Below are positions 1 through 64,000 of a stretch of 64,000 nucleotides of DNA, one piece after another (position 1 is the stretch's first letter; every line of letters starts with the position of its first letter). The DNA is taken from the NCBI RefSeq assembly GCF_006715055.1, contig NZ_VFMN01000001.1, positions 3,844,001 through 3,908,000 on the forward strand, in the 5' to 3' direction. The translations under genes and the position numbers were made by a program. The stretch comes from Lapillicoccus jejuensis. Its GTDB lineage: Bacteria; Actinomycetota; Actinomycetes; Actinomycetales; Dermatophilaceae. The notes beneath the pieces are model-generated. The model was not told where the DNA came from and made no database searches. It saw nothing but the letters and a program-made list of their open reading frames with translations.

Positions 1-63
1 GCGCTTGGCGTCGATGGCCGCCTTCTTGTGCTTCGTGGTGGCCCATTTGGAGTGGCCGCTCAT
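1..63 (-). CDS. yebC: YebC/TACO1-family translation or transcription regulator, N-terminal fragment
   Basis: Only the first 21 codons are in the window; the rest lies beyond the left edge. The start ATG is at 61-63 and the protein begins MSGHSKWATTKHKK, the nearly invariant N-terminus of the YebC/TACO1 family. These are cytoplasmic proteins described as DNA-binding regulators or, more recently, as helpers of translation through difficult motifs. A GAGGGA ribosome site sits 6-11 bases upstream. It lies ten bases after pdxT and is probably cotranscribed with it; the pdxT-yebC order is the one known from mycobacteria. The identification is safe although only the N-terminus is visible. Confidence 0.93.
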   Translation of the reverse strand, partial: MSGHSKWATTKHKKAAIDAKR

Positions 64-73
64 GCGCGTTCCC

Positions 74-679
74 TCACGATCTCGATCGGACGATCTGCAC
101 GAACAGTCGGTGCACCCGCGTGTCGCCCGTGACCTCGGGGTGGAACGAGGTGGCGAGCAGGGCACCCTGCGTGACGGCGACGATCCTACCCGCGGCCGGT
201 CCCCCCTCGACACGCGACAGCACCCGCACGCCCGGCCCCGTCTCCTCGACCCACGGCGCCCGGATGAAGACCGCGTGGTACGGCGCGTCGAGACCCTCGA
301 CGTGCACCTCGCCCTCGAACGAGTCGACCTGGCGGCCGAACGCGTTGCGGCGCACGGTGATGTCGAGCCCGCCGAGGGTCTGCTGGTCGGGGCGGCCGTC
401 GAGGACCCGGTCGGCGAGCATGATCATGCCGGCGCACGAGCCGTAGACCGGCAGCCCGTCCGCGATGCGCTCGCGCAGCGGCTCCTGGAGGCCGAAGGCC
501 CGCACGAGCTTGTCCATCGTCGTCGACTCGCCGCCGGGGACGACGAGACCGTGCAGGGGGGCGAGCTCCTCGGGGCGTCGTACGGGCACGGCGTGGGCGC
601 CGCACGCCTGCAGGGCGTGCAGGTGCTCGCGGACGTCGCCCTGGACGGCGAGGACGCCGATGGTGGTGCTCGTGCTCAC
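74..679 (-). CDS. pdxT: Pyridoxal 5'-phosphate synthase glutaminase subunit PdxT
   Basis: 201 residues, the usual length of the class I glutamine amidotransferase that feeds ammonia to PdxS in ribose-5-phosphate-dependent vitamin B6 synthesis. Visible motifs are the GGEST loop near residue 50, the nucleophile in GSCAGM (Cys82) and the His-x-Glu pair in FHPEVTGD near the C-terminus, so the catalytic triad is complete. The GTG start is chosen because a TAGCGT -10 box ends eight bases upstream, suggesting a leaderless transcript. Unlike in most genomes it does not follow pdxS directly: pdxS is at 7422-8339 and five unrelated genes lie between. Confidence 0.96.
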
Positions 680-687
680 GGCGCCCG

Positions 688-693
688 ACGCTA
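688..693 (-). promoter_or_regulatory. Probable -10 box of pdxT (leaderless)
   Basis: TAGCGT on the minus strand, eight bases before the GTG of pdxT. It gives pdxT its own promoter, which makes sense because the gene is separated from pdxS. Confidence 0.5.
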
Positions 694-703
694 CGGCAGG
701 GGG

Positions 704-2674
704 TCAGTCGACGTGGACGGCGGGTCGCCGGTCCGGGTCGGGCTCGGCCTGGCGGAGCACCTCGCGGGTCAGCGGCGCCACGTCGCCGCCGCCGAAGAAC
801 AGGTAGCGCAGGAGGGCGGCGATCGGGTTGCCCTCCATCCACTCGAAGTAGACCTCGGGCACGACGCCCGTCTGCTCGCGGATGGCGAGGAGGATCGCCG
901 CGATCGCGTTGGGGATGGTCGGGGCGGAGACGGTGAGGACCTCGTACCCGTGCCGCAGCTCGCCGCGGACCGCGAGGTCGGTGACGAAGTCGGAGGCGTC
1001 GACGACGGTGACCTCGACGAAGACCAGCCGCTCCCCCGGGCCGAGGTTGTTGACCGTCCGCTCGACGACCTCCTTCTCGAGGTAGTCGAGCAGGTCGCGC
1101 TCCCCGTCCGGGTCGTGGGCCACGAGGCGCACCTGCCCCTCGGCCGCGGCGCGGGCGACGATGGCCCGCGCCGTCTCGTCGAAGGTCACGGTGTCGACCC
1201 GCAGCTCGGTCGAGCGCAGCGCGCGGCTGGTGATCGAGACGACGACGATGGCGAGGATGAAGAACGAGGCGATCTTCACGCCCTCGGGCCGCTCGACGAC
1301 GTTCGCGACCGTCGTGTAGGCGAAGACGAGGGCGACGACGCCGAAGAAGACCGTCCCGCGCCGGCTGCCCCGGCGCCACGCCGAGACGGTGACCGCGACC
1401 GTCGCCGACAGCATGAGCACGAGGACACCGGTGGCGTAGGCGCCGCCCTGGGCGTTGACGTCGGCCTTGAACAGGATGGTGATGACGAAACCGATGACGA
1501 CGAAGACGACGACGAGCGGCCGGGTCAGCCGGGTCCACTCCGGCGCCATCCCGTAGCGCGGCATGTAGCGCGGGACGAGGTTGAGCATCCCGGCCATGGC
1601 CGACGCGCCGGCGAACCACAGGATGAGGATCGTCGAGACGTCGTACGCGGTCCCGAAGCCGTTCCCGAGGTACTCGTGAGCCAGGTAGGCCAGGGCGCGG
1701 CCGTCGGCCGCGCCGCCCGGCTGGAACGCCGCCTGCGGGATGAGCAGCGTCGTCGCGAGGCTGCTCGTGATGAGGAAGACGCTCATGATGACCGCGGCGG
1801 TGAGCAGCATCCGCTGGCTGCGCCGGATCCGCTTGGCCGGCTGCACCGGGTCGTCGTCGGCCGCCCCGCGGACCAGGGGCATCATCGTCACGCCGGTCTC
1901 GAACCCGGACAGGCCGAGGGCCAGCTTGGGGAAGACGAGCAGCGCGATCCCGACGACCAGCCACGGGTTGTTGCTGTGCGAGGTGAGCAGCGCCGAGCCC
2001 CAGTCGCCGATGACGTGGCCCTGCGAGAACACCTTGGCGGCGGCGGTGACGATGACGACGAGGTTGAGCCCGAGGTAGACCACGACGAGGCCGACGGCGA
2101 TGCCGATCGCCTCGGCGAAGCCGCGCAGGAAGACGACGCCGAGCAGCGCGACGAGGAAGAGCGCGACGAGGACGTTCTGCCCGTGCAGGAACGACGGCGC
2201 GAACGGGTTCTCGATGGCGTGCGCGGCGGCGTCGGCGGCCGACAGCGTGATGGTGATGAGGAAGTCGGTGAGGGCGAAGCCGAGCAGGACGAGGACGAAG
2301 AGCTTGCCCCACCAGAACGGGAAGAGCCGCTCGAGCATCGCGATCGACCCCTGGCCGTGCGGGCTCTCCCTGGCCACCCGCCGGTAGACCGGCAGCGCCC
2401 CGAGCAGCGTGAGCAGGACCAGGACGAGGGTCGCGACGGGCGAGACGAGCCCGGCGGCGAGCGCGGCGATGCCGGGCTGGTAGCCGAGGGTGGAGAAGTA
2501 GTCGACGCCGGTGAGGCACATGACCTGCCACCACGGGTGGGCCTTCTCGGGCGAGCCGGTCGGCTTGGCGTGCGGGGCCTGGCGGGACGCGACCGCGTCG
2601 CGCTCCCCGGCGAAGAGCCACTCCCGGAACCGCGAGCGGTCCGCGGTCTCGGGCTGGCGGAAGCGAGTGGACAC
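704..2674 (-). CDS. APC-superfamily permease (amino-acid transporter-like), 656 aa
   Basis: A long membrane protein with about twelve hydrophobic segments over roughly residues 45-490 and a soluble C-terminal region of about 150 residues. The helix 1 region ([16 protein letters not shown]) and overall size fit the actinobacterial APC permeases annotated as amino-acid transporters. The substrate cannot be read from sequence. The gene is divergent from kynureninase with 80 bases between the starts, so kynurenine, tryptophan or a related compound is possible; this is inference from context only. I prefer the GTG at 2674 (protein begins [13 protein letters not shown]) over a GTG 18 codons upstream, because a TACGCT -10 box ends eight bases before it. 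Confidence 0.8.
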
Positions 2675-2754
2675 GAGGGGGAAGCGTAACCGCGTGAACC
2701 GGGTGGAGCCGTGCGTGCCCGTCCCCACCCGGGACGGCGCGCTAGCGTCGGGGC
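2675..2754. promoter_or_regulatory. Divergent promoter region between the APC permease and kynU
   Basis: Eighty bases hold two -10 boxes facing away from each other: TACGCT on the minus strand (2683-2688), eight bases before the permease GTG, and TAGCGT on the plus strand (2743-2748), six bases before the kynU ATG. No ribosome site precedes either start, so both genes look leaderless. The shared region would allow joint control, perhaps by the nearby MarR protein (4010-4429), but no clear operator palindrome is seen. Confidence 0.6.
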
Positions 2755-4017
2755 ATGCCGAGCACCCCGGACCTGCCCGCCGACCTCGTCGCGCGGGCCC
2801 GCGACCTCGACGCCCGCCACGCGGCCGCCGACCGCCGCGACGCCTTCCACCTGCCGGACGGCCTGACCTACCTCGACGGCAACTCGCTCGGCGCGCTCCC
2901 CCGGACGGTCGCCGCCCGCGTCGGCGAGGTCGTCGAGCGCGAGTGGGGCGAGGGTCTTGTCCGCTCGTGGAACGACGCCGGCTGGTGGGAGGCGGCGACC
3001 CGGGTCGGGGACCGCCTCGGCGTCCTCGTCGGCGCCGCCGCGGGGCAGGTCGTCGTCACCGACTCGACGTCGACCAACCTGTTCAAGGTCGTCGTCGCGG
3101 CGCTGGGGATGGCGGGCTCCCCCACCCGGGGCCGGGTCCTCGTCGACCCCGACTCGTTCCCCACCGACGTCTACGTCGTCGGCTCGGCCGCCCGCCTCGC
3201 GGGCGGGCAGGTCGACCGGGTCGCCCCCGCCGACGTCGCCGCGCACCTGCGCGACGTCGGCGACGAGGTGGCCCTGCTCGTCTACTCCTCGGTCGACTAC
3301 CGCACCGGCGAGCTGTGGGACCTCGCGTCGATGACGGCGGCCGCGCACGAGGTCGGCGCGCTCGTCTGCTGGGACCTGTGCCACAGCGCCGGGGTGCTCG
3401 AGATCGGGCTCGACGCCCACGAGGCGGACCTCGCGGTCGGCTGCGGCTACAAGTACCTCAACGGCGGGCCGGGCGCGCCGGCGTTCGTCTACGTCGCCGA
3501 ACGGCACCAGGCCGCGTTCCACAACCCGGTGGCCGGCTGGAACGGGCACGCCCGCCCGTTCGGCATGGAGGCGGAGTACGAGCCGGCGCCGGGCATCGGC
3601 CGCGCCCGCTCCGGCACGAGCGGCATGCTCGGCCTGCTCGCGCTGGAGGAGGCCCTGCGGGTGTACGACGGCGTGCCCGTCGCCGACCTGCGCGCCCGGT
3701 CCCTGTCGCTGACCCGGTTCTTCGTCGAGGCGCTGGGCGCCCTCGGCGTCGACCTGCCGGTCGTCACGCCGGCGGACGACGCGCGGCGCGGCTCACAGGT
3801 CTCGGTGCGCCACCCCGAGGCGTACGGCGTCGTGCAGGCGCTCATCGCCCGCGGGGTCGTCGGCGACTTCCGCGAGCCGGACCTCGTGCGCCTCGGGTTC
3901 GCGCCGCTCTACCTTACGCACCACGACGCCGTGGTCGCCGCCGCGCACCTCGCCGAGGTCCTCGCCACCGGCGAGTTCGCCCGGCCCGAGCACACGCGGC
4001 GGGCCCTCGTCACCTGA
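2755..4017 (+). CDS. kynU: Kynureninase
   Basis: 420 residues, normal length for the PLP enzyme that splits kynurenine into anthranilate and alanine (or 3-hydroxykynurenine to 3-hydroxyanthranilate). Family signatures are YLDGNSLG near residue 40, the segment DSTSTN near 100, and the PLP-binding lysine in [11 protein letters not shown] (Lys233). No tryptophan dioxygenase or kynurenine formamidase gene is in the window, so the enzyme may act on imported kynurenine or on the product of genes elsewhere. The ATG lies six bases after TAGCGT, so translation is probably leaderless. The 3' end overlaps the converging MarR gene by eight bases. Confidence 0.95.
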
Positions 4018-4429
4018 GGTCGGTGCGCAGCTGCGCGAGGGCGCCCTGCAGCGCCGTGCGCTTGGAGGCGGCGAGGGTGACCGACCCGTCGACGGCCGCC
4101 TCGACGGCCTTGCCGCCCTTGGCCAGCGCGCGACGGCCGGCGGCCGTGACCGAGATCGTCGACGAGCGCCGGTCGGTGGGGTGGCTCTTGCGCTTGACCC
4201 AGCCGGCCCGCTCGAGGCGGTCGACGGCCTTGCTCGCGCCGCCCACGGAGATGCCGAGGGCCAGCGCGACGTCCTGCACGCGGGCACCCTCGTGCTCGCT
4301 CACCGCGAGCAGCGGGAGGAAGGACGAGGTCTCCATCCCGGCGTCGGCGCGCAGCCGCGTCTCGACGGCGTCGAGCAGTCTCACCTGCGCGAAGGAGAGG
4401 TCGGCGAAGAGGCTGACGTGGTCGCTCAT
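4010..4429 (-). CDS. MarR-family transcriptional regulator
   Basis: 139 residues with the winged-helix layout of MarR repressors: a helix-rich start, the recognition region around DVALALGISVGGASKAVDRL (residues 55-80) and a wing with DRRSSTISVTAAGR. Such proteins usually bind palindromes as dimers and release DNA on binding small aromatic ligands. It converges with kynU, sharing its last eight bases, so kynU and the permease are natural candidate targets (inference). The ATG at 4429 is preferred to one seven codons upstream because a TACGAT -10 box ends six bases before it. Confidence 0.88.
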   Translation of the reverse strand: MSDHVSLFADLSFAQVRLLDAVETRLRADAGMETSSFLPLLAVSEHEGARVQDVALALGISVGGASKAVDRLERAGWVKRKSHPTDRRSSTISVTAAGRRALAKGGKAVEAAVDGSVTLAASKRTALQGALAQLRTDLR

Positions 4430-4435
4430 GAACCC

Positions 4436-4441
4436 ATCGTA
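4436..4441 (-). promoter_or_regulatory. Probable -10 box of the marR gene (leaderless)
   Basis: TACGAT on the minus strand, six bases before the ATG at 4429. It decides the start choice for the MarR protein. Confidence 0.5.
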
Positions 4442-4622
4442 GGCCCGCACGACCGGTCATCCAGGAAGTCATCACCCGGAAACCAGGTTCCCGGGGTCGC
4501 GGCACCGTCGCGGAGCCGGGTCCGGGGGCGTCGTACGGGCTCCGTCGGCTGCTCGGACCCGCCTCGGACCCCGCCTCGGCACCCGCCGCGGATCCCTCGA
4601 CGAGAACCCTCAGGTCCCTCGT

Positions 4623-4664
4623 TCTACGGCCGATGTCCCCGACGGGACGTCCGTAGAGGGAGGA
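4623..4664 (+). promoter_or_regulatory. Hairpin leader and ribosome site of the FIST gene
   Basis: Outer arms TCTACGG (4623-4629) and CCGTAGA (4651-4657) pair perfectly. Inside, GTCCC (4635-4639) and GGGAC (4644-4648) pair around a four-base loop. The ribosome site GGGAGGAG starts directly at the foot of the stem and the GTG follows at 4673. The structure might affect translation, but this is only a reading of the primary sequence. Confidence 0.45.
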
Positions 4665-4672
4665 GCACGCAC

Positions 4673-5857
4673 GTGCAGGTCGCCACGCGCCGGTGGGGGC
4701 CGGTCTCCGGGTGGGACGAGCCGTTGCCCGACTGGGACGGACCCTCGACCGCGGTGCTGGTGTTCGCCGGCGCCCGCGTCGAGGTCCCCGACCCGGCGCT
4801 CGCCCAGGTCGCCGCCGCCTTCCCCACGTCGGCCGTCCTCGGCTGCTCGACCGCCGGGGCCGTCGTCGACGACCTCCTCGAGGACGACGCCGTCGTCGTC
4901 ACCGTCGTCCGCTTCGCCGCGACCCGCCTGCGCCTGCGGACCCGACCGGTCACGGCGTCGACCTCGGCCGCCACCGGGGCCGACCTGGGGCGGGCGCTGG
5001 CCGACGACGGGCTCGCCGCGGTCCTCGTGGTCTCCGAGGGGCTCGACGTCAACGGGACCGCCCTGGCCGCCGGCCTCGTCGACGGGCTGGCCGAGCGCCT
5101 CGGCGCCGCCGCCGCGGCGGACGTCCCCGTCACCGGAGGGCTGGCCGGCGACGGCGACCGCTTCGGGCGCACGTGGGTGCTCGTCGACGGACGGCCGGTG
5201 CCCGGTCACGTGTCCGCCCTGGGCCTGTACGGCGCCCGGCTGCGGGTGGGCTGGGGCTCGCAGGGCGGGTGGTCGGTCTTCGGGCCCGAGCGGCGCGTCA
5301 CCGCCGCCCACGGCAACGTCGTCCACGAGTTCGACGACCAGCCCGCGTTGGCCCTCTACCGGCGCTACCTCGGCGACCGCGCGGGCGAGCTGCCCGCCGG
5401 AGCGCTGCGCTTCCCGCTCGCCGTCACCCGGCCCGGCTCGTCGGACCGCGAGGTCGTGCGCACCGTCCTCGCCGTCGACGAGGACGCCCAGACGATGACC
5501 TTCGCCGGCGACGTGCCGACCGGCTCGCGCGTGCGGCTCATGCGGGCCAGCGTCGACCGCCTGCTCGACGGCGCCGAGGGCGCCGCCGAGGACGCCGCCC
5601 TGACCGCCGGGCCCACCCCGTCCGCCGCCCCGGCCCTCGCCGTGGCGGTCAGCTGCGTGGGCCGCCGCCTGGTCCTCGGCGACGACGTCGACCGGGAGCT
5701 CGAGGCCGTCCGGGTCGGCCTGACGGGCGACACCGTCCTCGCCGGCTTCTACTCCTACGGCGAGCTCGCCCCGGTCGAGGGCGGCCCCTGTCGGCTGCAC
5801 AACCAGACGATGACGATGACGACCTGGCAGGAGCTCCCCGACGATGGGCGACGCTGA
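4673..5857 (+). CDS. FIST-domain sensory protein
   Basis: 394 residues. The N-terminal half has the FIST_N signature (SAVLGCSTAGAVVDD near residue 50) and the C-terminus carries the FIST_C ending (GELAPVEGGPC, then HNQTMTMT). FIST domains are thought to bind small ligands such as amino acids, and in some proteins heme (NosP). No membrane segment is visible, so it should be cytoplasmic. The GTG at 4673 follows a strong GGGAGGAG site; longer in-frame starts would run through the leader hairpin. It overlaps the following GGDEF-EAL gene by 14 bases, which strongly suggests that the pair forms a sensor and c-di-GMP output module. Confidence 0.88.
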   Translation: MQVATRRWGPVSGWDEPLPDWDGPSTAVLVFAGARVEVPDPALAQVAAAFPTSAVLGCSTAGAVVDDLLEDDAVVVTVVRFAATRLRLRTRPVTASTSAATGADLGRALADDGLAAVLVVSEGLDVNGTALAAGLVDGLAERLGAAAAADVPVTGGLAGDGDRFGRTWVLVDGRPVPGHVSALGLYGARLRVGWGSQGGWSVFGPERRVTAAHGNVVHEFDDQPALALYRRYLGDRAGELPAGALRFPLAVTRPGSSDREVVRTVLAVDEDAQTMTFAGDVPTGSRVRLMRASVDRLLDGAEGAAEDAALTAGPTPSAAPALAVAVSCVGRRLVLGDDVDRELEAVRVGLTGDTVLAGFYSYGELAPVEGGPCRLHNQTMTMTTWQELPDDGRR

Positions 5858-7400
5858 GCGCACCGGCCCCACCCACCCCCCGGGCCGCCCCGTGCACCCG
5901 ACGCTGACCAGGCAGCTGCGCCGGCTGCGCCTGGACGTGGACCAGGCGCCCGACCTGGCCGGGTGGCACCGGTTCCTCGACGGCGTCTCGCGCGCGTACG
6001 CCGCGGCGGAGGCCGACCGGTCGCTGCTCGAGCGGTCGGTCGAGATCTCCTCCGCGGAGATGATCGAGCTCAACGACGCGCTGCGCCACCAGGCCCGCCA
6101 CGACGCCCTCACCGGCCTGTCGAACCGGCTCGACCTGCGCGAGTCGCTGCGCGACCTGCTGGCCGCCGCCCCCCTCGCCTCGCACACCGCCGTCCTCTTC
6201 GTCGACCTCGACGGTTTCAAGGCGGTCAACGACAGCCTCGGCCACCGGGCCGGCGACGAGGTGCTGCGCCAGAGCGCCGTACGGCTGCGGGCGGTCGTGC
6301 GGGCAGGTGACCTGCTGGCCAGGCTGGGGGGCGACGAGTTCGTCGTCGTCAGCCACGACGCCGGCCCCGACGACGCCGTGAGGCTGGGGGCCCGCGTCGT
6401 CGCGACCCTCGAGGAGCCCTTCCTGCTGGGCGGCACGTCGGTGCGGATCAGCGCCTCGGTCGGCGTCGGCGTGGCCCGGCGGCTGGACGGGACCCCGTCC
6501 CTGGACCCCGACGAGCTGCTGCGCGAGGCCGACCTCGCGATGTACGACGCCAAGCGCCGGGGCAAGGCGCAGGTGCGGGTGTTCGACGAGGCGGTGCGCC
6601 GCGGGGTCGGTCACCAGCTGTCGACCGAGCAGGCGCTGCGCGGCGCCGTGGCGGCGGGCGAACTCGTCCTGCACTACCAGCCGTTGGTCGATCTCGCCTC
6701 GGAGCGGGTCGTCGGCTTCGAGGCGCTCGTCCGCTGGGTGCGACCCGGCACCGGCCTGGTCCCCCCGGACGAGTTCCTGCCCGTCGCGGTCCGTGCCGGG
6801 CTCATCGGCGGCATCGACCGCTGGGTCGTCGCGCAGGCCTGCGCCGACGCCGCGGCGTGGCCCGATGACACGCTCAGCGTGGCGGTCAACCTCGTCGCCG
6901 CCGACCTGCGCGAGGACGCCACGGTGCTCGCCGTCGTCCACGCCCTCGCGAGCAGCGGCCTGCCCGCGCGGCGCCTCGTGGTCGAGCTGACCGAGGGCAC
7001 CGCGATCGGCGACGACGAGGACGTCGCGCGCAACCTCGCGGCGCTGCGCGAGCTCGGGGTCCGCCTCGCCATCGACGACTTCGGCACCGGCTACAGCGCC
7101 CTGTCGTACCTGGGTCGCATCGCCGCGGGGTCGCTGAAGATCGACCGCAGCTTCACACAGCGGCTCGGGGAGGACGCCGCGGGCGCCGCGGTGGTCCGGG
7201 CGATGGTCTCGATGGCCGACGCGTTCGGGCTCGCGGTCGTCGCCGAGGGCGTCGAGTCCCCGCAGCAGGCCGAGATCGTCCGCACGCTGGGGTGCCGCAG
7301 CGGGCAGGGCTACCACTTCGCCCGACCGATGCCCGCCGAGGACGTGCCCGCCTACCTCGCCGCGGGGGCTCGCCCCACCCTGAGCCTGCTCAGCGGCTGA
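5844..7400 (+). CDS. Diguanylate cyclase / c-di-GMP phosphodiesterase (GGDEF-EAL)
   Basis: 518 residues, no membrane segment. A helical, possibly coiled N-terminal stretch (about 20-85) leads into a GGDEF domain with an intact GGDEF active site (162-166) and an RxxD inhibitory site RAGD (153-156), five residues before it. The EAL domain follows from about 245, with EAL at 293-295, VAVNL, ELTE, DDFGTG, LKIDRSF and the closing EGVES and GQGYHFARP segments. All main metal and substrate motifs of both domains are kept, so it could make or break c-di-GMP. The start overlaps the end of the FIST gene, indicating translational coupling. Confidence 0.93.
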   Translation: MGDAERTGPTHPPGRPVHPTLTRQLRRLRLDVDQAPDLAGWHRFLDGVSRAYAAAEADRSLLERSVEISSAEMIELNDALRHQARHDALTGLSNRLDLRESLRDLLAAAPLASHTAVLFVDLDGFKAVNDSLGHRAGDEVLRQSAVRLRAVVRAGDLLARLGGDEFVVVSHDAGPDDAVRLGARVVATLEEPFLLGGTSVRISASVGVGVARRLDGTPSLDPDELLREADLAMYDAKRRGKAQVRVFDEAVRRGVGHQLSTEQALRGAVAAGELVLHYQPLVDLASERVVGFEALVRWVRPGTGLVPPDEFLPVAVRAGLIGGIDRWVVAQACADAAAWPDDTLSVAVNLVAADLREDATVLAVVHALASSGLPARRLVVELTEGTAIGDDEDVARNLAALRELGVRLAIDDFGTGYSALSYLGRIAAGSLKIDRSFTQRLGEDAAGAAVVRAMVSMADAFGLAVVAEGVESPQQAEIVRTLGCRSGQGYHFARPMPAEDVPAYLAAGARPTLSLLSG

Positions 7401-7421
7401 GCCTGCGCAGCGTCCGAGCCG

Positions 7422-8339
7422 TCACCAGCCGCGGTCGGCCAGGCGGTGCGGGACGGGGATGTCGTCGACGTTGATGCCGACCATGGCCTCGCCGAGGCCG
7501 CGCGAGACCTTGGCGAGCATGTCGGGGTCGTCGTGGAAGGTCGTGGCCTTGACGATGGCCTCGGCGCGCTGGGCGGGGTTGCCGGACTTGAAGATGCCGG
7601 AGCCGACGAAGACGCCCTCGGCGCCGAGCTGCATCATCATCGCGGCGTCGGCCGGGGTGGCGATCCCGCCGGCGGTGAAGAGCACGACCGGCAGCTTGCC
7701 CGCGCGGGCGACCTCCTTGACGAGGTCGTACGGCGCCTGGAGCTCCTTCGCGGCGACGTACAGCTCGTCGTCGGCGAGGGAGGTCAGCCGGCGGATCTCG
7801 CCGCCGATCTTGCGCATGTGGGTGGTGGCGTTGGAGACGTCGCCGGTGCCGGCCTCGCCCTTGGAGCGGATCATCGCCGCGCCCTCGGTGATCCGGCGCA
7901 GCGCCTCGCCGAGGTTGGTCGCGCCGCAGACGAAGGGGACGTCGAAGGCCCACTTGTCGATGTGGTTGGCGTAGTCGGCCGGGGTGAGGACCTCGGACTC
8001 GTCGATGTAGTCGACCCCGAGGCTCTGCAGGACCTGGGCCTCGACGAAGTGGCCGATCCGGGCCTTGGCCATGACCGGGATGGAGACGGCGTCGATGATC
8101 CCCTGGATCATGTCCGGGTCGCTCATCCGGGCCACGCCGCCCTGGGCGCGGATGTCGGCGGGCACCCGCTCGAGGGCCATGACGGCGACGGCGCCGGCGT
8201 CCTCGGCGATCTTGGCCTGCTCGGCGTCGACGACGTCCATGATGACGCCGCCCTTGAGCATCTCGGCCATGCCGCGCTTGACGCGGGTGGTGCCGGTGCC
8301 GGTGGTGGTCTGCGGGGCGTCGGTGGTCTGCTCGGTCAC
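7422..8339 (-). CDS. pdxS: Pyridoxal 5'-phosphate synthase lyase subunit PdxS
   Basis: 305 residues. PdxS condenses ribose 5-phosphate, glyceraldehyde 3-phosphate and ammonia from PdxT into PLP, as a dodecamer. The family hallmarks are all present: [16 protein letters not shown] at the start, the substrate lysine in [10 protein letters not shown], the second lysine in [10 protein letters not shown] and the [14 protein letters not shown] phosphate loop. The GTG start ([10 protein letters not shown]) lies six bases after a TACGAT -10 box, so it should be leaderless. The gene converges with the GGDEF-EAL gene 21 bases away. pdxT is 6.7 kb downstream. Confidence 0.97.
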
Positions 8340-8345
8340 GCCCCC

Positions 8346-8351
8346 ATCGTA
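8346..8351 (-). promoter_or_regulatory. Probable -10 box of pdxS (leaderless)
   Basis: TACGAT on the minus strand, six bases before the GTG at 8339; no ribosome site is present. Confidence 0.55.
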
Positions 8352-8415
8352 GGACCGGCCCGGCCGGGCGCGGACCACGGTGGGCGGGATACGACGAGCC
8401 CGCCCCCGGGGCGCC

Positions 8416-8561
8416 GCGAATCGGATTCGGTGCGCTCGGCTCTCGTCAGGACCCGAGCCGACCGGCTCGAACCCGAGTCGCGGGGCCGAAGCGAATCGGA
8501 TTCGGGTCGCCCGGCTCCCGTCACGACCCGAGCCGAGCGGCGTGAACCCGATTCGCGGGGG
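8416..8561. repeat. Two tandem ~70-bp imperfect palindromes (repeat family A)
   Basis: Two units begin with GCGAATCGGATTCGG at 8416 and 8491, a 75-base period. Each unit is an imperfect palindrome: GCGAATCGG at the left mirrors CCGATTCGC at the right of the second unit, and CGGCTC mirrors GAGCCG in the middle. They fill the 222-base gap between the LemA-like gene and pdxS. A third copy lies at 35476-35540 inside larB. No coding role is supported. Confidence 0.8.
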
Positions 8562-9113
8562 TCAGCCGCGCAGACCGGTGGGGAGCTCGTCGTCGAAGTC
8601 GATGCTCTCCGGCAGCTCGGCGTGGCCGGCGAGGCGGAAGCCGCGGACGGCGCCCTTGCGGCGAACCCGGCGCACGTCGTTGACGGCGTCGTTGTGGAAG
8701 CGCCGGGCCAGCTGCACGCGCTCCCCCGCCCGCACGATCCGCTCGAGGCCGTCGTGCGGCACGCCGTCGGCGCTGCGCAGGGTGGCGACGACCTCGGGGG
8801 TCAGCACGGCGGTGAGCGCCTCGGTCACGTCGGACTCGACCGCGGCGCGCTCGCGGTCGTCCGGGTCGTCGGCGTGCGCGAGCGAGTCGGCGGCCGCGGA
8901 CGCGAGCACGAGGGCGGAGGCGGGGTCGAGCAGCCCGGAGTTGGCCAGCTCGAGGCTCGCCTCGGCCCGCCGCACGAGCTGCGCGTCGAGGGCGGCGTAC
9001 GTCGCCTCGACCCGCCCGTGCAGGCGGTCCAGCCGGGCCGCGTTGTAGGAGAGGTACCAGGCCAGCGCGACGAGGACGACGGCCGCGAGGGCGACCCAGT
9101 CGAGGGTGCTCAC
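8562..9113 (-). CDS. LemA-like membrane-anchored protein
   Basis: 183 residues: one N-terminal membrane segment (about 5-20, rich in Ala/Val/Leu) followed by a helical domain. The segment RRFHNDAVNDVRRVRR resembles the conserved end of LemA proteins, and the layout (anchor plus helical bundle) matches, but the match is distant. The function of LemA proteins is unclear. The GTG overlaps the pimA stop by four bases (GTGA), so it is the last gene of the pgsA-patA-pimA transcript. In mycobacteria this position also holds a small membrane-associated gene. Confidence 0.65.
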   Translation of the reverse strand: MSTLDWVALAAVVLVALAWYLSYNAARLDRLHGRVEATYAALDAQLVRRAEASLELANSGLLDPASALVLASAAADSLAHADDPDDRERAAVESDVTEALTAVLTPEVVATLRSADGVPHDGLERIVRAGERVQLARRFHNDAVNDVRRVRRKGAVRGFRLAGHAELPESIDFDDELPTGLRG

Positions 9114-10291
9114 GCCTTGCTCCTGCCGCGCAGCAGCCGCGCCCACCGCGGGGGCGGCTGGGCCGTGCCGCTGACCATCGCGGCGCCGTCGGTGACCGTC
9201 TCGTAGACCGCCATGACGTCCCGCGCGACCTCGGACCAGTCGAAAAGGTCGGCGCGCACGCGCCCGATGGTCGCGACCCGGCTGCGCTCGTCCGCGTCGC
9301 CGAGGACGCGCAGCAGGGTGGTGGCCAGCGCGGCGGGGTCCTCGTTCGCGAAGGTGAACCCGGCGTGCCCCTCGTCGAGCACGCGCAGGAAGGCGGGCAG
9401 GTCGCTGGCCACGACGGCCGCGCCCGCGCTCATCGCCTCGATGAGGATGATGCCGAAGCTCTCGCCGCCGGTGTTGGGGGCGACGTACGCGTCCACCGAG
9501 CGCAGCAGGCGGGCCTTGTCGTCGTCGCTCACCGCGCCGAGGAACTCGCAGGCGCGCGCGGCCTCCGGCGCCATCGCGGCGCGCACCTCGTCGGGGTCGC
9601 CGGGGCCGGCGACGAGCACCCGCAGCCCGGGGATCTCGCGCAGCACCTGCGGCAGGGCGGCGGCGAGGACCGGCAGCCCCTTGCGCGGCTCGTGCATCCG
9701 CCCGAGGAAGGCGATGGTCGGCCGCCCCGGGGTCCCCTGCCAGTCCGGGCGCACCTCGGCGAGGGCGAAGCGGTCGACGAAGACGCCGTTGGGGATGACG
9801 ACGGCGTCGCCGCCGATGTGCGTGGTGACGGTGCGGCGGGCGTCCTCGGAGACGGCGATCCGGCCGGTGATCTTCTCCAGCGCCGGGCGCAGGACGGGGT
9901 ACGACGCCTGCATCACCCGGCTGCGCAGGTTGGAGGTGTGGAAGGTGGCGACGATCGGCCCCTCGGCCGCCCACAGCGCGAGCAGCGAGACGCTCGGCGT
10001 CACCGGCTCGTGCAGGTGCAGCACGTCGAACTGCCCCGCCTCGAGCCAGCGGGCGACCTTGGCCGCGCTGACCGGACCCATGTTGAGCCGGGCCACGGAG
10101 CCGTTGTAGCGCACGGGCACGGCCCGCCCGGCGCTGATGACGTAGTCGGGCACGACGGTGTCCTCGTCGGCGGGTGCGAGCACGCTGACGTGGTGCCCCT
10201 GCGCGAGGAAGACCTCGGCGAGGTCGCGCACGTGGTACTGCACCCCGCCCGGCACGTCGAAGGAGTACGGGCAGACGATCCCGATGCGCAT
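9110..10291 (-). CDS. pimA: Phosphatidylinositol alpha-mannosyltransferase PimA
   Basis: 393 residues, GT-B fold, GT4 family. PimA adds the first mannose from GDP-mannose to phosphatidylinositol at the inner face of the membrane. The N-terminus MRIGIVCPYSFDVPGGVQYH is close to the mycobacterial enzyme, including the GGVQ loop; FLGRMHEPRKGLPVL and the EX7E-type ESFGIILIEAMSAG donor-site motif are clear. Its start overlaps the stop of the acyltransferase gene, and the pgsA-patA-pimA order is as in mycobacteria, so PIM lipids are very likely made. Confidence 0.95.
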   Translation of the reverse strand: MRIGIVCPYSFDVPGGVQYHVRDLAEVFLAQGHHVSVLAPADEDTVVPDYVISAGRAVPVRYNGSVARLNMGPVSAAKVARWLEAGQFDVLHLHEPVTPSVSLLALWAAEGPIVATFHTSNLRSRVMQASYPVLRPALEKITGRIAVSEDARRTVTTHIGGDAVVIPNGVFVDRFALAEVRPDWQGTPGRPTIAFLGRMHEPRKGLPVLAAALPQVLREIPGLRVLVAGPGDPDEVRAAMAPEAARACEFLGAVSDDDKARLLRSVDAYVAPNTGGESFGIILIEAMSAGAAVVASDLPAFLRVLDEGHAGFTFANEDPAALATTLLRVLGDADERSRVATIGRVRADLFDWSEVARDVMAVYETVTDGAAMVSGTAQPPPRWARLLRGRSKA

Positions 10292-11295
10292 CACGCGCCC
10301 CCCGCCCGGGTGCCGGACGTGACGTCCGGGGTCCGGGCCGGGTCGAGGTCGTCGACGAAGACCCGCTGGAGCATGTGCCAGTCGGCGGTGTGCGCGCGGA
10401 CCGCGTCCCCCAGGTGGTCCACGCAGGCCTGGGTCATCGCCGCCACCTTCTGCGCGGTCGTGCCCGAGGCCGGCGGCTCGACGAGCGGCGAGAACTCGCA
10501 GACGATCCCCGCGCCGCTGCCCGGCACGGCCGGGTTGGGCTCGTAGCGCACCGACACGGCGTAGAGGGGTGCCCCGGTGAGCAGGGCGAGGGCGGCCGGC
10601 CCCTTGGCGACCCGCGCGCGATGGCCGCACAGGTCGACCTCGAGCCCGCTTCCGGACAGGTCGCGGTCCGCGAGCAGGCAGATGAACCGGCCGCCGGCGA
10701 CCGCCGACCGCAGCCCGGCGAAGGTGTCGGCCCCGCCCTCGAGCGGGAGGATGGTCATCCCGAGCCCCGTCCGGAACTCGAGGAACTCCTCGAAGACCTC
10801 CTCGGGTCGCAGCTTCTCCGCGACCGTCGTCACGGGAGCGAGGTGGGTGGTCGACCAGGCCCCGGCGAGGTCCCAGTTGCCGAGGTGGCCGAGGAAGACC
10901 ACGACGGACCGCCCCTCGGCGAGGACCTCGCGGCAGTGCTCGTCGCCGACGAGGCGTACCGAGCGCGCGAGCACGTCGGGGGGCAGGTCGGGCAGCCGGA
11001 AGGCGTCGCAGTAGTAGCGCAGGTAGGACCGCATCCCCGCGCGGACGAGGGCGTCGAGCGCGGCGTCGTCGAGCTCGGGGCGCACCCGGGCGTAGTTGGC
11101 GCGCAGCCGCCGCACCCCGCCTCCCCCGCGGGCGACCGTGCGGTCGGCGATGACGTCGAAGAGCCGGTACGCCGCCCCGGCGGGCAGGGCGCGCACGGCG
11201 CCCCACCCGAGGCGGTAGCCGAGCACGACGGCCCGGTCGGTGACGCGGCGGCCTCCGGACGCCAGGCGCCCCGGCGCCCCGCGGCGCGGGCTCAC
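10291..11295 (-). CDS. patA: Phosphatidylinositol mannoside acyltransferase
   Basis: 334 residues of the bacterial lysophospholipid/lauroyl acyltransferase family (HtrB/LpxL-like). The HX4D catalytic motif is visible as HLGNWD near residue 127. In actinomycetes this enzyme acylates the mannose of PIM1/PIM2. I chose the GTG at 11295 because it overlaps the pgsA stop in a GTGA junction; a GTG 18 codons further in (VTDRAVVLGY) would give a length nearer to the mycobacterial protein and cannot be excluded. It sits between pgsA and pimA in one transcript. Confidence 0.92.
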   Translation of the reverse strand: MSPRRGAPGRLASGGRRVTDRAVVLGYRLGWGAVRALPAGAAYRLFDVIADRTVARGGGGVRRLRANYARVRPELDDAALDALVRAGMRSYLRYYCDAFRLPDLPPDVLARSVRLVGDEHCREVLAEGRSVVVFLGHLGNWDLAGAWSTTHLAPVTTVAEKLRPEEVFEEFLEFRTGLGMTILPLEGGADTFAGLRSAVAGGRFICLLADRDLSGSGLEVDLCGHRARVAKGPAALALLTGAPLYAVSVRYEPNPAVPGSGAGIVCEFSPLVEPPASGTTAQKVAAMTQACVDHLGDAVRAHTADWHMLQRVFVDDLDPARTPDVTSGTRAGGA

Positions 11296-11933
11296 GACGC
11301 GCGCGGGTCGTGCCCGGCGACGGCGGCGAGGGCCTGCCGGCGCACGGTGAGCATGCGCTGGACCACGGTGACGAGGCTGGCCACCGCGAGGACGGCGAGG
11401 ACGACGCCGAGGACGACGACGGGCAGCCCGAGACCGACCAGACCGGTGGCGGTCAGCACGAGCAGCAGCCGGTCGGCGCGCTCGGCGATGCCGACGTTGG
11501 CGGTGAGGCCGAGGCCCTCGGCACGCGCCTTGGCGTAACTGACGACCATGCCGAGGATGAGGCAGGCCAGGGCCAGACCGGCGTACAGGAGGTTGTTCAT
11601 CGGGCCGCTGCGGGCGAAGGCGATGACGAGCCCGCCGAAGATCGCGGCGTCGCCGACCCGGTCGAGGGTCGAGTCGAGGAACGCCCCCCACACGCCCTGG
11701 CGCCCCTGCATCCGGGCCATGACGCCGTCGACGTTGTCGCTGAAGATGAACAGGACGACGACGAGGGTGCCCCAGAAGAAGTGGCCCAGGGGGTAGAAGG
11801 CCAGCGCTCCCACGCAGACGCCGATGGTCCCGACGACGGTGACGACGTCGGGGCTGAGCCCCATCGCGAGGAACAGCCGGGCGGGGGGCGTCATGACCTT
11901 GGTCCAGGTCTCGCGCAGGGCTCGGTTCAGCAT
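11292..11933 (-). CDS. pgsA: Phosphatidylinositol phosphate synthase (CDP-alcohol phosphotransferase)
   Basis: 213 residues with several membrane helices. The CDP-alcohol phosphotransferase signature D-x2-D-G-x2-A-R-x8-G-x3-D-x3-D is complete, starting at DNVDGVMAR near residue 66. In actinomycetes the enzyme joins CDP-diacylglycerol and inositol phosphate, the first step of PI and PIM synthesis. It is the first gene of the pgsA-patA-pimA-lemA transcript. A TAGGCT -10 box ends nine bases before the ATG. The HIT-family gene that lies between thrS and pgsA in mycobacteria is absent here. Confidence 0.94.
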   Translation of the reverse strand: MLNRALRETWTKVMTPPARLFLAMGLSPDVVTVVGTIGVCVGALAFYPLGHFFWGTLVVVLFIFSDNVDGVMARMQGRQGVWGAFLDSTLDRVGDAAIFGGLVIAFARSGPMNNLLYAGLALACLILGMVVSYAKARAEGLGLTANVGIAERADRLLLVLTATGLVGLGLPVVVLGVVLAVLAVASLVTVVQRMLTVRRQALAAVAGHDPRAS

Positions 11934-11942
11934 GGCCCCGCC

Positions 11943-11948
11943 AGCCTA
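11943..11948 (-). promoter_or_regulatory. Probable -10 box of the pgsA operon
   Basis: TAGGCT on the minus strand, nine bases before the pgsA ATG at 11933; no ribosome site lies between. Confidence 0.4.
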
Positions 11949-11963
11949 CTGGCCGGTCACCCC

Positions 11964-12470
11964 TCAACCCGTCAGGCGGCTCCGGTCGCCGTCGCGGACG
12001 AGCTTGCCGCTCGCCCACGCGCTGACCTCGGCGACGACCGACAGGGCCATCTCACCGGGGCTGCGGCCACCGACGTCGAGCCCGACCGGGACGTGCAGGC
12101 GCGCCAGCGCGTCCTCAGGGACGCCCTCCTCTCGCAGCGTGGCGAACAGGCCCTCGGCGCGGCGGCGGCTGCCCATCATGCCGACGTAGCCCGCGGGGCC
12201 GGCGAGGGCGGCGCGCAGGACCTCGGCGGTCCCGGGCGCGTCGTGGTCGGTGAGGACGACGGCGTGGCGGTCGGTGAGGTCCAGACCGGTCAGCCGGTCG
12301 GCCACGGGCTCGTCGGAGTCGTCGTGGTGGAGGACGACGAGCGGCAGGCCCACCGCTCCGGCGATCGTGGTCACCGCCTCGGCGATGACGTTGGCGGTGA
12401 CGACGACGAGGACGGCGTCCGGGCCGGACCGGCCGGCGACGACGGACTCGGGGACGGCGCGCTCGCTCAC
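11964..12470 (-). CDS. XdhC C-terminal (Rossmann) domain protein
   Basis: 168 residues. It matches only the C-terminal half of XdhC/CoxI proteins: GYVGMMGSRRRAEGLFATL, then LHVPVGLDVGGRSPGEMALS are the characteristic XdhC_C elements. XdhC proteins handle and sulfurate the molybdenum cofactor for xanthine-dehydrogenase-type enzymes. The N-terminal XdhC/CoxI domain is missing, so this is a stand-alone domain rather than a fragment; no frameshift remnant is seen. A full-length XdhC lies at 54355-55569. The GTG start is preceded at seven bases by TAGCGT. Confidence 0.82.
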   Translation of the reverse strand: MSERAVPESVVAGRSGPDAVLVVVTANVIAEAVTTIAGAVGLPLVVLHHDDSDEPVADRLTGLDLTDRHAVVLTDHDAPGTAEVLRAALAGPAGYVGMMGSRRRAEGLFATLREEGVPEDALARLHVPVGLDVGGRSPGEMALSVVAEVSAWASGKLVRDGDRSRLTG

Positions 12471-12477
12471 CCGGGGG

Positions 12478-12483
12478 ACGCTA
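12478..12483 (-). promoter_or_regulatory. Probable -10 box of the XdhC-like gene
   Basis: TAGCGT on the minus strand, seven bases before the GTG at 12470. Its first three bases are the TAG stop codon of the upstream esterase gene. Confidence 0.45.
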
Positions 12484-13542
12484 CCGGCCCGCGGCCCGCT
12501 CGGCGGCGTGCCGGGCGTCGTAGCGCTGGGAGACGGCGCGGACGCTCGCCGGGTCGGCGAGGTCGACGCCGGCGGCGGCGGCGGCCGCCCGGGCCTGCGG
12601 GGTCGTGAGGTCGGGCGCCCGGAACCGCTCCGGCGCGATCCGCGCGTCCAGGGCGGCGTACGGCGCCGCGGCGGCGGCCAGCCGCGGCGCGCTCGCCTCG
12701 GCGCGGCGCACGACCGCCGCGGTGGCGACGACGGGCGCCCCGAGCTGCGCGCTGACGACCGGCGTGTAGCCGCTGCGGTGGCCGTCGACGTTCGGGTGGT
12801 AGCTGTCGCTCACCGGGTCCGACAGGCCGTTGAGCCACTCCGGGTCGTTGCACACGGCGTGCCCGGTGAAGGCGGTGCGCGGGTCGGCGTACCGGAATCC
12901 GGCGAGCGAGGCCCGTTGCGAGAGCAAGGAGTCCAGCTGGTCGGCGGTCGCGTTGAGCCGGGTCTCCTCCTGAGGTGAGAAGAAGGTCAGGGCGTTGCAG
13001 TCCTCGCCCATGAAGATCCGCGGGTAGCCGACGATCGTCACGGCCGCGTGGGGCGCCTTGCTGCGGACGCCGGCGTAGAGGGTCGACAGCCGGCCGGGCA
13101 GGGTCTGGGCGATGAACGCCTGCGCGGTGTCGATCGCGCCGTCGCAGTCGCTCATCCAGCCCGGCTTCGCGCACTCGGTGAGGACGTCGGCAAAGCCGGC
13201 GTCGTTGCCGCCGACGCTCAGCGTCACCACGCCGGTGCTGCTCGACAGCGCGCTCAGCTGGGTGCTCGTCACGTCGGCGGTCGTCGCCCCGGAGCAGGCG
13301 CGCAGGGACAGCGTCCAGCCGCGGGCGGCGGCGATGAGGCTCGGGTAGGCCAGGGTCGAGCGGTCGCAGCTCGTGCCGTCGTCGAGGTAGCTGCGGGTGC
13401 CGACGCCCGAGGAGTAGGAGTCACCGAGGGCGACGTACGACGTCGCCGCGGCGTGCGCCGGGGCGCCGTACCCGGTCGTGAGGGCGAGCCCCGCCGCCAC
13501 CGCCCCGACCGTCGTGACCACCCGTCGCCCGTGTCCGCGCAT
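12481..13542 (-). CDS. Secreted SGNH/GDSL-family esterase or lipase
   Basis: 353 residues. A signal peptide (basic start, hydrophobic 10-25, cut after AHA) precedes a catalytic domain with all four SGNH blocks: GDSYSSG (nucleophile Ser), the Gly block near RACSGATT, GGNDAGF (Asn) and DSYHPNVDGH (Asp and His). Six cysteines in the catalytic part would give three disulfides, as in the Streptomyces esterase/lipase type. The last 90 residues are Ala-rich and lack a recognisable domain. The substrate is unknown. It is a single gene between thrS and the XdhC-like gene. Confidence 0.87.
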   Translation of the reverse strand: MRGHGRRVVTTVGAVAAGLALTTGYGAPAHAAATSYVALGDSYSSGVGTRSYLDDGTSCDRSTLAYPSLIAAARGWTLSLRACSGATTADVTSTQLSALSSSTGVVTLSVGGNDAGFADVLTECAKPGWMSDCDGAIDTAQAFIAQTLPGRLSTLYAGVRSKAPHAAVTIVGYPRIFMGEDCNALTFFSPQEETRLNATADQLDSLLSQRASLAGFRYADPRTAFTGHAVCNDPEWLNGLSDPVSDSYHPNVDGHRSGYTPVVSAQLGAPVVATAAVVRRAEASAPRLAAAAAPYAALDARIAPERFRAPDLTTPQARAAAAAAGVDLADPASVRAVSQRYDARHAAERAAGR

Positions 13543-13594
13543 GCCGACGAGGCTGGCACCGCGCGCGTCGGGACGGTGAAAGAACGTGCCGCGA

Positions 13595-13635
13595 TCGGGC
13601 AGGTCCCGGTCAAGAGATGGCCAGGACCTGCCCGA
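13595..13635 (-). terminator. Hairpin after thrS
   Basis: Perfect 12-base arms, TCGGGCAGGTCC (13595-13606) and GGACCTGCCCGA (13624-13635), with a 17-base loop, 19 bases past the thrS stop. There is no U-tract, as is common in actinomycetes. Confidence 0.6.
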
Positions 13636-13653
13636 GTCGGTCAGGCGCCCGGG

Positions 13654-15684
13654 TCAGACGCTCGCGTCGCCCTCCGCCGCCACCGGCGACGTGGTGACCT
13701 GGGCCCGGGTCGCGATGGCCGCGGTGATCTCGGCGACCGCCTCGTCGACCGGGACGCCGTTGCGCTGCGAGCCGTCGCGGTAGCGGAAGGAGATCGCGCC
13801 GGCGGCCCGGTCCTCCTCCCCCGCGATGAGGACGTAGGGGACCTTGGCCTTGCTGGCGTTGCGGATCTTCTTCGGGAAGCGGTCGTCGCTCTCGTCGAGC
13901 TCGGTCCGCACGCCGGCGTCCTTGAGCCGGTCGAGGACCGAGGCGACGTACGGCGCGAACTCGTCCGCGACCGGGACGCCAAGCGCCTGGACGGGCGAGA
14001 GCCACACCGGGAAGGCCCCCGCGTAGTGCTCGGTGAGCACGCCGAAGAAGCGCTCGATCGAGCCGAACTTCGCCGAGTGGATCATCACCGGCTGCTGGCG
14101 GGTGCCGTCGGCCGCCTGGAACTCCAGCTGGAAGCCCTTGGGCTGGTTGAAGTCGTACTGGATCGTCGACATCTGCCAGGTGCGGCCGATCGCGTCGCGC
14201 GCCTGGACGGAGATCTTCGGGCCGTAGAAGGCGGCGCCGCCGGGGTCGGCGACGAGCTCGAGGCCGGAGCGGTCGGCGACGTCCTGCAGGACGGCCGTCG
14301 CGACCTCCCACTCCTCGTCGGTCCCGATGAACTTGTCCTTCTTCTCGCCCTCGGTCGCCCGGGTCGACAGCTCGAGGTAGAAGTCGTCGAGGCCGAAGTC
14401 GCGCAGCAGCGACAGGACGAAGTCGAGCAGGTGCTGGACCTCCGCCGGGGCCTGCTCCGGGGTGACGTAGGAGTGGCTGTCGTCCTGGGTCAGGCCGCGC
14501 ACCCGGGTGAGGCCGTGCACGACCCCGGACTTCTCGTAGCGGTAGACCGACCCGAACTCGAACAGCCGCAGCGGCAGCTCGCGGTAGGACCGTCCGCGGC
14601 TGCGGAAGATGAGGTTGTGCATGGGGCAGTTCATCGCCTTGAGGTAGTAGTCCGACCCCTCGAACTGCATCGGCGGGAACATCGTGTCCTTGTAGTACGG
14701 CAGGTGCCCGGAGGTGTGGAAGAGCCCCTCCTTGGAGATGTGCGGGGTCCCGACGTACTGGAAGCCCTCCTCGATGTGCCGCCGGCGGACGTAGTCCTCC
14801 ATCTCGCGCTTGATGATCCCGCCCCTGGGGTGGAAGACCGGCAGGCCGGAGCCGAGCTCGTCGGGGAAGGAGAAGAGGTCCAGCTCGGCGCCGAGCCGCC
14901 GGTGGTCGCGGCGCTCGGCCTCCGCGAGCCGGTCGAGGTAGGCCTTGAGGTCGTCCTTGCTCGGCCACGCGGTCCCGTAGACGCGCTGCAGCTGCGGGTT
15001 CTTCTCCGAGCCGCGCCAGTACGCCGCCGCCGAGCGCATGAGCTTGAAGGCGTTGCCGATGAGCTTGGTGTCGGGCAGGTGCGGGCCGCGGCACAGGTCC
15101 TTCCACGCCAGCTCGCCGTCCTTGCGGCGGTTGTCGTAGATCGTCAGCTCGCCGCCGCCGACCTCGGCGTCGGCGCCCTCCGCCGCGTCGGCGACGTCGC
15201 CCCCGCCGCCCTTGAGGCCGATGAGCTCGAGCTTGTAGGGCTCGTCGGCGAGCTCGGCGCGGGCGTCGTCGTCGGTGGTGACGCGGCGGTGGAAGGTCTG
15301 GCCCTCGTTGATGATCCGCTGCATCGTCCTCTCGAGGGTCTTGAGGTCCTCGGGGGTGAACGGCGTCTCGACGTCGAAGTCGTAGTAGAACCCGTCGCGG
15401 ATCGGCGGGCCGATGCCGAGCCTGGCGGAGGGGTTGACCTGCTGGACGGCCTGGGCGAGGACGTGGGCGGTGCTGTGCCGCAGGACCGCGAGGCCGTCGG
15501 GCTCGTCGACCCGGACCGGCTCGACGGTGTCGCCGTCGGAGAGGACGTGGCTGAGGTCGACGAGGTCGCCGCCGACGCGGGCCACGACGACGGCGCGGTC
15601 ACCCGCGAAGAGCTCCCCGGCCGTCGTCCCCTGCTCCACCGATCGCTCGTCTCCGGCGACGTGGACGGTGAGGGTGGCAGGCAC
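13654..15684 (-). CDS. thrS: Threonyl-tRNA synthetase
   Basis: 676 residues, full length. Domain order is an N-terminal TGS domain (about 1-65), the editing domain (about 80-230), the class II catalytic core and the C-terminal anticodon-binding domain (about 560-670). Zinc-site residues are visible as the Cys in AMNCPMHN and the His in TEHYAGAF; motif 2 is in [19 protein letters not shown] and motif 3 in [12 protein letters not shown] clear AAGGAG site precedes the GTG. The upstream region shows no T-box or leader peptide. A strong hairpin follows the gene. Confidence 0.97.
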
Positions 15685-15808
15685 GGTGGCGCTCCTTCGG
15701 CGGGTCCGCGGGACCCACGGGACCCACAGGACGACGTACGGCGCCCCGGTCGGACGCCTGCGGGAAGGCTAGCCGCCGCGCCGCCACCCCCGCGACGCGG
15801 TGCGCGCC

Positions 15809-16681
15809 TCAGGCGGGGGTGGTGGCGACGACGAGGTGCTCGACCGGGGCGCCGTCGGAGCCGGGCCGGGCCGACAGGAGCACGGCGAGCGAGCCGTCGG
15901 GGGCGGCCTTGAGCAGCGTCGTCGACGGCAGCCGCACGGGGCGGCGGAACCACACGTGCGAGGTGCCGGCCGGGGGCACGAGGCGGCCGAGCGAGGCGAC
16001 GACCCGGCCGTAGGTGGCCATCCCGTGCGCGATGGCCGACGGGAAGCCGAGCGGCCGGGCGGTCAGGGCGTGCAGGTGGATCGGGTTGACGTCGCCCGAG
16101 ACGGCGCCGTACCGCCGCCCGGCGTCCTCGCCGAACCGCCAGCGTGCCCCGTCGGGGCGGGCGGCGACGGCCGCCACGGCCGTCGGGTCGGGCTCGTCGC
16201 CGGTGGGTGCGGTCGGGTCGCCCTCCCCCCGGGCGAGGTACGACGACACGCCGCGCCAGACCGGCTCCCCCGCCACCGACACCTCGGCGACGAGGTCGAC
16301 GAGCCGGCCGCGGCGGTGCGGGCGCAGGTTGCCCGCGCTCACGGCGAGGTCGAGCGGCTCGGTCGGGGCGAGCGGCCGTGTCCACGTGACGACGTTCTCG
16401 ACGTGGACGAGCCCGACGAGCGGGAACGGGAAGTCGCGCCGCGCCATGAGCGCCACCTGCAGCGGGAAGGCGAGGACGTGCGGGTAGGTCACGGGCAGCG
16501 CCGACCCGACAGTGAAGCCGAGCAGGTGCGCGTAGTCGACGAGGTGGTCGAGGTCGACGGCGACGCCCCGCCGCTGCGCCGTCGTCGGCGGCACCGCTCC
16601 CCCGCCGAACCGCCCGGTGACGACGGCCTTGGCGAAGAGCGCCGGCAGGTCGGGCGACCGGCCGTAGGTGAGGACGGGCAC
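15809..16681 (-). CDS. MaoC-like (R)-specific enoyl-CoA/ACP hydratase (HtdX-like)
   Basis: 290 residues in two hot-dog halves. The hydratase motif with catalytic Asp and His is visible in the second half as YGAVSGDVNPIHLH (near 195-208), followed by AIAHGMATYGRV. The protein resembles the mycobacterial 3-hydroxyacyl-thioester dehydratase HtdX, and its position directly behind a FabG4-type reductase (one base between stop and GTG) matches the mycobacterial htdX-fabG4 pair. The likely role is dehydration of 3-hydroxyacyl-CoA or -ACP in fatty-acid processing. Confidence 0.86.
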   Translation of the reverse strand: MPVLTYGRSPDLPALFAKAVVTGRFGGGAVPPTTAQRRGVAVDLDHLVDYAHLLGFTVGSALPVTYPHVLAFPLQVALMARRDFPFPLVGLVHVENVVTWTRPLAPTEPLDLAVSAGNLRPHRRGRLVDLVAEVSVAGEPVWRGVSSYLARGEGDPTAPTGDEPDPTAVAAVAARPDGARWRFGEDAGRRYGAVSGDVNPIHLHALTARPLGFPSAIAHGMATYGRVVASLGRLVPPAGTSHVWFRRPVRLPSTTLLKAAPDGSLAVLLSARPGSDGAPVEHLVVATTPA

Positions 16682-16682
16682 C

Positions 16683-18035
16683 TCAGGCCCCGAGCATGCT
16701 CTGGCCGCAGACCCGCACGACCTGGCCGGTGACCCCGGCGCTGGCGTCCTGGGCGAACCACGCGATCGTCTCGGCGACGTCGACCGGCAGGCCGCCCTGC
16801 GCGAGCGAGTTGATCCGGCGACCCATCTCGCGGGTGGCCAGCGGGATCCGGCCCGTCATTTCGGTCTCGATGAAGCCGGGGGCGACCGCGTTGACGGTGA
16901 TGCCGCGGGCCCGCAGGTCCTCGTCGCGGCCGAGCGCGTGGACGGCCCCGATGAGGCCGGCCTTGGACGCGGCGTAGTTGCTCTGGCCGCGGTTGCCGGC
17001 GATGCCGGACATCGAGGACAGGACGACGACGTGCCCGCCGTCGGAGAGCGCGCCGGGGGCGAGGATCGCCTCGTTCATCCGCAGCACGGAGAGCAGGTTG
17101 ACGTCGAGCACCTGCTGCCAGCGGGCGGCGTCGGTGTTGGCGAGCAGCTTGTCGCGGGTGATCCCGGCGTTGTGCACGACGACGTCGAGGCTGCCGTGGC
17201 GGGTCCGGGCGTGCTCGACGATCCGCGCGCCCGCGTCGGGGCTCGTCACGTCGAGCTGCAGCGCCGAGCCGCCGTTGCGGTTGGCCACCACGGCGAGGGC
17301 GTCGCCGGCGGCGGGGACGTCGAGGCAGACGACCGTCGCGCCGTCGCGGGTGAGGGTGTCGGCGATCGACGCACCGATGCCGCGCGCCGCCCCGGTGACG
17401 ACCGCGACCTTTCCGGCCAGCGGGGCCACCCAGCTCTGGGGCGTACGGCGCCCTGCACCCGCGGGCCCGACGGTGACCACCTGCCCGTCGACGTAGGCCG
17501 AGCGCCCGGAGAGGAAGAACCGGACCGTGGACTCGATCTCCTCCTCGCCGCCGTCCTCGACGAGGACGAGGTTGGCGGTCGCTCCGGCCCGCAGCTCCTT
17601 GCCGATCGAGCGGACGACGCCCTCGAGCGCGCGCCGGGCGGCGGCGAGGACCGGGTCGGCGCCGGCCTGCTCGGGCGAGGCACCGAGGACGAGGACCCGG
17701 CCGGACGGGGCGAGCCGCTTGAGCGCCGGGCCGACCAGCGCCCGCAGCGCCTCCAGGTCGGCCGGGCCGGTCATCGCGCTGAGGTCGGCGACGACGGCGG
17801 CGACCCGTCCGTCGGTCGGCGGCTCGGTCGCGGTCGCGATGCCCTCGGCGTCGAGGACCGCGCGGACCCTCTTGGCCAGCGGGGCGTCGCCGTACCCCCC
17901 GAGCAGCACGCTGCCCTCGAGCAGCGCCCCTCCGGGGGTGTAGCGGCGCAGCCGCACCGGCCGCGGGATCCCCAGCCGGCTCGCGACCTGCTTGCCGAGA
18001 GGGCTGTTGACGAACTGGGAGTACGTGTCGGTCAT
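16683..18035 (-). CDS. fabG4: FabG4-type 3-oxoacyl-(ACP/CoA) reductase, high-molecular-weight SDR
   Basis: 450 residues, nearly twice a normal FabG. The first ~205 residues form an extra Rossmann-like domain without the SDR catalytic residues; the second half is a complete SDR: VVTGAARGIGASIAD (cofactor loop, near 213), NAGITRD, and SSMSGIAG with YAASK (catalytic Tyr and Lys near 350). This two-domain form is typical of actinobacterial FabG4, which uses NADH and acts on long acyl-CoA. It lies between the fadA-type thiolase and the MaoC hydratase, the order known in mycobacteria. Confidence 0.9.
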   Translation of the reverse strand: MTDTYSQFVNSPLGKQVASRLGIPRPVRLRRYTPGGALLEGSVLLGGYGDAPLAKRVRAVLDAEGIATATEPPTDGRVAAVVADLSAMTGPADLEALRALVGPALKRLAPSGRVLVLGASPEQAGADPVLAAARRALEGVVRSIGKELRAGATANLVLVEDGGEEEIESTVRFFLSGRSAYVDGQVVTVGPAGAGRRTPQSWVAPLAGKVAVVTGAARGIGASIADTLTRDGATVVCLDVPAAGDALAVVANRNGGSALQLDVTSPDAGARIVEHARTRHGSLDVVVHNAGITRDKLLANTDAARWQQVLDVNLLSVLRMNEAILAPGALSDGGHVVVLSSMSGIAGNRGQSNYAASKAGLIGAVHALGRDEDLRARGITVNAVAPGFIETEMTGRIPLATREMGRRINSLAQGGLPVDVAETIAWFAQDASAGVTGQVVRVCGQSMLGA

Positions 18036-18054
18036 GTCGCAGGAAGTCCTTTAC

Positions 18055-18082
18055 CGAGAAGTCGGATGGCGAGAAGTCGGAT
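18055..18082. repeat. Short direct repeat in the fadA-fabG4 spacer
   Basis: CGAGAAGTCGGAT occurs at 18055-18067 and 18070-18082, a 15-base pitch, in the 70-base gap before fabG4. Its role is unknown; it may be a regulator site or slippage product. Confidence 0.5.
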
Positions 18083-18105
18083 ACCGGGAACCGGGCGGCG
18101 CAGGG

Positions 18106-19410
18106 TCAGGCGCCCTCGAGGATCGCGACGACGCCCTGCCCGCCGGCGGCGCAGATGGAGATCAGGCCGCGCGAGCCGGGGCCCTTCTCGTGCAGCAGCT
18201 TCGACAGCGTCGCGACGATGCGGCCACCCGTCGCGGCGAACGGGTGCCCCGCGGCGAGGGACGAGCCGTTGACGTTGAGCCGGCTGCGGTCGATCGACCC
18301 GAGCGGCGCGTCGAGACCGAGGCGGCCCGCGCAGAAGTCCGGGTCCTCCCACGCCGCGAGGGTCGAGAGGACGGTCGCCGCGAAGGCCTCGTGGATCTCG
18401 TAGTAGTCGAAGTCCTGCAGGGTCAGGCCCTGGCGCGCGAGCAGGCGGGGGACGGCGTACGCCGGCGCCATGAGCAGCCCCTCGCCACCGTGCACGTAGT
18501 CGACGGCCGCGGTCTCGGCGTCGACGAGGTGCGCGAGGACGGGCAGCTGGTGCTCGGCGGCCCACTCGTCGCTGCCAAGCAGGACGACCGAGGCGCCGTC
18601 GGTGAGCGGCGTCGAGTTGCCGGCCGTCATCGTCGCGCCCTCACCCTTGCCGAAGACGGGTGACAGCGTGGCCAGCTTCTCCGTGCTGGAGTCGGGGCGC
18701 AGGTTGTCGTCGCGGGTCAGGCCGAGGTAGGGCGTGACGAGGTCGTCGAAGAACCCGCGGTCATAGGCGGCCGAGAGGTGACGGTGGCTGGCGGCCGCGA
18801 GCTCGTCCTGGTCCTCGCGGGTGATCCCCCACTCGCGCGCGGTGAGCGCCATGTGCTCGCCCATCGACAGCCCCGTGCGCGGCTCGACGTTGCGCGGGAC
18901 CTCGGGCACGACCTGGCCCGGGCGCAGGGCCGCGAGGGCGCGCACCTTGCCCGACGTCGTACGGGCGCTGTTGACGGCGAGCAGCGCCCGACGCAGGTCC
19001 TCGTTGACGGCGATCGGCGCGTCGCTGGCGGTGTCGACGCCACCCGCCGCGGCCGACTCGATCTGGCCGAGGGCGATCTTGTTCGCGGTGAGGACGACCG
19101 TCTCGAGGCCCGTGCCGCAGGCCTGCTGGACGTCGTACGCCGGGGTGGCCGGGTCGAGGGCGGAGCCGAGGACGCTCTCGCGGGTGAGGTTGAAGTCGCG
19201 CGAGTGCTTGAGGACCGCGCCGGCGGCGACCTCCCCCAGTCGCTCCCCGGCGATACCGAACCGGGCCACGAGCCCGTCGAGCGCGGCGGTGAGCATGTCC
19301 TGGTTGGAGGCCCTGGCGTAGCGGCCGTTGGCCCGGGCGAAGGGGATCCGGTTGCCGCCGAGGACCGCGGCGCGGCGGGGGGCGGGACGACGGGGGCGGG
19401 AGGCGGCCAC
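18106..19410 (-). CDS. fadA: Acetyl-CoA acyltransferase (thiolase, FadA2/FadI type)
   Basis: 434 residues. The thiolase triad is visible: nucleophile in VQQACGTGLE (Cys98), His in YYEIHEAFAATV (near 341) and the second Cys in SICAAGGQG (near 420). It catalyses thiolysis of 3-oxoacyl-CoA or the reverse condensation. The GTG at 19410 is chosen because an AGGAG site lies seven bases before it and the protein then starts close to family consensus (VLGGNRIPFARANG). It is divergent from a TetR gene across a perfect palindrome that covers its -10 box. Confidence 0.93.
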   Translation of the reverse strand: MAASRPRRPAPRRAAVLGGNRIPFARANGRYARASNQDMLTAALDGLVARFGIAGERLGEVAAGAVLKHSRDFNLTRESVLGSALDPATPAYDVQQACGTGLETVVLTANKIALGQIESAAAGGVDTASDAPIAVNEDLRRALLAVNSARTTSGKVRALAALRPGQVVPEVPRNVEPRTGLSMGEHMALTAREWGITREDQDELAAASHRHLSAAYDRGFFDDLVTPYLGLTRDDNLRPDSSTEKLATLSPVFGKGEGATMTAGNSTPLTDGASVVLLGSDEWAAEHQLPVLAHLVDAETAAVDYVHGGEGLLMAPAYAVPRLLARQGLTLQDFDYYEIHEAFAATVLSTLAAWEDPDFCAGRLGLDAPLGSIDRSRLNVNGSSLAAGHPFAATGGRIVATLSKLLHEKGPGSRGLISICAAGGQGVVAILEGA

Positions 19411-19455
19411 GGGGGTCTCCTGGGGGTCGGGACGGGCTGGACGAGTGCCTGGTAC

Positions 19456-19492
19456 GGACAGTAGCAGGTACGGCGAGTACCTGCTACTGTCC
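19456..19492. promoter_or_regulatory. Perfect 16-bp inverted repeat, TetR operator, with divergent -10 boxes
   Basis: GGACAGTAGCAGGTAC (19456-19471) is an exact reverse complement of 19477-19492, with five bases between. Each arm contains a TACTGT -10 box facing outward: the right one ends seven bases before the tetR ATG (leaderless), the left one serves fadA with a leader of about 40 bases. A dimeric TetR protein bound here would block both promoters at once. Confidence 0.85.
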
Positions 19493-19497
19493 AAAGC

Positions 19498-20181
19498 ATG
19501 TCCTCCGCCCCGGCTCCCGACGGCCGCAGCACCCGGTGGGCGCAGCACCGTCTCGAGCGGCGCCGCGAGCTCGTCGAGGCCACGCTGCGGGCCATCCGCC
19601 GGCACGGCGCCGGCGTGGGGATGGACGAGGTCGCCCTCGCCGCCGGGACGAGCAAGACCGTCGTCTACCGGCACTTCACCGACAAGGCCGGGCTCTACCA
19701 CGCGGTCGCCGAGCGGGTGGACGAGATCATCCTGCGCGACCTCGGCCGTGCGCTCGGGGAGGCCGGGGTGCCGCTCACCGACCTCGCCGCCGACCCGCGC
19801 CACCTCGTCGCCACCGCCGTCGACGCCTACCTCTCGCTCGTCGAGAAGGACCCCGAGGTCTACCGGTTCATCGTCGCCGCACCGCTGCTCGAGCGCGGCA
19901 CCGGGAGCGGCGCCGGCGCCGACCCCGCCGCGTCGGTGAGCGACCACGTCGCCGAGCAGCTGGCCGCCCTCTTCGCCGAGGCCCTCGCCGCGACCGGGTC
20001 GGACACCGCCGCCGCGCCCGTCTGGGCCCGCGGCGTCGTCGGCATGGTCCGCGCCGCCGCCGACGCCTGGCTCGCCGGGCAGCCCGGCTTCGCCGGGCTG
20101 CCCCGCCGGGCGCTGACCGAGCACCTCGCCACCCTCGCGTGGACCGGCCTCGCCACGACGTGGCCGGCCGACGCCCGCTGA
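19498..20181 (+). CDS. TetR-family regulator of the fatty-acid genes
   Basis: 227 residues. The N-terminal helix-turn-helix is typical of TetR: MDEVALAAGTSKTVVYRHFTDK (about 42-63). The ligand domain is Ala-rich and not informative. The ATG follows directly after the 37-base palindrome that also covers the fadA promoter, so autoregulation and control of fadA are very likely. The acyl-CoA dehydrogenase gene follows 41 bases later on the same strand. Acyl-CoA as effector is an inference from neighbours, by analogy with other TetR regulators of fatty-acid genes. Confidence 0.9.
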   Translation: MSSAPAPDGRSTRWAQHRLERRRELVEATLRAIRRHGAGVGMDEVALAAGTSKTVVYRHFTDKAGLYHAVAERVDEIILRDLGRALGEAGVPLTDLAADPRHLVATAVDAYLSLVEKDPEVYRFIVAAPLLERGTGSGAGADPAASVSDHVAEQLAALFAEALAATGSDTAAAPVWARGVVGMVRAAADAWLAGQPGFAGLPRRALTEHLATLAWTGLATTWPADAR

Positions 20182-20222
20182 CCGCACCGCCGCCCGACCG
20201 ACCACCTGCAGGAGGAGCCGAG

Positions 20223-22184
20223 ATGTCCGAGCTCGCCACCGCCCTCACCGCCGCCCTCGGCGGTCGCTGGAGCCACGTCCGCGACTCGCTGCGCGCCCAG
20301 GACCCCGCGCTGTTCGCGCCGCCGGCGGGCGAGCCGACGACCGAGGAGTACCGCGCCCACACCACGGCGCAGCTCGCCCTGCTCGCCGAGCAGCCCTACG
20401 CCCGCGACGGCGTCCTGCCCTCGCAGGGCGGCACCGGCGACCTCGGCGCCAACGTCACCGCGTTCGAGATGCTCGGCCACGGCGACCTGTCGCTGTGGGT
20501 CAAGGCCGGCGTCCACTTCGGCCTGTACGGCGGCGCCGTGACCAACCTCGGCCTACCCCGTCACCAGCGGTGGGTCGACGCGATGCTCGACCTCAGCGTC
20601 CCGGGCTGCTTCGCCATGACCGAGACCGGTCACGGCTCCAACGTCCAGCAGCTGGGGACGACGGCGACGTACGACGCGGCGACCGACGAGCTCGTCGTGC
20701 ACACCCCGTCGGTGACGGCGCGCAAGGACTACATCGGCAACGCCGCCCGCGACGCCCGGATGGCGGCCGTCTTCGCCCAGCTCGTCACCGACGAGGGCGA
20801 GCACGGCGTGCACTGCGTGCTCGTCCCGATCCGCGACGCCCGTGGTCGGGTCCGCCGGGGCGTGACGATCGGCGACGACGGGCCCAAGGCGGGGCTGCGG
20901 GGCGTCGACAACGGACGGCTCACCTTCGACCACGTCCGCGTCCCGCGGGAGAACCTCCTCGGCCGGTACGGCGACCTCGACGACCGGGGCCGCTACACCT
21001 CCCCCATCGACAACCCGAACCGGCGCTTCTTCACCATGCTCGGCACGCTGGTGCGCGGCCGGATCAGCGTCGCCGCGGGGGCCGGGGCGGCGACCCGCAG
21101 CGCGCTGGCGATCGCGACCCGGTACGCCGAGCACCGGCGCCAGTTCGGCGCCCCCGGCTCGGAGCGGGAGGTCGCGGTGCTCGACTACCGCGTGCACCAG
21201 CGCAAGCTGCTGCCGGCCGTCGCGACGTCGTACGCCCTCGCCTTCGCGCAGAACGAGCTCGTCGAGCTCATGCACGAGGTGCAGACGTCGACGACGCCCG
21301 TCCCCGAGCAACAGCAGCGCGAGCTCGAGGCCCGGGCCGCGGCCATCAAGGTCGCGTCGACGAGCCACGCCACCGCGGCCATCCAGACGGCCCGCGAGGC
21401 GTGCGGCGGCGCCGGGTACCTGTCGGTCAACCGGCTCGTCGACCTCAAGGCCGACACCGACGTCTTCACGACCTTCGAGGGCGACAACACCGTCCTGCTC
21501 CAGCTGGTCGGCAAGGGCCTGCTCACCGAGTTCGGTGAGGGCTTCCAGGAGCTCGGCACCCTCGGCAGACTGCGCTTCGGCGCCGGCGTCGTCACCGAGG
21601 CGCTGCTCGAGCGGACCTCGACGAAGTCGTTGGTACGACGCCTGATCGCGGCCGCACCGTCGCGCGACACCGACGCCGCCGGCGGCTCCGGGCTCGGTCG
21701 CGGACGCCAGCTCGAGCTGTTCGCGGACCGCGAGAGGCACCTGCTCGAGGGGGTCGCGCGGCGGCTGCAGCGCGCGCTCAGGGCCGACGACCAGTTCGCC
21801 GTGTTCAACGACGCCCAGGACCACCTCGTCGCCGCCGCGCGCGCCCACGTCGACCGGGTCGTCCTCGAGGCCTTCGCCGCCGGCGTCGAGGCCTGCACCG
21901 ACCCGGCGGCTCGGGCCCTGCTCGGGACGGTCTGCGACCTCTACGCGCTCTCGACGATCGAGGCGAACCGCGGCTGGTACCTCGAGCACGAGCGCCTCAC
22001 GCCCGTGCACTCCAAGCAGGTCGTCGCCGCGGTCAACGTGCTGTGCGGGCAGCTGCGCCCGCACGCCCGCGACCTCGTCGACGGGTTCGGCATCCCCGAC
22101 GCGTGGCTCGGCACCGAGCTGCTCGAGCCGCTGGAGGAGACCGTGGACCGGGAGCCGACGGCCGACCCCGCCGCGGTCGCCTGA
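20223..22184 (+). CDS. Acyl-CoA oxidase/dehydrogenase family protein, 653 aa
   Basis: Much longer than ordinary acyl-CoA dehydrogenases (about 380-400). The first ~440 residues form the flavin domain with FAMTETGHGSNVQQL (near 125-140) and the C-terminal region is acyl-CoA oxidase-like, with the strongly conserved FTTFEGDNTVLLQL near 420. Such proteins oxidise acyl-CoA to trans-2-enoyl-CoA; whether the electron acceptor is oxygen or ETF cannot be told. The ATG follows a good AGGAGGAG site. It probably shares the TetR transcript, giving a beta-oxidation set with the fadA, fabG4 and maoC genes on the other strand. Confidence 0.88.
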   Translation: MSELATALTAALGGRWSHVRDSLRAQDPALFAPPAGEPTTEEYRAHTTAQLALLAEQPYARDGVLPSQGGTGDLGANVTAFEMLGHGDLSLWVKAGVHFGLYGGAVTNLGLPRHQRWVDAMLDLSVPGCFAMTETGHGSNVQQLGTTATYDAATDELVVHTPSVTARKDYIGNAARDARMAAVFAQLVTDEGEHGVHCVLVPIRDARGRVRRGVTIGDDGPKAGLRGVDNGRLTFDHVRVPRENLLGRYGDLDDRGRYTSPIDNPNRRFFTMLGTLVRGRISVAAGAGAATRSALAIATRYAEHRRQFGAPGSEREVAVLDYRVHQRKLLPAVATSYALAFAQNELVELMHEVQTSTTPVPEQQQRELEARAAAIKVASTSHATAAIQTAREACGGAGYLSVNRLVDLKADTDVFTTFEGDNTVLLQLVGKGLLTEFGEGFQELGTLGRLRFGAGVVTEALLERTSTKSLVRRLIAAAPSRDTDAAGGSGLGRGRQLELFADRERHLLEGVARRLQRALRADDQFAVFNDAQDHLVAAARAHVDRVVLEAFAAGVEACTDPAARALLGTVCDLYALSTIEANRGWYLEHERLTPVHSKQVVAAVNVLCGQLRPHARDLVDGFGIPDAWLGTELLEPLEETVDREPTADPAAVA

Positions 22185-22197
22185 GCGGCGCTCAGGC
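22179..22197. terminator. Bidirectional hairpin holding both stop codons
   Basis: GCCTGAGC (22179-22186) and GCTCAGGC (22190-22197) pair perfectly around a three-base loop. The left arm contains the TGA of the acyl-CoA oxidase gene, the right arm the TGA of the converging MOSC gene. Confidence 0.6.
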
Positions 22198-22548
22198 CCG
22201 GGGGTCCGGGACGCCGACCTCGACCTCGTCACCCACGCCCAGGGTGCCCGGCACGGGCACGTCGGCGTAGACACCGGGACAGCTCTTGGCCGGCCCGGTC
22301 ACCTGCAGCTCGACGTCCCCGATCCGCAGCCGGCGGCCGATCAGCGCCGACAGCGCCTCCGGCTCGAGGTCGAGCACGACGTTGGCCCGGGGCCACGCCT
22401 CGACGTAGTCGGCGACGGCGACGAGGTGGACCGGGGCGCCCTTGCGGCGGTCGCCGTCCAGACCCTCCTCGCCCACCCCCGCCGACTCGAGGGCCTGGCC
22501 CGGCTCGCCCTGGTCCGGGTAGATGAGGATGCTCGTCACGCTCGCCAC
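22192..22548 (-). CDS. Small MOSC-domain protein
   Basis: 118 residues. The region EEGLDGDRRKGAPVHLVAVADYV and the closing TGPAKSCPGVYADVPVPGTL fit the MOSC beta-barrel, including the conserved cysteine (KSCPG) thought to carry sulfur in MOSC proteins. It is shorter than MOSC proteins such as YiiM. A role in sulfur or molybdenum-cofactor chemistry is plausible; the window also encodes a molybdenum hydroxylase operon. The GTG at 22548 (VASVTSILIY) is chosen because a TACGCT -10 box ends six bases before it. Confidence 0.72.
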   Translation of the reverse strand: MASVTSILIYPDQGEPGQALESAGVGEEGLDGDRRKGAPVHLVAVADYVEAWPRANVVLDLEPEALSALIGRRLRIGDVELQVTGPAKSCPGVYADVPVPGTLGVGDEVEVGVPDPRA

Positions 22549-22554
22549 GTCGGC

Positions 22555-22560
22555 AGCGTA
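22555..22560 (-). promoter_or_regulatory. Probable -10 box of the MOSC gene (leaderless)
   Basis: TACGCT on the minus strand, six bases before the GTG at 22548. Confidence 0.5.
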
Positions 22561-22638
22561 GTGGCCGCGCGCCCGCCCCGCGGTGCGTCCGCACCGCGGG
22601 GGCACAGGTGCCGCACGGATGCGGACGCGACGCCGTAC

Positions 22639-22687
22639 GGCAACAACTGGCAACCGTTTCCGGAGTCGGACGACGCGTCACTAGCGT
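22639..22687 (+). promoter_or_regulatory. Promoter and LacI-type operator of the sugar operon
   Basis: GGCAAC at 22639 and again at 22649 (10-base pitch) runs into GCAACCGTTTCC (22650-22661), which fits the LacI-family consensus GNAANCGNTTNC exactly. A TAGCGT -10 box follows at 22682-22687, 55 bases before the start of the binding-protein gene. The same 18-base layout recurs in front of larE (33879-33896). Confidence 0.65.
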
Positions 22688-22741
22688 CACGCCGCATCGA
22701 GGGCCCGCCGGTGTGGTCGGGCCCCCCGGAAGGAGCAGACG

Positions 22742-24088
22742 ATGAGGTTCTCCCGCCCCCTGGTGCCGGTGGTCGCCGCCGCCGCACTGGCCATGGTGTC
22801 CCTGACCGCGTGCGGCGGAGGGTCCTCCTCCGGCTCGGGAGGAGGCGGCGGCAAGCTCGACGTCTTCCTCGCCTCGCAGCCGAACTACCCGACCCAGTTC
22901 CAGCAGTGGTCCTCCGACGTCAAGGCGAAGTTCAAGGCCGCGACCGGCGCCGACCTCACCATCGAGACGTTCTCCAGCGCCGCCGACGAGACGACGAAGA
23001 TCCAGGCCTCGGTCGTGTCCGGCAACGGGCCGGACGTCTACCAGCTCGGTACGACGTTCACGCCGGTCGCATACGGCACCAAGGCGTTCCACACCCTGAC
23101 CGACGCCGACTGGCAGAAGGTGGGTGGCAAGGACCAGTACATGCCCGAGTCCCTGGGCATGTCCGGTCCCGACAGCAGCACCCAGATCGGCATCCCCGTC
23201 GCCATCCGCCCCTTCGGCATGGTCTACAACACCGAGATGTTCAAGGCCGCCGGCATCACCTCGCCGCCGACCACCTGGGACGACCTCGTCGCCGCCGGCA
23301 AGAAGCTGACGACCGGCGACCAGTACGGCCTGGCCATCGGGTACGCCGACAGCTACGACCCGTGGAAGTTCATCTGGTCGCTCACCGAGCAGCAGGGCGG
23401 CTCGTTCGTCAGCAAGGACCTCAAGACGGCCCAGCTGAACAGCCCCCAGGTCAAGACGGCCGTCGCCGACTACTTCGGGATGCTCACGAAGGACAAGGTC
23501 GTCGACCCCAAGTCCGTCGGGTGGAAGGACGCCGACGCGCTGACCGCCTTCGCCACCGGCAAGGCCGCCGTCTTCCCGATGGCCACGGCGACCTCCATCC
23601 CGACCCTCGAGAAGTCGAGCGTCAAGGGCAAGTACGCCTTCGCCCCGCTGCCCGACGTCCCGTTCGGCGCGACCAGCCGGCCGTCCGGCGCCCCGGCCGC
23701 CCAGACCATCGTCTCCGGTGACAACATCGCCATCGCGTCGTACACCAAGAACCTCGACCTGGCCCTGGCCTACGTCAAGATCGTCTCCAGCCCGGAGATG
23801 CAGCAGAAGCAGTACGAGTACTTCGGCAACCTGCCGAGCAACCAGTCCGCGTTCCAGAAGGTCGCCGACTCGAACCCGCTGCTCGCGCCGTTCATCGACG
23901 CCGAGAAGGGCGCGACGCCCACCGCCTTCACCGGTGGCTGGGCGGACATCCAGAACGGCCTGACCAACGTCGTCGTCCAGTCGCTGCCCTCGCTGCAGTC
24001 CGGGGCCGTCGACGGGTCAGCGACCGCCTCGCTCCTCGAGGCCGCCAACACCAAGGCCCAGTCGAGCCTGACCCGGGCCGCGCGGTGA
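22742..24088 (+). CDS. ABC sugar transporter, substrate-binding lipoprotein
   Basis: 448 residues, family 1 solute-binding protein. A lipoprotein signal peptide ends in the lipobox LTAC with Cys24, followed by a Gly/Ser linker. The mature part has the typical NGPDVYQLG segment and a long C-terminal helical part. It would present a sugar or oligosaccharide to the two permeases that follow; its stop overlaps the GTG of the next gene by four bases. A GGAAGGAG ribosome site precedes the ATG. The substrate is not readable; neighbouring genes suggest a uronic acid or glycoside. Confidence 0.92.
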   Translation: MRFSRPLVPVVAAAALAMVSLTACGGGSSSGSGGGGGKLDVFLASQPNYPTQFQQWSSDVKAKFKAATGADLTIETFSSAADETTKIQASVVSGNGPDVYQLGTTFTPVAYGTKAFHTLTDADWQKVGGKDQYMPESLGMSGPDSSTQIGIPVAIRPFGMVYNTEMFKAAGITSPPTTWDDLVAAGKKLTTGDQYGLAIGYADSYDPWKFIWSLTEQQGGSFVSKDLKTAQLNSPQVKTAVADYFGMLTKDKVVDPKSVGWKDADALTAFATGKAAVFPMATATSIPTLEKSSVKGKYAFAPLPDVPFGATSRPSGAPAAQTIVSGDNIAIASYTKNLDLALAYVKIVSSPEMQQKQYEYFGNLPSNQSAFQKVADSNPLLAPFIDAEKGATPTAFTGGWADIQNGLTNVVVQSLPSLQSGAVDGSATASLLEAANTKAQSSLTRAAR

Positions 24089-25065
24089 CGACCGACGTGG
24101 CCAGCGCCGACCTCCCCGCCGCGACGGGGCCCGCCGGTCCCGTCGCGGCGGGGGGCGGTCCGTCCCCCGCCCGCCCGCGCCCGTCGCGGGTGGCCGCCCT
24201 CGGGCACCGACCGCTCTGGCTCATGGGGCCGACGGTGGTGCTGCTGGTCCTCGTCATCGTCGTGCCCTTCCTGCTCGGGATCTGGATCAGCGCGACCGAC
24301 CTCGACCAGTACTCGCTGCGCACGTTCCTCCAGGCCCCCGTCGTCGGGCTGGCCAACTACGTCGAGGCGCTGCAGACCTCGGGCCTGCTGCACTCGATCT
24401 GGGTGAGCTTCGCCTTCGCGATGCTGACGACGATCGTCTGCGCCCCCGTCGGCGTGCTGGCCGCCCTCGCGCTCAACACCGCCTTCCGCGGCCGCGGCCT
24501 GGTGCGCTCGGCCTTCCTCATCCCCTACGTCCTGCCGTCCTTCGTCACCGCGACGGTCTGGCGGTTCATCCTGCGACCCGACGGCGCCTTCAACGAGGTG
24601 CTCGCCTGGTTCGGCGTCGACGGAGGCCAGTGGCTCATCGGCGACAAGGCCTTCTGGGCCCTGGTCCTCGTCGACATCTGGGCGGCCTGGCCGTTCGTCT
24701 ACATGATGGCCATGGCCGGCCTGCAGGCCATCCCCGACGAGCTCTACGAGTCCGCCGACATGGACGGCGCGTCCTGGTGGCAGAAGGTGCGGTACGTCGC
24801 CCTGCCGCAGATCCGCGGGCAGCTCCTCCTCGGGCTGCTGCTGTCGACGCTCGCGCACTTCAACAACTTCACGCTGCCGTTCGTGCTCTTCGGGACCCCC
24901 GCGCCGGACTCGGTCCTCACCCTGCCGGTGAACATCTACCAGACCTCGTTCCAGACCTTCCGCTTCGGCCTGGGCAGCGCGATGTCGGTGCTCTCGCTCC
25001 TGCTCATGCTCATCCCCGCCGTCATCTACCTGCGCGCGTCGCGGCTCACCACCGCCGCCGACTGA
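24085..25065 (+). CDS. ABC sugar transporter permease (MalF/UgpA type)
   Basis: 326 residues with six predicted membrane helices after a cytoplasmic Pro/Ala-rich start. The EAA loop that contacts the ATPase is visible as ELYESADMDGASWWQKVRYVALP (split here: ELYESADMDGAS, then WWQKVRYVALP) near residue 220. The GTG overlaps the binding-protein stop (GTGA). It pairs with the next gene to form the membrane channel. No ATP-binding subunit is encoded in the operon, so a shared MsmX/MsiK-type ATPase elsewhere is expected. Confidence 0.92.
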   Translation: MTTDVASADLPAATGPAGPVAAGGGPSPARPRPSRVAALGHRPLWLMGPTVVLLVLVIVVPFLLGIWISATDLDQYSLRTFLQAPVVGLANYVEALQTSGLLHSIWVSFAFAMLTTIVCAPVGVLAALALNTAFRGRGLVRSAFLIPYVLPSFVTATVWRFILRPDGAFNEVLAWFGVDGGQWLIGDKAFWALVLVDIWAAWPFVYMMAMAGLQAIPDELYESADMDGASWWQKVRYVALPQIRGQLLLGLLLSTLAHFNNFTLPFVLFGTPAPDSVLTLPVNIYQTSFQTFRFGLGSAMSVLSLLLMLIPAVIYLRASRLTTAAD

Positions 25066-25108
25066 CGCCCGACCCCACCGACCCGCCCACCTCCCGGTCA
25101 GGAGACCC

Positions 25109-26008
25109 ATGTCCTCCGTCACCGCCACCGCGGCCCGAGCGCCCCGCCGGCGCCGCCGCGACCCGCAGCGGCTGCTGCCCCGCTGGTTGCAGGTCCTCGT
25201 CGTGGTCCTGCTGCTGCTCTCGCTGGCCCCCGTCGCCTACATGCTGGTCATCTCGGTCAGCCCCGACATCGACGCGTCGGCCGGCAGGCTGTGGCCCTCG
25301 CACGTCGTACCGTCGAACTACGTCGACGTCTTCACGACGGTGCCCCTGGCCCAGGGCCTGGTCAACAGCCTCGTGTCGTCCCTCGGCGCGGCCGCCATCG
25401 CCGTGGTCTTCGGCCTCGGGGCGGCGTACTGCCTCACCCGCTTCGAGTTCCGCGGCCGCGACACCCTGCTGTCGGCGTTCGTCGGGCTGCAGTCGATCCC
25501 CGGCGTGATGATCATCCTGCCGCTCTTCGTCGTGTTCTCCTCGGTGGGCTCGGCGCTCGGGGTCCAGGTCATCGGCTCGCGCACCGCGCTCATCCTCACC
25601 TACCTCACCTTCGCCATCCCGTTCGCGACCTGGCTGCTCGTGACGAACATGCGCCAGATCCCCATCTCGTTCGAGGAGGCCGCCATGATCGACGGCCTGT
25701 CGCGGGTGGGCGCGCTGTTCCGCATCGTGTTCCCGCTCATGGTCCCCGGCATGGTCGTCACCCTCGTCTTCGCGCTCCTCGTGGGCTGGAACGACGTCCT
25801 CTTCGCCAGCCTGCTGACCAACCCCGAGACCCAGACGGCGGCCATCCAGCTGCAGACGTTCGCCCTGTCGACCGAGGGCGGTGCGCTGCCCCTCTACGGT
25901 CAGCTCATGGCGGCGTCGCTCATCTCGGCGGCCCCCGTCGTCATCCTCTACATGCTGTTCCAGCGCCAGCTCGTCGGCGGCCTCACCGCCGGTGGGGAGA
26001 AGGGCTGA
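25109..26008 (+). CDS. ABC sugar transporter permease (MalG/UgpE type)
   Basis: 299 residues with a basic N-terminus (RAPRRRRRDPQR) and six predicted helices. The EAA loop appears as SFEEAAMIDGLSRVGALFRI near residue 190. A GGTCAGGAG site precedes the ATG. It follows the first permease after 43 bases and is one base from uxaC, so import and catabolism are on one transcript. Confidence 0.92.
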   Translation: MSSVTATAARAPRRRRRDPQRLLPRWLQVLVVVLLLLSLAPVAYMLVISVSPDIDASAGRLWPSHVVPSNYVDVFTTVPLAQGLVNSLVSSLGAAAIAVVFGLGAAYCLTRFEFRGRDTLLSAFVGLQSIPGVMIILPLFVVFSSVGSALGVQVIGSRTALILTYLTFAIPFATWLLVTNMRQIPISFEEAAMIDGLSRVGALFRIVFPLMVPGMVVTLVFALLVGWNDVLFASLLTNPETQTAAIQLQTFALSTEGGALPLYGQLMAASLISAAPVVILYMLFQRQLVGGLTAGGEKG

Positions 26009-26009
26009 G

Positions 26010-27458
26010 ATGACCACCACGCTCCCCGGCCGGACGACCGTCCCGGCCGGAGCCCCGCTCGCCCTGCACCCGGACCGGCTGCTCCCGGCGGACCCCGGGG
26101 TCCGCGGCCTGGCCCGACAGCTGTACGACGAGGTCCGTGACCTGCCCATCGTGTCGCCGCACGGCCACGTGCCGGCGCAGCTGCTCCTCGACGACGAGCC
26201 GTTCACCGACCCGACGAGCCTGCTGCTCCAGCCCGACCACTACGTCACCCGGCTGCTGCACGCGTCCGGGGTGCCGCTGGAGGACCTCGGCGTCGGCCGC
26301 GGCCCGCTGCCCGAGGCGCAGGCCCGCGCCGCCTGGCGGCTGCTGTGCCGGCACTGGTCGGTCTTCCGCGGGACGCCGGTGCGGCTGTGGTTCGACGCCG
26401 AGCTGCACGACATCTTCGGCGTCCGCACCCGCCCGAGCGAGGACACCGCCGACGAGCTGTACGACGTCGTCGCCGCCCGCCTCGCGGACCCCGACCTGCG
26501 ACCCCGGGCGCTGCTGCGCCGCTTCCGCATCGACGTCCTCGCCACCACCGACGACCCGTGCGACGACCTCGCGGCCCACCGGGCCCTGCGCGAGCAGCCC
26601 GACGTGACGACCCGCGTGGTGCCCACCTTCCGGCCCGACGCCTACCTCGAGGCGGGACGGCCGGGGTGGGCGGCGCAGGTCGACCGGCTCGGGCGGGCGG
26701 CCGACACCGACGCGTCGTCGTACGACGGCTTCGTCGCGGCGCTCGAGTCGCGCCGGCGCCACTTCGTGGAGCACGGCGCGGTCTCCAGCGACCACAGCCA
26801 CCTCGACATCGGCACCGAGCCGATGGACCCCGCCGACGCCCGGCGGGTGCACGCCCTCGCGTTGCGCGGCGAGGCGACGCCGTCCGAGACCCTGGCCTAC
26901 CGGCGTCACCTGCTGCTCGAGATGGCCCGGATGGCCTGCGACGACGGCCTCGTCATGACCCTGCACCCCGGCAGCCTGCGCGGGCACCACGACCCGACGA
27001 CGAGGCGGTTCGGCGCCGACACCGGGCACGACATCCCGGTGACGGCGGAGTACACGCGGGCGCTGCGACCGCTGCTGGAGCGGTACGGCACCCACGCCGG
27101 CTTCCACCTCGTCCTCTTCACCCTCGACGCCACGGTCTTCAGCCGCGAGCTCGCGCCGCTCGCGGGTTTCTACCCGTCGGTCTTCGTCGGCGCGCCGTGG
27201 TGGTTCCTCGACAACCCCAGCGACATCCGCGGTTTCCAGCACGCGGTGACCGAGACGGCCGGCTTCAGCCGCCTGTCGGGGTTCATCGACGACACCCGGG
27301 CCTTCTGCTCGATCCCGGCCCGGCACGACATGTCGCGTCGGCTCGACGCCGGCTTCCTCGCCGGGCTGGTCGCCGAGCACCGACTCGACCTGGACGAGGC
27401 GCTCGAGACCGTGCGGGGGCTGAGCGTCGACCAGCCGCGGCGGGTGTTCAAGCTGTGA
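26010..27458 (+). CDS. uxaC: Uronate isomerase (glucuronate/galacturonate isomerase)
   Basis: 482 residues, normal for UxaC, an amidohydrolase-superfamily enzyme that converts D-glucuronate to D-fructuronate or D-galacturonate to D-tagaturonate. Signatures are the early SPHGHV metal site near residue 45, the middle SDHSHLD (where the family has a His-rich turn), LHPGSLRGHHD and the C-terminal GAPWWFLDNPSDIRGF and FIDDTRAF. It starts one base after the permease stop and overlaps the next gene (GTGA). Its presence makes a uronic acid the best guess for the operon's intermediate. Confidence 0.92.
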   Translation: MTTTLPGRTTVPAGAPLALHPDRLLPADPGVRGLARQLYDEVRDLPIVSPHGHVPAQLLLDDEPFTDPTSLLLQPDHYVTRLLHASGVPLEDLGVGRGPLPEAQARAAWRLLCRHWSVFRGTPVRLWFDAELHDIFGVRTRPSEDTADELYDVVAARLADPDLRPRALLRRFRIDVLATTDDPCDDLAAHRALREQPDVTTRVVPTFRPDAYLEAGRPGWAAQVDRLGRAADTDASSYDGFVAALESRRRHFVEHGAVSSDHSHLDIGTEPMDPADARRVHALALRGEATPSETLAYRRHLLLEMARMACDDGLVMTLHPGSLRGHHDPTTRRFGADTGHDIPVTAEYTRALRPLLERYGTHAGFHLVLFTLDATVFSRELAPLAGFYPSVFVGAPWWFLDNPSDIRGFQHAVTETAGFSRLSGFIDDTRAFCSIPARHDMSRRLDAGFLAGLVAEHRLDLDEALETVRGLSVDQPRRVFKL

Positions 27459-28828
27459 ACGGCGCCCCGCTCGGGCGCGCCGCCCGCGGCCTGCCCGCAT
27501 CGCCGGTCCGGATCGTCCACCTCGGGCTCGGCGGCTTCTCCCGGGCCCACCAGGTGTGGGCGACCGCGCACGCGAGCGACGCCGACGACTGGGGGGTCGC
27601 CGGCTTCACCGGCCGCAGCACCGCACTGGCGCAGCGGCTCACGGCGCAGGACGGGCTCTACACGCTCGTCACCCGTGCCGCCGACGGCGACCGGCTCGAG
27701 GTCGTGCCGAGCCTCGTCGAGGCGCGCGCCGGCGGGGACGTGGACAGGCTCGTCGGGCTCGTCGCCGACCCCGAGGTGCAGGTCGTCACCCTCACCGTCA
27801 CCGAGGCCGGCTACCACCGGGGGGACGGCGGGGCCGACCTCGCCCACCCGGCGGTGGCCGCCGACGTCGAGGCCCTCCGGGCGGGCCGCGTCGCCGACCT
27901 GGCCACCGCTCCCGGTCGGCTGGCCGCGGGCCTCGGCGCCCGGGCCCGCGCCGGGGTCGCCCCGCTCGCGGTCGTGCCCTGCGACAACCTGCCGGACAAC
28001 GCCGCCGTCGTCCGCGACGCCGTCACCGCGCTGGCCCGTGCCGCCGGCGACACCGACCTCCTCGGGTGGCTCGGCGGCGTCGGCTGGGTGACGACGATGG
28101 TCGACCGGATCACCCCGGCGACGACCGACGAGGACGTCGCCGACGTGCGCCGCCTCGGGGGGTACGACGACGCCGCGCCGGTCGTCACCGAGCCGTTCAC
28201 CGAGTGGGTTCTCGCCGGCTCCTTTCCCGGGAAGAGGCCGGCCTGGGAGAGCACCGGGGCGCGCTTCGTCGACGACGTGGCGCCGTACGAGCGCCGGAAG
28301 CTGTGGCTGCTCAACGGCGGTCACAGCCTGCTCGCCTACGTCGGCGGTGCGCGGGGCCACGCGACCGTCGCCGACGCCGTCGCCGACCCGGGGTGCCGGG
28401 CGCTGCTCGAGCAGTGGTGGGACGAGGCCGCGCCGGGGCTCACGGGGCTGCCCGAGGGCGACGTCCCCGCCTACCGCACCGCGCTCCTCGACCGCTTCAC
28501 CAACCCGCGGATCCGCCACCTGCTGGCCCAGATCGTCGCCGACGGCTCGCAGAAGCTGCCGGTCCGCATCCTGCCGACCCTGCGCGCCGCCCGCGCCGAG
28601 GGGCGGGTCCCGGTCGCCGCGGTGACCGTCCTCGGCGCCTGGGTCGCGCACCTGCGCGGCCACGGCACGCCCGTCCGGGACGCGGCCGCCGACCGGCTGC
28701 GAGACCTCGCGGGCGGCCCGCTCGACCGGGCCGTCCCCGCCGTCCTCGGCGCGCTCGACCCGGCCCTCGCCGACGATCCCGAGGTCGTCGCCGCGGTCCG
28801 GGCCGCCACCACCGACCTCCTCCCCTGA
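27455..28828 (+). CDS. Mannitol dehydrogenase-family reductase (fructuronate/tagaturonate reductase-like)
   Basis: 457 residues of the long-chain mannitol dehydrogenase family. The N-terminal Rossmann part begins IVHLGLGGFSRAHQ, and the signature PCDNLPDNAAVVRDAV and the catalytic Lys region ERRKLWLLNGGHSLLAY are clear. Next to uxaC the expected reaction is NADH-dependent reduction of fructuronate to mannonate (UxuB) or tagaturonate to altronate (UxaB). No mannonate or altronate dehydratase is in the operon, which leaves the following step open. Translationally coupled to uxaC. Confidence 0.88.
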   Translation: MNGAPLGRAARGLPASPVRIVHLGLGGFSRAHQVWATAHASDADDWGVAGFTGRSTALAQRLTAQDGLYTLVTRAADGDRLEVVPSLVEARAGGDVDRLVGLVADPEVQVVTLTVTEAGYHRGDGGADLAHPAVAADVEALRAGRVADLATAPGRLAAGLGARARAGVAPLAVVPCDNLPDNAAVVRDAVTALARAAGDTDLLGWLGGVGWVTTMVDRITPATTDEDVADVRRLGGYDDAAPVVTEPFTEWVLAGSFPGKRPAWESTGARFVDDVAPYERRKLWLLNGGHSLLAYVGGARGHATVADAVADPGCRALLEQWWDEAAPGLTGLPEGDVPAYRTALLDRFTNPRIRHLLAQIVADGSQKLPVRILPTLRAARAEGRVPVAAVTVLGAWVAHLRGHGTPVRDAAADRLRDLAGGPLDRAVPAVLGALDPALADDPEVVAAVRAATTDLLP

Positions 28829-28858
28829 CCCCCACCCGACCGTTCCAGGAGCACCGCC

Positions 28859-29686
28859 ATGTGGACCCTCTCCGGCTTCGCCGACGAGATCGACCCCGAC
28901 CTCGTCACCCAGTGCCGCGTCCTCACCGACCTCGGCATCACCTGGGTCGAGCTGCGCAGCGCCTGGGGGGTGAACGTCCTCGACCTCACCGACGAGCAGG
29001 TCGGCCAGGCGCAGGAGGTGCTGCGCGAGCACGGCATCCGGGTCTCCTCGATCGGTTCGCCCATCGGCAAGATCGGGATCCGCGACGACTTCGAGGAGCA
29101 CCTGGTCCGGATGGACCGGGCCCTGGAGGTCGCGCGGCGGTTCGAGGCGCCGTACATCCGGCTGTTCTCGTTCTTCATCCCCGAGGGCGAGGACCCCGCC
29201 GACCACCGCGACGAGGTGCTGCGGCGCATGCGCGCCCTCGCCGACCGGGCCGAGGGCACCGGCACCACCCTCCTGCACGAGAACGAGAAGGAGATCTACG
29301 GCGACGTGCCCGAGCGGGTGCTCGACCTCGTCACCTCCGTCGGCTCGCCCACCCTGCGCCTGGCCTGGGACTCGGCCAACTACGTCCAGTGCGGGGTCCG
29401 GCCCGTCACCCAGGGGTACGACGACCTGCGCCCCTTCACCGACTACATCCAGGTCAAGGACGCCCTGCTCGCCACCGGCGAGGTCGTCCCCAGCGGCGAG
29501 GGCGACGGCGAGGTGCGCGAGCTCGTCCGGCGGCTGCTCGCCGACGGCTACGACGGCTTCTTCTCGATGGAGCCGCACCTCGCCCGGACCACCAGCTACG
29601 GCGGCTTCTCCGGCGCCGACGAGTTCGTCCGCGCCACCAAGGCCTTCACCGCCATCCTCGACTCCGAAGGAGCCACCTTCCAGTGA
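28859..29686 (+). CDS. TIM-barrel sugar isomerase/epimerase (xylose isomerase-like superfamily) 1
   Basis: 275 residues, a complete xylose-isomerase-like TIM barrel. Candidate metal ligands are Glu in LLHENEKE, Asp in LAWDSANY and Glu in FSMEPHL; the usual His of the HxKD motif is Gln here (IQVKDAL), which is unusual. Members of this superfamily are isomerases, epimerases, dehydratases or deglycosylating lyases. It follows the reductase after 30 bases with its own CAGGAG site and overlaps the next oxidoreductase gene by four bases, so the two probably work in sequence. Confidence 0.8.
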   Translation: MWTLSGFADEIDPDLVTQCRVLTDLGITWVELRSAWGVNVLDLTDEQVGQAQEVLREHGIRVSSIGSPIGKIGIRDDFEEHLVRMDRALEVARRFEAPYIRLFSFFIPEGEDPADHRDEVLRRMRALADRAEGTGTTLLHENEKEIYGDVPERVLDLVTSVGSPTLRLAWDSANYVQCGVRPVTQGYDDLRPFTDYIQVKDALLATGEVVPSGEGDGEVRELVRRLLADGYDGFFSMEPHLARTTSYGGFSGADEFVRATKAFTAILDSEGATFQ

Positions 29687-30774
29687 GCACCACCACCTCC
29701 CCCGCCGGAGCCGCTCCGCTCCGGTTCGCCATCGTCGGGGCCGGCGTCATCGGTGCCGTCCACGCGCAGGCCCTCGCCGAGCTGCCGGACGAGGCGCGGC
29801 TCGTCGCCGTCGTCGACGCCGACGCCGCCAAGGCGCAGGCCCTCGCCGAGCGGTACGGCGTCGCCGTCGCCACCGACGACCTCGCGGCGGTCCTGGCCCG
29901 CGACGACGTCGACGCCGTCACCGTGTGCACACCGAGCGGCCTGCACGCGGACGTCGCCGTCGCCGCCCTCGACGCCGGCAAGGACGTCGTCGTCGAGAAG
30001 CCGATCGACGTCACCCTCGAGGCGGCCGACGCGATCATCGCCGCGGAGCAGCGCTCCGGGCGAACCGTCGCGGTCATCTCGCAGCACCGCTTCGACCGCT
30101 CGACGGAGAAGGTCCTCGCTGCCCTCGAGGCGGGCCGGCTCGGGTCGGTGACCTCGGCGATCGCCTCGCACGCCTGGTGGCGCGGCCAGAGCTACTACGA
30201 CTCCGGCGAGTGGCGCGGCACCTGGGCCCTCGACGGCGGCGGCGCCACGATGAACCAGACCGTCCACACCATCAACCTGCTCATCACCGCGGTCGGCACC
30301 CCCGTCGAGGTCTTCGCGCACACCGCGTGCCTGGCCCACGAGCGGATCGAGGTCGAGGACACCGCGGTCGCCGTCGTCCGGTTCGCCTCCGGCGCGCTCG
30401 GCGTCATCCACGCGACGACGGCGGCCTACCCCGGTCTCGACGCGCGGCTGTCGGTCTACGGCACGAAGGGCTCGGCCGTCATCTCCGACGACGCGCTCGT
30501 CTTCGTCCACGAGACGGACGGGGAGGCGAAGGAGATCGCCATGTCGGAGAAGACCGGCAGCAACCAGGTCACCGACGCGGACGCGCTCGGCCCGGACGAC
30601 GCCGGCCTCGGCAAGGCGCACCGCGCGCAGCTGGTCGACTTCGTCGCCGCCGTCCGCGAGGGCCGGGCCCCGCGGGTGACGACGCAGGACGCGCGGACCA
30701 CGCTGGCCGTCATCCTCGCCATGTACGAGTCGGCGCGCACCGGGAAGCCGGTCGCCCTGGGAGGTGCGGCATGA
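29683..30774 (+). CDS. Gfo/Idh/MocA-family oxidoreductase 1
   Basis: 363 residues. An N-terminal Rossmann fold (FAIVGAGVIGAVHA) is followed by the EKP motif (VVEKPIDVTLE, near 105) and the C-terminal Gfo/Idh/MocA sheet with ATMNQTVHTINLL (candidate catalytic His). These NAD(P)-dependent enzymes oxidise or reduce sugar hydroxyls, often at C3 of glucosides or on inositols. The GTG overlaps the preceding isomerase stop and its own stop overlaps the next isomerase start, so this is the middle of a tightly coupled block. Confidence 0.88.
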   Translation: MSTTTSPAGAAPLRFAIVGAGVIGAVHAQALAELPDEARLVAVVDADAAKAQALAERYGVAVATDDLAAVLARDDVDAVTVCTPSGLHADVAVAALDAGKDVVVEKPIDVTLEAADAIIAAEQRSGRTVAVISQHRFDRSTEKVLAALEAGRLGSVTSAIASHAWWRGQSYYDSGEWRGTWALDGGGATMNQTVHTINLLITAVGTPVEVFAHTACLAHERIEVEDTAVAVVRFASGALGVIHATTAAYPGLDARLSVYGTKGSAVISDDALVFVHETDGEAKEIAMSEKTGSNQVTDADALGPDDAGLGKAHRAQLVDFVAAVREGRAPRVTTQDARTTLAVILAMYESARTGKPVALGGAA

Positions 30775-31658
30775 GCGGGCGCCGGCTGGCCGTCAACCCG
30801 ATCTCCTACTGGCTGAAGGGCGGCAAGACCGTCGCCACCCTCGGCGCCGCGTTCGATGAGCTGTCGGCCATCGGCTACACCGCGGTCAAGGCGGACGTGC
30901 CCACCGACCTCGACGCGGCGTCGTACGTCGGCTGGCTCGCGGGCTACGGGCTGGAGCCCGCCCTCAGCCTGTTCCCCGGGTCGTGGGCGGACGCGTCGCG
31001 GCACGCGGAGGTCGCGCGGGCGGCGGGCGAGTACGCCGCCCAGCAGGCGTCGCTGGGGATGACCGTCTGCATGGTCTCGACGACGGAGCCGCGCGACCAC
31101 GCCCGGCAGGTCCACCCGGCCGTCGGGGCGGACTTCGACGCGGGCCGGCTGGCCACCGTCGTCGACGGCATCGGCGCGACCTGCGAGGCGATGCGGGCCG
31201 AGGGCGTGCTCGCCGCGCTGCACCCGCACGTCGGTGGCTGGGTCGAGACCGAGGAGGAGGTCCGCGCCGTCCTCGACGGGGTCGGGCCCGACCTGCTCGC
31301 CTTCGGCCCCGACACCGGGCACCTGGCCTGGGCGGGGGCCGACGTGGTGGGCGTCCTGCGCGACCACTCCTCGCGGATCGTCGGCTGCCACCTCAAGGAC
31401 GTCTTCGCCGAGGGCGTCGAGCGGGCCAGGCGGGAGGACCTGTCGTACCAGGACGCGACGCTGCCCGGGAGCCTGTGGGCCGAGCCGGGCACCGGGTCGG
31501 TCGACCTCGACGCCTGCGTCGCCGCGTTCCCCCCGGACTACGACGGCGACTTCATGATCGAGGTCGACGTCCCGTCGGTCCCGGACCGGGAGTGCCACGA
31601 GATCGCCCACCGATGGGCCGTGGAGCACCTGCCGCTCGGCGAGGTCGCCCACCGGTGA
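30771..31658 (+). CDS. TIM-barrel sugar isomerase/epimerase 2 (IolE-like)
   Basis: 295 residues, xylose isomerase-like barrel. The start LAVNPISYW and the segments HPHVGGWVETEEE, GPDTGHLAWAGAD, CHLKDV and MIEVDVP closely follow the layout of inosose dehydratase IolE, and the metal-ligand positions look intact. It may dehydrate a keto-sugar or keto-inositol, or act on a 3-keto-glycoside. No other inositol genes accompany it, so inositol breakdown is not supported. It overlaps both neighbours by four bases. Confidence 0.82.
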   Translation: MSGRRLAVNPISYWLKGGKTVATLGAAFDELSAIGYTAVKADVPTDLDAASYVGWLAGYGLEPALSLFPGSWADASRHAEVARAAGEYAAQQASLGMTVCMVSTTEPRDHARQVHPAVGADFDAGRLATVVDGIGATCEAMRAEGVLAALHPHVGGWVETEEEVRAVLDGVGPDLLAFGPDTGHLAWAGADVVGVLRDHSSRIVGCHLKDVFAEGVERARREDLSYQDATLPGSLWAEPGTGSVDLDACVAAFPPDYDGDFMIEVDVPSVPDRECHEIAHRWAVEHLPLGEVAHR

Positions 31659-32698
31659 CCGTCGAGCAGGGGCCGCCGCTTCGGGTCGCCGTCGTCGGGC
31701 TCGGCGACATCTCCGGCGTCCACCTCGACGCGGTCGCGGCCAGCCCGCACGGCGGGCTGGTCGCCGTCGCCGACCTCGACGAGGCCCGGGCGACCACCGT
31801 CGGGGCGGTGCGCGGGGTGGCGTCGTACGGCGGCGGCGATGGTCTCGACGCGCTCGAGGCGATGGTCGAGCGGGAGTCGCCCGACGTCGTCCACGTCTGC
31901 ACGCCGCACGACCGGCACGCGCCGATGGCGACCTGGCTGCTCGAGCAGGGCGTCCACGTGCTCCTCGAGAAGCCGTCGGCGCACACCCTGGCCGGGGCCG
32001 AGGCGCTCGTCGAGGTCGCCGCGCGCAGCGACGCCCAGCTCGGGCTGTGCTTCCAGAACCGCTACAACACCGCGGCCCGGGCGCTGCGCGACCTGCTCGA
32101 CGACGGCTCGCTCGGGGCGCCGTACGCCGGGCGCGGCGTCGTCACCTGGCGGCGCGAGGCGGCGTACTACGCGCGCAGCCCGTGGCGCGGGCGGTGGGCG
32201 GAGGCCGGCGGCGGGGTGCTGGCCAACCAGGCGATCCACACCCTCGACCTGCTGCTGTGGTACCTCGGCGACGCGGCCGACGTCGAGGGGACGGCGCTGC
32301 GGCTCGCGCTCGACGGGGTGGTCGAGGTCGAGGACACCGCGACGTTCCGGGTGCGGCACGACGGCGGGGCGACGTCGGTGTTCTGGGCGACCAACGGGCA
32401 CCTCGCCGACTCCCCCGTGCTCGTCGAGCTGCTGCTGCGCGGGGACGACGGCCAGGCGGTGGCGCGGCTCGAGACCGACCTCGTCGTCACCCGCCCGGAC
32501 GGGCGCGAGGAGACGACCCGGGAGCCGGTCCTCGCGACCGGTGAGCGCGCCTACTGGGGCGTCTCGCACGACCGGCTCGTCGCGGACTTCCACGCGCACG
32601 TCCGCGACGGGAGGCCGTTCTGGATCGGGGCCGAGGACGGCGCGCGGGCCATGCGGGTGCTCGAGACGGTGTACGCGGCGTCGGGGCTGCGCGGCTGA
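31655..32698 (+). CDS. Gfo/Idh/MocA-family oxidoreductase 2
   Basis: 347 residues. Rossmann start VAVVGLGDISGVH, EKP motif in LLEKPSAHTLAGAE (near 105), and NQAIHTLDLLLWYLG in the substrate domain. It differs clearly from oxidoreductase 1 and is not a recent duplicate. As the last gene of the nine-gene operon it forms, with the preceding barrel protein, the second isomerase-plus-oxidoreductase pair. The exact substrate is unknown; a sugar, keto-sugar or sugar acid is likely. Confidence 0.87.
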   Translation: MTVEQGPPLRVAVVGLGDISGVHLDAVAASPHGGLVAVADLDEARATTVGAVRGVASYGGGDGLDALEAMVERESPDVVHVCTPHDRHAPMATWLLEQGVHVLLEKPSAHTLAGAEALVEVAARSDAQLGLCFQNRYNTAARALRDLLDDGSLGAPYAGRGVVTWRREAAYYARSPWRGRWAEAGGGVLANQAIHTLDLLLWYLGDAADVEGTALRLALDGVVEVEDTATFRVRHDGGATSVFWATNGHLADSPVLVELLLRGDDGQAVARLETDLVVTRPDGREETTREPVLATGERAYWGVSHDRLVADFHAHVRDGRPFWIGAEDGARAMRVLETVYAASGLRG

Positions 32699-32721
32699 GC
32701 CGGGCCCATGGGTGGCGTCCC

Positions 32722-32727
32722 TATGAT
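32722..32727 (+). promoter_or_regulatory. Possible -10 box before lacI
   Basis: TATGAT, 48 bases before the ATG of the LacI gene. It could give the regulator its own transcript beside read-through from the operon. Confidence 0.35.
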
Positions 32728-32775
32728 GCGAGGAGCCCCGTCGGGGGGGACCACCGCAGGGACACAGGACCACGC

Positions 32776-33834
32776 ATGCCGCACCGGGACGACGACGTCC
32801 CGTCCGGCCCGACCGGGGCCGGCGGGAGCACACGGCCGCCGACGATCTACGACGTCGCGCGGCACGCGGGGGTGGCGGCCTCGACGGTGTCGCGGGCGCT
32901 GGCCCGACCGGGGCGGGTCAACGCGGCGACGGCCGAGCGGGTCCGGGACGCCGCGCGGGCGCTGGGATACCGCAGCGCCCCGGTGAGCGGGGCGCCGTCG
33001 CGGGTGACGACGAAGGTCATCGCGCTGTCGATCGCCGACGTGACCAACCCGTTCTACGTCGAGATCATCCGCGGGGCGCAGGTGGCCGCGGGAGAGGCCG
33101 ACTACACGATGATGCTCGTCGACGGGCAGGAGTCCGACACCTACGAGCGGGGCGCGCTGGCCCGGGCGCTGCCGGCCGTCGAGGGCGTCCTCATGACGTC
33201 GAGCCGCCTCACCGACACGGCGATCCGCACCGTGGCCAAGCAGAAGGCCACCGTCGTCCTCAACCGGGTGCTCAGCGACGTGTCGTCCATCGTCACCGAC
33301 AACCACAGCGGCACGCAGCAGGCCGTCGCCCTGCTGACCGGGCTGGGCCACCGGTCCATGGCCTACGTCGCCGGGCCGGAGGCGTCGTGGGCCGACGGCG
33401 ACCGGTGGCGCGGGCTGCTCGCGGCCGCGCAGGAGCACGGCGTGCACGCCAAGCGCCACGGGCCCTACGCCCCGACCGTCGACGGCGGCGTGCAGGCCGG
33501 GCGCGACCTGCTCGAGCACCGCCCGACCGCCGTCGTCGCCTACAACGACCAGATGGCCATCGGCGTGCTGCAGCTGCTCGCCGCGCGGGGCGTGGCGGTC
33601 CCCGGGGAGGTCAGCGTCGTGGGGTTCGACGACATCTTCGCGGCGCGGCTCGTCACCCCGCCCCTGACGACGGTGGCCGCGCCGCTGCGGCAGATGGGCG
33701 AGATCGCCGTGCGCAACCTGCTGGCCGTCATCGGTGGTGCGCGGCCGACCAGCGGCGAGCCGCTCGTCGTCCCCACTCACCTGCAGGAGCGCGGGTCGCA
33801 CGGCCCGGCCCCCAAGGCGGCCCGCCGCCGCTGA
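32776..33834 (+). CDS. LacI-family transcriptional regulator
   Basis: 352 residues. The DNA-binding part TIYDVARHAGVAASTVSRAL (about 24-43) is a canonical LacI helix-turn-helix, with hinge helix region near 75, followed by a periplasmic-binding-protein-like sensor (IADVTNPFYVEIIRGAQ, YNDQMAIGVLQLL, VSVVGFDDI). Placed between the sugar operon and the lar operon, it is the natural regulator of both; a consensus LacI site lies before the sugar operon and a related site before larE. The ligand is probably a sugar or sugar acid from this pathway (inference). Confidence 0.9.
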   Translation: MPHRDDDVPSGPTGAGGSTRPPTIYDVARHAGVAASTVSRALARPGRVNAATAERVRDAARALGYRSAPVSGAPSRVTTKVIALSIADVTNPFYVEIIRGAQVAAGEADYTMMLVDGQESDTYERGALARALPAVEGVLMTSSRLTDTAIRTVAKQKATVVLNRVLSDVSSIVTDNHSGTQQAVALLTGLGHRSMAYVAGPEASWADGDRWRGLLAAAQEHGVHAKRHGPYAPTVDGGVQAGRDLLEHRPTAVVAYNDQMAIGVLQLLAARGVAVPGEVSVVGFDDIFAARLVTPPLTTVAAPLRQMGEIAVRNLLAVIGGARPTSGEPLVVPTHLQERGSHGPAPKAARRR

Positions 33835-33878
33835 GGAGACGACTGCTTGTGGTGGTGGCCATGTGGGCGACGCGCCGT

Positions 33879-33926
33879 GGCAAGGAGTGGCAACCGATGG
33901 CGAGCGGGCGAGGCGCTGGGTAGCGT
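33879..33926 (+). promoter_or_regulatory. Promoter of the lar operon with sugar-operon-like motif
   Basis: GGCAAG at 33879 and GGCAACCG at 33889 repeat the 10-base pitch seen at 22639-22656; 15 of 18 bases agree. A TAGCGT -10 box (33921-33926) ends seven bases before the larE ATG, so the transcript is probably leaderless. The LacI half-site GCAACCG is present but the right half is degenerate. Confidence 0.6.
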
Positions 33927-33933
33927 CGCGAGC

Positions 33934-34800
33934 ATGACCGCTCCCTCCCTCGCGCAGGCCGTGACGGCCGTCCGCACGAGCCTCTCCCCGCACCTCGACG
34001 ACGCGGCCGGGGGCGGTCGCCTCGGGGTCGCCTTCTCGGGGGGCGTCGACTCGACCCTGCTCGTCGCCCTCGCCCAGCAGGCCCTCGGTCCGCAGCGGGT
34101 CGTCGCCGTCCTCGCCGTCTCGGCGAGCCTCGCCGCGCGCGAGCGGCGCGAGGCGCGTCGCGTCGCCGCGCACCTGGCCGTGCCGCTCGTCGAGGTCGTC
34201 ACCCGCGAGCTCGACGACCCGGCCTACCGGGCCAACGCCGCGGACCGCTGCTACTTCTGCAAGCACGAGCTGTTCCAGCGGATCGACGACGACCTCGCGG
34301 CGGCGCACGGTCTCGTCGCGGTCGCCTACGGCGAGAACGCCGACGACGTACGACGCCCCGACCGCCCGGGCGCGCGCGCCGCCACCGACCACGGCGTCCT
34401 GCGCCCGCTCGCCGACGCCGGCCTGACCAAGGACGACGTCCGCCGGCTCGCCCGCGAGCTCGGGCTGCCGACCGCGGACAAGCCGGCCGCCCCGTGCCTG
34501 GCCTCCCGGATCCCCCACCACACCCCCGTCACCGCGCAGGCGCTGCAGCAGGTCGAGCGGGCCGAGCAAGCACTGCACGATCTGGGTCTCACCGAGCTGC
34601 GCGTGCGCCACCACGACGACCTGGGCCGGGTCGAGCTCGGGGCGGCGGCGCTGTCCGCGGTGCGGGCGGACGAGTCGCTGCACGACGCGGTCGTCGCGGC
34701 CGTCGTCGGGGCGGGCTACGCCCGGGCCGAGGTCGACGGGCGCGGGCTGCGGTCGGGCGCGTTCACGATGCTCGAGCTGACGGCGCGGCCGTCGGCATGA
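33934..34800 (+). CDS. larE: Nickel-pincer cofactor sulfur transferase LarE
   Basis: 288 residues. The ATP pyrophosphatase loop SGGVDSTLL (near 36) activates the pyridinium carboxylates made by LarB for sulfur insertion. The conserved cysteine is in PCLASRIP (Cys188), the position of the sacrificial cysteine of Lactobacillus LarE. There is in addition a CxxC pair, RCYFCK (Cys106, Cys109). Three such cysteines are known from the LarE class that carries a [4Fe-4S] cluster and can use sulfide catalytically instead of giving up a protein cysteine, so this enzyme probably belongs there. Stop and larB start overlap by four bases. Confidence 0.93.
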   Translation: MTAPSLAQAVTAVRTSLSPHLDDAAGGGRLGVAFSGGVDSTLLVALAQQALGPQRVVAVLAVSASLAARERREARRVAAHLAVPLVEVVTRELDDPAYRANAADRCYFCKHELFQRIDDDLAAAHGLVAVAYGENADDVRRPDRPGARAATDHGVLRPLADAGLTKDDVRRLARELGLPTADKPAAPCLASRIPHHTPVTAQALQQVERAEQALHDLGLTELRVRHHDDLGRVELGAAALSAVRADESLHDAVVAAVVGAGYARAEVDGRGLRSGAFTMLELTARPSA

Positions 34801-35564
34801 CCGCCCCCTCCGCGGGCGTTGACCCGCTCGAGGCCTTCGCCACGCTCGACACCGGCCGGGCATCCCGCCGCGGCTACCCGGAGGCCGTCTTCTGCGAGGG
34901 CAAGACGCCCGAGCAGGTCGGGGCGATCGCCGCCCGGCTGCGCGACGAGGACGCCGTCTCGCTCTTCACCCGCGCCTCGCCGGCGCACGCGGAGGCGGTG
35001 CTCGAGGCCCTGCCCGGGGCGTCGTACGACGTGGCGGCGCGGCTGCTCGCCTGGCCCCCCGAGCCCCCGGCCCCGACCGGTGGTCTCGTCGTCGTCGCGT
35101 GCGCGGGGACGTCCGACCTGCCGGTCGCCCGCGAGGCCGCGACGACGGCCCGCTACCTCGGCCGGCCGGTCGAGGAGGTCGTCGACGTCGGGGTCGCGGG
35201 CCTGCACCGGGTGCTCGCACGCCTGCCGCTGCTGCGCTCGGCGCGGGCGATCGTCGTCGCGGCCGGGATGGACGGCGCGCTGCCCAGCGTCGTCGCCGGG
35301 CTGGTGTCGGCGCCGGTCGTCGCCGTGCCGACGTCGGTGGGGTACGGCGCCGCGTTCGGCGGGGTCGCACCGCTGCTGACGATGCTCAACGCCTGCGCCC
35401 CCGGGGTGGCGGTCGTCAACATCGACAACGGGTACGGCGCCGGCCACCTCGCCGCCCAGATCGCCGCCGACCCCCGCGAATCGGATTCGGCCCGCTCGGC
35501 TCGAGTCACGACGGGAGCCGAGTCCCGCGAATCCGATTCGAGTGGCTCACCGGAGGAGGCGTGA
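34797..35564 (+). CDS. larB: LarB, nicotinate adenine dinucleotide carboxylase/hydrolase
   Basis: 255 residues, PurE-like fold in the C-terminal part. LarB carboxylates NaAD at C5 and cleaves it, the first step of nickel-pincer cofactor synthesis. Family features are the early GYPEAVFCEGKTPEQV, VVACAGTSDLPVAREA (near 100) and the PTSVGYGAAFGGVAPLL / NIDNGYGAG ending. The last 28 residues (from RESDSARSARV) are encoded by a palindromic repeat element (35476-35540) and are foreign to the family; the protein proper should end near AAQIAAD. Overlaps larE and larC by four bases each. Confidence 0.92.
   Translation: MTAPSAGVDPLEAFATLDTGRASRRGYPEAVFCEGKTPEQVGAIAARLRDEDAVSLFTRASPAHAEAVLEALPGASYDVAARLLAWPPEPPAPTGGLVVVACAGTSDLPVAREAATTARYLGRPVEEVVDVGVAGLHRVLARLPLLRSARAIVVAAGMDGALPSVVAGLVSAPVVAVPTSVGYGAAFGGVAPLLTMLNACAPGVAVVNIDNGYGAGHLAAQIAADPRESDSARSARVTTGAESRESDSSGSPEEA
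35476..35540. repeat. Palindromic repeat family A, copy inside larB
   Basis: Begins GCGAATCGGATTCGG, the same as the units at 8416 and 8491, and ends CGAATCCGATTCG, giving 13-base inverted ends; CGGCTC and GAGCCG pair in the middle. It is read in frame through the 3' end of larB. Confidence 0.75.
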
Positions 35565-36889
35565 GCGCCCTTCGGCACGGCTGGGTCGACGCGTCCGCCG
35601 GGGTCGCCGGCGACATGCTCCTCGCGGCCCTGCTCGACGCCGGCGCCTCGCTGGACGCCGTACGAGACGCCGTGGAGGCGGTGCTCCCGGGCGCGGTCCG
35701 GCTGACGTCGCAGCCGGTGCAGCGCTGCGGCCTGCGGGCCCTCCTGCTCGACGTCGACGCGCTCGAGCCCAGCCCCCCGCACCGACGCCTCGCCGACCTG
35801 CTCGCGCTGCTCGACGCGGCCGATCTCGCCGAGGCGGTCCGTGCGTCGGCGGCGGCGACCTTCCGCGCCCTCGCCGAGGCGGAGGCCGCCGTCCACGGCA
35901 CGGGGGTCGAGGAGGTCCACTTCCACGAGGTCGGCGCCCTCGACTCGGTCGCCGACGTCGTCGGAGTGTGCGCCGCGGTCCACGACCTCGGCCTGACGTC
36001 GCTGAGCGCCGGACCGGTGGCGCTGGGGCACGGCCGGATGCGCGCCGCCCACGGCGACCTCCCGGTCCCCGGCCCGGCCGTCACCGAGCTCGCGCGCGGC
36101 TGGGTCGTCGAGGCGGGCGGCCCCGGGGAGCGCGCCACCCCGACCGGTCTCGCGCTCGTGCGCACGCTCGCCACCGCGTGCGAGCCGCTCCCCCGCCTCG
36201 TCGTCGACGCCGTCGGCACCGGCGCCGGCCACCGCGACGACCCCGACCGGCCCAACGTCACCCGTGTCGTCGTCGGCGCCCGGGTCGGCACCGGTACGGA
36301 CTCGACGCAGCGTCATGCCGCTCGACGCCCTCTGCACCCTGCGTCAAGCGGCTCGACGCTGCGTCAAGTCCACCCGCAGGAGGCCGTGCAGCTCGAGGCG
36401 AACGTCGACGACCTCGACCCCCGGGTCTGGCCGACCGTGCTCGCCGCCCTGCTCGACGCCGGCGCCGACGACGCCTGGCTCGTGCCGGTCGTCATGAAGA
36501 AGGGCCGACCCGCCCACACCCTGTGCGCCCTCGTCGACCCCGACCGCGCCGACGCGGTCCGCGCCGCCGTGGTCGCCCACACGACGACCTTCGGCGTGCG
36601 CGAGCACCCCGTCACCAAGCACCCGCTCGCCCGCGGCTGGGTCGACGTCGCCGTCGACGGCCACCCCGTCGCGGTCAAGGTCGCCCACGCGGACGGGCTC
36701 GTCGTGCGCGCCACCCCCGAGTTCGACGTCGTGGCCGCCGTCGCCGCCGCGACCGGGCACCCGGTGCTCGACGTCCTCGACACCGCCCACGCCGCCGCCC
36801 ACCGCGGCGGCGTCCGCGCCGGCGCCCCCGTCCCCGAGGCGCTGCGCGACGCCGTACGCCGCCCCGACCCCACCGAGGAGCCCCTGTGA
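35561..36889 (+). CDS. larC: Nickel insertion protein LarC
   Basis: 442 residues in one uninterrupted frame. LarC is the CTP-dependent cyclometallase that puts nickel into the pincer cofactor. Motifs: WVDASAGVAGDMLLAALLDAG at the start (split: WVDASAGVAGDM), HFHEVGALDSVADVVG (near 115-130), GPGERATPTGLALV, and in the second half LEANVDDLDPRVWP and PVVMKKGRPAHTL. In Lactobacillus the two halves are joined by a programmed frameshift; here none is needed. The linker (residues about 246-270) is encoded by a 74-base palindromic insertion (36298-36371) and should be a disordered loop. Confidence 0.93.
   Translation: MSALRHGWVDASAGVAGDMLLAALLDAGASLDAVRDAVEAVLPGAVRLTSQPVQRCGLRALLLDVDALEPSPPHRRLADLLALLDAADLAEAVRASAAATFRALAEAEAAVHGTGVEEVHFHEVGALDSVADVVGVCAAVHDLGLTSLSAGPVALGHGRMRAAHGDLPVPGPAVTELARGWVVEAGGPGERATPTGLALVRTLATACEPLPRLVVDAVGTGAGHRDDPDRPNVTRVVVGARVGTGTDSTQRHAARRPLHPASSGSTLRQVHPQEAVQLEANVDDLDPRVWPTVLAALLDAGADDAWLVPVVMKKGRPAHTLCALVDPDRADAVRAAVVAHTTTFGVREHPVTKHPLARGWVDVAVDGHPVAVKVAHADGLVVRATPEFDVVAAVAAATGHPVLDVLDTAHAAAHRGGVRAGAPVPEALRDAVRRPDPTEEPL
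36298..36371. repeat. 74-bp palindromic element inserted in larC (repeat family B)
   Basis: Two 30-base arms (36298-36327 and 36342-36371) match at 26 positions when one is reverse-complemented, around a 14-base spacer. The core GACGCAGCGTC is itself a palindrome. It is unrelated in sequence to the family A element. It sits exactly in the linker between the two LarC domains and keeps the reading frame. Confidence 0.75.
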
Positions 36890-38172
36890 CCACCACCGCC
36901 CGCACGACCCTGCGCACCGTCGGCGGCGCCGACGGCGTGCTCGACGCGGACACCCTCACGGCGTTCGTCACCGACGCCCTGGCCGCGGAGGACCTCGACG
37001 GCCGGCGGGTCACCCTCGTCGTCCCCGACGGCACCCGCAGCTGCCCGCTGCCGCTGCTGCTGCGCGCGATCCACTCCGCCGTGCACGGCCGGGTCGCGTC
37101 GCTCACCGTCCTCGTCGCGCTCGGCACCCACGCGGCGATGGACGACGCCGCCCTCGCCCGCCACCTCGGGTACGAGGACGCCGGCCTGGGCAGCGTCTTC
37201 CCCGGAATGCAGGTCCGGAACCACGAGTGGTGGGACCCGCAGGCGATGACGACCGTCGGCGTCGTCGACGCCGCCACCGTCAGCCGGCTCTCCGAGGGTC
37301 GCCTGCACGAGTCCGTCGACGTCGTCGTCAACCGGCTCGTCGTCGACACCGACGTGACGATCCTGCTCGGCCCGGTCTTCCCGCACGAGGTCGTCGGCTT
37401 CTCCGGCGGCAACAAGTACGTCGTCCCCGGCGTCGCGGGCCAGCGGATCATCGACTTCTCGCACTGGCTGGGCGCGCTCATCACCAGCGCCGACATCATC
37501 GGCACCCGCGGCACGACGCCCGTCCGCGCCCTCATCGACGAGGCGGTGGGCATGCTGCCGAGCCGGCGCCTCGCCCTCTGCCTCGTCGTCCGGTCCGGGC
37601 ACACCGACGACGGGACCGGCGTCCACTCGCTCGCCTTCGGAACGCCCGAGGAGGCCTGGGCCGCCGCCGCCGACGTCTCCGCCCGGACCCACGTGCGCTA
37701 CCTCGACGCCCCCGTCAAGCGGGTCCTGTCGATCATGCCGAGCAAGTACGCCGACATGTGGACCGGCGCCAAGGGCTTCTACAAGGTCGAGCCGGTCGTC
37801 GCGGACGGCGGCCAGGTCGTCGTCTTCGCGCCGCACATCACGCAGATCTCGCAGATGCACCCGGCCATCGAGGAGATCGGGTACCACTGCCGCGACTACT
37901 TCACGCAGCAGTGGGACCGGTTCCGGGACCGGCACTGGGGCGACCTCGCCCACTCCACCCACCTCTTCGGCGCCGGCACCTGGGACCCGGTGCACGGTGA
38001 GCGCGGCCGCGTCACGGTGACCCTCGCGACCGGCATCCCCGAGGACGTCGTGCGCGCCGTCAACCTCGATCACCTCGACCCGGCCCTGGTCGACGTCGCG
38101 GCCTGGGAGCAGGACCCCGACACCCTCGTCGTCCACGACGCGGGCGAGGTGCTGCACCGCCTGCGCGGCTGA
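36886..38172 (+). CDS. larA: LarA-family nickel-pincer 2-hydroxyacid racemase/epimerase
   Basis: 428 residues. In lactate racemase LarA the cofactor is bound to Lys184 and nickel to His200, with His174 nearby. The same pattern is seen here as His167, Lys177 and His193 in PHEVVGFSGGNK and IIDFSHW, with the exact 10 and 16 residue spacings. DGTRSCPLP (Arg51) and ALGTHA (His82) are candidate substrate and acid/base residues. LarA homologues act on lactate, malate, gluconate and other 2-hydroxyacids. The neighbouring uronate operon suggests a sugar acid, but this is inference. Translation is coupled to larC (GTGA). Confidence 0.9.
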   Translation: MTTTARTTLRTVGGADGVLDADTLTAFVTDALAAEDLDGRRVTLVVPDGTRSCPLPLLLRAIHSAVHGRVASLTVLVALGTHAAMDDAALARHLGYEDAGLGSVFPGMQVRNHEWWDPQAMTTVGVVDAATVSRLSEGRLHESVDVVVNRLVVDTDVTILLGPVFPHEVVGFSGGNKYVVPGVAGQRIIDFSHWLGALITSADIIGTRGTTPVRALIDEAVGMLPSRRLALCLVVRSGHTDDGTGVHSLAFGTPEEAWAAAADVSARTHVRYLDAPVKRVLSIMPSKYADMWTGAKGFYKVEPVVADGGQVVVFAPHITQISQMHPAIEEIGYHCRDYFTQQWDRFRDRHWGDLAHSTHLFGAGTWDPVHGERGRVTVTLATGIPEDVVRAVNLDHLDPALVDVAAWEQDPDTLVVHDAGEVLHRLRG

Positions 38173-38200
38173 GGGCGACCGGGCGCGACCTGCCGCGACG

Positions 38201-38830
38201 TCAGGCGTGCGAGGCCTCGCGCGCCTTGTCCTGCCGGTGCTCGCGCACCTTCCACACCACGACCGCGAGCACGACGACGAGCACGACGACCGCGGCCGCA
38301 CCCTTGCCGAACGTGCCCTCGACCTGCTTGTACGACGCCCCGGCCGCGTAGCCGATCCCGACGACGACGCAGCTCCAGGCGATGCCGCCGGCCGCGTTGA
38401 AGGCGAGGAAGGTTGGGTAGTGCATCTTCGAGGTCCCCGCCAGCGCCGGCATGACGGCGCGGAAGAACGCGGTCCAGCGGCCGAGGAAGACGGCCCAGCC
38501 GCCGCGGCGGCGCAGAAAGTCCTGGGCCCGCTCGATCCCGCTCTTGCGCTTCTCCAGCACCTTCCACCGCAGGATCCGCGGGCCGAGGTGCCGGCCCACC
38601 TCGAACCCGACCGTGTCGCCGAGGATCGCCGCGGCGATGACCGTCAGCCCGACCGCCCACAGCGGGGCGTGCCCCTCGTGGGCGGCGACGCCCCCGAGGA
38701 CGGCGGCGGTCTCGCCGGGCAGGACGAACCCGACGAACAGCGCGTCCTCCGCGAAGACGACGAGCCCGACGATCAGCAGCACCGACCAGGTCGGCGCGTT
38801 GAGGATGGGGTCGAGGATGGAGGAGAGCAC
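38201..38830 (-). CDS. DedA-family membrane protein
   Basis: 209 residues with four to five hydrophobic segments. Family signatures are the FVGFVLPGETAAVLGG segment near residue 33 and the arginine-rich FLGRWTAFFRAVMPALAG near 118, with GDTVGFEVGRHLG between. DedA proteins flip undecaprenyl phosphate or phospholipids across the membrane; which one applies here cannot be told. It converges with larA, 28 bases apart. A TACGCT -10 box ends six bases before the GTG, so it should be leaderless. Confidence 0.9.
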   Translation of the reverse strand: MLSSILDPILNAPTWSVLLIVGLVVFAEDALFVGFVLPGETAAVLGGVAAHEGHAPLWAVGLTVIAAAILGDTVGFEVGRHLGPRILRWKVLEKRKSGIERAQDFLRRRGGWAVFLGRWTAFFRAVMPALAGTSKMHYPTFLAFNAAGGIAWSCVVVGIGYAAGASYKQVEGTFGKGAAAVVVLVVVLAVVVWKVREHRQDKAREASHA

Positions 38831-38836
38831 CCGACG

Positions 38837-38842
38837 AGCGTA
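38837..38842 (-). promoter_or_regulatory. Probable -10 box of the dedA gene (leaderless)
   Basis: TACGCT on the minus strand, six bases before the GTG at 38830. Next to it, at 38849-38864, lies a perfect 16-base palindrome GACGCCGTACGGCGTC. Confidence 0.5.
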
Positions 38843-38929
38843 GACAACGACGCCGTACGGCGTCCTGTACGACGCCTCCCGCCACCCCGCTCCGGCCGCC
38901 CACCCAAGGTTTTCTCAACCCCCCGTTCC

Positions 38930-38935
38930 TAGCGT
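38930..38935 (+). promoter_or_regulatory. Probable -10 box of the multicopper oxidase operon
   Basis: TAGCGT at 38930-38935, about 74 bases before the GTG; a GAGAGGAG ribosome site follows at 38996-39003. No copper-regulator operator was recognised. Confidence 0.4.
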
Positions 38936-39009
38936 CCTCGCAACGACGTCCGGCCGGCGGTCTGCGGGTCCAGCGCACCGCCCCGGGTCGTGCCAGAGAG
39001 GAGCACGGC

Positions 39010-41205
39010 GTGGAGTCACATCTGCAGGAGGACCGGGGCGGCGGCGGGGTGGCGCGGCGCACGCTGCTGCGCGTGGGCGCGGCGGCCGGCCTCGTCACCG
39101 CGGCCGGCGTGGGCCGCACGCTCGTCGTGCCGGGGCTGGAGCAGCAGGGGCTGCTCTCGGCGGACGGCACCTTCGAGGCGGCCTCGATCGCGGTGGGCGA
39201 CGCGGCCCTCTACGTGGAGGCGTTCCCCACGAGCCCGCTCATCCTCACCCCGTTCTCCGACGCGCTGACCATCCCCAAGGCGCTGCGCCCGCAGGCGATG
39301 CTCGACGTGCAGTCGTGGGCGCAGCCCCCCGGTCCGGGCCCGGGGCAGCAGAACTCGATGCGCAACCAGCAGCACCAGATGTGGTGCCCCCCGGGCCAGA
39401 CTCCCGTGGACCCGCTGGTCTACAAGCTCGAGCTGCTCGTTCGGCCGCACTCGTTCACCACCTCGCAGGTGCTGCCCATCAACAGCTCGGGCCTGCCGAC
39501 GACGTCGTACGACGCCTTCGGGAAGGTCTACGCCAAGGGCACCGTCCGGACGCTCCCGCCGAGCACGATCTACGGCTTCAACGGGGTCTTCCCCGGGCCG
39601 ATGATCAACGCCGAGTACGGCCGCCCGGTCCTGCTGCGGTTCGTCAACCGGCTCGACGAGAACCCGTACGGCCTCGACCGGCAGGACTTCGGCGCGCCCG
39701 ACTGGACGTTCCTCACCCACCTGCACAACGCGCACACGGCGCCCGAGAGCGACGGCAACCCGCACTACTCGATGCGCTACGGGCCGCAGGGGCGCGGCTA
39801 CGCGCCGCAGACCTGGGTCGACAACCTCTACCTCAACTGGCCCGCCGGCGGGGACAGCCGCGAGAAGCAGAGCTTCTTCTGGTTCCACGACCACCGGATG
39901 GACCAGACCGGCTCCAACGTCTACAAGGGTCTCGTCGGGCTCTACCCGATCTACGACCGCGAGAACGCGATGGACATGGGCGACGAGACCCAGGGTCTGC
40001 GCCTGCCCGGCGTCCGCACCGACAACGGCGACGGCAGCTTCGACGTCCAGTACGACGTCCCCCTGGCCTTCTACGACGTCCGCCTGGATGACGGCGTGAC
40101 CACGCACAAGGACGCGCACGACGGCGACTTCCCTGACGCGAAGAACCCCCGGACGCACCCCGAGTGGTGGGGCAAGTCGTTCTTCCGTCACTTCCCGAAC
40201 CACGGCTTCGTGGGAGACATCTTCACGGTCAACGGCACGGCCTACCCCGTCATGGAGGTCAAGCGGCGCAAGTACCGCTTCCGCTTCCTCGACTGCTCCA
40301 TCGCCCGCATCTACGAGTTCAAGCTGATGAGCTCGACCCAGGGCCCGAAGTCGGCGGCGTCGCTGGGCCTCACCGGCAACGAGCTGCAGGGGCAGTACCG
40401 CATCCCGGACGGGCAGCAGTGCATGAAGTTCACGCAGATCGCGGCCGACGGCGGTCTGCTGCCGGCGCCGGTGGTGCGGGACTCGTTCGAGCTGTGGCCC
40501 GCCAAGCGGCGCGAGGTGATCATCGACTTCACGAAGTACATGGACGGGACCCCGACGACCAAGGGCGACGTCATCTACCTCACCGACGTCATGAAGATGC
40601 CGGACGGCCGGATGTGGTCGAACAGCTCGCGCTTCTCCCCCGACCCCAAGTACAAGGTGCCGGTGCTGAAGTTCGTCATCGGCGACGACGCCCCGGACGA
40701 CAGCCAGATCCCCACGAGGATGCGCGACCTGCCCCCGCTGCCGAGCAACTGGCAGAGCATGCTGGCCAACCGGCTCGTCTTCGAGGTGCAGCGCGGGTCC
40801 GGCGGCGGCGAGATCGAGTGGCTCATCAACGGCAAGCCGTTCGACCCGACCAGCGTCGCGACCAGCCTGAAGAACCCGGCCGGTCTCACGCCGCTCGCGC
40901 AGCAGAAGAAGAACAGCTTCAACCTGTGGGAGATCCGCAACGGCGGCGGCGGCTGGGTGCACCCGTTCCACCTGCACATGGAGGAGCACCGCACCGTCAT
41001 GCGCAACGGCAAGGACGTCACGGCGGCCGGCACCCCGGCTCACCCCGACGACGTGGCACGCGAGGACCTCGTCGCCCTCGACCCGAGCGAGTCGGTCATC
41101 ATCTACCGCGGGTTCCGCGACTTCGTCGGGCCGTACGTCGCGCACTGCCACAACCTCGCCCACGAGGACCACGCCATGATGTTCGGGTGGGAGATCACGC
41201 CGTGA
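39010..41205 (+). CDS. Tat-exported multicopper oxidase, 731 aa
   Basis: Long for a CueO/bilirubin-oxidase-like enzyme (about 500). A twin-arginine-type start (ARRTLLRVGAAAGLV) suggests Tat export. All four copper blocks are present: HLHNAH (near 238), FWFHDHR (near 293), HPFHLHMEEH (near 656) and HCHNLAHEDHAMM (near 716), giving a type 1 and a trinuclear site; the Met after the last block is the likely axial ligand. It may oxidise copper, manganese, phenols or bilirubin-like pigments. The inserted regions around 50-150 are unusual. Its stop overlaps the next gene (GTGA). Confidence 0.92.
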   Translation: MESHLQEDRGGGGVARRTLLRVGAAAGLVTAAGVGRTLVVPGLEQQGLLSADGTFEAASIAVGDAALYVEAFPTSPLILTPFSDALTIPKALRPQAMLDVQSWAQPPGPGPGQQNSMRNQQHQMWCPPGQTPVDPLVYKLELLVRPHSFTTSQVLPINSSGLPTTSYDAFGKVYAKGTVRTLPPSTIYGFNGVFPGPMINAEYGRPVLLRFVNRLDENPYGLDRQDFGAPDWTFLTHLHNAHTAPESDGNPHYSMRYGPQGRGYAPQTWVDNLYLNWPAGGDSREKQSFFWFHDHRMDQTGSNVYKGLVGLYPIYDRENAMDMGDETQGLRLPGVRTDNGDGSFDVQYDVPLAFYDVRLDDGVTTHKDAHDGDFPDAKNPRTHPEWWGKSFFRHFPNHGFVGDIFTVNGTAYPVMEVKRRKYRFRFLDCSIARIYEFKLMSSTQGPKSAASLGLTGNELQGQYRIPDGQQCMKFTQIAADGGLLPAPVVRDSFELWPAKRREVIIDFTKYMDGTPTTKGDVIYLTDVMKMPDGRMWSNSSRFSPDPKYKVPVLKFVIGDDAPDDSQIPTRMRDLPPLPSNWQSMLANRLVFEVQRGSGGGEIEWLINGKPFDPTSVATSLKNPAGLTPLAQQKKNSFNLWEIRNGGGGWVHPFHLHMEEHRTVMRNGKDVTAAGTPAHPDDVAREDLVALDPSESVIIYRGFRDFVGPYVAHCHNLAHEDHAMMFGWEITP

Positions 41206-42353
41206 CCGCCGTGCTGCCCACCCACGGGGGTCCCACCCGGCCGACCGCCGACCCGGCCACCACCCACCCGGCCACCACCCACCCGGTCACCACCACCCGC
41301 TCGGGCGTCTCGGACGTCCCGGGGGCGGTGCCGTGGGCGACGGTGCTCGTCGCGGCCGTCGTGCTCGGGGCGGCCGACCTGTGGTGGGTCCTCGTCCTGC
41401 GGGGAGCCGTCGGGTTCATCCAGCGGGCCCGCTCACCCTTCACGGTGTGGGCGACCGAGGTCGTGCTGTGGCTGCCGCTCGTCGCCCTCGGCGTCCTGCT
41501 GGGCCTGACCGCGGCCCAGCGGGTCGCCGCGCACCGTCGCGGCGCCTCCGTCGCCGCGGTCGGCGGCATGGTCGCCGGGGCGTCGGCCGCCGGGGTCGCG
41601 CTGCTCGCGGTCCAGGCCGTCTACGACACGGCGCTCCAGCGGGGGCAGGTGAGCGAGATGTCGTCGATGGTCGGCAAGGGCTGCGACGCGGCCTGCGTCC
41701 AGCGCCAGCTCGACTCGGTGGCCGGCCTGCAGCTGCGCGCCTTCGGTGTCGGGGTGGCTCTCGTCGTCGTCACCAACGTCGTCCTCGCCACGTGGCTGTG
41801 GGCGGCGGCCGGCGGCCGGCTCCGGCTCACGGGCCCGGCCACGACCGCGACGGCGCCCGACACCGTGCTGCGTCGGGGCCTCGCCGCCACGCTCGCCGGC
41901 ACGGCCGCGATCCACCTCGCCGTCGTCCCCGAGCACCTGGAGGAGTGGCCGGCCGCCGGGGCCTTCTTCCTCGTCCTGGCCACCGTCGAGCTGCTCGCGG
42001 CCGCCGCGGTCCTGCGACGGCTGCGGGGCGACCTCCTCGTGGTCGTCGCCGTCTCGGTGGTCCCCCTCGTCGTGTGGCTGGTCTCGCGGACCATGGGTCT
42101 GCCGATCGGCCCGGAGCCCGGGGCCACGGAGGCGGTCGGCCCGGCCGACGTCGTCAGCTGCCTGCTCGAGCTCGGCTCGCTGCTCCTCGTGGGGCTGCTG
42201 GTGACGGCCGCGCCCCGCCCCGAGGCTCCCCACCGCGCGACCTCGGGCCGGGTCCTCGTCCTCGCGGTGGCGGTCACCACCGTCGTCGGGCTGTCGTGGA
42301 CCGGCATCCCCTGGCTCGACGCCATCGGGGTGGTCGGGGGCGGCGGCCACTAG
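41202..42353 (+). CDS. Polytopic membrane protein of unknown function, coupled to the multicopper oxidase
   Basis: 383 residues. After a Pro/Thr/His-rich start that contains a short tandem repeat (15 bases repeated at 41253 and 41268, with a partial third copy to 41294, giving THPAT repeats), about nine hydrophobic segments follow. A loop with two close cysteines (GCDAACVQRQ, near 165) could be outside the cell. I do not recognise the family. The GTG overlap with the oxidase stop means the two are made together, so it may anchor, mature or exchange electrons with the oxidase (inference). Confidence 0.75.
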   Translation: MTAVLPTHGGPTRPTADPATTHPATTHPVTTTRSGVSDVPGAVPWATVLVAAVVLGAADLWWVLVLRGAVGFIQRARSPFTVWATEVVLWLPLVALGVLLGLTAAQRVAAHRRGASVAAVGGMVAGASAAGVALLAVQAVYDTALQRGQVSEMSSMVGKGCDAACVQRQLDSVAGLQLRAFGVGVALVVVTNVVLATWLWAAAGGRLRLTGPATTATAPDTVLRRGLAATLAGTAAIHLAVVPEHLEEWPAAGAFFLVLATVELLAAAAVLRRLRGDLLVVVAVSVVPLVVWLVSRTMGLPIGPEPGATEAVGPADVVSCLLELGSLLLVGLLVTAAPRPEAPHRATSGRVLVLAVAVTTVVGLSWTGIPWLDAIGVVGGGGH

Positions 42354-42496
42354 ACCGGGAGCACGCACCTCGCCGCGGGACGCACCGGTCCTGTGCCAAG
42401 GTGTTGCCTGCGGCTGCGGCTCGCCCCCGGCCCCTCGCCCGAGAGGCCCGGCAGGCCCGAGAGGCCCGAGCCGCGCAGCAGGAGGAGCCCGACACC

Positions 42497-43093
42497 GTGT
42501 CCATGACCCGGATGAGCATCCCGGAGCGCTACCGCACGGCGGCCGCGGGGTTCACGCAGCGCGTCGAGGGGACGCGCGACTGGGACGCCCCGACCCCCGT
42601 GGCGCAGTGGCGGGCCCGCGACGTCGTCGACCACCTCGTCACCTGGCTGCCGGGCCTGCTCCGCACCGCCTCGACGGTCCGGCTCTCCCCGGTCGCCTCG
42701 GCGCAGGACGATCCCGTCCAGGCGTGGCGCGAGCTCGACGCCCAGGTAGCGGCGCTGCTCGGCGACCCGGCGACCGCGGAGCTCGTCCTGCGCAACCAGT
42801 ACGTCGGACCGATGCCGGTCCCCGTCGCGGTCGACCAGCTCTTCACCCCGGACGTCGTCTTCCACACGTGGGACCTGGCCCGGGCCACCGGGCAGGACGA
42901 CACCCTGGACGAGCAGTTCATCGCCCGCGCTTACGCGGGGATGGTGCAGAACGCCGAGATGATCCGTGGCTCGGGTCAGTTCGGCGAGCAGCAGCCGGTC
43001 CCCGACGACGCGACGACCCAGGAGCGGTTCTTCGCCTTCATCGGGCGGGACCCGCGGTTCCGGCCGGATCCCGGCCGGCCGGCTCGGCCGTGA
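42497..43093 (+). CDS. DinB-like / maleylpyruvate isomerase N-terminal family protein (TIGR03086 type)
   Basis: 198 residues. Helical-bundle protein of the mycothiol-dependent maleylpyruvate isomerase/DinB superfamily: WRARDVVDHLVTWLPGLL near 35-52 supplies the first metal His, and DVVFHTWDLARATGQ near 120-135 the typical FHxWDLARAxG motif. Members bind a metal and often use mycothiol, but the reaction here is unknown. The GTG at 42497 follows GGAGGAG by nine bases; an ATG two codons later is an equal alternative. It stands alone before the tRNA gene. Confidence 0.8.
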   Translation: MSMTRMSIPERYRTAAAGFTQRVEGTRDWDAPTPVAQWRARDVVDHLVTWLPGLLRTASTVRLSPVASAQDDPVQAWRELDAQVAALLGDPATAELVLRNQYVGPMPVPVAVDQLFTPDVVFHTWDLARATGQDDTLDEQFIARAYAGMVQNAEMIRGSGQFGEQQPVPDDATTQERFFAFIGRDPRFRPDPGRPARP

Positions 43094-43124
43094 CCGGCGT
43101 GCCCGGCAGTGCTCTCGTGGAGGG

Positions 43125-43198
43125 TGGACGTGAAGGGACTCGAACCCCTGACCTCTCGCGTGTGAAGCGAACGCTCTAACCAACTGAGCTACACGTCC
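43125..43198 (-). tRNA. tRNA-Val (anticodon CAC)
   Basis: Read on the minus strand it starts GGACGTG and ends CACGTCC plus discriminator A, a perfect seven-pair acceptor stem. The D arm AGCTCAGTTGGTTAGAGC, the anticodon loop TTCACAC between TTCGC/GCGAG arms, and the T arm with GTTCGAGTCC are all normal. CCA is not encoded. Confidence 0.96.
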
Positions 43199-43281
43199 GG
43201 ACGTCGTACGGCGCCCCGCAGGGCGGCTCGCGACGGAGCCTCACGATAGCGAACCGCCCACCCCGCGCCCTAATCGGGAGG

Positions 43282-43761
43282 TCAGCCCAGCCCGGGCACC
43301 CCGCGCAGCACGTCCTCGACGGCGTCCGGCAGGATCCCGGGCACCCCGGTGACGGCGAAGAGCGCCCAGAACAGTGCGAGGACGAGGGCGAGGGTGGCGA
43401 GCCCGACGAGGCCGCGCACCCACACCGGCTGCCGACCCATCCAGTGGGTCCACGAGGCCAGCACGCTTTTGCCCCAGCGCAGCAGCCGCTGCGCCCACTC
43501 GAACTCGCTCGCCCAGATCGCGACACCGGCGAAGACGATGAGCCAGCCCGGGCCCGGGGCCGGGACGGCGATGAGACCACCGACCACGACGACCGCGCCC
43601 ACCACGGCGACGGCGATGCGGTAGGCGCGCGCAGTCACGGGGTTGGCCCGCAGCCGGCGCCGCCACGCCCAGTCGTCGTCCTGCGCGTCGAGGACGACGT
43701 CGTCGTCGGTGTCCTCCGGGCGGGAGGGGCGCGCCGCGCGCTCGTCGACCGGGCCGGTCAC
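43282..43761 (-). CDS. PGPGW-motif membrane protein (TIGR02611 type)
   Basis: 159 residues. A charged start (RPEDTDDDVVLDAQDDD) leads to two hydrophobic segments around the PGPGW motif (AVPAPGPGWLIVFAGVAIW, about 72-90) and one or two more near the C-terminus. The family has no known function. The GTG overlaps the stop of the pabC-like gene, so they are cotranscribed. A tRNA gene follows. Confidence 0.82.
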   Translation of the reverse strand: MTGPVDERAARPSRPEDTDDDVVLDAQDDDWAWRRRLRANPVTARAYRIAVAVVGAVVVVGGLIAVPAPGPGWLIVFAGVAIWASEFEWAQRLLRWGKSVLASWTHWMGRQPVWVRGLVGLATLALVLALFWALFAVTGVPGILPDAVEDVLRGVPGLG

Positions 43762-44609
43762 GGGTCCACGTCCTCGGCGGAGCGGGCCGCGAAGACCTCG
43801 GCCAGCCGCGCGGTGACGGGGCCGGGCGCGGGCAGCTCCCGGTCGTCGACGGCGTGGACCGGGAAGACGTCCTTGATGGAGCTGGTGAGGAACACTTCGT
43901 CGGCGGTGCGCAGCACGTCGAGCGGCAGCGCCTGCTCGCGCACGTCGACCCCGGCCGCGCGTCCCCACTCCAGGACGAGGCCCCGGGTGATACCGGCGAG
44001 CGGGCCGGCGTCGAGCGGCGGGGTCAGCACGAGGCCCGAGGCCGAGTCGGGGACGACGAACACGTTGGACCCGGTCGCCTCGCACAGCTCGTCGCGCGTG
44101 TTGGCGAAGATCGCCTCCATCGCCCCGACCTCCTTGGCCCGCGCGAGCGCGATGACGTTGTCGGCGTACGACGTCGTCTTCAGCCCCGCCGTCGCGGCGC
44201 GCTCGTTGCGCGTCCACGGCACGACGGTGACCTTGCCGCTGGCCGGTGGCAGGGCCTGCGGCGCGCTCGTGACGATGTAGGTCAGCTCGGAGCCGGTGCG
44301 GTCCGAGCCGAGCGGGCCGGCCCCGCCGGTCACGGTGAACCGCAGCCGCCCGAAGGCGATCGGGTCGGTCGCGTCGAGGACGGCCTTCACGCCCGCGAGG
44401 ACCCGGGCCCGGTCGACCGGGGGCAGGCCGAGCCCGGCCACCGACCGGTCGAGCCGGTCCAGGTGGCGGGTCAGCGCGAACGGGCGCCCGTCGACGACCT
44501 TGGCCGTCTCGAAGACCCCGTCGCCGACGGTGACGCCGTGGTCGACCGCGCTGAGCGACGCCTCCGCGGGGTCGACCAGCGCGCCGTTGACCCATGCCGT
44601 GATGCTCAT
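43758..44609 (-). CDS. pabC: Class IV aminotransferase, 4-amino-4-deoxychorismate lyase-like
   Basis: 283 residues of the PLP fold-type IV family (PabC, IlvE, D-amino acid transaminase). The Schiff-base lysine is in GLKTTSYADNVIAL (near 147), the Glu in ELCEATGSNVFVV and the phosphate-binding turn in AGITRGLVLE. A PabB-type gene lies 3.8 kb away on the same strand (48434-49519), so the lyase step of p-aminobenzoate synthesis is the best assignment; a D-amino acid or branched-chain aminotransferase cannot be excluded. GGGAGG lies 8 bases before the ATG. Confidence 0.82.
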   Translation of the reverse strand: MSITAWVNGALVDPAEASLSAVDHGVTVGDGVFETAKVVDGRPFALTRHLDRLDRSVAGLGLPPVDRARVLAGVKAVLDATDPIAFGRLRFTVTGGAGPLGSDRTGSELTYIVTSAPQALPPASGKVTVVPWTRNERAATAGLKTTSYADNVIALARAKEVGAMEAIFANTRDELCEATGSNVFVVPDSASGLVLTPPLDAGPLAGITRGLVLEWGRAAGVDVREQALPLDVLRTADEVFLTSSIKDVFPVHAVDDRELPAPGPVTARLAEVFAARSAEDVDP

Positions 44610-44968
44610 GGCAGCAGCCTCCCAGACGGGCACGGCGGTCGCGGTCGTCGGCACGTGGGGTGAACGCGGGACGCCGTACGGGGAGTTCCCCCTCCCCGGT
44701 CCGTAGCCCGTCCGGACCAGATGCGGACGGAACGGACGGTATGCGCACCGTTCGCCCCCCGTCCGGCGAACGGCACCCCCAAAATGAGGGGCAGGGGCCC
44801 CACCGCGCGGGGCTGGCCGCCCGGACGGTCGGCGAGCACGATGGAGCCCTGGGGAGCAGCCGGGGGCGGCTGCGCGACAGGCCGGCGACGTCATGGGGAG
44901 GTCGCCGGAGCAGCACTGGGGAGTACGAGACATCCGTCGTGGGGACACGTCGACGGAAGGGGTAGACG
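44610..44968. other. 359-base gap upstream of the SARP gene, with nested repeats
   Basis: No coding sequence is supported. CCGTCCG (44708-44714) pairs with CGGACGG (44724-44730); a second CGGACGG follows at 44733-44739, nine bases on. GTTCGC and GGCGAAC near 44750-44772 form another inverted pair. Direct repeats of this kind are what SARP regulators bind, so autoregulation is possible. A weak GGAAGGGG ribosome site ends just before the ATG. Confidence 0.4.
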
Positions 44969-45862
44969 ATGATGCGTATCCGTCTGTTCGGGGAGGCCGA
45001 GCTCGTCGACGACGAGCGGGGCAGGACGCCGCTCTCGGTCCTGGGGACCAAGCCGAGGCAGCTGCTGGAGATCCTCGCGCTCGGCGCCGGCCGGGTCCAC
45101 GGGAAGGAGCACCTGGCCGACCTGCTGTGGCAGGGCCGGCCACCGGCGGCCGCGACCGCCGGGCTGGAGAGCTACGTCTCGGTCGTGCGCAGCCGCCTCG
45201 GCCTCGGCGCCGGTCGCGGGTCCGTCCTCGCCACCGCCGACAACGGCTACGTCCTGGACCGCGCCCGGTGCGAGGTCGACGTGGTCACCGTGCGCGAGCT
45301 GCACGACGAGTCGCGCCTGGGCTCGCTCTCCGGCGCCCTCAGCGCCGGCGAGCGCGTCGACGCGCTCGCCCGCGGCGAGCTGCTCGGCCACGAGGGCTAC
45401 GCGCCCTGGGCGATCGAGGCGCGCGAGGAGCTGGAGGGCCTCGTGGCCCGCACCCTCGCCCGCGGGGCGCAGGGCGCCCTGGCCCTCGGGCTGCCCGAGC
45501 GGGCGCTGCCCCTGGCCGAGCGCGCGACGGCGCTGGACCCGGGTGACGAGGACGGCTGGCGCCAGCTGATGCGGGCGCAGTGGTTCGACGGTGCCCCCAC
45601 CCAGGCGCTGCGCAGCTACAGCCGGCTGCGGGCCCACCTCATCGAGGAGCTCGGTCAGGAGCCGTCGGACGAGACGACCGAGGTCTACCTCGCCGTGCTG
45701 TCCCACACCTCGCAGGCCGGTGCCGGCGGTGACCACACCGTCGAGATCCGGCTGCTGCTGCAGCTCATGCGACAGGCCCTCGAGGGGACGCCCGGCGCGC
45801 GGCCGCCGGCGCTCGACGACGACCTGTCCCACGTGGCCTGTCGTGTCCTCGCCCGGGGCTGA
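44969..45862 (+). CDS. SARP/AfsR-type transcriptional regulator with BTAD domain
   Basis: 297 residues. The first ~95 form an OmpR-like winged helix (IRLFGEAELVDD, LLEILALGAGRVHGKEHLADLLW, VRSRLG), and 100-250 an alpha-helical BTAD domain (LARGELLGHEGYAPWAIEAREEL, then ALRSYSRLRAHLIEELGQEPSDET). No ATPase domain is present, so it is a short SARP like ActII-ORF4 or DnrI. SARPs activate secondary-metabolite operons by binding direct repeats, but no biosynthetic cluster is in view. It leads a run of four overlapping signalling genes. Start: two ATGs in tandem; the first fits the GGAAGGGG site best. Confidence 0.88.
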   Translation: MMRIRLFGEAELVDDERGRTPLSVLGTKPRQLLEILALGAGRVHGKEHLADLLWQGRPPAAATAGLESYVSVVRSRLGLGAGRGSVLATADNGYVLDRARCEVDVVTVRELHDESRLGSLSGALSAGERVDALARGELLGHEGYAPWAIEAREELEGLVARTLARGAQGALALGLPERALPLAERATALDPGDEDGWRQLMRAQWFDGAPTQALRSYSRLRAHLIEELGQEPSDETTEVYLAVLSHTSQAGAGGDHTVEIRLLLQLMRQALEGTPGARPPALDDDLSHVACRVLARG

Positions 45863-46499
45863 GCGCCCCGTCCGCGTCCTCGTCGTCGACGACCACCTCG
45901 TCTTCGCCCAGCTGCTCGGGGGCGCCCTCGGCGCCGAGCCCGACCTGGAGTGCGTGGGGACGGCGTCCTCGGTCGCCGAGGCGCTGCGGCTCGTGCGCGA
46001 GGTGCGGCCGGACCTCGTCGTCATGGACGTGCGGCTGGACGACGGCGACGGGGTCGACGCGACGGCGGCGCTCACGGCGGAGCACCCCGACCTGCGGGTC
46101 GTCGTCCTCAGCGCGTACGTCGACGCGGCCCTGCTCGCCCGCGCCGAGCGCTCCGGCGCCTGCGCGCTGCTGCCGAAGAACGGACGGCTCGACGAGACGC
46201 TCGAGGTGCTGCGGCTCGCCGAGCGTGGCGGCTTCCTCGTCCCGCCGCGCTTCCTGCGCTCGCTCACGGCGACGCGGCCCCCCGCCGACCCGGGGCTGAG
46301 CCCGCGCGAGCTGGAGGTGCTGCGGATGCTGTCCGCGGGCGTCGCCGTACCGACGCTCGCCCGCGAGCTCGAGGTCACGGTGGGCGAGGCCCGCTCGCTC
46401 GTGGCCTGCGTGCTGGCCAAGCTCGGAGCCGGCTCACCGCTCGAGGCGGTCGTCGCGGCGGCCCGACGAGGACTGGTCCATGCCGCGCCCCCGGCCTGA
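45843..46499 (+). CDS. LuxR/NarL-type response regulator
   Basis: 218 residues: a receiver domain (VLVVDDHLVFAQLL, phospho-acceptor in VVMDVRLDDGDG, LLPKN with the conserved Lys) followed by a LuxR-type helix-turn-helix (LSPRELEVLRMLSAG). The recognition segment VPTLARELEVTVGEARSLVACVLAKLG deviates from the usual family sequence but keeps the spacing. The GTG start lies 20 bases inside the SARP gene and the stop lies 20 bases inside the kinase gene, so all are translationally coupled. It is the probable partner of the adjacent kinase. Confidence 0.88.
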   Translation: MSSPGAERPVRVLVVDDHLVFAQLLGGALGAEPDLECVGTASSVAEALRLVREVRPDLVVMDVRLDDGDGVDATAALTAEHPDLRVVVLSAYVDAALLARAERSGACALLPKNGRLDETLEVLRLAERGGFLVPPRFLRSLTATRPPADPGLSPRELEVLRMLSAGVAVPTLARELEVTVGEARSLVACVLAKLGAGSPLEAVVAAARRGLVHAAPPA

Positions 46500-47925
46500 G
46501 CGACCCCGGTGGGCCGCCTCCGCGGTGGTCCGCCGCTCCCTGCGCTCCTTCGTCCTGCGCAGCCTCGTCGTGCTCGTCGTCGTCGGCCTCGCGGCCGTCT
46601 GGGTCGCGCGTGACGTCGCCTTCCGCAGCTCGGTCGACGACGCGACAGAGCGTGGCAGCCTCTTCGCCGAGACGATCCTCGGCCCGCTGCTGACCCCGGC
46701 GGTCCTCACCCCCGGGGGCTCCCTGAGCCCCAGCGCCGTCACCCTGCTGCGCAAGCGGGTGGGCTCGGGCACGATCCGCCACCTCAAGCTGTACGACGAG
46801 TCCGGCACGGTCCTGTGGGCCGACCAGGCCGACCTCATCGGCCGGGGCTACACCCTCGACCCCGAGCTGACGGCGCTGCGGACCGACGGCGCGACCACGG
46901 CGCGCCTGAGCCGGGTCGAGGACCCGGAGGACGCCGAGCTCGCCGGGGAGGAGCGCCAGCTCGAGATCTACACGGCCGTCGACGTCGACGGCACCGGGCG
47001 CCGGGTCCTCGTCGAGACGTACTGGTCGATGCGCCAGATCGACGAGGAGACCCGCTCGCTCGTGCGCGCCTTCCTGCCGCTGCTGCTCGGCGCCCTGCTG
47101 CTGTTCCAGCTCGCCGTCCTGCCCCTCGGGCTGTCCCTCGCGCGGCGGGTCGACCGGACGCTGGCCGACCGCGAGCGGATGACCCGCCACGCCCTGTCGG
47201 CCGCGCGGCTCGAACGCAGCCGGCTCGCCGCGCAGCTGCACGACGGGGTCATCCAGGACCTGGCCGGCATCGGATTCGCGCTGCCCACCATCGCCGCCGG
47301 GCTGCACGCCCGCGCCGAGGCGGCGCGAGAGCTCGTCTGGGAGACCCAGCGGGTGCTCCTGCGCGACGTCGACGCCCTGCGCAACCTCCTCGTCGACCTG
47401 CACGACGACCCGCTGGGCGAGGAGGGCCTCGAGGAGTCGGTCGGCGCGCTGGCCGACCGGGCCCGGCAGCAGGGGCTGTCGGTCACCGTGGCGGTGGACC
47501 CGGGGGCGGCCTCCCCCGGCACCCGCGCCCTGGCCCTGCGCACCGTGCGCGAGGGGCTGCAGAACGTCCTCAAGCACGCCGCCGCCGAGCACGCCGGGGT
47601 GAGTGTGGCCGTCGACGGGGGGGACCTGCGCGTGCGGGTCTCCGACGACGGGCGCGGTGCCCCGTCCGGCGACATCCCGGAGGGCCACGTCGGCCTCAGC
47701 CTGCTGCGCGCCACGCTGGCCGACGTCGGCGGCTCGCTCGACCTGCGCGGCCGCTCCCCCGAGGGGAGCGTGCTCGAGGCCCGGGTCCCCCTGCTCGTCG
47801 AGGACGCGCTCGACCACACCCGGCCGCACAGCCGGGCCCGACGCCTGCGCCGCCAGGTGGCGGCCGTCTGGACCACCTTCTGGCGCGCGACGTTCCCGAG
47901 GACCTTCGATGACTTCTCCCGCTGA
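46480..47925 (+). CDS. Membrane sensor histidine kinase (HisKA_3/NarL class)
   Basis: 481 residues. Two membrane helices (about 20-42 and 190-212) frame an extracellular sensor of about 145 residues. The dimerisation/phosphoacceptor motif is RLAAQLHDGVIQDLAGIGF (His near 255), and the HATPase_c domain has VREGLQNVLKHA and SDDGRGAP with GHVGLSLLRATLADVGG. The sensor domain is not recognised, so the signal is unknown. It overlaps genes on both sides and has two possible receivers, the LuxR-type regulator before it and the receiver-only protein after it. Confidence 0.92.
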   Translation: MPRPRPERPRWAASAVVRRSLRSFVLRSLVVLVVVGLAAVWVARDVAFRSSVDDATERGSLFAETILGPLLTPAVLTPGGSLSPSAVTLLRKRVGSGTIRHLKLYDESGTVLWADQADLIGRGYTLDPELTALRTDGATTARLSRVEDPEDAELAGEERQLEIYTAVDVDGTGRRVLVETYWSMRQIDEETRSLVRAFLPLLLGALLLFQLAVLPLGLSLARRVDRTLADRERMTRHALSAARLERSRLAAQLHDGVIQDLAGIGFALPTIAAGLHARAEAARELVWETQRVLLRDVDALRNLLVDLHDDPLGEEGLEESVGALADRARQQGLSVTVAVDPGAASPGTRALALRTVREGLQNVLKHAAAEHAGVSVAVDGGDLRVRVSDDGRGAPSGDIPEGHVGLSLLRATLADVGGSLDLRGRSPEGSVLEARVPLLVEDALDHTRPHSRARRLRRQVAAVWTTFWRATFPRTFDDFSR

Positions 47926-48295
47926 GACCGTCGGGGTCCGGGTGCTGCTCGCCGACGACCACCCGCTCGTGCGCCAGGGGCTGGAGCTGGCGTTGTCGGC
48001 GGCCCCCGGGCTGACCGTGTGCGGCACCGCCCCCGACGGGGTGGAGGCGGTGCGCCAGGCCCTCGAGCAGCACCCGGACATCGTCGTCCTCGACGTCTCG
48101 ATGCCGGGCGGTGACGGCCTGACGGCCGCCCGCGAGCTGCGCCGGCTGCTGCCCGCGGTGCGCATCGTGGTGCTCACCTGGAGGGCGTCCTCGCGCCCGG
48201 CCGCGCTGGAGGCCGGGGCCGACCTGTTCCTGCTCAAGGACACCTCTCCCGGCGTGCTCGTCGAGCGCCTGCGCACCCTGGTGCCCCGCCCCTGA
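47909..48295 (+). CDS. Stand-alone receiver-domain response regulator
   Basis: 128 residues, one receiver domain and nothing else: acidic pair in LLADDHPLVRQGLEL, acceptor Asp in VVLDVSMPGGDGL, Thr in VVLTWRASS and Lys in LFLLKDTSPG. The DNA-binding domain usual for NarL-type regulators is absent; the gene ends at a TGA followed by hairpins, with no HTH remnant downstream. It may be a phosphate sink or a protein-interaction output of the kinase whose gene it overlaps by 17 bases. Confidence 0.87.
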   Translation: MTSPAETVGVRVLLADDHPLVRQGLELALSAAPGLTVCGTAPDGVEAVRQALEQHPDIVVLDVSMPGGDGLTAARELRRLLPAVRIVVLTWRASSRPAALEAGADLFLLKDTSPGVLVERLRTLVPRP

Positions 48296-48340
48296 CGGCT
48301 GCTCAGGCTTTTCTCAAGGACCCTGAGGTTGGCTCGGGGA

Positions 48341-48362
48341 CGAGGCAGCGGGGGCTGCCTCG
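48341..48362. terminator. Hairpin after the signalling cassette
   Basis: CGAGGCAGC (48341-48349) and GCTGCCTCG (48354-48362) pair perfectly around GGGG. Located between converging genes, 46 bases after the receiver gene; no U-tract. Confidence 0.5.
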
Positions 48363-48422
48363 GGTTCGTCCCTCGGCGACGGGGATGTCACGTCCTGCGC
48401 CCCACAGGACGTGGGCTGGCGA

Positions 48423-48452
48423 CCCCCTGCCGGTCACCCCGCCGGCAGGGGG
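48423..48452. terminator. Hairpin over the end of pabB
   Basis: CCCCCTGCCGG (48423-48433) and CCGGCAGGGGG (48442-48452) pair perfectly with an eight-base loop that contains the pabB stop codon. With the hairpin at 48341 it separates the two converging transcripts. Confidence 0.5.
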
Positions 48453-49519
48453 ATCGGCCCGCCGCCCGGACCGCGCGCCTCGCGGCCGGCCGCGAGACCG
48501 ACGAGCCGCGCCGCCTTGAGGCGGGTCTCCTCCCACTCCTGCCGCGGGTCCGAGCCCCAGGTGATGCCGGCGCCCGTCCCGAAGCACAGCTCGCGGCCGG
48601 ACCCCGCGCCCCGGGCCCAGAAGGTGCGGATCCCCACGGCGAGCTCGGCCTCGCCCCGGTCCGCGTCGACCCAGCCGACGGCGCCGCAGTAGGGCCCGCG
48701 CGGAACCGGCTCGAGGTCCCGCACGGCCTGCAGCGCGGTGACCTTCGGCGCCCCGGAGACCGACCCCGGCGGCAGCAGGGCCCCGAGCAGGTCCGCCCAC
48801 CGCGTGCCCGGGCGCAGCCGACCCGCGACCTGCGAGACGAGGTGGACCAGTCCGGGGTGCGGCTCGACGACGCACAGGCGCTCGACGTCGACGCTCCCGG
48901 GCCGGCACACCGCCGAGAGGTCGTGCCGGACGAGGTCGACGATCATGACGTTCTCGGCGACGTCCTTGCCGCGCAGCTGCGCCGTGGTCGGCGCGGTGCC
49001 CTTGATCGGACCGGAGACCACCCGGTCCCCCTCGCGCCGCAGGAACAGCTCCGGCGACGCGCAGACGACGTCGAGCCCGGCGGACCCCACCCGCACCCGC
49101 CCGGCGTACGGCGCCGGGTTGCCCGCCCGCAGCCGCGCCGCCAGCCCGTCGAGGTCGGCGTCCGCGGCCAGCGGGTGGGTGAGGACGCGGCAGAGGTTCG
49201 CCTGGTAGAGCGTGCCGGCGGCGATGCGCCGCCGGATCTCGTGGACGGCGGCGACGTACGACGCCTCGTCCAGCGACGTCCGCCACGTGCCCGTCAGAGG
49301 CCCCCACGCCGGGGCGTCGGCACCGGGTGGGGCCGGACGGACGTCGGCGAACCGGACCGCCGTGACCTGACCCTCGAACGTCGCGACGACGGCCCAGAAC
49401 CCGGAGCCGTCGAGGGCCCGGACGGCGGCGTCGCCATATGCCACCTCGACGACGCCGGTGGCCACCCGGTCCCCGAAGCGCGCGACCCCGCCGGGGTCGT
49501 GCGGGTCGGCGGGGGTCAC
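48434..49519 (-). CDS. pabB: Chorismate-binding enzyme, aminodeoxychorismate synthase component I
   Basis: 361 residues, shorter than typical PabB (about 450), with a reduced N-terminal part and a complete chorismate-binding domain: AGTLYQANLCRVL, SPELFLRREGDRVVSGPIKGTAP, ENVMIVDLVRHDLS and GSVSGAPKVTALQ are the standard blocks. The PIKGT motif with the Lys found in PabB supports aminodeoxychorismate over anthranilate formation. No PabA glutaminase is near. The GTG lies six bases after a TAGGGT -10 box. The likely partner pabC is at 43758-44609, beyond an inserted signalling cassette. Confidence 0.9.
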   Translation of the reverse strand: MTPADPHDPGGVARFGDRVATGVVEVAYGDAAVRALDGSGFWAVVATFEGQVTAVRFADVRPAPPGADAPAWGPLTGTWRTSLDEASYVAAVHEIRRRIAAGTLYQANLCRVLTHPLAADADLDGLAARLRAGNPAPYAGRVRVGSAGLDVVCASPELFLRREGDRVVSGPIKGTAPTTAQLRGKDVAENVMIVDLVRHDLSAVCRPGSVDVERLCVVEPHPGLVHLVSQVAGRLRPGTRWADLLGALLPPGSVSGAPKVTALQAVRDLEPVPRGPYCGAVGWVDADRGEAELAVGIRTFWARGAGSGRELCFGTGAGITWGSDPRQEWEETRLKAARLVGLAAGREARGPGGGPIPLPAG

Positions 49520-49525
49520 GGCGCG

Positions 49526-49531
49526 ACCCTA
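49526..49531 (-). promoter_or_regulatory. Probable -10 box of pabB (leaderless)
   Basis: TAGGGT on the minus strand, six bases before the GTG at 49519. Confidence 0.5.
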
Positions 49532-49627
49532 CTGACGCGAGCCCGAGGCAGCCATCAGCTGACCTCTCCACGCGACCGGAGCCGCCCGCACCCCGCACGC
49601 CGCCAGCCCCTGGACGCTCCACGCGAC

Positions 49628-49662
49628 GGCGCCCCGCCCGGGGTGGTCCCGGGCGGGGCGCC
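49628..49662 (-). terminator. Strong terminator of the molybdenum hydroxylase operon
   Basis: Perfect 15-base arms (49628-49642 and 49648-49662) with the loop GTGGT, 21 bases past the coxG stop. All pairs but none of the tail are strong; there is no U-tract. Confidence 0.75.
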
Positions 49663-49682
49663 GTACGGCGTGCTGGGTGCGG

Positions 49683-50522
49683 TCAGCGCGAGCGGGACCG
49701 CCCGAGCAGCCAGCCCAGCAGGATGCCGACGACGGCCGCGGCGGCGTACCCGCCGTAGCTGCGCAGCAGCACCGGGATGACCGCGGAGCCGAGGTCGAGC
49801 GCGTCGTCCTCGGAGGCCGCCGGGGCCGGCCGGGGAGCCGGCCGCGCCGGGGTCCGCAGCGGTGCGGCCCCGGTGCCGACGTGCTGCACGGGCGCCTCGG
49901 CGGTCGACACCGCGGCCGGGGCCGCGCCGGCGCCGGATGCGGCGGCCGTCGTCGTGGCCGCGGCCGAGGAGCCGGCCGGGGCCGTGCTCCCCGCGGCGTC
50001 GGCCGGCGCCGCCGGCTCGGGCGCGGCCGCGGTGGCCGCCCCCGCCGACGCCGCGTCCGACCCGCCGTCCGCCTCGTCGGCCGTGAACCGACGCTCGAGG
50101 CAGGCGACGAACTGGCCGAGCAGCTTGTCCGAGACGTCCTGCATGACGCCGCGGCCGAACTGGGCCGGCTTCCCGGTGACGGCGAGGTCGGTGACGACCT
50201 CGACGCTCGAGCCGCCGCCCTCGCCGTCGGAGACGGTGATGGTCGCGGTGGCGCCGGCGGTGCCGTTGCCCCGCTTGTCCTTGCCGGTGGCCTCGATCAC
50301 CGCCTTGTGGGTGGCGTCGTCGCGCTCGACGAACCGGCCCTGCCCGGCGTACTGCAGGGCGATGGGGCCGAGCTTGACCTTGACGGTGCCGGTGAACGAG
50401 TCGCCGTCGACGCCGGTGACGACGGCGCCGGGGAAGCACCCGGCGACGCCCTCGAGGTCCATGAAGGTCTGCCAGGTCGTCCCCGGGTCGGCCGGGACGG
50501 TGAACGTGTGGTGCAGCTCCAC
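49683..50522 (-). CDS. coxG: CoxG-type SRPBCC protein with C-terminal membrane anchor
   Basis: 279 residues. Residues 1-150 are the CoxG/SRPBCC fold (FMDLEGVAGCFPGA, then LQYAGQGRFVERD, FGRGVMQDVSDKLLGQF). Then comes a 90-residue Ala/Pro-rich linker and a C-terminal membrane helix (AAAAVVGILLGWLLG) ending in RSRSR. CoxG recruits carbon-monoxide-dehydrogenase-type enzymes to the membrane and can pass electrons via quinone, as shown for mycobacterial Huc/CODH-like systems. The anchor here fits that role. Last gene of the operon, five bases after coxM. Confidence 0.87.
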   Translation of the reverse strand: MELHHTFTVPADPGTTWQTFMDLEGVAGCFPGAVVTGVDGDSFTGTVKVKLGPIALQYAGQGRFVERDDATHKAVIEATGKDKRGNGTAGATATITVSDGEGGGSSVEVVTDLAVTGKPAQFGRGVMQDVSDKLLGQFVACLERRFTADEADGGSDAASAGAATAAAPEPAAPADAAGSTAPAGSSAAATTTAAASGAGAAPAAVSTAEAPVQHVGTGAAPLRTPARPAPRPAPAASEDDALDLGSAVIPVLLRSYGGYAAAAVVGILLGWLLGRSRSR

Positions 50523-50526
50523 GGCA

Positions 50527-51380
50527 TCAGCCCCCTGCGGCGGCGAGCACCGCGCGGCGGGTGAGGACGGGCGCGAGGTGACGCCGGTAGGCGCTGTCGC
50601 CGTTGAGGTCCGAGGGAGGGTTGGTGCCCTCGGCCGCCGACGCGCAGGCCGCCTTGACGGCGTCCTCGCTGGCCGGCTGCCCGACGAGGGCGGCCTCGAC
50701 CGAGCTCGCCCGCAGCGGGGTCGAGCCCATGTTGGTCAGGCCGACCCGCGCCTCGGAGATCGTGCCGCCGTCGACCTTGACGGTCACGGCGACGGCGACG
50801 ATGGCCCACTGGTGGGCGACGCGCACGAACTTCTCGTAGTGCGCGCCCCAGCCGGTGTGCTTGGGGATGCGGATCTGGGTGAGCAGCTCCCCCTCCTGCA
50901 CGGCCGTCTCGAAGAGGTCGACGAAGAACTCCGACGCCGGGACGGTGCGGGTGGCCCCGCCCTCCCCCGCGATGACGAACTCCGCCTCCAGGGCGAGGGC
51001 CGCCGCACCGACGTCCCCGGCGGGGTCGGCGTGCACGAGCGCGCCACCCACCGTGCCGCGGTGGCGGATCTGCGGGTCGGCGACCTCGGCGACGGTCTTG
51101 GACAGCAGCAGCGCGTGCTCCTTGACCAGCGGGTCGGTGACGACGTCGGCGTGCCGGGTCATCGCGCCGATGACGATGGCGTCGCCGTCCTCGCGGATGC
51201 CCTGCAGCTCGGCGATCCGGCCGAGGTCGACGACCTTCTCCGGCGTGTTGAGCCGCAGCCGCAGCACGGGCAGCAGGCTCTGCCCGCCGGCCAGCACCTT
51301 GGCGTCGTCACCGGCCTCCGCCAGCGCCGAGATGGCGTCGGCGACGCTCTCCGGCGCGACGTAGTCGAACTTCGAGGGGA

Positions 51381-51384
<4 letters not shown>
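50527..51384 (-). CDS. coxM: Molybdenum hydroxylase FAD-binding subunit (CoxM family)
   Basis: 285 residues. FAD-binding motifs are LAGGQSLLPVLRLRLNTPE (near 30-48) and RHRGTVGGALVHADPAGD (near 107-124). The subunit takes electrons from the iron-sulfur subunit and passes them to the acceptor. The GTG overlaps the coxL stop by four bases. Gene order here is S-L-M-G rather than the M-S-L of classical carbon monoxide dehydrogenase operons. Confidence 0.93.
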
Positions 51385-53830
<2,446 letters not shown>

Positions 53831-53834
<4 letters not shown>

Positions 53835-54307
53835 GCCGGGACCTCCTTGCCGGCCTTGGCCGCCTGCTGCACGGCCTTGACGATGTTGTGGTAGCCGGTG
53901 CAGCGGCACAGGTTGCCCTCGAGCCCGGCGCGGATCTCCTCCTCGGAGGGGTCCGGGTTGTCGTTGAGCAGGTCCACCGACTGCATGATCATGCCCGGGG
54001 TGCAGTAGCCGCACTGGAGGGCGTGGCACTCGTGGAAGGCCTGCTGGACGGGGTGCAGCTGCTCGCCGTCGGCGAGGCCCTCGATGGTCGTCACCTCGTG
54101 CCCGTCGGCCTGGACGGCCAGGACGTTGCACGACTTGACGCTGCGGCCGTCGAGGTGGACGGTGCAGGCCCCGCAGTTGCTCGTGTCGCACCCGACGACG
54201 GTGCCCGTCTTGCCGGCCTGCTCTCTCAGGTAGTGCACGAGCAAGGTCCGCGGCTCGACCTCGTCGCTGTACCGCTGACCGTCGACCGTGACGGTGATTC
54301 GGGTCAT
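53831..54307 (-). CDS. coxS: Molybdenum hydroxylase [2Fe-2S] subunit (CoxS family)
   Basis: 158 residues with two [2Fe-2S] clusters: the ferredoxin-type set in [18 protein letters not shown] plus a later Cys (about 38-61), and the helical-domain set in [13 protein letters not shown] and [12 protein letters not shown] (about 97-135). All eight cysteines are present. The ATG follows GGAGGAG by eight bases. First structural gene; a 47-base gap separates it from xdhC, so a second promoter is possible although none is obvious. Confidence 0.95.
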
Positions 54308-54354
54308 CCTTGACACTCCTCCATGGGTCGGGTGGTGCTGGTGATCGTTGTCGG

Positions 54355-55569
54355 TCACGCCTGCTGAGGCAAGGGAACCCCTCCGAAGGGAGAGGGTTCG
54401 CCCGGTTCCTCGGGTCCGTCGGGCTCCCCCGTGCCCACCCACCCGCTGGTCGGGTGGTGGATGGGTCCGGCGGTGTGGGTCAGCCGGTCGCCGCGCCCGC
54501 CCCAGCGCAGGGCGATGATCTCCGCGGCGATGGAGACGGCCGTCTCCTCGGGGGTGCGGGCGCCCAGGTCGAGCCCGATGGGGCTCGAGACCCGGGCCAG
54601 CTCCTCGTCGCTCAGCCCCCGCTCGCGCAGCCGCTCGACCCGGTCCTCGTGGGTACGGCGCGAGCCCATGGCGCCGATGTAGGCGACCGCCGGCATCCGC
54701 AGCGCGATCTCGAGCAGCGGCACGTCGAACTTCGGGTCGTGGGTGAGGACGCACAGCACGGTGCGCTCGTCGAGCCGTCCGGCGTCGAGCTCGGCCTGCA
54801 GGTAGCGGTGCGGCCACTCGACGACGACCTCGTCGGCGTCGGGGAAGCGGCTGGCGGTGGCGAACACGGGCCGCGCGTCGCACACGGTGACGTGGTATCC
54901 CAGGAAGCGACCCATCCGGGCGCAGGCGGCGGCGAAGTCGATCGCGCCGAAGACGAGCATCCGCGCGGCGGGGGCGTGGACGTTGACGAAGACCCGCAGC
55001 CCCTCGCCGCGCCGCTCGCCGTCGGGGCCGTAGGTCAGCGTCTCGCTGTGCCCGGACGCGAGCAGGCCCCGAGCGTCGTCGAGGACGGCGGCGTCGGCGC
55101 GCACGCTGCCGAGCGACGTGCTCGGTTCCCCGTCGGGGTGGACGACCATCGTGCGGCCGACCCAGGTCGGGTCCGGGTGCGCGACGACGGTGGCCACGGC
55201 GACCGGGCGCCCCGCCTCGACGTCGGCGGCCACCTCGCCGATCTCGGGGTGGCTCTCGCGCGAGACCCGTTCGACGAAGACGTCGAGGATGCCGCCGCAG
55301 GTGAGGCCGACGGCGTACGCGTCCTCGTCCGAGACGCCGTACCGCTGCAGGACGGGGGTCCCGTCGGCGACGACCTGCTCCCCCAGCTCGTAGACGGCGC
55401 CCTCGACGCAGCCGCCCGACACCGACCCGACGGCCTCGCCGTCGGGTCCGACGAGCATCTGCGCGCCGGGCTGGCGCGGGGCGCTGCGCCACGTCGCGAC
55501 GACGGTCGCGCGGGCCACGGTCCGGCCGTCGCGCCACCACGCCAGCAGCTCGGGCAGGTCGTCAGCCAC
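54355..55569 (-). CDS. xdhC: XdhC/CoxI-family molybdenum-cofactor maturation protein
   Basis: 404 residues, both domains present: N-terminal XdhC_CoxI ([21 protein letters not shown], split as [11 protein letters not shown] and [11 protein letters not shown], then [13 protein letters not shown]) and C-terminal Rossmann XdhC_C ([53 protein letters not shown]). It binds and prepares the sulfurated cofactor for insertion into CoxL-type subunits. The last 55 residues are Pro/Gly-rich and low in complexity. The GTG overlaps the coxE stop by eight bases. Confidence 0.92.
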
Positions 55570-56725
55570 GGGTCACCACCTCCGCGAGGTCCGAGTAGGT
55601 CCGCAGCGAGTGCCCCGCCACGAAGTCGTCGCAGTGCGGCAGGGCCGCGACGATGCCCTGCTGGACGGGCAGGTAGCCGTCCTTGCCGCGGTGCGGGTTG
55701 ACCCACACGACGCGGTGCGCGAGCGCCCTCAGGCGGGCCATCTGCTCGGCGAGCAGCTCGGTGCCGCCGCGCTCCCAGCCGTCGGAGGCCACGACGACGA
55801 CGGCGCCGCGGGCGGTGCCGCGCTGCCCCCACCGGTCGAGGAAGGCCTTGAGCGTCTCGCCGAGCCGGGTCCCGCCCGACCAGTCGGGGACGACGTCGCC
55901 GGCCGCCTCGAGGGCGCGGTCGGCGTCGCGCTGGCGCAGCGCACGGGTGACGTGGGTGAGCCGGGTGCCCATGGTGAAGACCTCGACGCCGCCGCGGGCG
56001 CCGGACGCCTCGGCCGCACGGACCCAGTGGTGCGCGACCCGCAGCAGCGCGTCGGCGTACGAGCTCATCGAGCCGGAGACGTCGAGGAGCAGGACGACCC
56101 GCCGGGGCCGGGTGCCGCGGCGGCGCCAGGCCAGGTCGGCGGGCTCGCCGAGGTGGCGCAGCTGGCGCCGCAGCGTCCGCCGCGGGTCGAGCCGACCGCG
56201 GACGGAGGGGGTGGCGCGCACGGCGCGGCGCCGCGGGGAGGGGACGGGCAGGGTGGCGAAGAGCCGGTCGAGGACGGCTCGCTCGGCCGGCGAGAGCGAG
56301 GCGACGTCGCGGTGGCGCAGCAGCTCGGTCCCGCTCGCGGCGGCGCGCACGACGTCCTGCTCCTCGTCGCCGGGCCCGGCGCCGGTGGCGTCGTCGTCGG
56401 CGAGGTCGGCGTGCACGACGGTGGGCGTGGGTGGCCGCGGCCGGTCCGTCGGCGCCTCGAGCCGGTGGGTGAACCAGGCGGTGAAGACCTGGTCGTAGCG
56501 CTCGACGTCGTCCGGGCTGCCGGTCAGCGTCGCCCGCCCGGCCCAGTACGTCGCCCGCTCGTCACCCAGCCCGACGGTCGCCACGGCGGCGAGGTAGCCC
56601 GCCTCGCGGTCGGCCGTCACCGCGACGCCGGCCGCGCGCAGGGCGCGCGCGAAGCCGAGCAGCACCTCGTCCGGCGGCGTCGCCGGCGGGGCGTGCAGGG
56701 GCAGCACGGGGGCGGGGAGGGGCAC
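55562..56725 (-). CDS. coxE: CoxE-type VWA-domain protein
   Basis: 387 residues. The C-terminal half is a von Willebrand A domain with a complete MIDAS motif (LLLDVSGSMSSYADAL, near 218-233), the later Thr (GGTRLGETL) and Asp (VVASDGWERGG). The N-terminal half is the CoxE helical region. CoxE works with the MoxR-type ATPase CoxD in assembling the Mo/Cu or Mo active site of CODH-type enzymes. The GTG lies three bases after the coxD stop. Confidence 0.9.
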   Translation of the reverse strand: MPLPAPVLPLHAPPATPPDEVLLGFARALRAAGVAVTADREAGYLAAVATVGLGDERATYWAGRATLTGSPDDVERYDQVFTAWFTHRLEAPTDRPRPPTPTVVHADLADDDATGAGPGDEEQDVVRAAASGTELLRHRDVASLSPAERAVLDRLFATLPVPSPRRRAVRATPSVRGRLDPRRTLRRQLRHLGEPADLAWRRRGTRPRRVVLLLDVSGSMSSYADALLRVAHHWVRAAEASGARGGVEVFTMGTRLTHVTRALRQRDADRALEAAGDVVPDWSGGTRLGETLKAFLDRWGQRGTARGAVVVVASDGWERGGTELLAEQMARLRALAHRVVWVNPHRGKDGYLPVQQGIVAALPHCDDFVAGHSLRTYSDLAEVVTRG

Positions 56726-56727
56726 GC

Positions 56728-57630
56728 TCAGCCCGCCAGCAGCCGGTCGAGGTTGGCGCGGACGCGGTCGGCGTCCTCGCGGTACTTGACCGCGACGCCG
56801 AGCGTCGCGGCGGCCCGCTCGACGTCGAGGTCGCCGCCGCCGAGCCGCTGCAGGGCGCGGGCCCAGTCGAGCGTCTCGGCGACCCCCGGCGGCTTGAGCA
56901 GGTCGCCGCCGGACCGCAGCCGCTGGACGACGCCGACGACCTGCTCGGCCAGCCGCTGCGACACCTCGGGCGCGCGGGAGCGGACGATCTCCAGCTCGCG
57001 CTGCAGACCCGGGTGGTCGATCCAGTGGTAGAGGCAGCGGCGCTTCAGTGCGTCGTGCAGCTCGCGGGTGCGGTTCGAGGTGAGGACGACGACCGGCGGG
57101 GTGCTCGCCGTCACCGTACCCAGCTCGGGGATGCTCACCTGGTAGGTCGAGAGCACCTCGAGCAGGAAGGCCTCGAACTCGTCGTCGGCGCGGTCGACCT
57201 CGTCGACGAGGAGCACGGCCGGGCTCTCGCGCAGGGCCCGCAGCACCGGGCGCGCCAGCAGGAACCGCTCGTCGAAGAGGGACCTCTCCACGTCGGAGGT
57301 GTCGGACGCGGGGCCGGCGTCGGCGCCGGACGTGAGCCGGGCCGTCGTCTCCAGCGCCCGCAGGTGCAGGATCTGGCGCGGGAAGTCCCAGTCGTAGAGG
57401 GCCTGCGAGGCGTCGATGCCCTCGTAGCACTGCAGCCGGATGAGCGGGACCGACATGGCCTGGGCGAGGGCCTCGGCCAGCGCCGTCTTCCCGGTGCCGG
57501 GCTCGCCCTCGAGCAGCAGCGGCCGCTCGAGGCTGAGCGCGAGGAAGCCGATCGTGGCGAGGGCCTCGTCGGCGAGGTAGCCGGTGCGGGCCAGGACCTC
57601 GGCCAGCTCGGCGGATGACTGCGGCGTCAT
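56728..57630 (-). CDS. coxD: CoxD-type MoxR-family AAA+ ATPase
   Basis: 300 residues. Walker A in LLEGEPGTGKTALAEALAQ (near 38-56), Walker B in VLLVDEVDRADDEFEAFLLE (near 150), and the sensor 1 region VVVLTSNRTRELHDALKRRCLYHW. MoxR ATPases remodel partner enzymes together with VWA proteins; here the partner is coxE, its direct neighbour. The ATG at 57630 is chosen; it is 10 bases past the mobA-like stop, and no strong ribosome site decides the start. Confidence 0.92.
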   Translation of the reverse strand: MTPQSSAELAEVLARTGYLADEALATIGFLALSLERPLLLEGEPGTGKTALAEALAQAMSVPLIRLQCYEGIDASQALYDWDFPRQILHLRALETTARLTSGADAGPASDTSDVERSLFDERFLLARPVLRALRESPAVLLVDEVDRADDEFEAFLLEVLSTYQVSIPELGTVTASTPPVVVLTSNRTRELHDALKRRCLYHWIDHPGLQRELEIVRSRAPEVSQRLAEQVVGVVQRLRSGGDLLKPPGVAETLDWARALQRLGGGDLDVERAAATLGVAVKYREDADRVRANLDRLLAG

Positions 57631-57640
57631 GCCCGCATCA

Positions 57641-58258
57641 TCACCCACGACCCCCACCCTCCGCGCCCCGGGTCCCGGGATCCGTCGCGGTGTCGACGTC
57701 GGCGCCCGTGGCGAGGTCGCCGCACTCGACGAGCCGGACGTCGTCGCCGGCCAGCAGGTCCCGCGCGCCGCGGTCGCCTCGGGCGACGTCGGCCGCCGCG
57801 GCCCAGCGGTCGGCGCCGAGGACGACGGGGTGGCCGGGCACGCCGCCGTACGTCGCCCGCGCGAGCGTCGCGCGCCCCCGCCCGGCCGCGTCGAGCACGC
57901 GGCGGACGACGTCCGCGCCGACGTCCGGCAGGTCGACCAGGGTGACCAGGGCGACGTCGTACGACGTCCCGGCCAGGTGCGCCAGGCCGGCCCGGAGCGA
58001 GGCGCCCATGCCGTCGGCCCAGTCGTCGGCGACGACGACCTGCGGTGCGGGGCGCCCGGGCCAGGAGGCGACGACGTCACGGGCGTCGTCGGCCTGCGCG
58101 CCGAGGACGACGAGCAGCCCGTCGCAGCCGCCGGCGGCGAGGGCGTCGAGGGCCCGGTGCGGCCAGGGGCCGCCGGCGTCGGCGACCAGCGCCTTGGGCC
58201 GGCCCATCCGGCGACCGGCCCCGGCGGCGAGCAGCAGGCCGCACGCGCGTGGGGTCAT
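57641..58258 (-). CDS. MobA-like nucleotidyltransferase (MocA/molybdopterin cytidylyltransferase type)
   Basis: 205 residues. The N-terminal NTP-transferase signature LLLAAGAGRRMGRPKAL is clear, as are VTLVDLPDVGADVV and GGVPGHPVVLG, the sequence pattern of MocA/YgfJ proteins that attach CMP to molybdopterin. Mo-hydroxylases of the CoxL family need the cytosine dinucleotide cofactor, so the position at the head of the operon fits. A TTG four codons upstream could also start the protein; I chose the ATG at 58258, which has a weak TTGTCT box six bases before it. Confidence 0.87.
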   Translation of the reverse strand: MTPRACGLLLAAGAGRRMGRPKALVADAGGPWPHRALDALAAGGCDGLLVVLGAQADDARDVVASWPGRPAPQVVVADDWADGMGASLRAGLAHLAGTSYDVALVTLVDLPDVGADVVRRVLDAAGRGRATLARATYGGVPGHPVVLGADRWAAAADVARGDRGARDLLAGDDVRLVECGDLATGADVDTATDPGTRGAEGGGRG

Positions 58259-58309
58259 GTCCCCAGACAACCACGGCGTCCGCGCGAGCGGACCGGCCGG
58301 GCGGACGGG

Positions 58310-59698
58310 TCACCCGTGGGCGGCGACGACCTCGTCCCACCGCAGCCGGTGGCTGCGCCAGGAGAAGATGAGCACCTTGGCGCACTCCTCGAGGACCCGG
58401 GCGAGGAAGATCCCGAGGACGCCGAGCGGGGTGTGCAACCCGAGGGTGACGGCGAGCGGGAGCCCGACGAGGAAGGCGGACACGACGTCGCCGAGGATGA
58501 CGCCGCGCACGTCGCCGCCGCTGGGCAGGACGCCCGCCCCGAGGATCATGTTGCGCACCTTGACGACCTGGGCCACCGCGTTGACGACGATGCCGACCGC
58601 GGCCATGGTGCGCACGTCGGCCCCCGCGCCCGGGAACAGGGTCGGCAGGAGCAGCACCGACGAGGCGAACAGGCCACCGAAGAGCAGCCCGGTGGCGACG
58701 CCGGCGCGGCGCACGCGCAGCACCCAGGCGGCGGCCGCCACGGGGTCGCCGCGGCCGACCTCGCGGCCGACGAGCGCGGTGGCCGCCGTCATGAGGCCGA
58801 TCGAGGCGACGACGAACACCTGCTCGAGGGTCGCGACGATCTGCCCGGCGGCGAGGGCGTCGTCGCCGAGCTGCTGGAGGACGACGTTGTAGAGGAACGT
58901 GCCCACCGTGTAGAAGAGCGCGGTCACCCCGAGCGGCACGGCCAGGACGACGAGCGAGCGGCCGGTGCCGGCCCAGCCCCGCCCGCGTCGGGGCGTCTCC
59001 CACCGGGCCAGCCGGTGCACGCCGTACACCTGGGTGGCGACGAGGGCCAGCTTGACGAGCGAGGCGACGAGGGTCGCGACCCCGGCGCCCGCGACGCCGA
59101 GCCGCGGCACCGGCCCGAGCCCGAGGACGAGCGCGAAGCCGAGCACCGTGTTGACGACGACGGTGACGACGGTGGCGACCATGGGGCTGCGGGCGTGGCC
59201 GGACGAGCGCTGCAGCCCGCTGAGGACGGCGACGAGCAGGGTGGGGACGGTGGCCAGCGCGGCGAGCCGGAAGTACGCCGCCCCCGCCTCGGCGACCGTC
59301 GCGGACGCGCCCACGAGGCGCAGCAGGGGCTGCGCCGCGACGAGGGGCGCGACGGTGACGACGAGCGAGACGAGGCCGCCGACGGCGAGGGCGCCGGTGA
59401 CGACCCGGCCGACCTCGTGCTGCCGGCCACCGCCGTGGGCGCGGGCGACGAGGATGGTCACCGACGTGCCCAGCCCGCCGAGGGTGAGGGTGACGATGAC
59501 GGTGAGGCTGTTGGCGAAGCCGACGGCGGCGATCGCCGTCGCCCCGAGCGTGCCGACGACGACCTGGTTGACGACGTTGAGCAGCAGCGTGAGGACGAAC
59601 TCGGCGCTGACCGGCATGGCGATCCGGGCGATCTCGCGCCGGGGCGAGCGGGGGGTGGGGACGGGCAGGACGACGGGGGCGGCAGCGGGCGCGGCCAT
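58310..59698 (-). CDS. MATE-family multidrug/efflux transporter
   Basis: 462 residues with about twelve membrane helices in two similar halves, starting IARIAMPVSAEFVLTLLLNVVNQVVVG (helix 1, split: IARIAMPVSAEF), with GNxL-like loops typical of MATE exporters (for example LGATAIAAVGFANSLTV). These antiporters expel drugs or metabolites using Na+ or H+ gradients. The substrate is unknown. The ATG at 59698 is preferred; a GTG 36 codons upstream would add an Arg/Pro-rich stretch with no family counterpart. It is a single gene between the cox operon and the peptidases. Confidence 0.9.
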   Translation of the reverse strand: MAAPAAAPVVLPVPTPRSPRREIARIAMPVSAEFVLTLLLNVVNQVVVGTLGATAIAAVGFANSLTVIVTLTLGGLGTSVTILVARAHGGGRQHEVGRVVTGALAVGGLVSLVVTVAPLVAAQPLLRLVGASATVAEAGAAYFRLAALATVPTLLVAVLSGLQRSSGHARSPMVATVVTVVVNTVLGFALVLGLGPVPRLGVAGAGVATLVASLVKLALVATQVYGVHRLARWETPRRGRGWAGTGRSLVVLAVPLGVTALFYTVGTFLYNVVLQQLGDDALAAGQIVATLEQVFVVASIGLMTAATALVGREVGRGDPVAAAAWVLRVRRAGVATGLLFGGLFASSVLLLPTLFPGAGADVRTMAAVGIVVNAVAQVVKVRNMILGAGVLPSGGDVRGVILGDVVSAFLVGLPLAVTLGLHTPLGVLGIFLARVLEECAKVLIFSWRSHRLRWDEVVAAHG

Positions 59699-59863
59699 GG
59701 GGAACGGGCTCTCCGGGGGACGGGGTGGGCGGGGAGCCGGGCGCACGTCGAGGCGCTCCGGACCCGTCGTCCGGGTCGGTCGCCCCGTTCGTCGGCGACC
59801 GGTCACCCCAACCTACGGCCGCGCCGGTCCCGTCCTGAGCGGTTCGGGGTCCGATGACCACGA

Positions 59864-59894
59864 TGACGGTGTGCGCGTTCCGCGCACACCGTCA
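59864..59894 (-). terminator. Hairpin after the first S53 peptidase gene
   Basis: Perfect 14-base arms, TGACGGTGTGCGCG (59864-59877) and 59881-59894, with the loop TTC, 21 bases past the peptidase stop. No U-tract. Confidence 0.7.
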
Positions 59895-59915
59895 CCGGTG
59901 CTGGTCGGGGCCGGT

Positions 59916-61211
59916 TCAGAGGCCGGCGACGCCGTTCGGGCTGCCGAGCCCGGTGGGGCCGTCCCAGCCCTTCGCGGTCCTGCACATCGTCAGGCACGAG
60001 CCGTTGGCACCCGTGCTGACGTCGTTGAAGGCGCCCGGGTTGGCGTAGGGGATGCTCGGCGCCTCGCCGGCGGTGTTGCCCGACAGCGCGAACGCCGCGG
60101 CGACGACGGGCGAGGAGAGGCTGGTGCCGCCGTACTGGCCCCAGCCGGCGCCGCTGGACGACGACGGCGCGTAGACGGCCAGGCCCGTGCGCGGGTCCGC
60201 GACGGCCGAGACGTCGGCCATCGCGCGGCCGGCGCAGCGCGTCATCGCCTGCGTCTGGCCCACCGGGGCCTTGTTGTAGGTCGAGCAGCCCGATCCCGAA
60301 CCGCTCCAGGCGGTCTCGCTCCAGCCGCGGGCGCTCGAGGTGCTCGGCGTGAGGGTGGTGCCGCCGACGGCCACGACCCACTGCGACGACGCCGGGTACG
60401 ACGCGCCGCGGTAGCCGCTGTCACCGGTCGAGGCGGTGACCGCGATGCCCGGGTGGTGGTACGGGGCGCCGTACCGGCTGTCGGGGGCGTCGCCGCCGCC
60501 GTAGCTGTTGGAGATCGCGACGACGCCCGGCTGCGTGGCCGCGGTGTTGACCGCGGTGCCGAGGTCGGCGAAGGTGGCCGACTTCGCCTGCACGAGCAGG
60601 ATGCTGCAGGACGGGCAGGCCGCGGAGACGGCGTCGAGGTCGAGGGCCTGCTCCCCCGCCCAGCCGAGGTTGAAGGCGGGCAGGCCGGTGGTGGCACCGG
60701 TCTGGCTGAGGATCTTCAGGCAGCCGTTGGCCTTGGTGCACGCGGGCAGGCCGAACTGGGCCCGGTAGACGGCGAGGTCGCGCTCGGCGTTCGGGTAGCC
60801 GTAGGCGTCGACGATGGCGACGGTGCGGCCGGAGGCCGAGAGGCCGGTCAGGCCGTAGGCGGACTGGATGTCGACGGGGGTCCGGCCCGGGATGACCAGA
60901 GGTGCGCGCAGCCCGTGGCGCGGCGAGCGCGCCGGGCTGAGCAGCGGGTCGACGGCGGTGCTGGCGGCGGGGACGACGCGCTGGGCGAGGCAGGTGGCGT
61001 GGCCGGGCGCCGGTGCGGCGCAGACCTGCTCGACGGGGCCGGTGGCGACGGTGCTCGTCGGCGCGCTGGTGTCGTGGCCGCGGACGTGGCCCGCGCTCGG
61101 GCCGGCGGCGGGGGCGCTCGCGGTGGCCGAGGCGGCCGGGACGGCCAGCGGGAGGGCGAGGAGGAGGGCGGCGGCGACGAGGGGTCGCCGCAGGGAGGGC
61201 GCGCGGTGCAC
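59916..61211 (-). CDS. Secreted S53 (sedolisin-family) serine-carboxyl peptidase 1
   Basis: 431 residues. Signal peptide 1-30. The catalytic residues of sedolisins are visible: Glu and Asp in AGEQALDLD (ExxxD), Asp of the oxyanion hole in TASTGDSGY and Ser in YGGTSLSSP; the calcium site is the GWDGPTGLGSPNG ending. Four or more cysteines suggest disulfides. The long prodomain (about 180 residues) of typical sedolisins is reduced here to about 75 residues between signal peptide and catalytic domain. A close paralogue lies upstream. GTG start with AGGAG seven bases before. Confidence 0.9.
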   Translation of the reverse strand: MHRAPSLRRPLVAAALLLALPLAVPAASATASAPAAGPSAGHVRGHDTSAPTSTVATGPVEQVCAAPAPGHATCLAQRVVPAASTAVDPLLSPARSPRHGLRAPLVIPGRTPVDIQSAYGLTGLSASGRTVAIVDAYGYPNAERDLAVYRAQFGLPACTKANGCLKILSQTGATTGLPAFNLGWAGEQALDLDAVSAACPSCSILLVQAKSATFADLGTAVNTAATQPGVVAISNSYGGGDAPDSRYGAPYHHPGIAVTASTGDSGYRGASYPASSQWVVAVGGTTLTPSTSSARGWSETAWSGSGSGCSTYNKAPVGQTQAMTRCAGRAMADVSAVADPRTGLAVYAPSSSSGAGWGQYGGTSLSSPVVAAAFALSGNTAGEAPSIPYANPGAFNDVSTGANGSCLTMCRTAKGWDGPTGLGSPNGVAGL

Positions 61212-61302
61212 GGGGGGCTCCTGCGAGGAGGTGTGGGGTGTGGGGTGACGTGCGCGCAGGGCAGGTGGCGGGCGTCGGGCTGTGGGGGCCCGTTGACAGG
61301 GT

Positions 61303-61335
61303 ACGGCGCCCTGGGCCAGTGGCCCAGGGCGCCGT
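61303..61335 (-). terminator. Hairpin between the two S53 genes
   Basis: Perfect 15-base arms (61303-61317 and 61321-61335) with the loop AGT, 33 bases past the stop of the second peptidase gene. It separates the transcripts of the tandem paralogues. Confidence 0.7.
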
Positions 61336-61368
61336 CCTCGTCCGTTCGGGTGTTTCTGTCGCGCTCCG

Positions 61369-62583
61369 TCAGAAGGCGCTGGTGCCGTTCGGCGTGCCGA
61401 GGCCCGTCGGGCCGTCCCAGCCGGGCTTGGCGGTGCAGAAGCTGGCGCAGGTGCCGTTGCTGCCGGAGGTCACGTCGAACAGGCCGCCCGGGTTGGCGTA
61501 CGGCAGGGTGTTGGCGTAGCCGGCGGTGTTGCCCGAGAGGGCGTAGACCGAGGCGACCAGCGGCGAGGAGAGGCTGGTGCCGCCGTACTGGGCCCACGAC
61601 GACGACGAGGCGGTGGTCGGGGCGTAGACCGCGAGGCCCGTGTTGGGGTCGGCCACCGCGGAGACGTCGGCCATGGCGCGGCCCGAGCAGCCGGTGACGG
61701 CCGAGCTCTGGCCGGCGGGCGCGGTGTTGAGCGTCGTGCAGCCGGAGCCGGCCCCGCTCCAGGCGGACTCGGTCCAGCCGCGGGTGTTGCTCGCGGCGTA
61801 GAGGCTCGTGCCACCGACCGCGGTCACGTAGTGCGACGAGGCCGGGTACGACGCGCCCTGGTAGCCGTTGTCACCGGTCGAGGCGGTGACGGCGATGCCG
61901 GGGTGGTTGTAGTACGAGCCGTAGGACGAGTCGGCCGAGTCGCCGCCGCCGTAGCTGTTGGAGATCGCCGCGACACCGGAGTGCTTGGCCGCCTGGTTGA
62001 CGGCGGTGCCGAGGTCGGCGAAGGAGGCCGAATTCGCCTGCACGAGCAGGATCTTGCAGGACGGGCAGGCGGCGGAGACCGCGTCGAGGTCGAGGGCCTG
62101 CTCGCCGTCCCAGCCGACGTCGGTCTTGGGGGCCGTCGTGCCGCCGGTCTGGTTGACGATGGTGAGGCAGCCGTTGGCCTTGGTGCAGGCGGGCAGGCCG
62201 AACTGCGAGCGGTAGACGCCCAGGTCGCGCTCCGCGTTCGGGTAGCCGTAGGCGTCGACGATGGCCACGGTGCGGGTCGTGGACAGCCCGGCCAGCTTGT
62301 AGGCCGACTGGATGTCGCTGGGGGTCTTGCCGGAGATCGCAGCGGGCCGCGGCTTCCCGTCCGGGCTCACGGCGGCGGAGAAGGGGCTGACCTGCGTGCC
62401 GGTCGAGGTGACGAGCTTCTGGGCGAAGCAGCGCGCCTGGCCCTTGGCGGCGGTGCCGCAGACGCTCTGGGCGTGCCGGGCGGCGGTGGCGCCGGCGGCG
62501 CTGGCCGTCGTCTGGACACCACCGGCGACGAGGCCGGCGGCCGCCGCGAGGGCGGCGGCGAAGGTGGTGAGGGTTCTCCGCAT
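61369..62583 (-). CDS. Secreted S53 (sedolisin-family) serine-carboxyl peptidase 2
   Basis: 404 residues, paralogue of peptidase 1: long stretches are identical, for example VAIVDAYGYPNAERDL and LDLDAVSAACPSC. Signal peptide 1-30 (ends near TASA). Catalytic residues: GEQALDLD, TASTGDNGY and YGGTSLSSP; calcium end GWDGPTGLGTPNG. The prodomain is again short, about 75 residues. The divergence at the N-termini and spacers, with separate ribosome sites and a hairpin between, shows an old duplication with independent expression. Acidic-pH activity is usual for the family but not shown. Confidence 0.9.
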   Translation of the reverse strand: MRRTLTTFAAALAAAAGLVAGGVQTTASAAGATAARHAQSVCGTAAKGQARCFAQKLVTSTGTQVSPFSAAVSPDGKPRPAAISGKTPSDIQSAYKLAGLSTTRTVAIVDAYGYPNAERDLGVYRSQFGLPACTKANGCLTIVNQTGGTTAPKTDVGWDGEQALDLDAVSAACPSCKILLVQANSASFADLGTAVNQAAKHSGVAAISNSYGGGDSADSSYGSYYNHPGIAVTASTGDNGYQGASYPASSHYVTAVGGTSLYAASNTRGWTESAWSGAGSGCTTLNTAPAGQSSAVTGCSGRAMADVSAVADPNTGLAVYAPTTASSSSWAQYGGTSLSSPLVASVYALSGNTAGYANTLPYANPGGLFDVTSGSNGTCASFCTAKPGWDGPTGLGTPNGTSAF

Positions 62584-62768
62584 GAGGTGGAGCTCCTGTC
62601 GAGGGTGGGACCGGACCGGTGGGCCCGTCGGCGCGGTGTGGTGCGCCGTCGCTCGCATCCGATCTCGCGGACGCGGCCCACGACAAGGCCCGCACGGGAA
62701 ACTCGACGTCCGCAGAGGGACTCTTGGGCGGGCTCCTACCGGCTCTTGGTGCAATCGCCAGGACCCTC

Positions 62769-62806
62769 GGAGACGCTTCCCAGAGTCCTCCCAGGAAGAG
62801 GTCTCC
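62769..62806 (-). terminator. Imperfect hairpin after the helicase gene
   Basis: GGAGACGCTTCC (62769-62780) and GGAAGAGGTCTCC (62794-62806) pair with one bulge, ten bases past the helicase stop. It ends the transcript before the peptidase promoter. Confidence 0.45.
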
Positions 62807-62815
62807 CGGGGCCGG

Positions 62816-64000
62816 TCAGCGTCGGACGAGCCGTGTGGCCGAGATGACCGGTTCGCCCGCCTCGTCGCTGGCGTCGAGGTCGACGAGCGCGACGAGCCGC
62901 CAGTCGTGGTCGCCCTCGGGGTCGTCGACGACCTGCTCCAGACCCCAGCGGCGGTGGCCGTCGTCGGGCACCGGGACGCCGAGCGGGACGAGGTCCTCGG
63001 GATCGGGATGGACCTGGAAGAAGGCCGGACCGCGGGCGTCGGGGCCGAGCAGGACCTCGTCGTGATCCTGGGAATACTCTTCCCCTGCTTGCGCCCAGCG
63101 GTCGGCGTCCCACCCGGGGCGGCCGACCGGGACGCCGCCGACGGGCTCGGGGTCCGGGTCCAGGGCGGCGAGGCCCACCCAGTCGCGGACGGCGAGCATC
63201 CGCGCCCGGTGGAACAGGGCGTTGCGCAGCAGGACGGTGAGGGCCCGGCGGTCGGTGCTGAGCCGACGCGGCGGCGGGGCGGTGCCGTCGGGGCGTCGTA
63301 CGGCGTCGGGGTCGTCCTCCCCCGCGGTGAGCGCCTCCCACTCGTCGACGAGGCTCGAGTCGGTCTGGTGCACCACGGTGCCCAGCCAGGTGACGAGCTC
63401 GTCGAGCTCGTCGGTGCGGGCGGACTCGGGGACGGTCTGGCGCAGCGCGCGGTAGGCGTCGGAGAGGTAGCGCAGGACGATCCCCTCGGAGCGGCTGAGG
63501 CCGTAGAGCCGCACGAGGTCGCCGAAGCCGAGGGCACGCTCCCACATGTCGCGCACCACGGACTTCGGGGACAGGGCGGTGCCCGGGACCCAGGGGTGGC
63601 GGCCGCGGTAGGTCTCGAAGAGCGCGCTGAGCAGCTCGTCGAGGGGTCTCGGGTACGAGACGTCCTCGAGCAGCTCCATCCGCTCGTCGTACTCGATGCC
63701 GTCGGCCTTCATCTCGGCGACGGCCTCGCCGCGGGCGGCGTACTGCTGCGCCATGAGGATGGGGCGCGGGTCCTCCAACGTCGCCTCGATGACGGAGACG
63801 ACGTCGAGGGCGTACGTCGCGCTGTCGGGGTCGAGCACCTCGATGGCGCCGAGCGCGAAGGCGGACAGCGGCTGGTTGAGGGCGAAGCCGAGCTGGAGGT
63901 CCTCGACGAGCCGGACGATCCGGCCGTCCTCGTCCGGCGAGGGGAGCTGCTCGACGACGCCGGCGGCGAGCAGCGAGCGGTAGATCTGCACGGCCTGGCG
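62816..64000 (-). CDS. DEAD/DEAH-box helicase C-terminal region (DUF3516 type), partial
   Basis: The frame is open to the right edge of the window, so the N-terminal helicase part is missing; about 395 residues are visible. The visible part matches the DUF3516 region found at the C-terminus of actinobacterial Lhr-like/DEAD-box helicases: QIYRSLLAAGVVEQL, LQLGFALNQPLSAFALGAIE, AEMKADGIEYDERMELLEDV, LFETYRGRHPWV, and the closing two-strand region with GEPVISATRLVRR. No helicase motif is within the window, so the assignment rests on this C-terminal region. Its likely role is RNA or DNA unwinding. Confidence 0.82.
   Translation of the reverse strand, partial: RQAVQIYRSLLAAGVVEQLPSPDEDGRIVRLVEDLQLGFALNQPLSAFALGAIEVLDPDSATYALDVVSVIEATLEDPRPILMAQQYAARGEAVAEMKADGIEYDERMELLEDVSYPRPLDELLSALFETYRGRHPWVPGTALSPKSVVRDMWERALGFGDLVRLYGLSRSEGIVLRYLSDAYRALRQTVPESARTDELDELVTWLGTVVHQTDSSLVDEWEALTAGEDDPDAVRRPDGTAPPPRRLSTDRRALTVLLRNALFHRARMLAVRDWVGLAALDPDPEPVGGVPVGRPGWDADRWAQAGEEYSQDHDEVLLGPDARGPAFFQVHPDPEDLVPLGVPVPDDGHRRWGLEQVVDDPEGDHDWRLVALVDLDASDEAGEPVISATRLVRR

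Follow-up and report, generated by a model that had tools for sequence, protein, structure and literature searches.

Three short palindromes spanning divergent promoters as a candidate operator of a FasR-like TetR-family regulator beside beta-oxidation genes in Lapillicoccus jejuensis

The stretch of DNA analyzed here (64,000 nucleotides; hereafter the window) is part of the 4.58 Mb, single-contig genome of Lapillicoccus jejuensis (the host genome). It carries a gene for a TetR-family regulator (tetR) that diverges from a thiolase gene and is followed, 41 bp behind, by an acyl-CoA oxidase gene, which is the order that a sequence-only reading of this DNA had proposed. The genes and the features between them are as follows (window positions):

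15809..16681, minus strand: MaoC-domain protein, probably the third gene of the thiolase operon
16683..18035, minus strand: 3-oxoacyl-ACP reductase, PRK08261 type, probably the second gene of the thiolase operon
18106..19410, minus strand: thiolase (acetyl-CoA C-acetyltransferase, NF006740/PRK09268; called fadA in the sequence-only reading), GTG start
19417..19421, minus strand: AGGAG ribosome-binding site of the thiolase gene, 6 nt before the GTG, read from the sequence
19445..19455, no strand: candidate operator unit U1, GTGCCTGGTAC, one mismatch to GTAnCnGnTAC
19456..19492, no strand: the reported perfect inverted repeat, made up of U2, U3 and 5-bp flanks
19458..19466, minus strand: predicted extended -10 element of the thiolase operon, TGC-TACTGT; TAnnnT in 77/94 aligned regions
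19461..19471, no strand: candidate operator unit U2, GTAGCAGGTAC, perfect match to GTAnCnGnTAC
19477..19487, no strand: candidate operator unit U3, GTACCTGCTAC, perfect match to GTAnCnGnTAC
19482..19490, plus strand: predicted extended -10 element of tetR, TGC-TACTGT; TAnnnT in 94/94 aligned regions
19498..20181, plus strand: TetR-family regulator, FasR-like (TetR_N + TetR_C_32), 227 aa
20223..22184, plus strand: acyl-CoA oxidase

The reductase is presumably FabG4-like, and tetR and the oxidase gene would probably be co-transcribed. Among the 114 upstream regions of tetR homologs that we compared (see below), 113 had a divergent thiolase gene and 71 an acyl-CoA oxidase match downstream of tetR. 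The 43 regions lacking an oxidase match include 37 that offer short stretches only; at L031, L047, L048, L052, L055, and L019, at least about 1.5 kb behind tetR held no acyl-CoA oxidase match.

Positions 19456-19492 read GGACAGTAGCAGGTAC-GGCGA-GTACCTGCTACTGTCC, that is, two error-free 16-bp arms around a 5-nt spacer, so the letters bear out the perfect repeat covering two divergent -10 boxes that had been described from the sequence. In a repeat search it came out as part of a longer 79% repeat (19443-19471 / 19477-19505). The longest perfect arm in each of 40 random windows (dinucleotide model, loop ≤20) was 10-15 bp and never 16. The real 64-kb window has further perfect inverted repeats of 17 and 16 bp elsewhere, and because of these the length of the repeat alone does not prove a function; conservation, as judged by sequence comparison, does more than arm length to argue for one. 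Perfect inverted repeats elsewhere in the window lie at 49626-49664 (arms 17 bp), 61303-61335 (16 bp), 24114-24153 (15 bp), and 59864-59894 (14 bp), and by eye they are G+C-rich.

A regulator match at E ≤ 1e-30 was found in 149/186 genomes of the host family. We read 114 upstream regions, of which 109 belong to that family (the host genome among them) and 5 to other genera; of the 149 genomes of the family that had a match, 40 are outside this sample (not taken in, or upstream region cut off). Loci L010-L014 (which repeat other loci), further copies of the host's own locus, L049 (where the contig begins with the gene), and the more remote L020-L030 were excluded before alignment. Comparison of the upstream regions pointed to three tandem 11-bp palindromes, GTAnCnGnTAC, as the conserved object, with 5 bp between them, a 16-bp pitch, and an overall extent of 43 bp (U1, U2, and U3 in the list above). 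When scored over their 18 GTA/TAC positions, 112/114 regions reached 12-18 and 94/114 reached at least 15, in comparison to a best score of 11 in 570 windows of the same loci, a control that sets all 114 regions against those windows and is free of selection. Column counts refer to the 94 rows scoring ≥15/18; 20 rows in which a unit was missing, weak, or displaced were dropped (L051, L054, L055, L056, L057, L058, L063, L064, L065, L075, L078, L080, L083, L112, L125, L136, L016, L017, L018, and L019). In one genus (L051, L054, L056-L058, L063-L065, and L075) U1 and U2 remain and U3 is degenerate, displaced, by eye, by one extra spacer base. At L132, in one genome, the U2-U3 part together with the tetR-side -10 box occurs twice in tandem upstream of tetR, and L117 has a further partial operator copy upstream.

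Within the 94 rows, U2 was perfect in 78 and had one mismatch in 16, U3 had 0 or 1 mismatch in 91, and U1 had 0 mismatches in 11, 1 in 30, and 2 in 50; these GTA/TAC counts are partly built in because the choice of rows favors those positions, and they are not independent of each other because the orthologs are related. The inner bases, which played no part in the choice of rows, were kept as well (U2: C21 in 80/94 and G23 in 94/94; U3: C37 in 84/94 and G39 in 93/94). Palindromic units are conserved beside the tetR gene. U1 is the weakest of the three overall, given its 2 mismatches in 50/94 regions. It occupies the same place in relatives, and in the host genome it matches 7/8 consensus positions (chance of ≤1 mismatch at a preset place, 1.8e-4), the mismatch falling in the outer half-site (GTG). 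No perfect GTAnCnGnTAC unit other than U2 and U3 occurs in the 64-kb window. The mirror symmetry of the site fared differently from the row of units. U3 was the exact inverse of U2 in 30/94 aligned regions, perfect arms of ≥14 bp occurred in 26/94 cleanly aligned regions, and a perfect arm of 0-5 bp was left in 61/94; in other genera U3 reads GTTTCGGATAC, GTAGCGGGTAC, or GTACTAGGTAC, none of which is the inverse of U2. The design had been called unusually symmetrical, and here the symmetry is indeed perfect, but the exact-inverse and ≥14-bp counts mark it as limited to certain lineages and not as a conserved feature. Of the two, the row of units varies less across the aligned sequences.

Both arms of the repeat contain the outward TACTGT hexamer that the sequence-only reading had named as a -10 box, at 19485-19490 on the plus strand and at 19463-19458 on the minus strand, each preceded by TGC. 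The tetR -10 box begins with the outer TAC of U3, and the thiolase -10 box, on the other strand, begins at the outer GTA of U2. On the tetR side, TAnnnT was present in 94/94 regions; its TA lies inside U3 and its last T outside the unit, and this T was unused in the choice of rows and is invariant. The predicted start of the tetR transcript is at ~19497 and the ATG at 19498, 7 nt after the -10 box. The first in-frame start codon of tetR stood 6-9 nt past the -10 box in 91/94 regions, and an in-frame start with TAnnnT 6-9 nt ahead of it was found in 112/114 regions vs. 1/305 start-like codons inside genes. This near-leaderless spacing supports, at the level of sequence, a tetR transcript whose 5' end coincides with the start codon or precedes it by 1 nt (leaderless or nearly so), as had been predicted for the ATG.

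On the thiolase side, the predicted start is at ~19451, which U1 overlaps, leaving a 5' leader of ~41 nt. TAnnnT at U2 was present in 77/94 regions, and in 16 of the 17 regions without this box a TAnnnT lay farther out by exactly one unit (16 bp), on the outer edge of U1. Such a U1-edge TAnnnT occurred in only 8 of the 77 regions with the U2 box (Fisher p 2.5e-11; a value uncorrected for relatedness, which overstates the association because seven of the 17 exceptions come from one genus, the rest being from nine others). The thiolase promoter seems to have moved by one unit in several genera. In the host genome the edge of U1 offers no TAnnnT, which makes the U2 box the thiolase -10 candidate here. 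Both of the divergent -10 boxes claimed earlier overlap operator units and are conserved. TG precedes the -10 box in 67/94 regions on the tetR side and in 73/94 on the thiolase side, and the variable base of the two boxes agrees in 77/94 regions vs. 42 expected from column make-up (relatedness uncorrected). A promoter scan of 19380-19560 gave no TTGACA/TATAAT-type match; this fits extended -10 promoters, for which it is expected, yet lends them no support either. The two predicted starts are back to back, ~46 bp apart.

The regulator matched PF00440 (TetR helix-turn-helix) with 39.9 bits (cut-off 24) and PF19344 (TetR_C_32) with 69.7 bits (cut-off 27), and its structure model (mean pLDDT 91.7) gave matches to the TetR-family fold. 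Ahead of the helix-turn-helix, residues D8, R10, R13, W14, H17, and R18 are common to all 53 aligned homologs and are candidates for an arm that would reach into the minor groove. The corresponding motif, D-G-R-x-x-R-W-x-x-H-R, is encoded at 19519-19551 and is invariant in the 53 homologs, its G nearly so. With a family profile, FasR scored E 1.1e-30 over residues 23-219 and the next protein, Rv0078, 4.3e-15, which makes FasR the best sequence relative among solved structures. Foldseek also placed FasR first, with DesT-palmitoyl-CoA, KstR, and FadR-stearoyl-CoA lower. In the VIA-align comparison, FasR ranked 12 (Z 15.4) behind Rv0078 (16.7), EthR2 (16.1), and FadR (15.9), and since the top scores are this close together the fold by itself does not set FasR apart. 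We judged it unlikely that the regulator is FasR itself or its ortholog, because it scored 70.5 bits against NF053731 (FasR), for which the curated cut-off is 330, and another gene of the host genome scored 226.8 bits. This other gene, L006 (G000:C1:415695-416252), is likewise below 330 and is the candidate FasR counterpart of the host genome; its neighbors, by their open reading frames, presumably resemble MoeB and a small DUF3107-type protein. The regulator is a FasR-like TetR protein, apparently a paralog of FasR.

An earlier suggestion was that a genome-wide search for the site would define the regulon. With the two-unit pattern, the search recovered the tetR locus and found no second site at ≤3 mismatches in the 4.58-Mb genome. 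At this setting the number of matches was the same for the pattern and for the reversed control (2 forward, 2 reverse), so it is the uniqueness of the site that counts and not an excess. The reversed control had no match in the host genome at ≤1 mismatch. A wider regulon in the host genome was thus rejected, since patterns with up to 3 mismatches led to the tetR locus only. Across the host family, the two-unit pattern at ≤1 mismatch was found in 132/184 genomes and the reversed control in 2. Among the matches listed, 10 arrays from six genera, picked by eye, were away from tetR, and each of them preceded a pair of adjacent acyl-CoA dehydrogenase genes. In the host genome this gene pair has no array, and for this reason the regulon there may consist of the tetR locus only.

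Outside the host family, the loci of Kineococcus and Actinomycetospora, and L164, L166, L168, L171, L177, and L186, keep the thiolase partner and recognizable, partly degenerate units. At the distant L172, L173, and L180, GTAnCnGnTAC-like units of varying quality are found where the regulator gene diverges from AurF-type oxygenase genes, and at L175 such units accompany a divergent gene of the ferredoxin-reductase type, neighbors that suggest a change of target. In another family (f10), nine loci had neither an array (best pair, 6-8/16 mismatches) nor a thiolase neighbor, and in two of them that were tested the divergent gene was a DUF445 gene.

Taking together the units and their spacing, the conservation of the -10 boxes, the near-leaderless spacing, the gene order, and the second target in relatives, all read from sequence, we consider it likely that the array is the operator of the adjacent TetR protein, where dimers on the three palindromes would shut both divergent promoters and long-chain acyl-CoA would release them. 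The distance from GTA to TAC is the one that the recognition helices of TetR proteins span, and the natural reading is therefore one regulator dimer per 11-bp unit, with three dimers on the row; as a pitch of 16 bp is ~1.5 turns, neighboring dimers would sit on roughly opposite faces of the DNA. A dimer bound at U3 would hide the tetR -10 box, one at U2 would hide the thiolase -10 box, and one at U1 would cover the thiolase start. Because unit edges supply the first three bases of both -10 boxes, the thiolase-fabG-maoC genes and the tetR-acyl-CoA oxidase genes would be shut at once, and the regulator would repress its own gene. We also infer that RNA polymerase at one promoter would exclude polymerase at the other, since the two extended -10 promoters are back to back and close. 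Long-chain acyl-CoA would probably release the regulator and so turn beta-oxidation on; we propose this class of ligand because FasR, the closest characterized relative by sequence, releases DNA likewise.

The sequence-only reading had instead placed one bound TetR dimer pair on the perfect palindrome. Much as with QacR, two dimers would occupy one large palindrome, and U1 would then be unused in the host genome. The perfect U2 and U3, the perfect 37-bp dyad that they form here, and the mismatch in U1 would all suit such a mode, as would the agreement of the variable -10 base (77/94 vs. 42 expected), which looks as if the arms matter pairwise. However, only 26/94 regions have perfect arms of ≥14 bp, U3 of other genera is not the inverse of U2, and U1 is kept at its place in relatives and at 7/8 positions here (p 1.8e-4). 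Since three short palindromes are conserved, including a U1 that lies outside 19456-19492, three dimers are a better model than one dimer pair, which is probably not what the site accommodates, and we regard this alternative as rather unlikely.

More doubtful again is the idea that the regulator activates one direction, as FasR does for fas, and represses only itself. It draws on FasR, the closest characterized relative, being an activator, but the units overlap both -10 boxes, a position at which a bound dimer would be expected to block polymerase, and in 16/17 cases without the U2 thiolase -10 box the TAnnnT found at U1 is still within the operator; we therefore hold activation to be improbable. 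That the inverted repeat works as an RNA or DNA hairpin, or as a terminator, and not as an operator is scarcely credible. Its perfect arms and short loop could fold, but 19380-19560 contains no terminator-like site, the predicted transcripts start outside the center of the dyad on both sides, and relatives do not preserve the mirror pairing (61/94 regions have a perfect arm of 0-5 bp). Lacking a terminator-like site and conserved pairing, this reading was rejected.

The candidate operator and its regulator have points of likeness with known systems. The passages on FasR (Rv3208, Mycobacterium tuberculosis) in PMC7382501 and PMC7652896 describe a regulator that long-chain acyl-CoA releases from DNA, and in PMC7382501 it binds three inverted repeats and its binding is disrupted by acyl-CoA of ≥C16, which fills a tunnel. 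The TetR fold and a target promoter with three inverted repeats (here three units in 43 bp) are shared with FasR as those passages present it. Unlike the regulator studied here, with its beta-oxidation neighbors and units overlapping the -10 boxes, FasR is described there as activating fatty-acid synthesis (fas-acpS), and the DNA of the FasR crystal has no GTAnCnGnTAC unit (the best has 3/8 mismatches). Two other TetR-fold regulators of fatty-acid genes with crystal structures, FadR of Bacillus (with stearoyl-CoA) and DesT of Pseudomonas (with palmitoyl-CoA), showed 12-15% and 25-26% identity, respectively, in model alignments. The mycobacterial FdmR, which the passages on it in PMC9262360, PMC10501769, and PMC9301340 describe as a TetR-family repressor acting on fatty-acid catabolism genes, fadE5 among them, may be a functional counterpart of the host regulator, a likeness that follows the description in citing papers. 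In TetR/TetA, as outlined in the relevant part of PMC3511530, the regulator gene diverges from its target and two operators repress both promoters. The regulator gene here likewise diverges from its predicted target, but the 11-bp units, their row of three at a 16-bp pitch, and outer edges that are part of the -10 boxes set it apart.

Acyl-CoA-responsive regulation of fatty-acid genes by TetR-family proteins is an already known kind of system, and the modular operator may be a variant of it. The literature matches listed, in which FdmR is represented through citing papers, gave no account of this operator or of this TetR subfamily. Tentatively, and as a possibility to which we give less than even weight, the array may define a TetR subfamily of Actinomycetes with a modular, ruler-like operator, in which similar 11-bp dimer sites recur every 16 bp and each outer edge can lend its TAC to a TAnnnT -10 box. 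As each unit would carry a latent -10 box, a promoter could shift by exactly one unit without leaving repression. If this is true, dimers side by side on alternating faces could make the response to acyl-CoA graded or cooperative.

The likely operator provides a testable DNA code and a candidate beta-oxidation regulon for a large family of actinobacteria and for some relatives beyond it. It sets the FasR type of sensing, which serves fatty-acid synthesis, beside a paralog that apparently governs fatty-acid breakdown, with a metabolic output that would be opposite to that of FasR in that acyl-CoA would turn breakdown on. With -10 boxes in the edges of its likely operator, the locus also serves as an example of how promoters could change position and yet stay under the control of their repressor.
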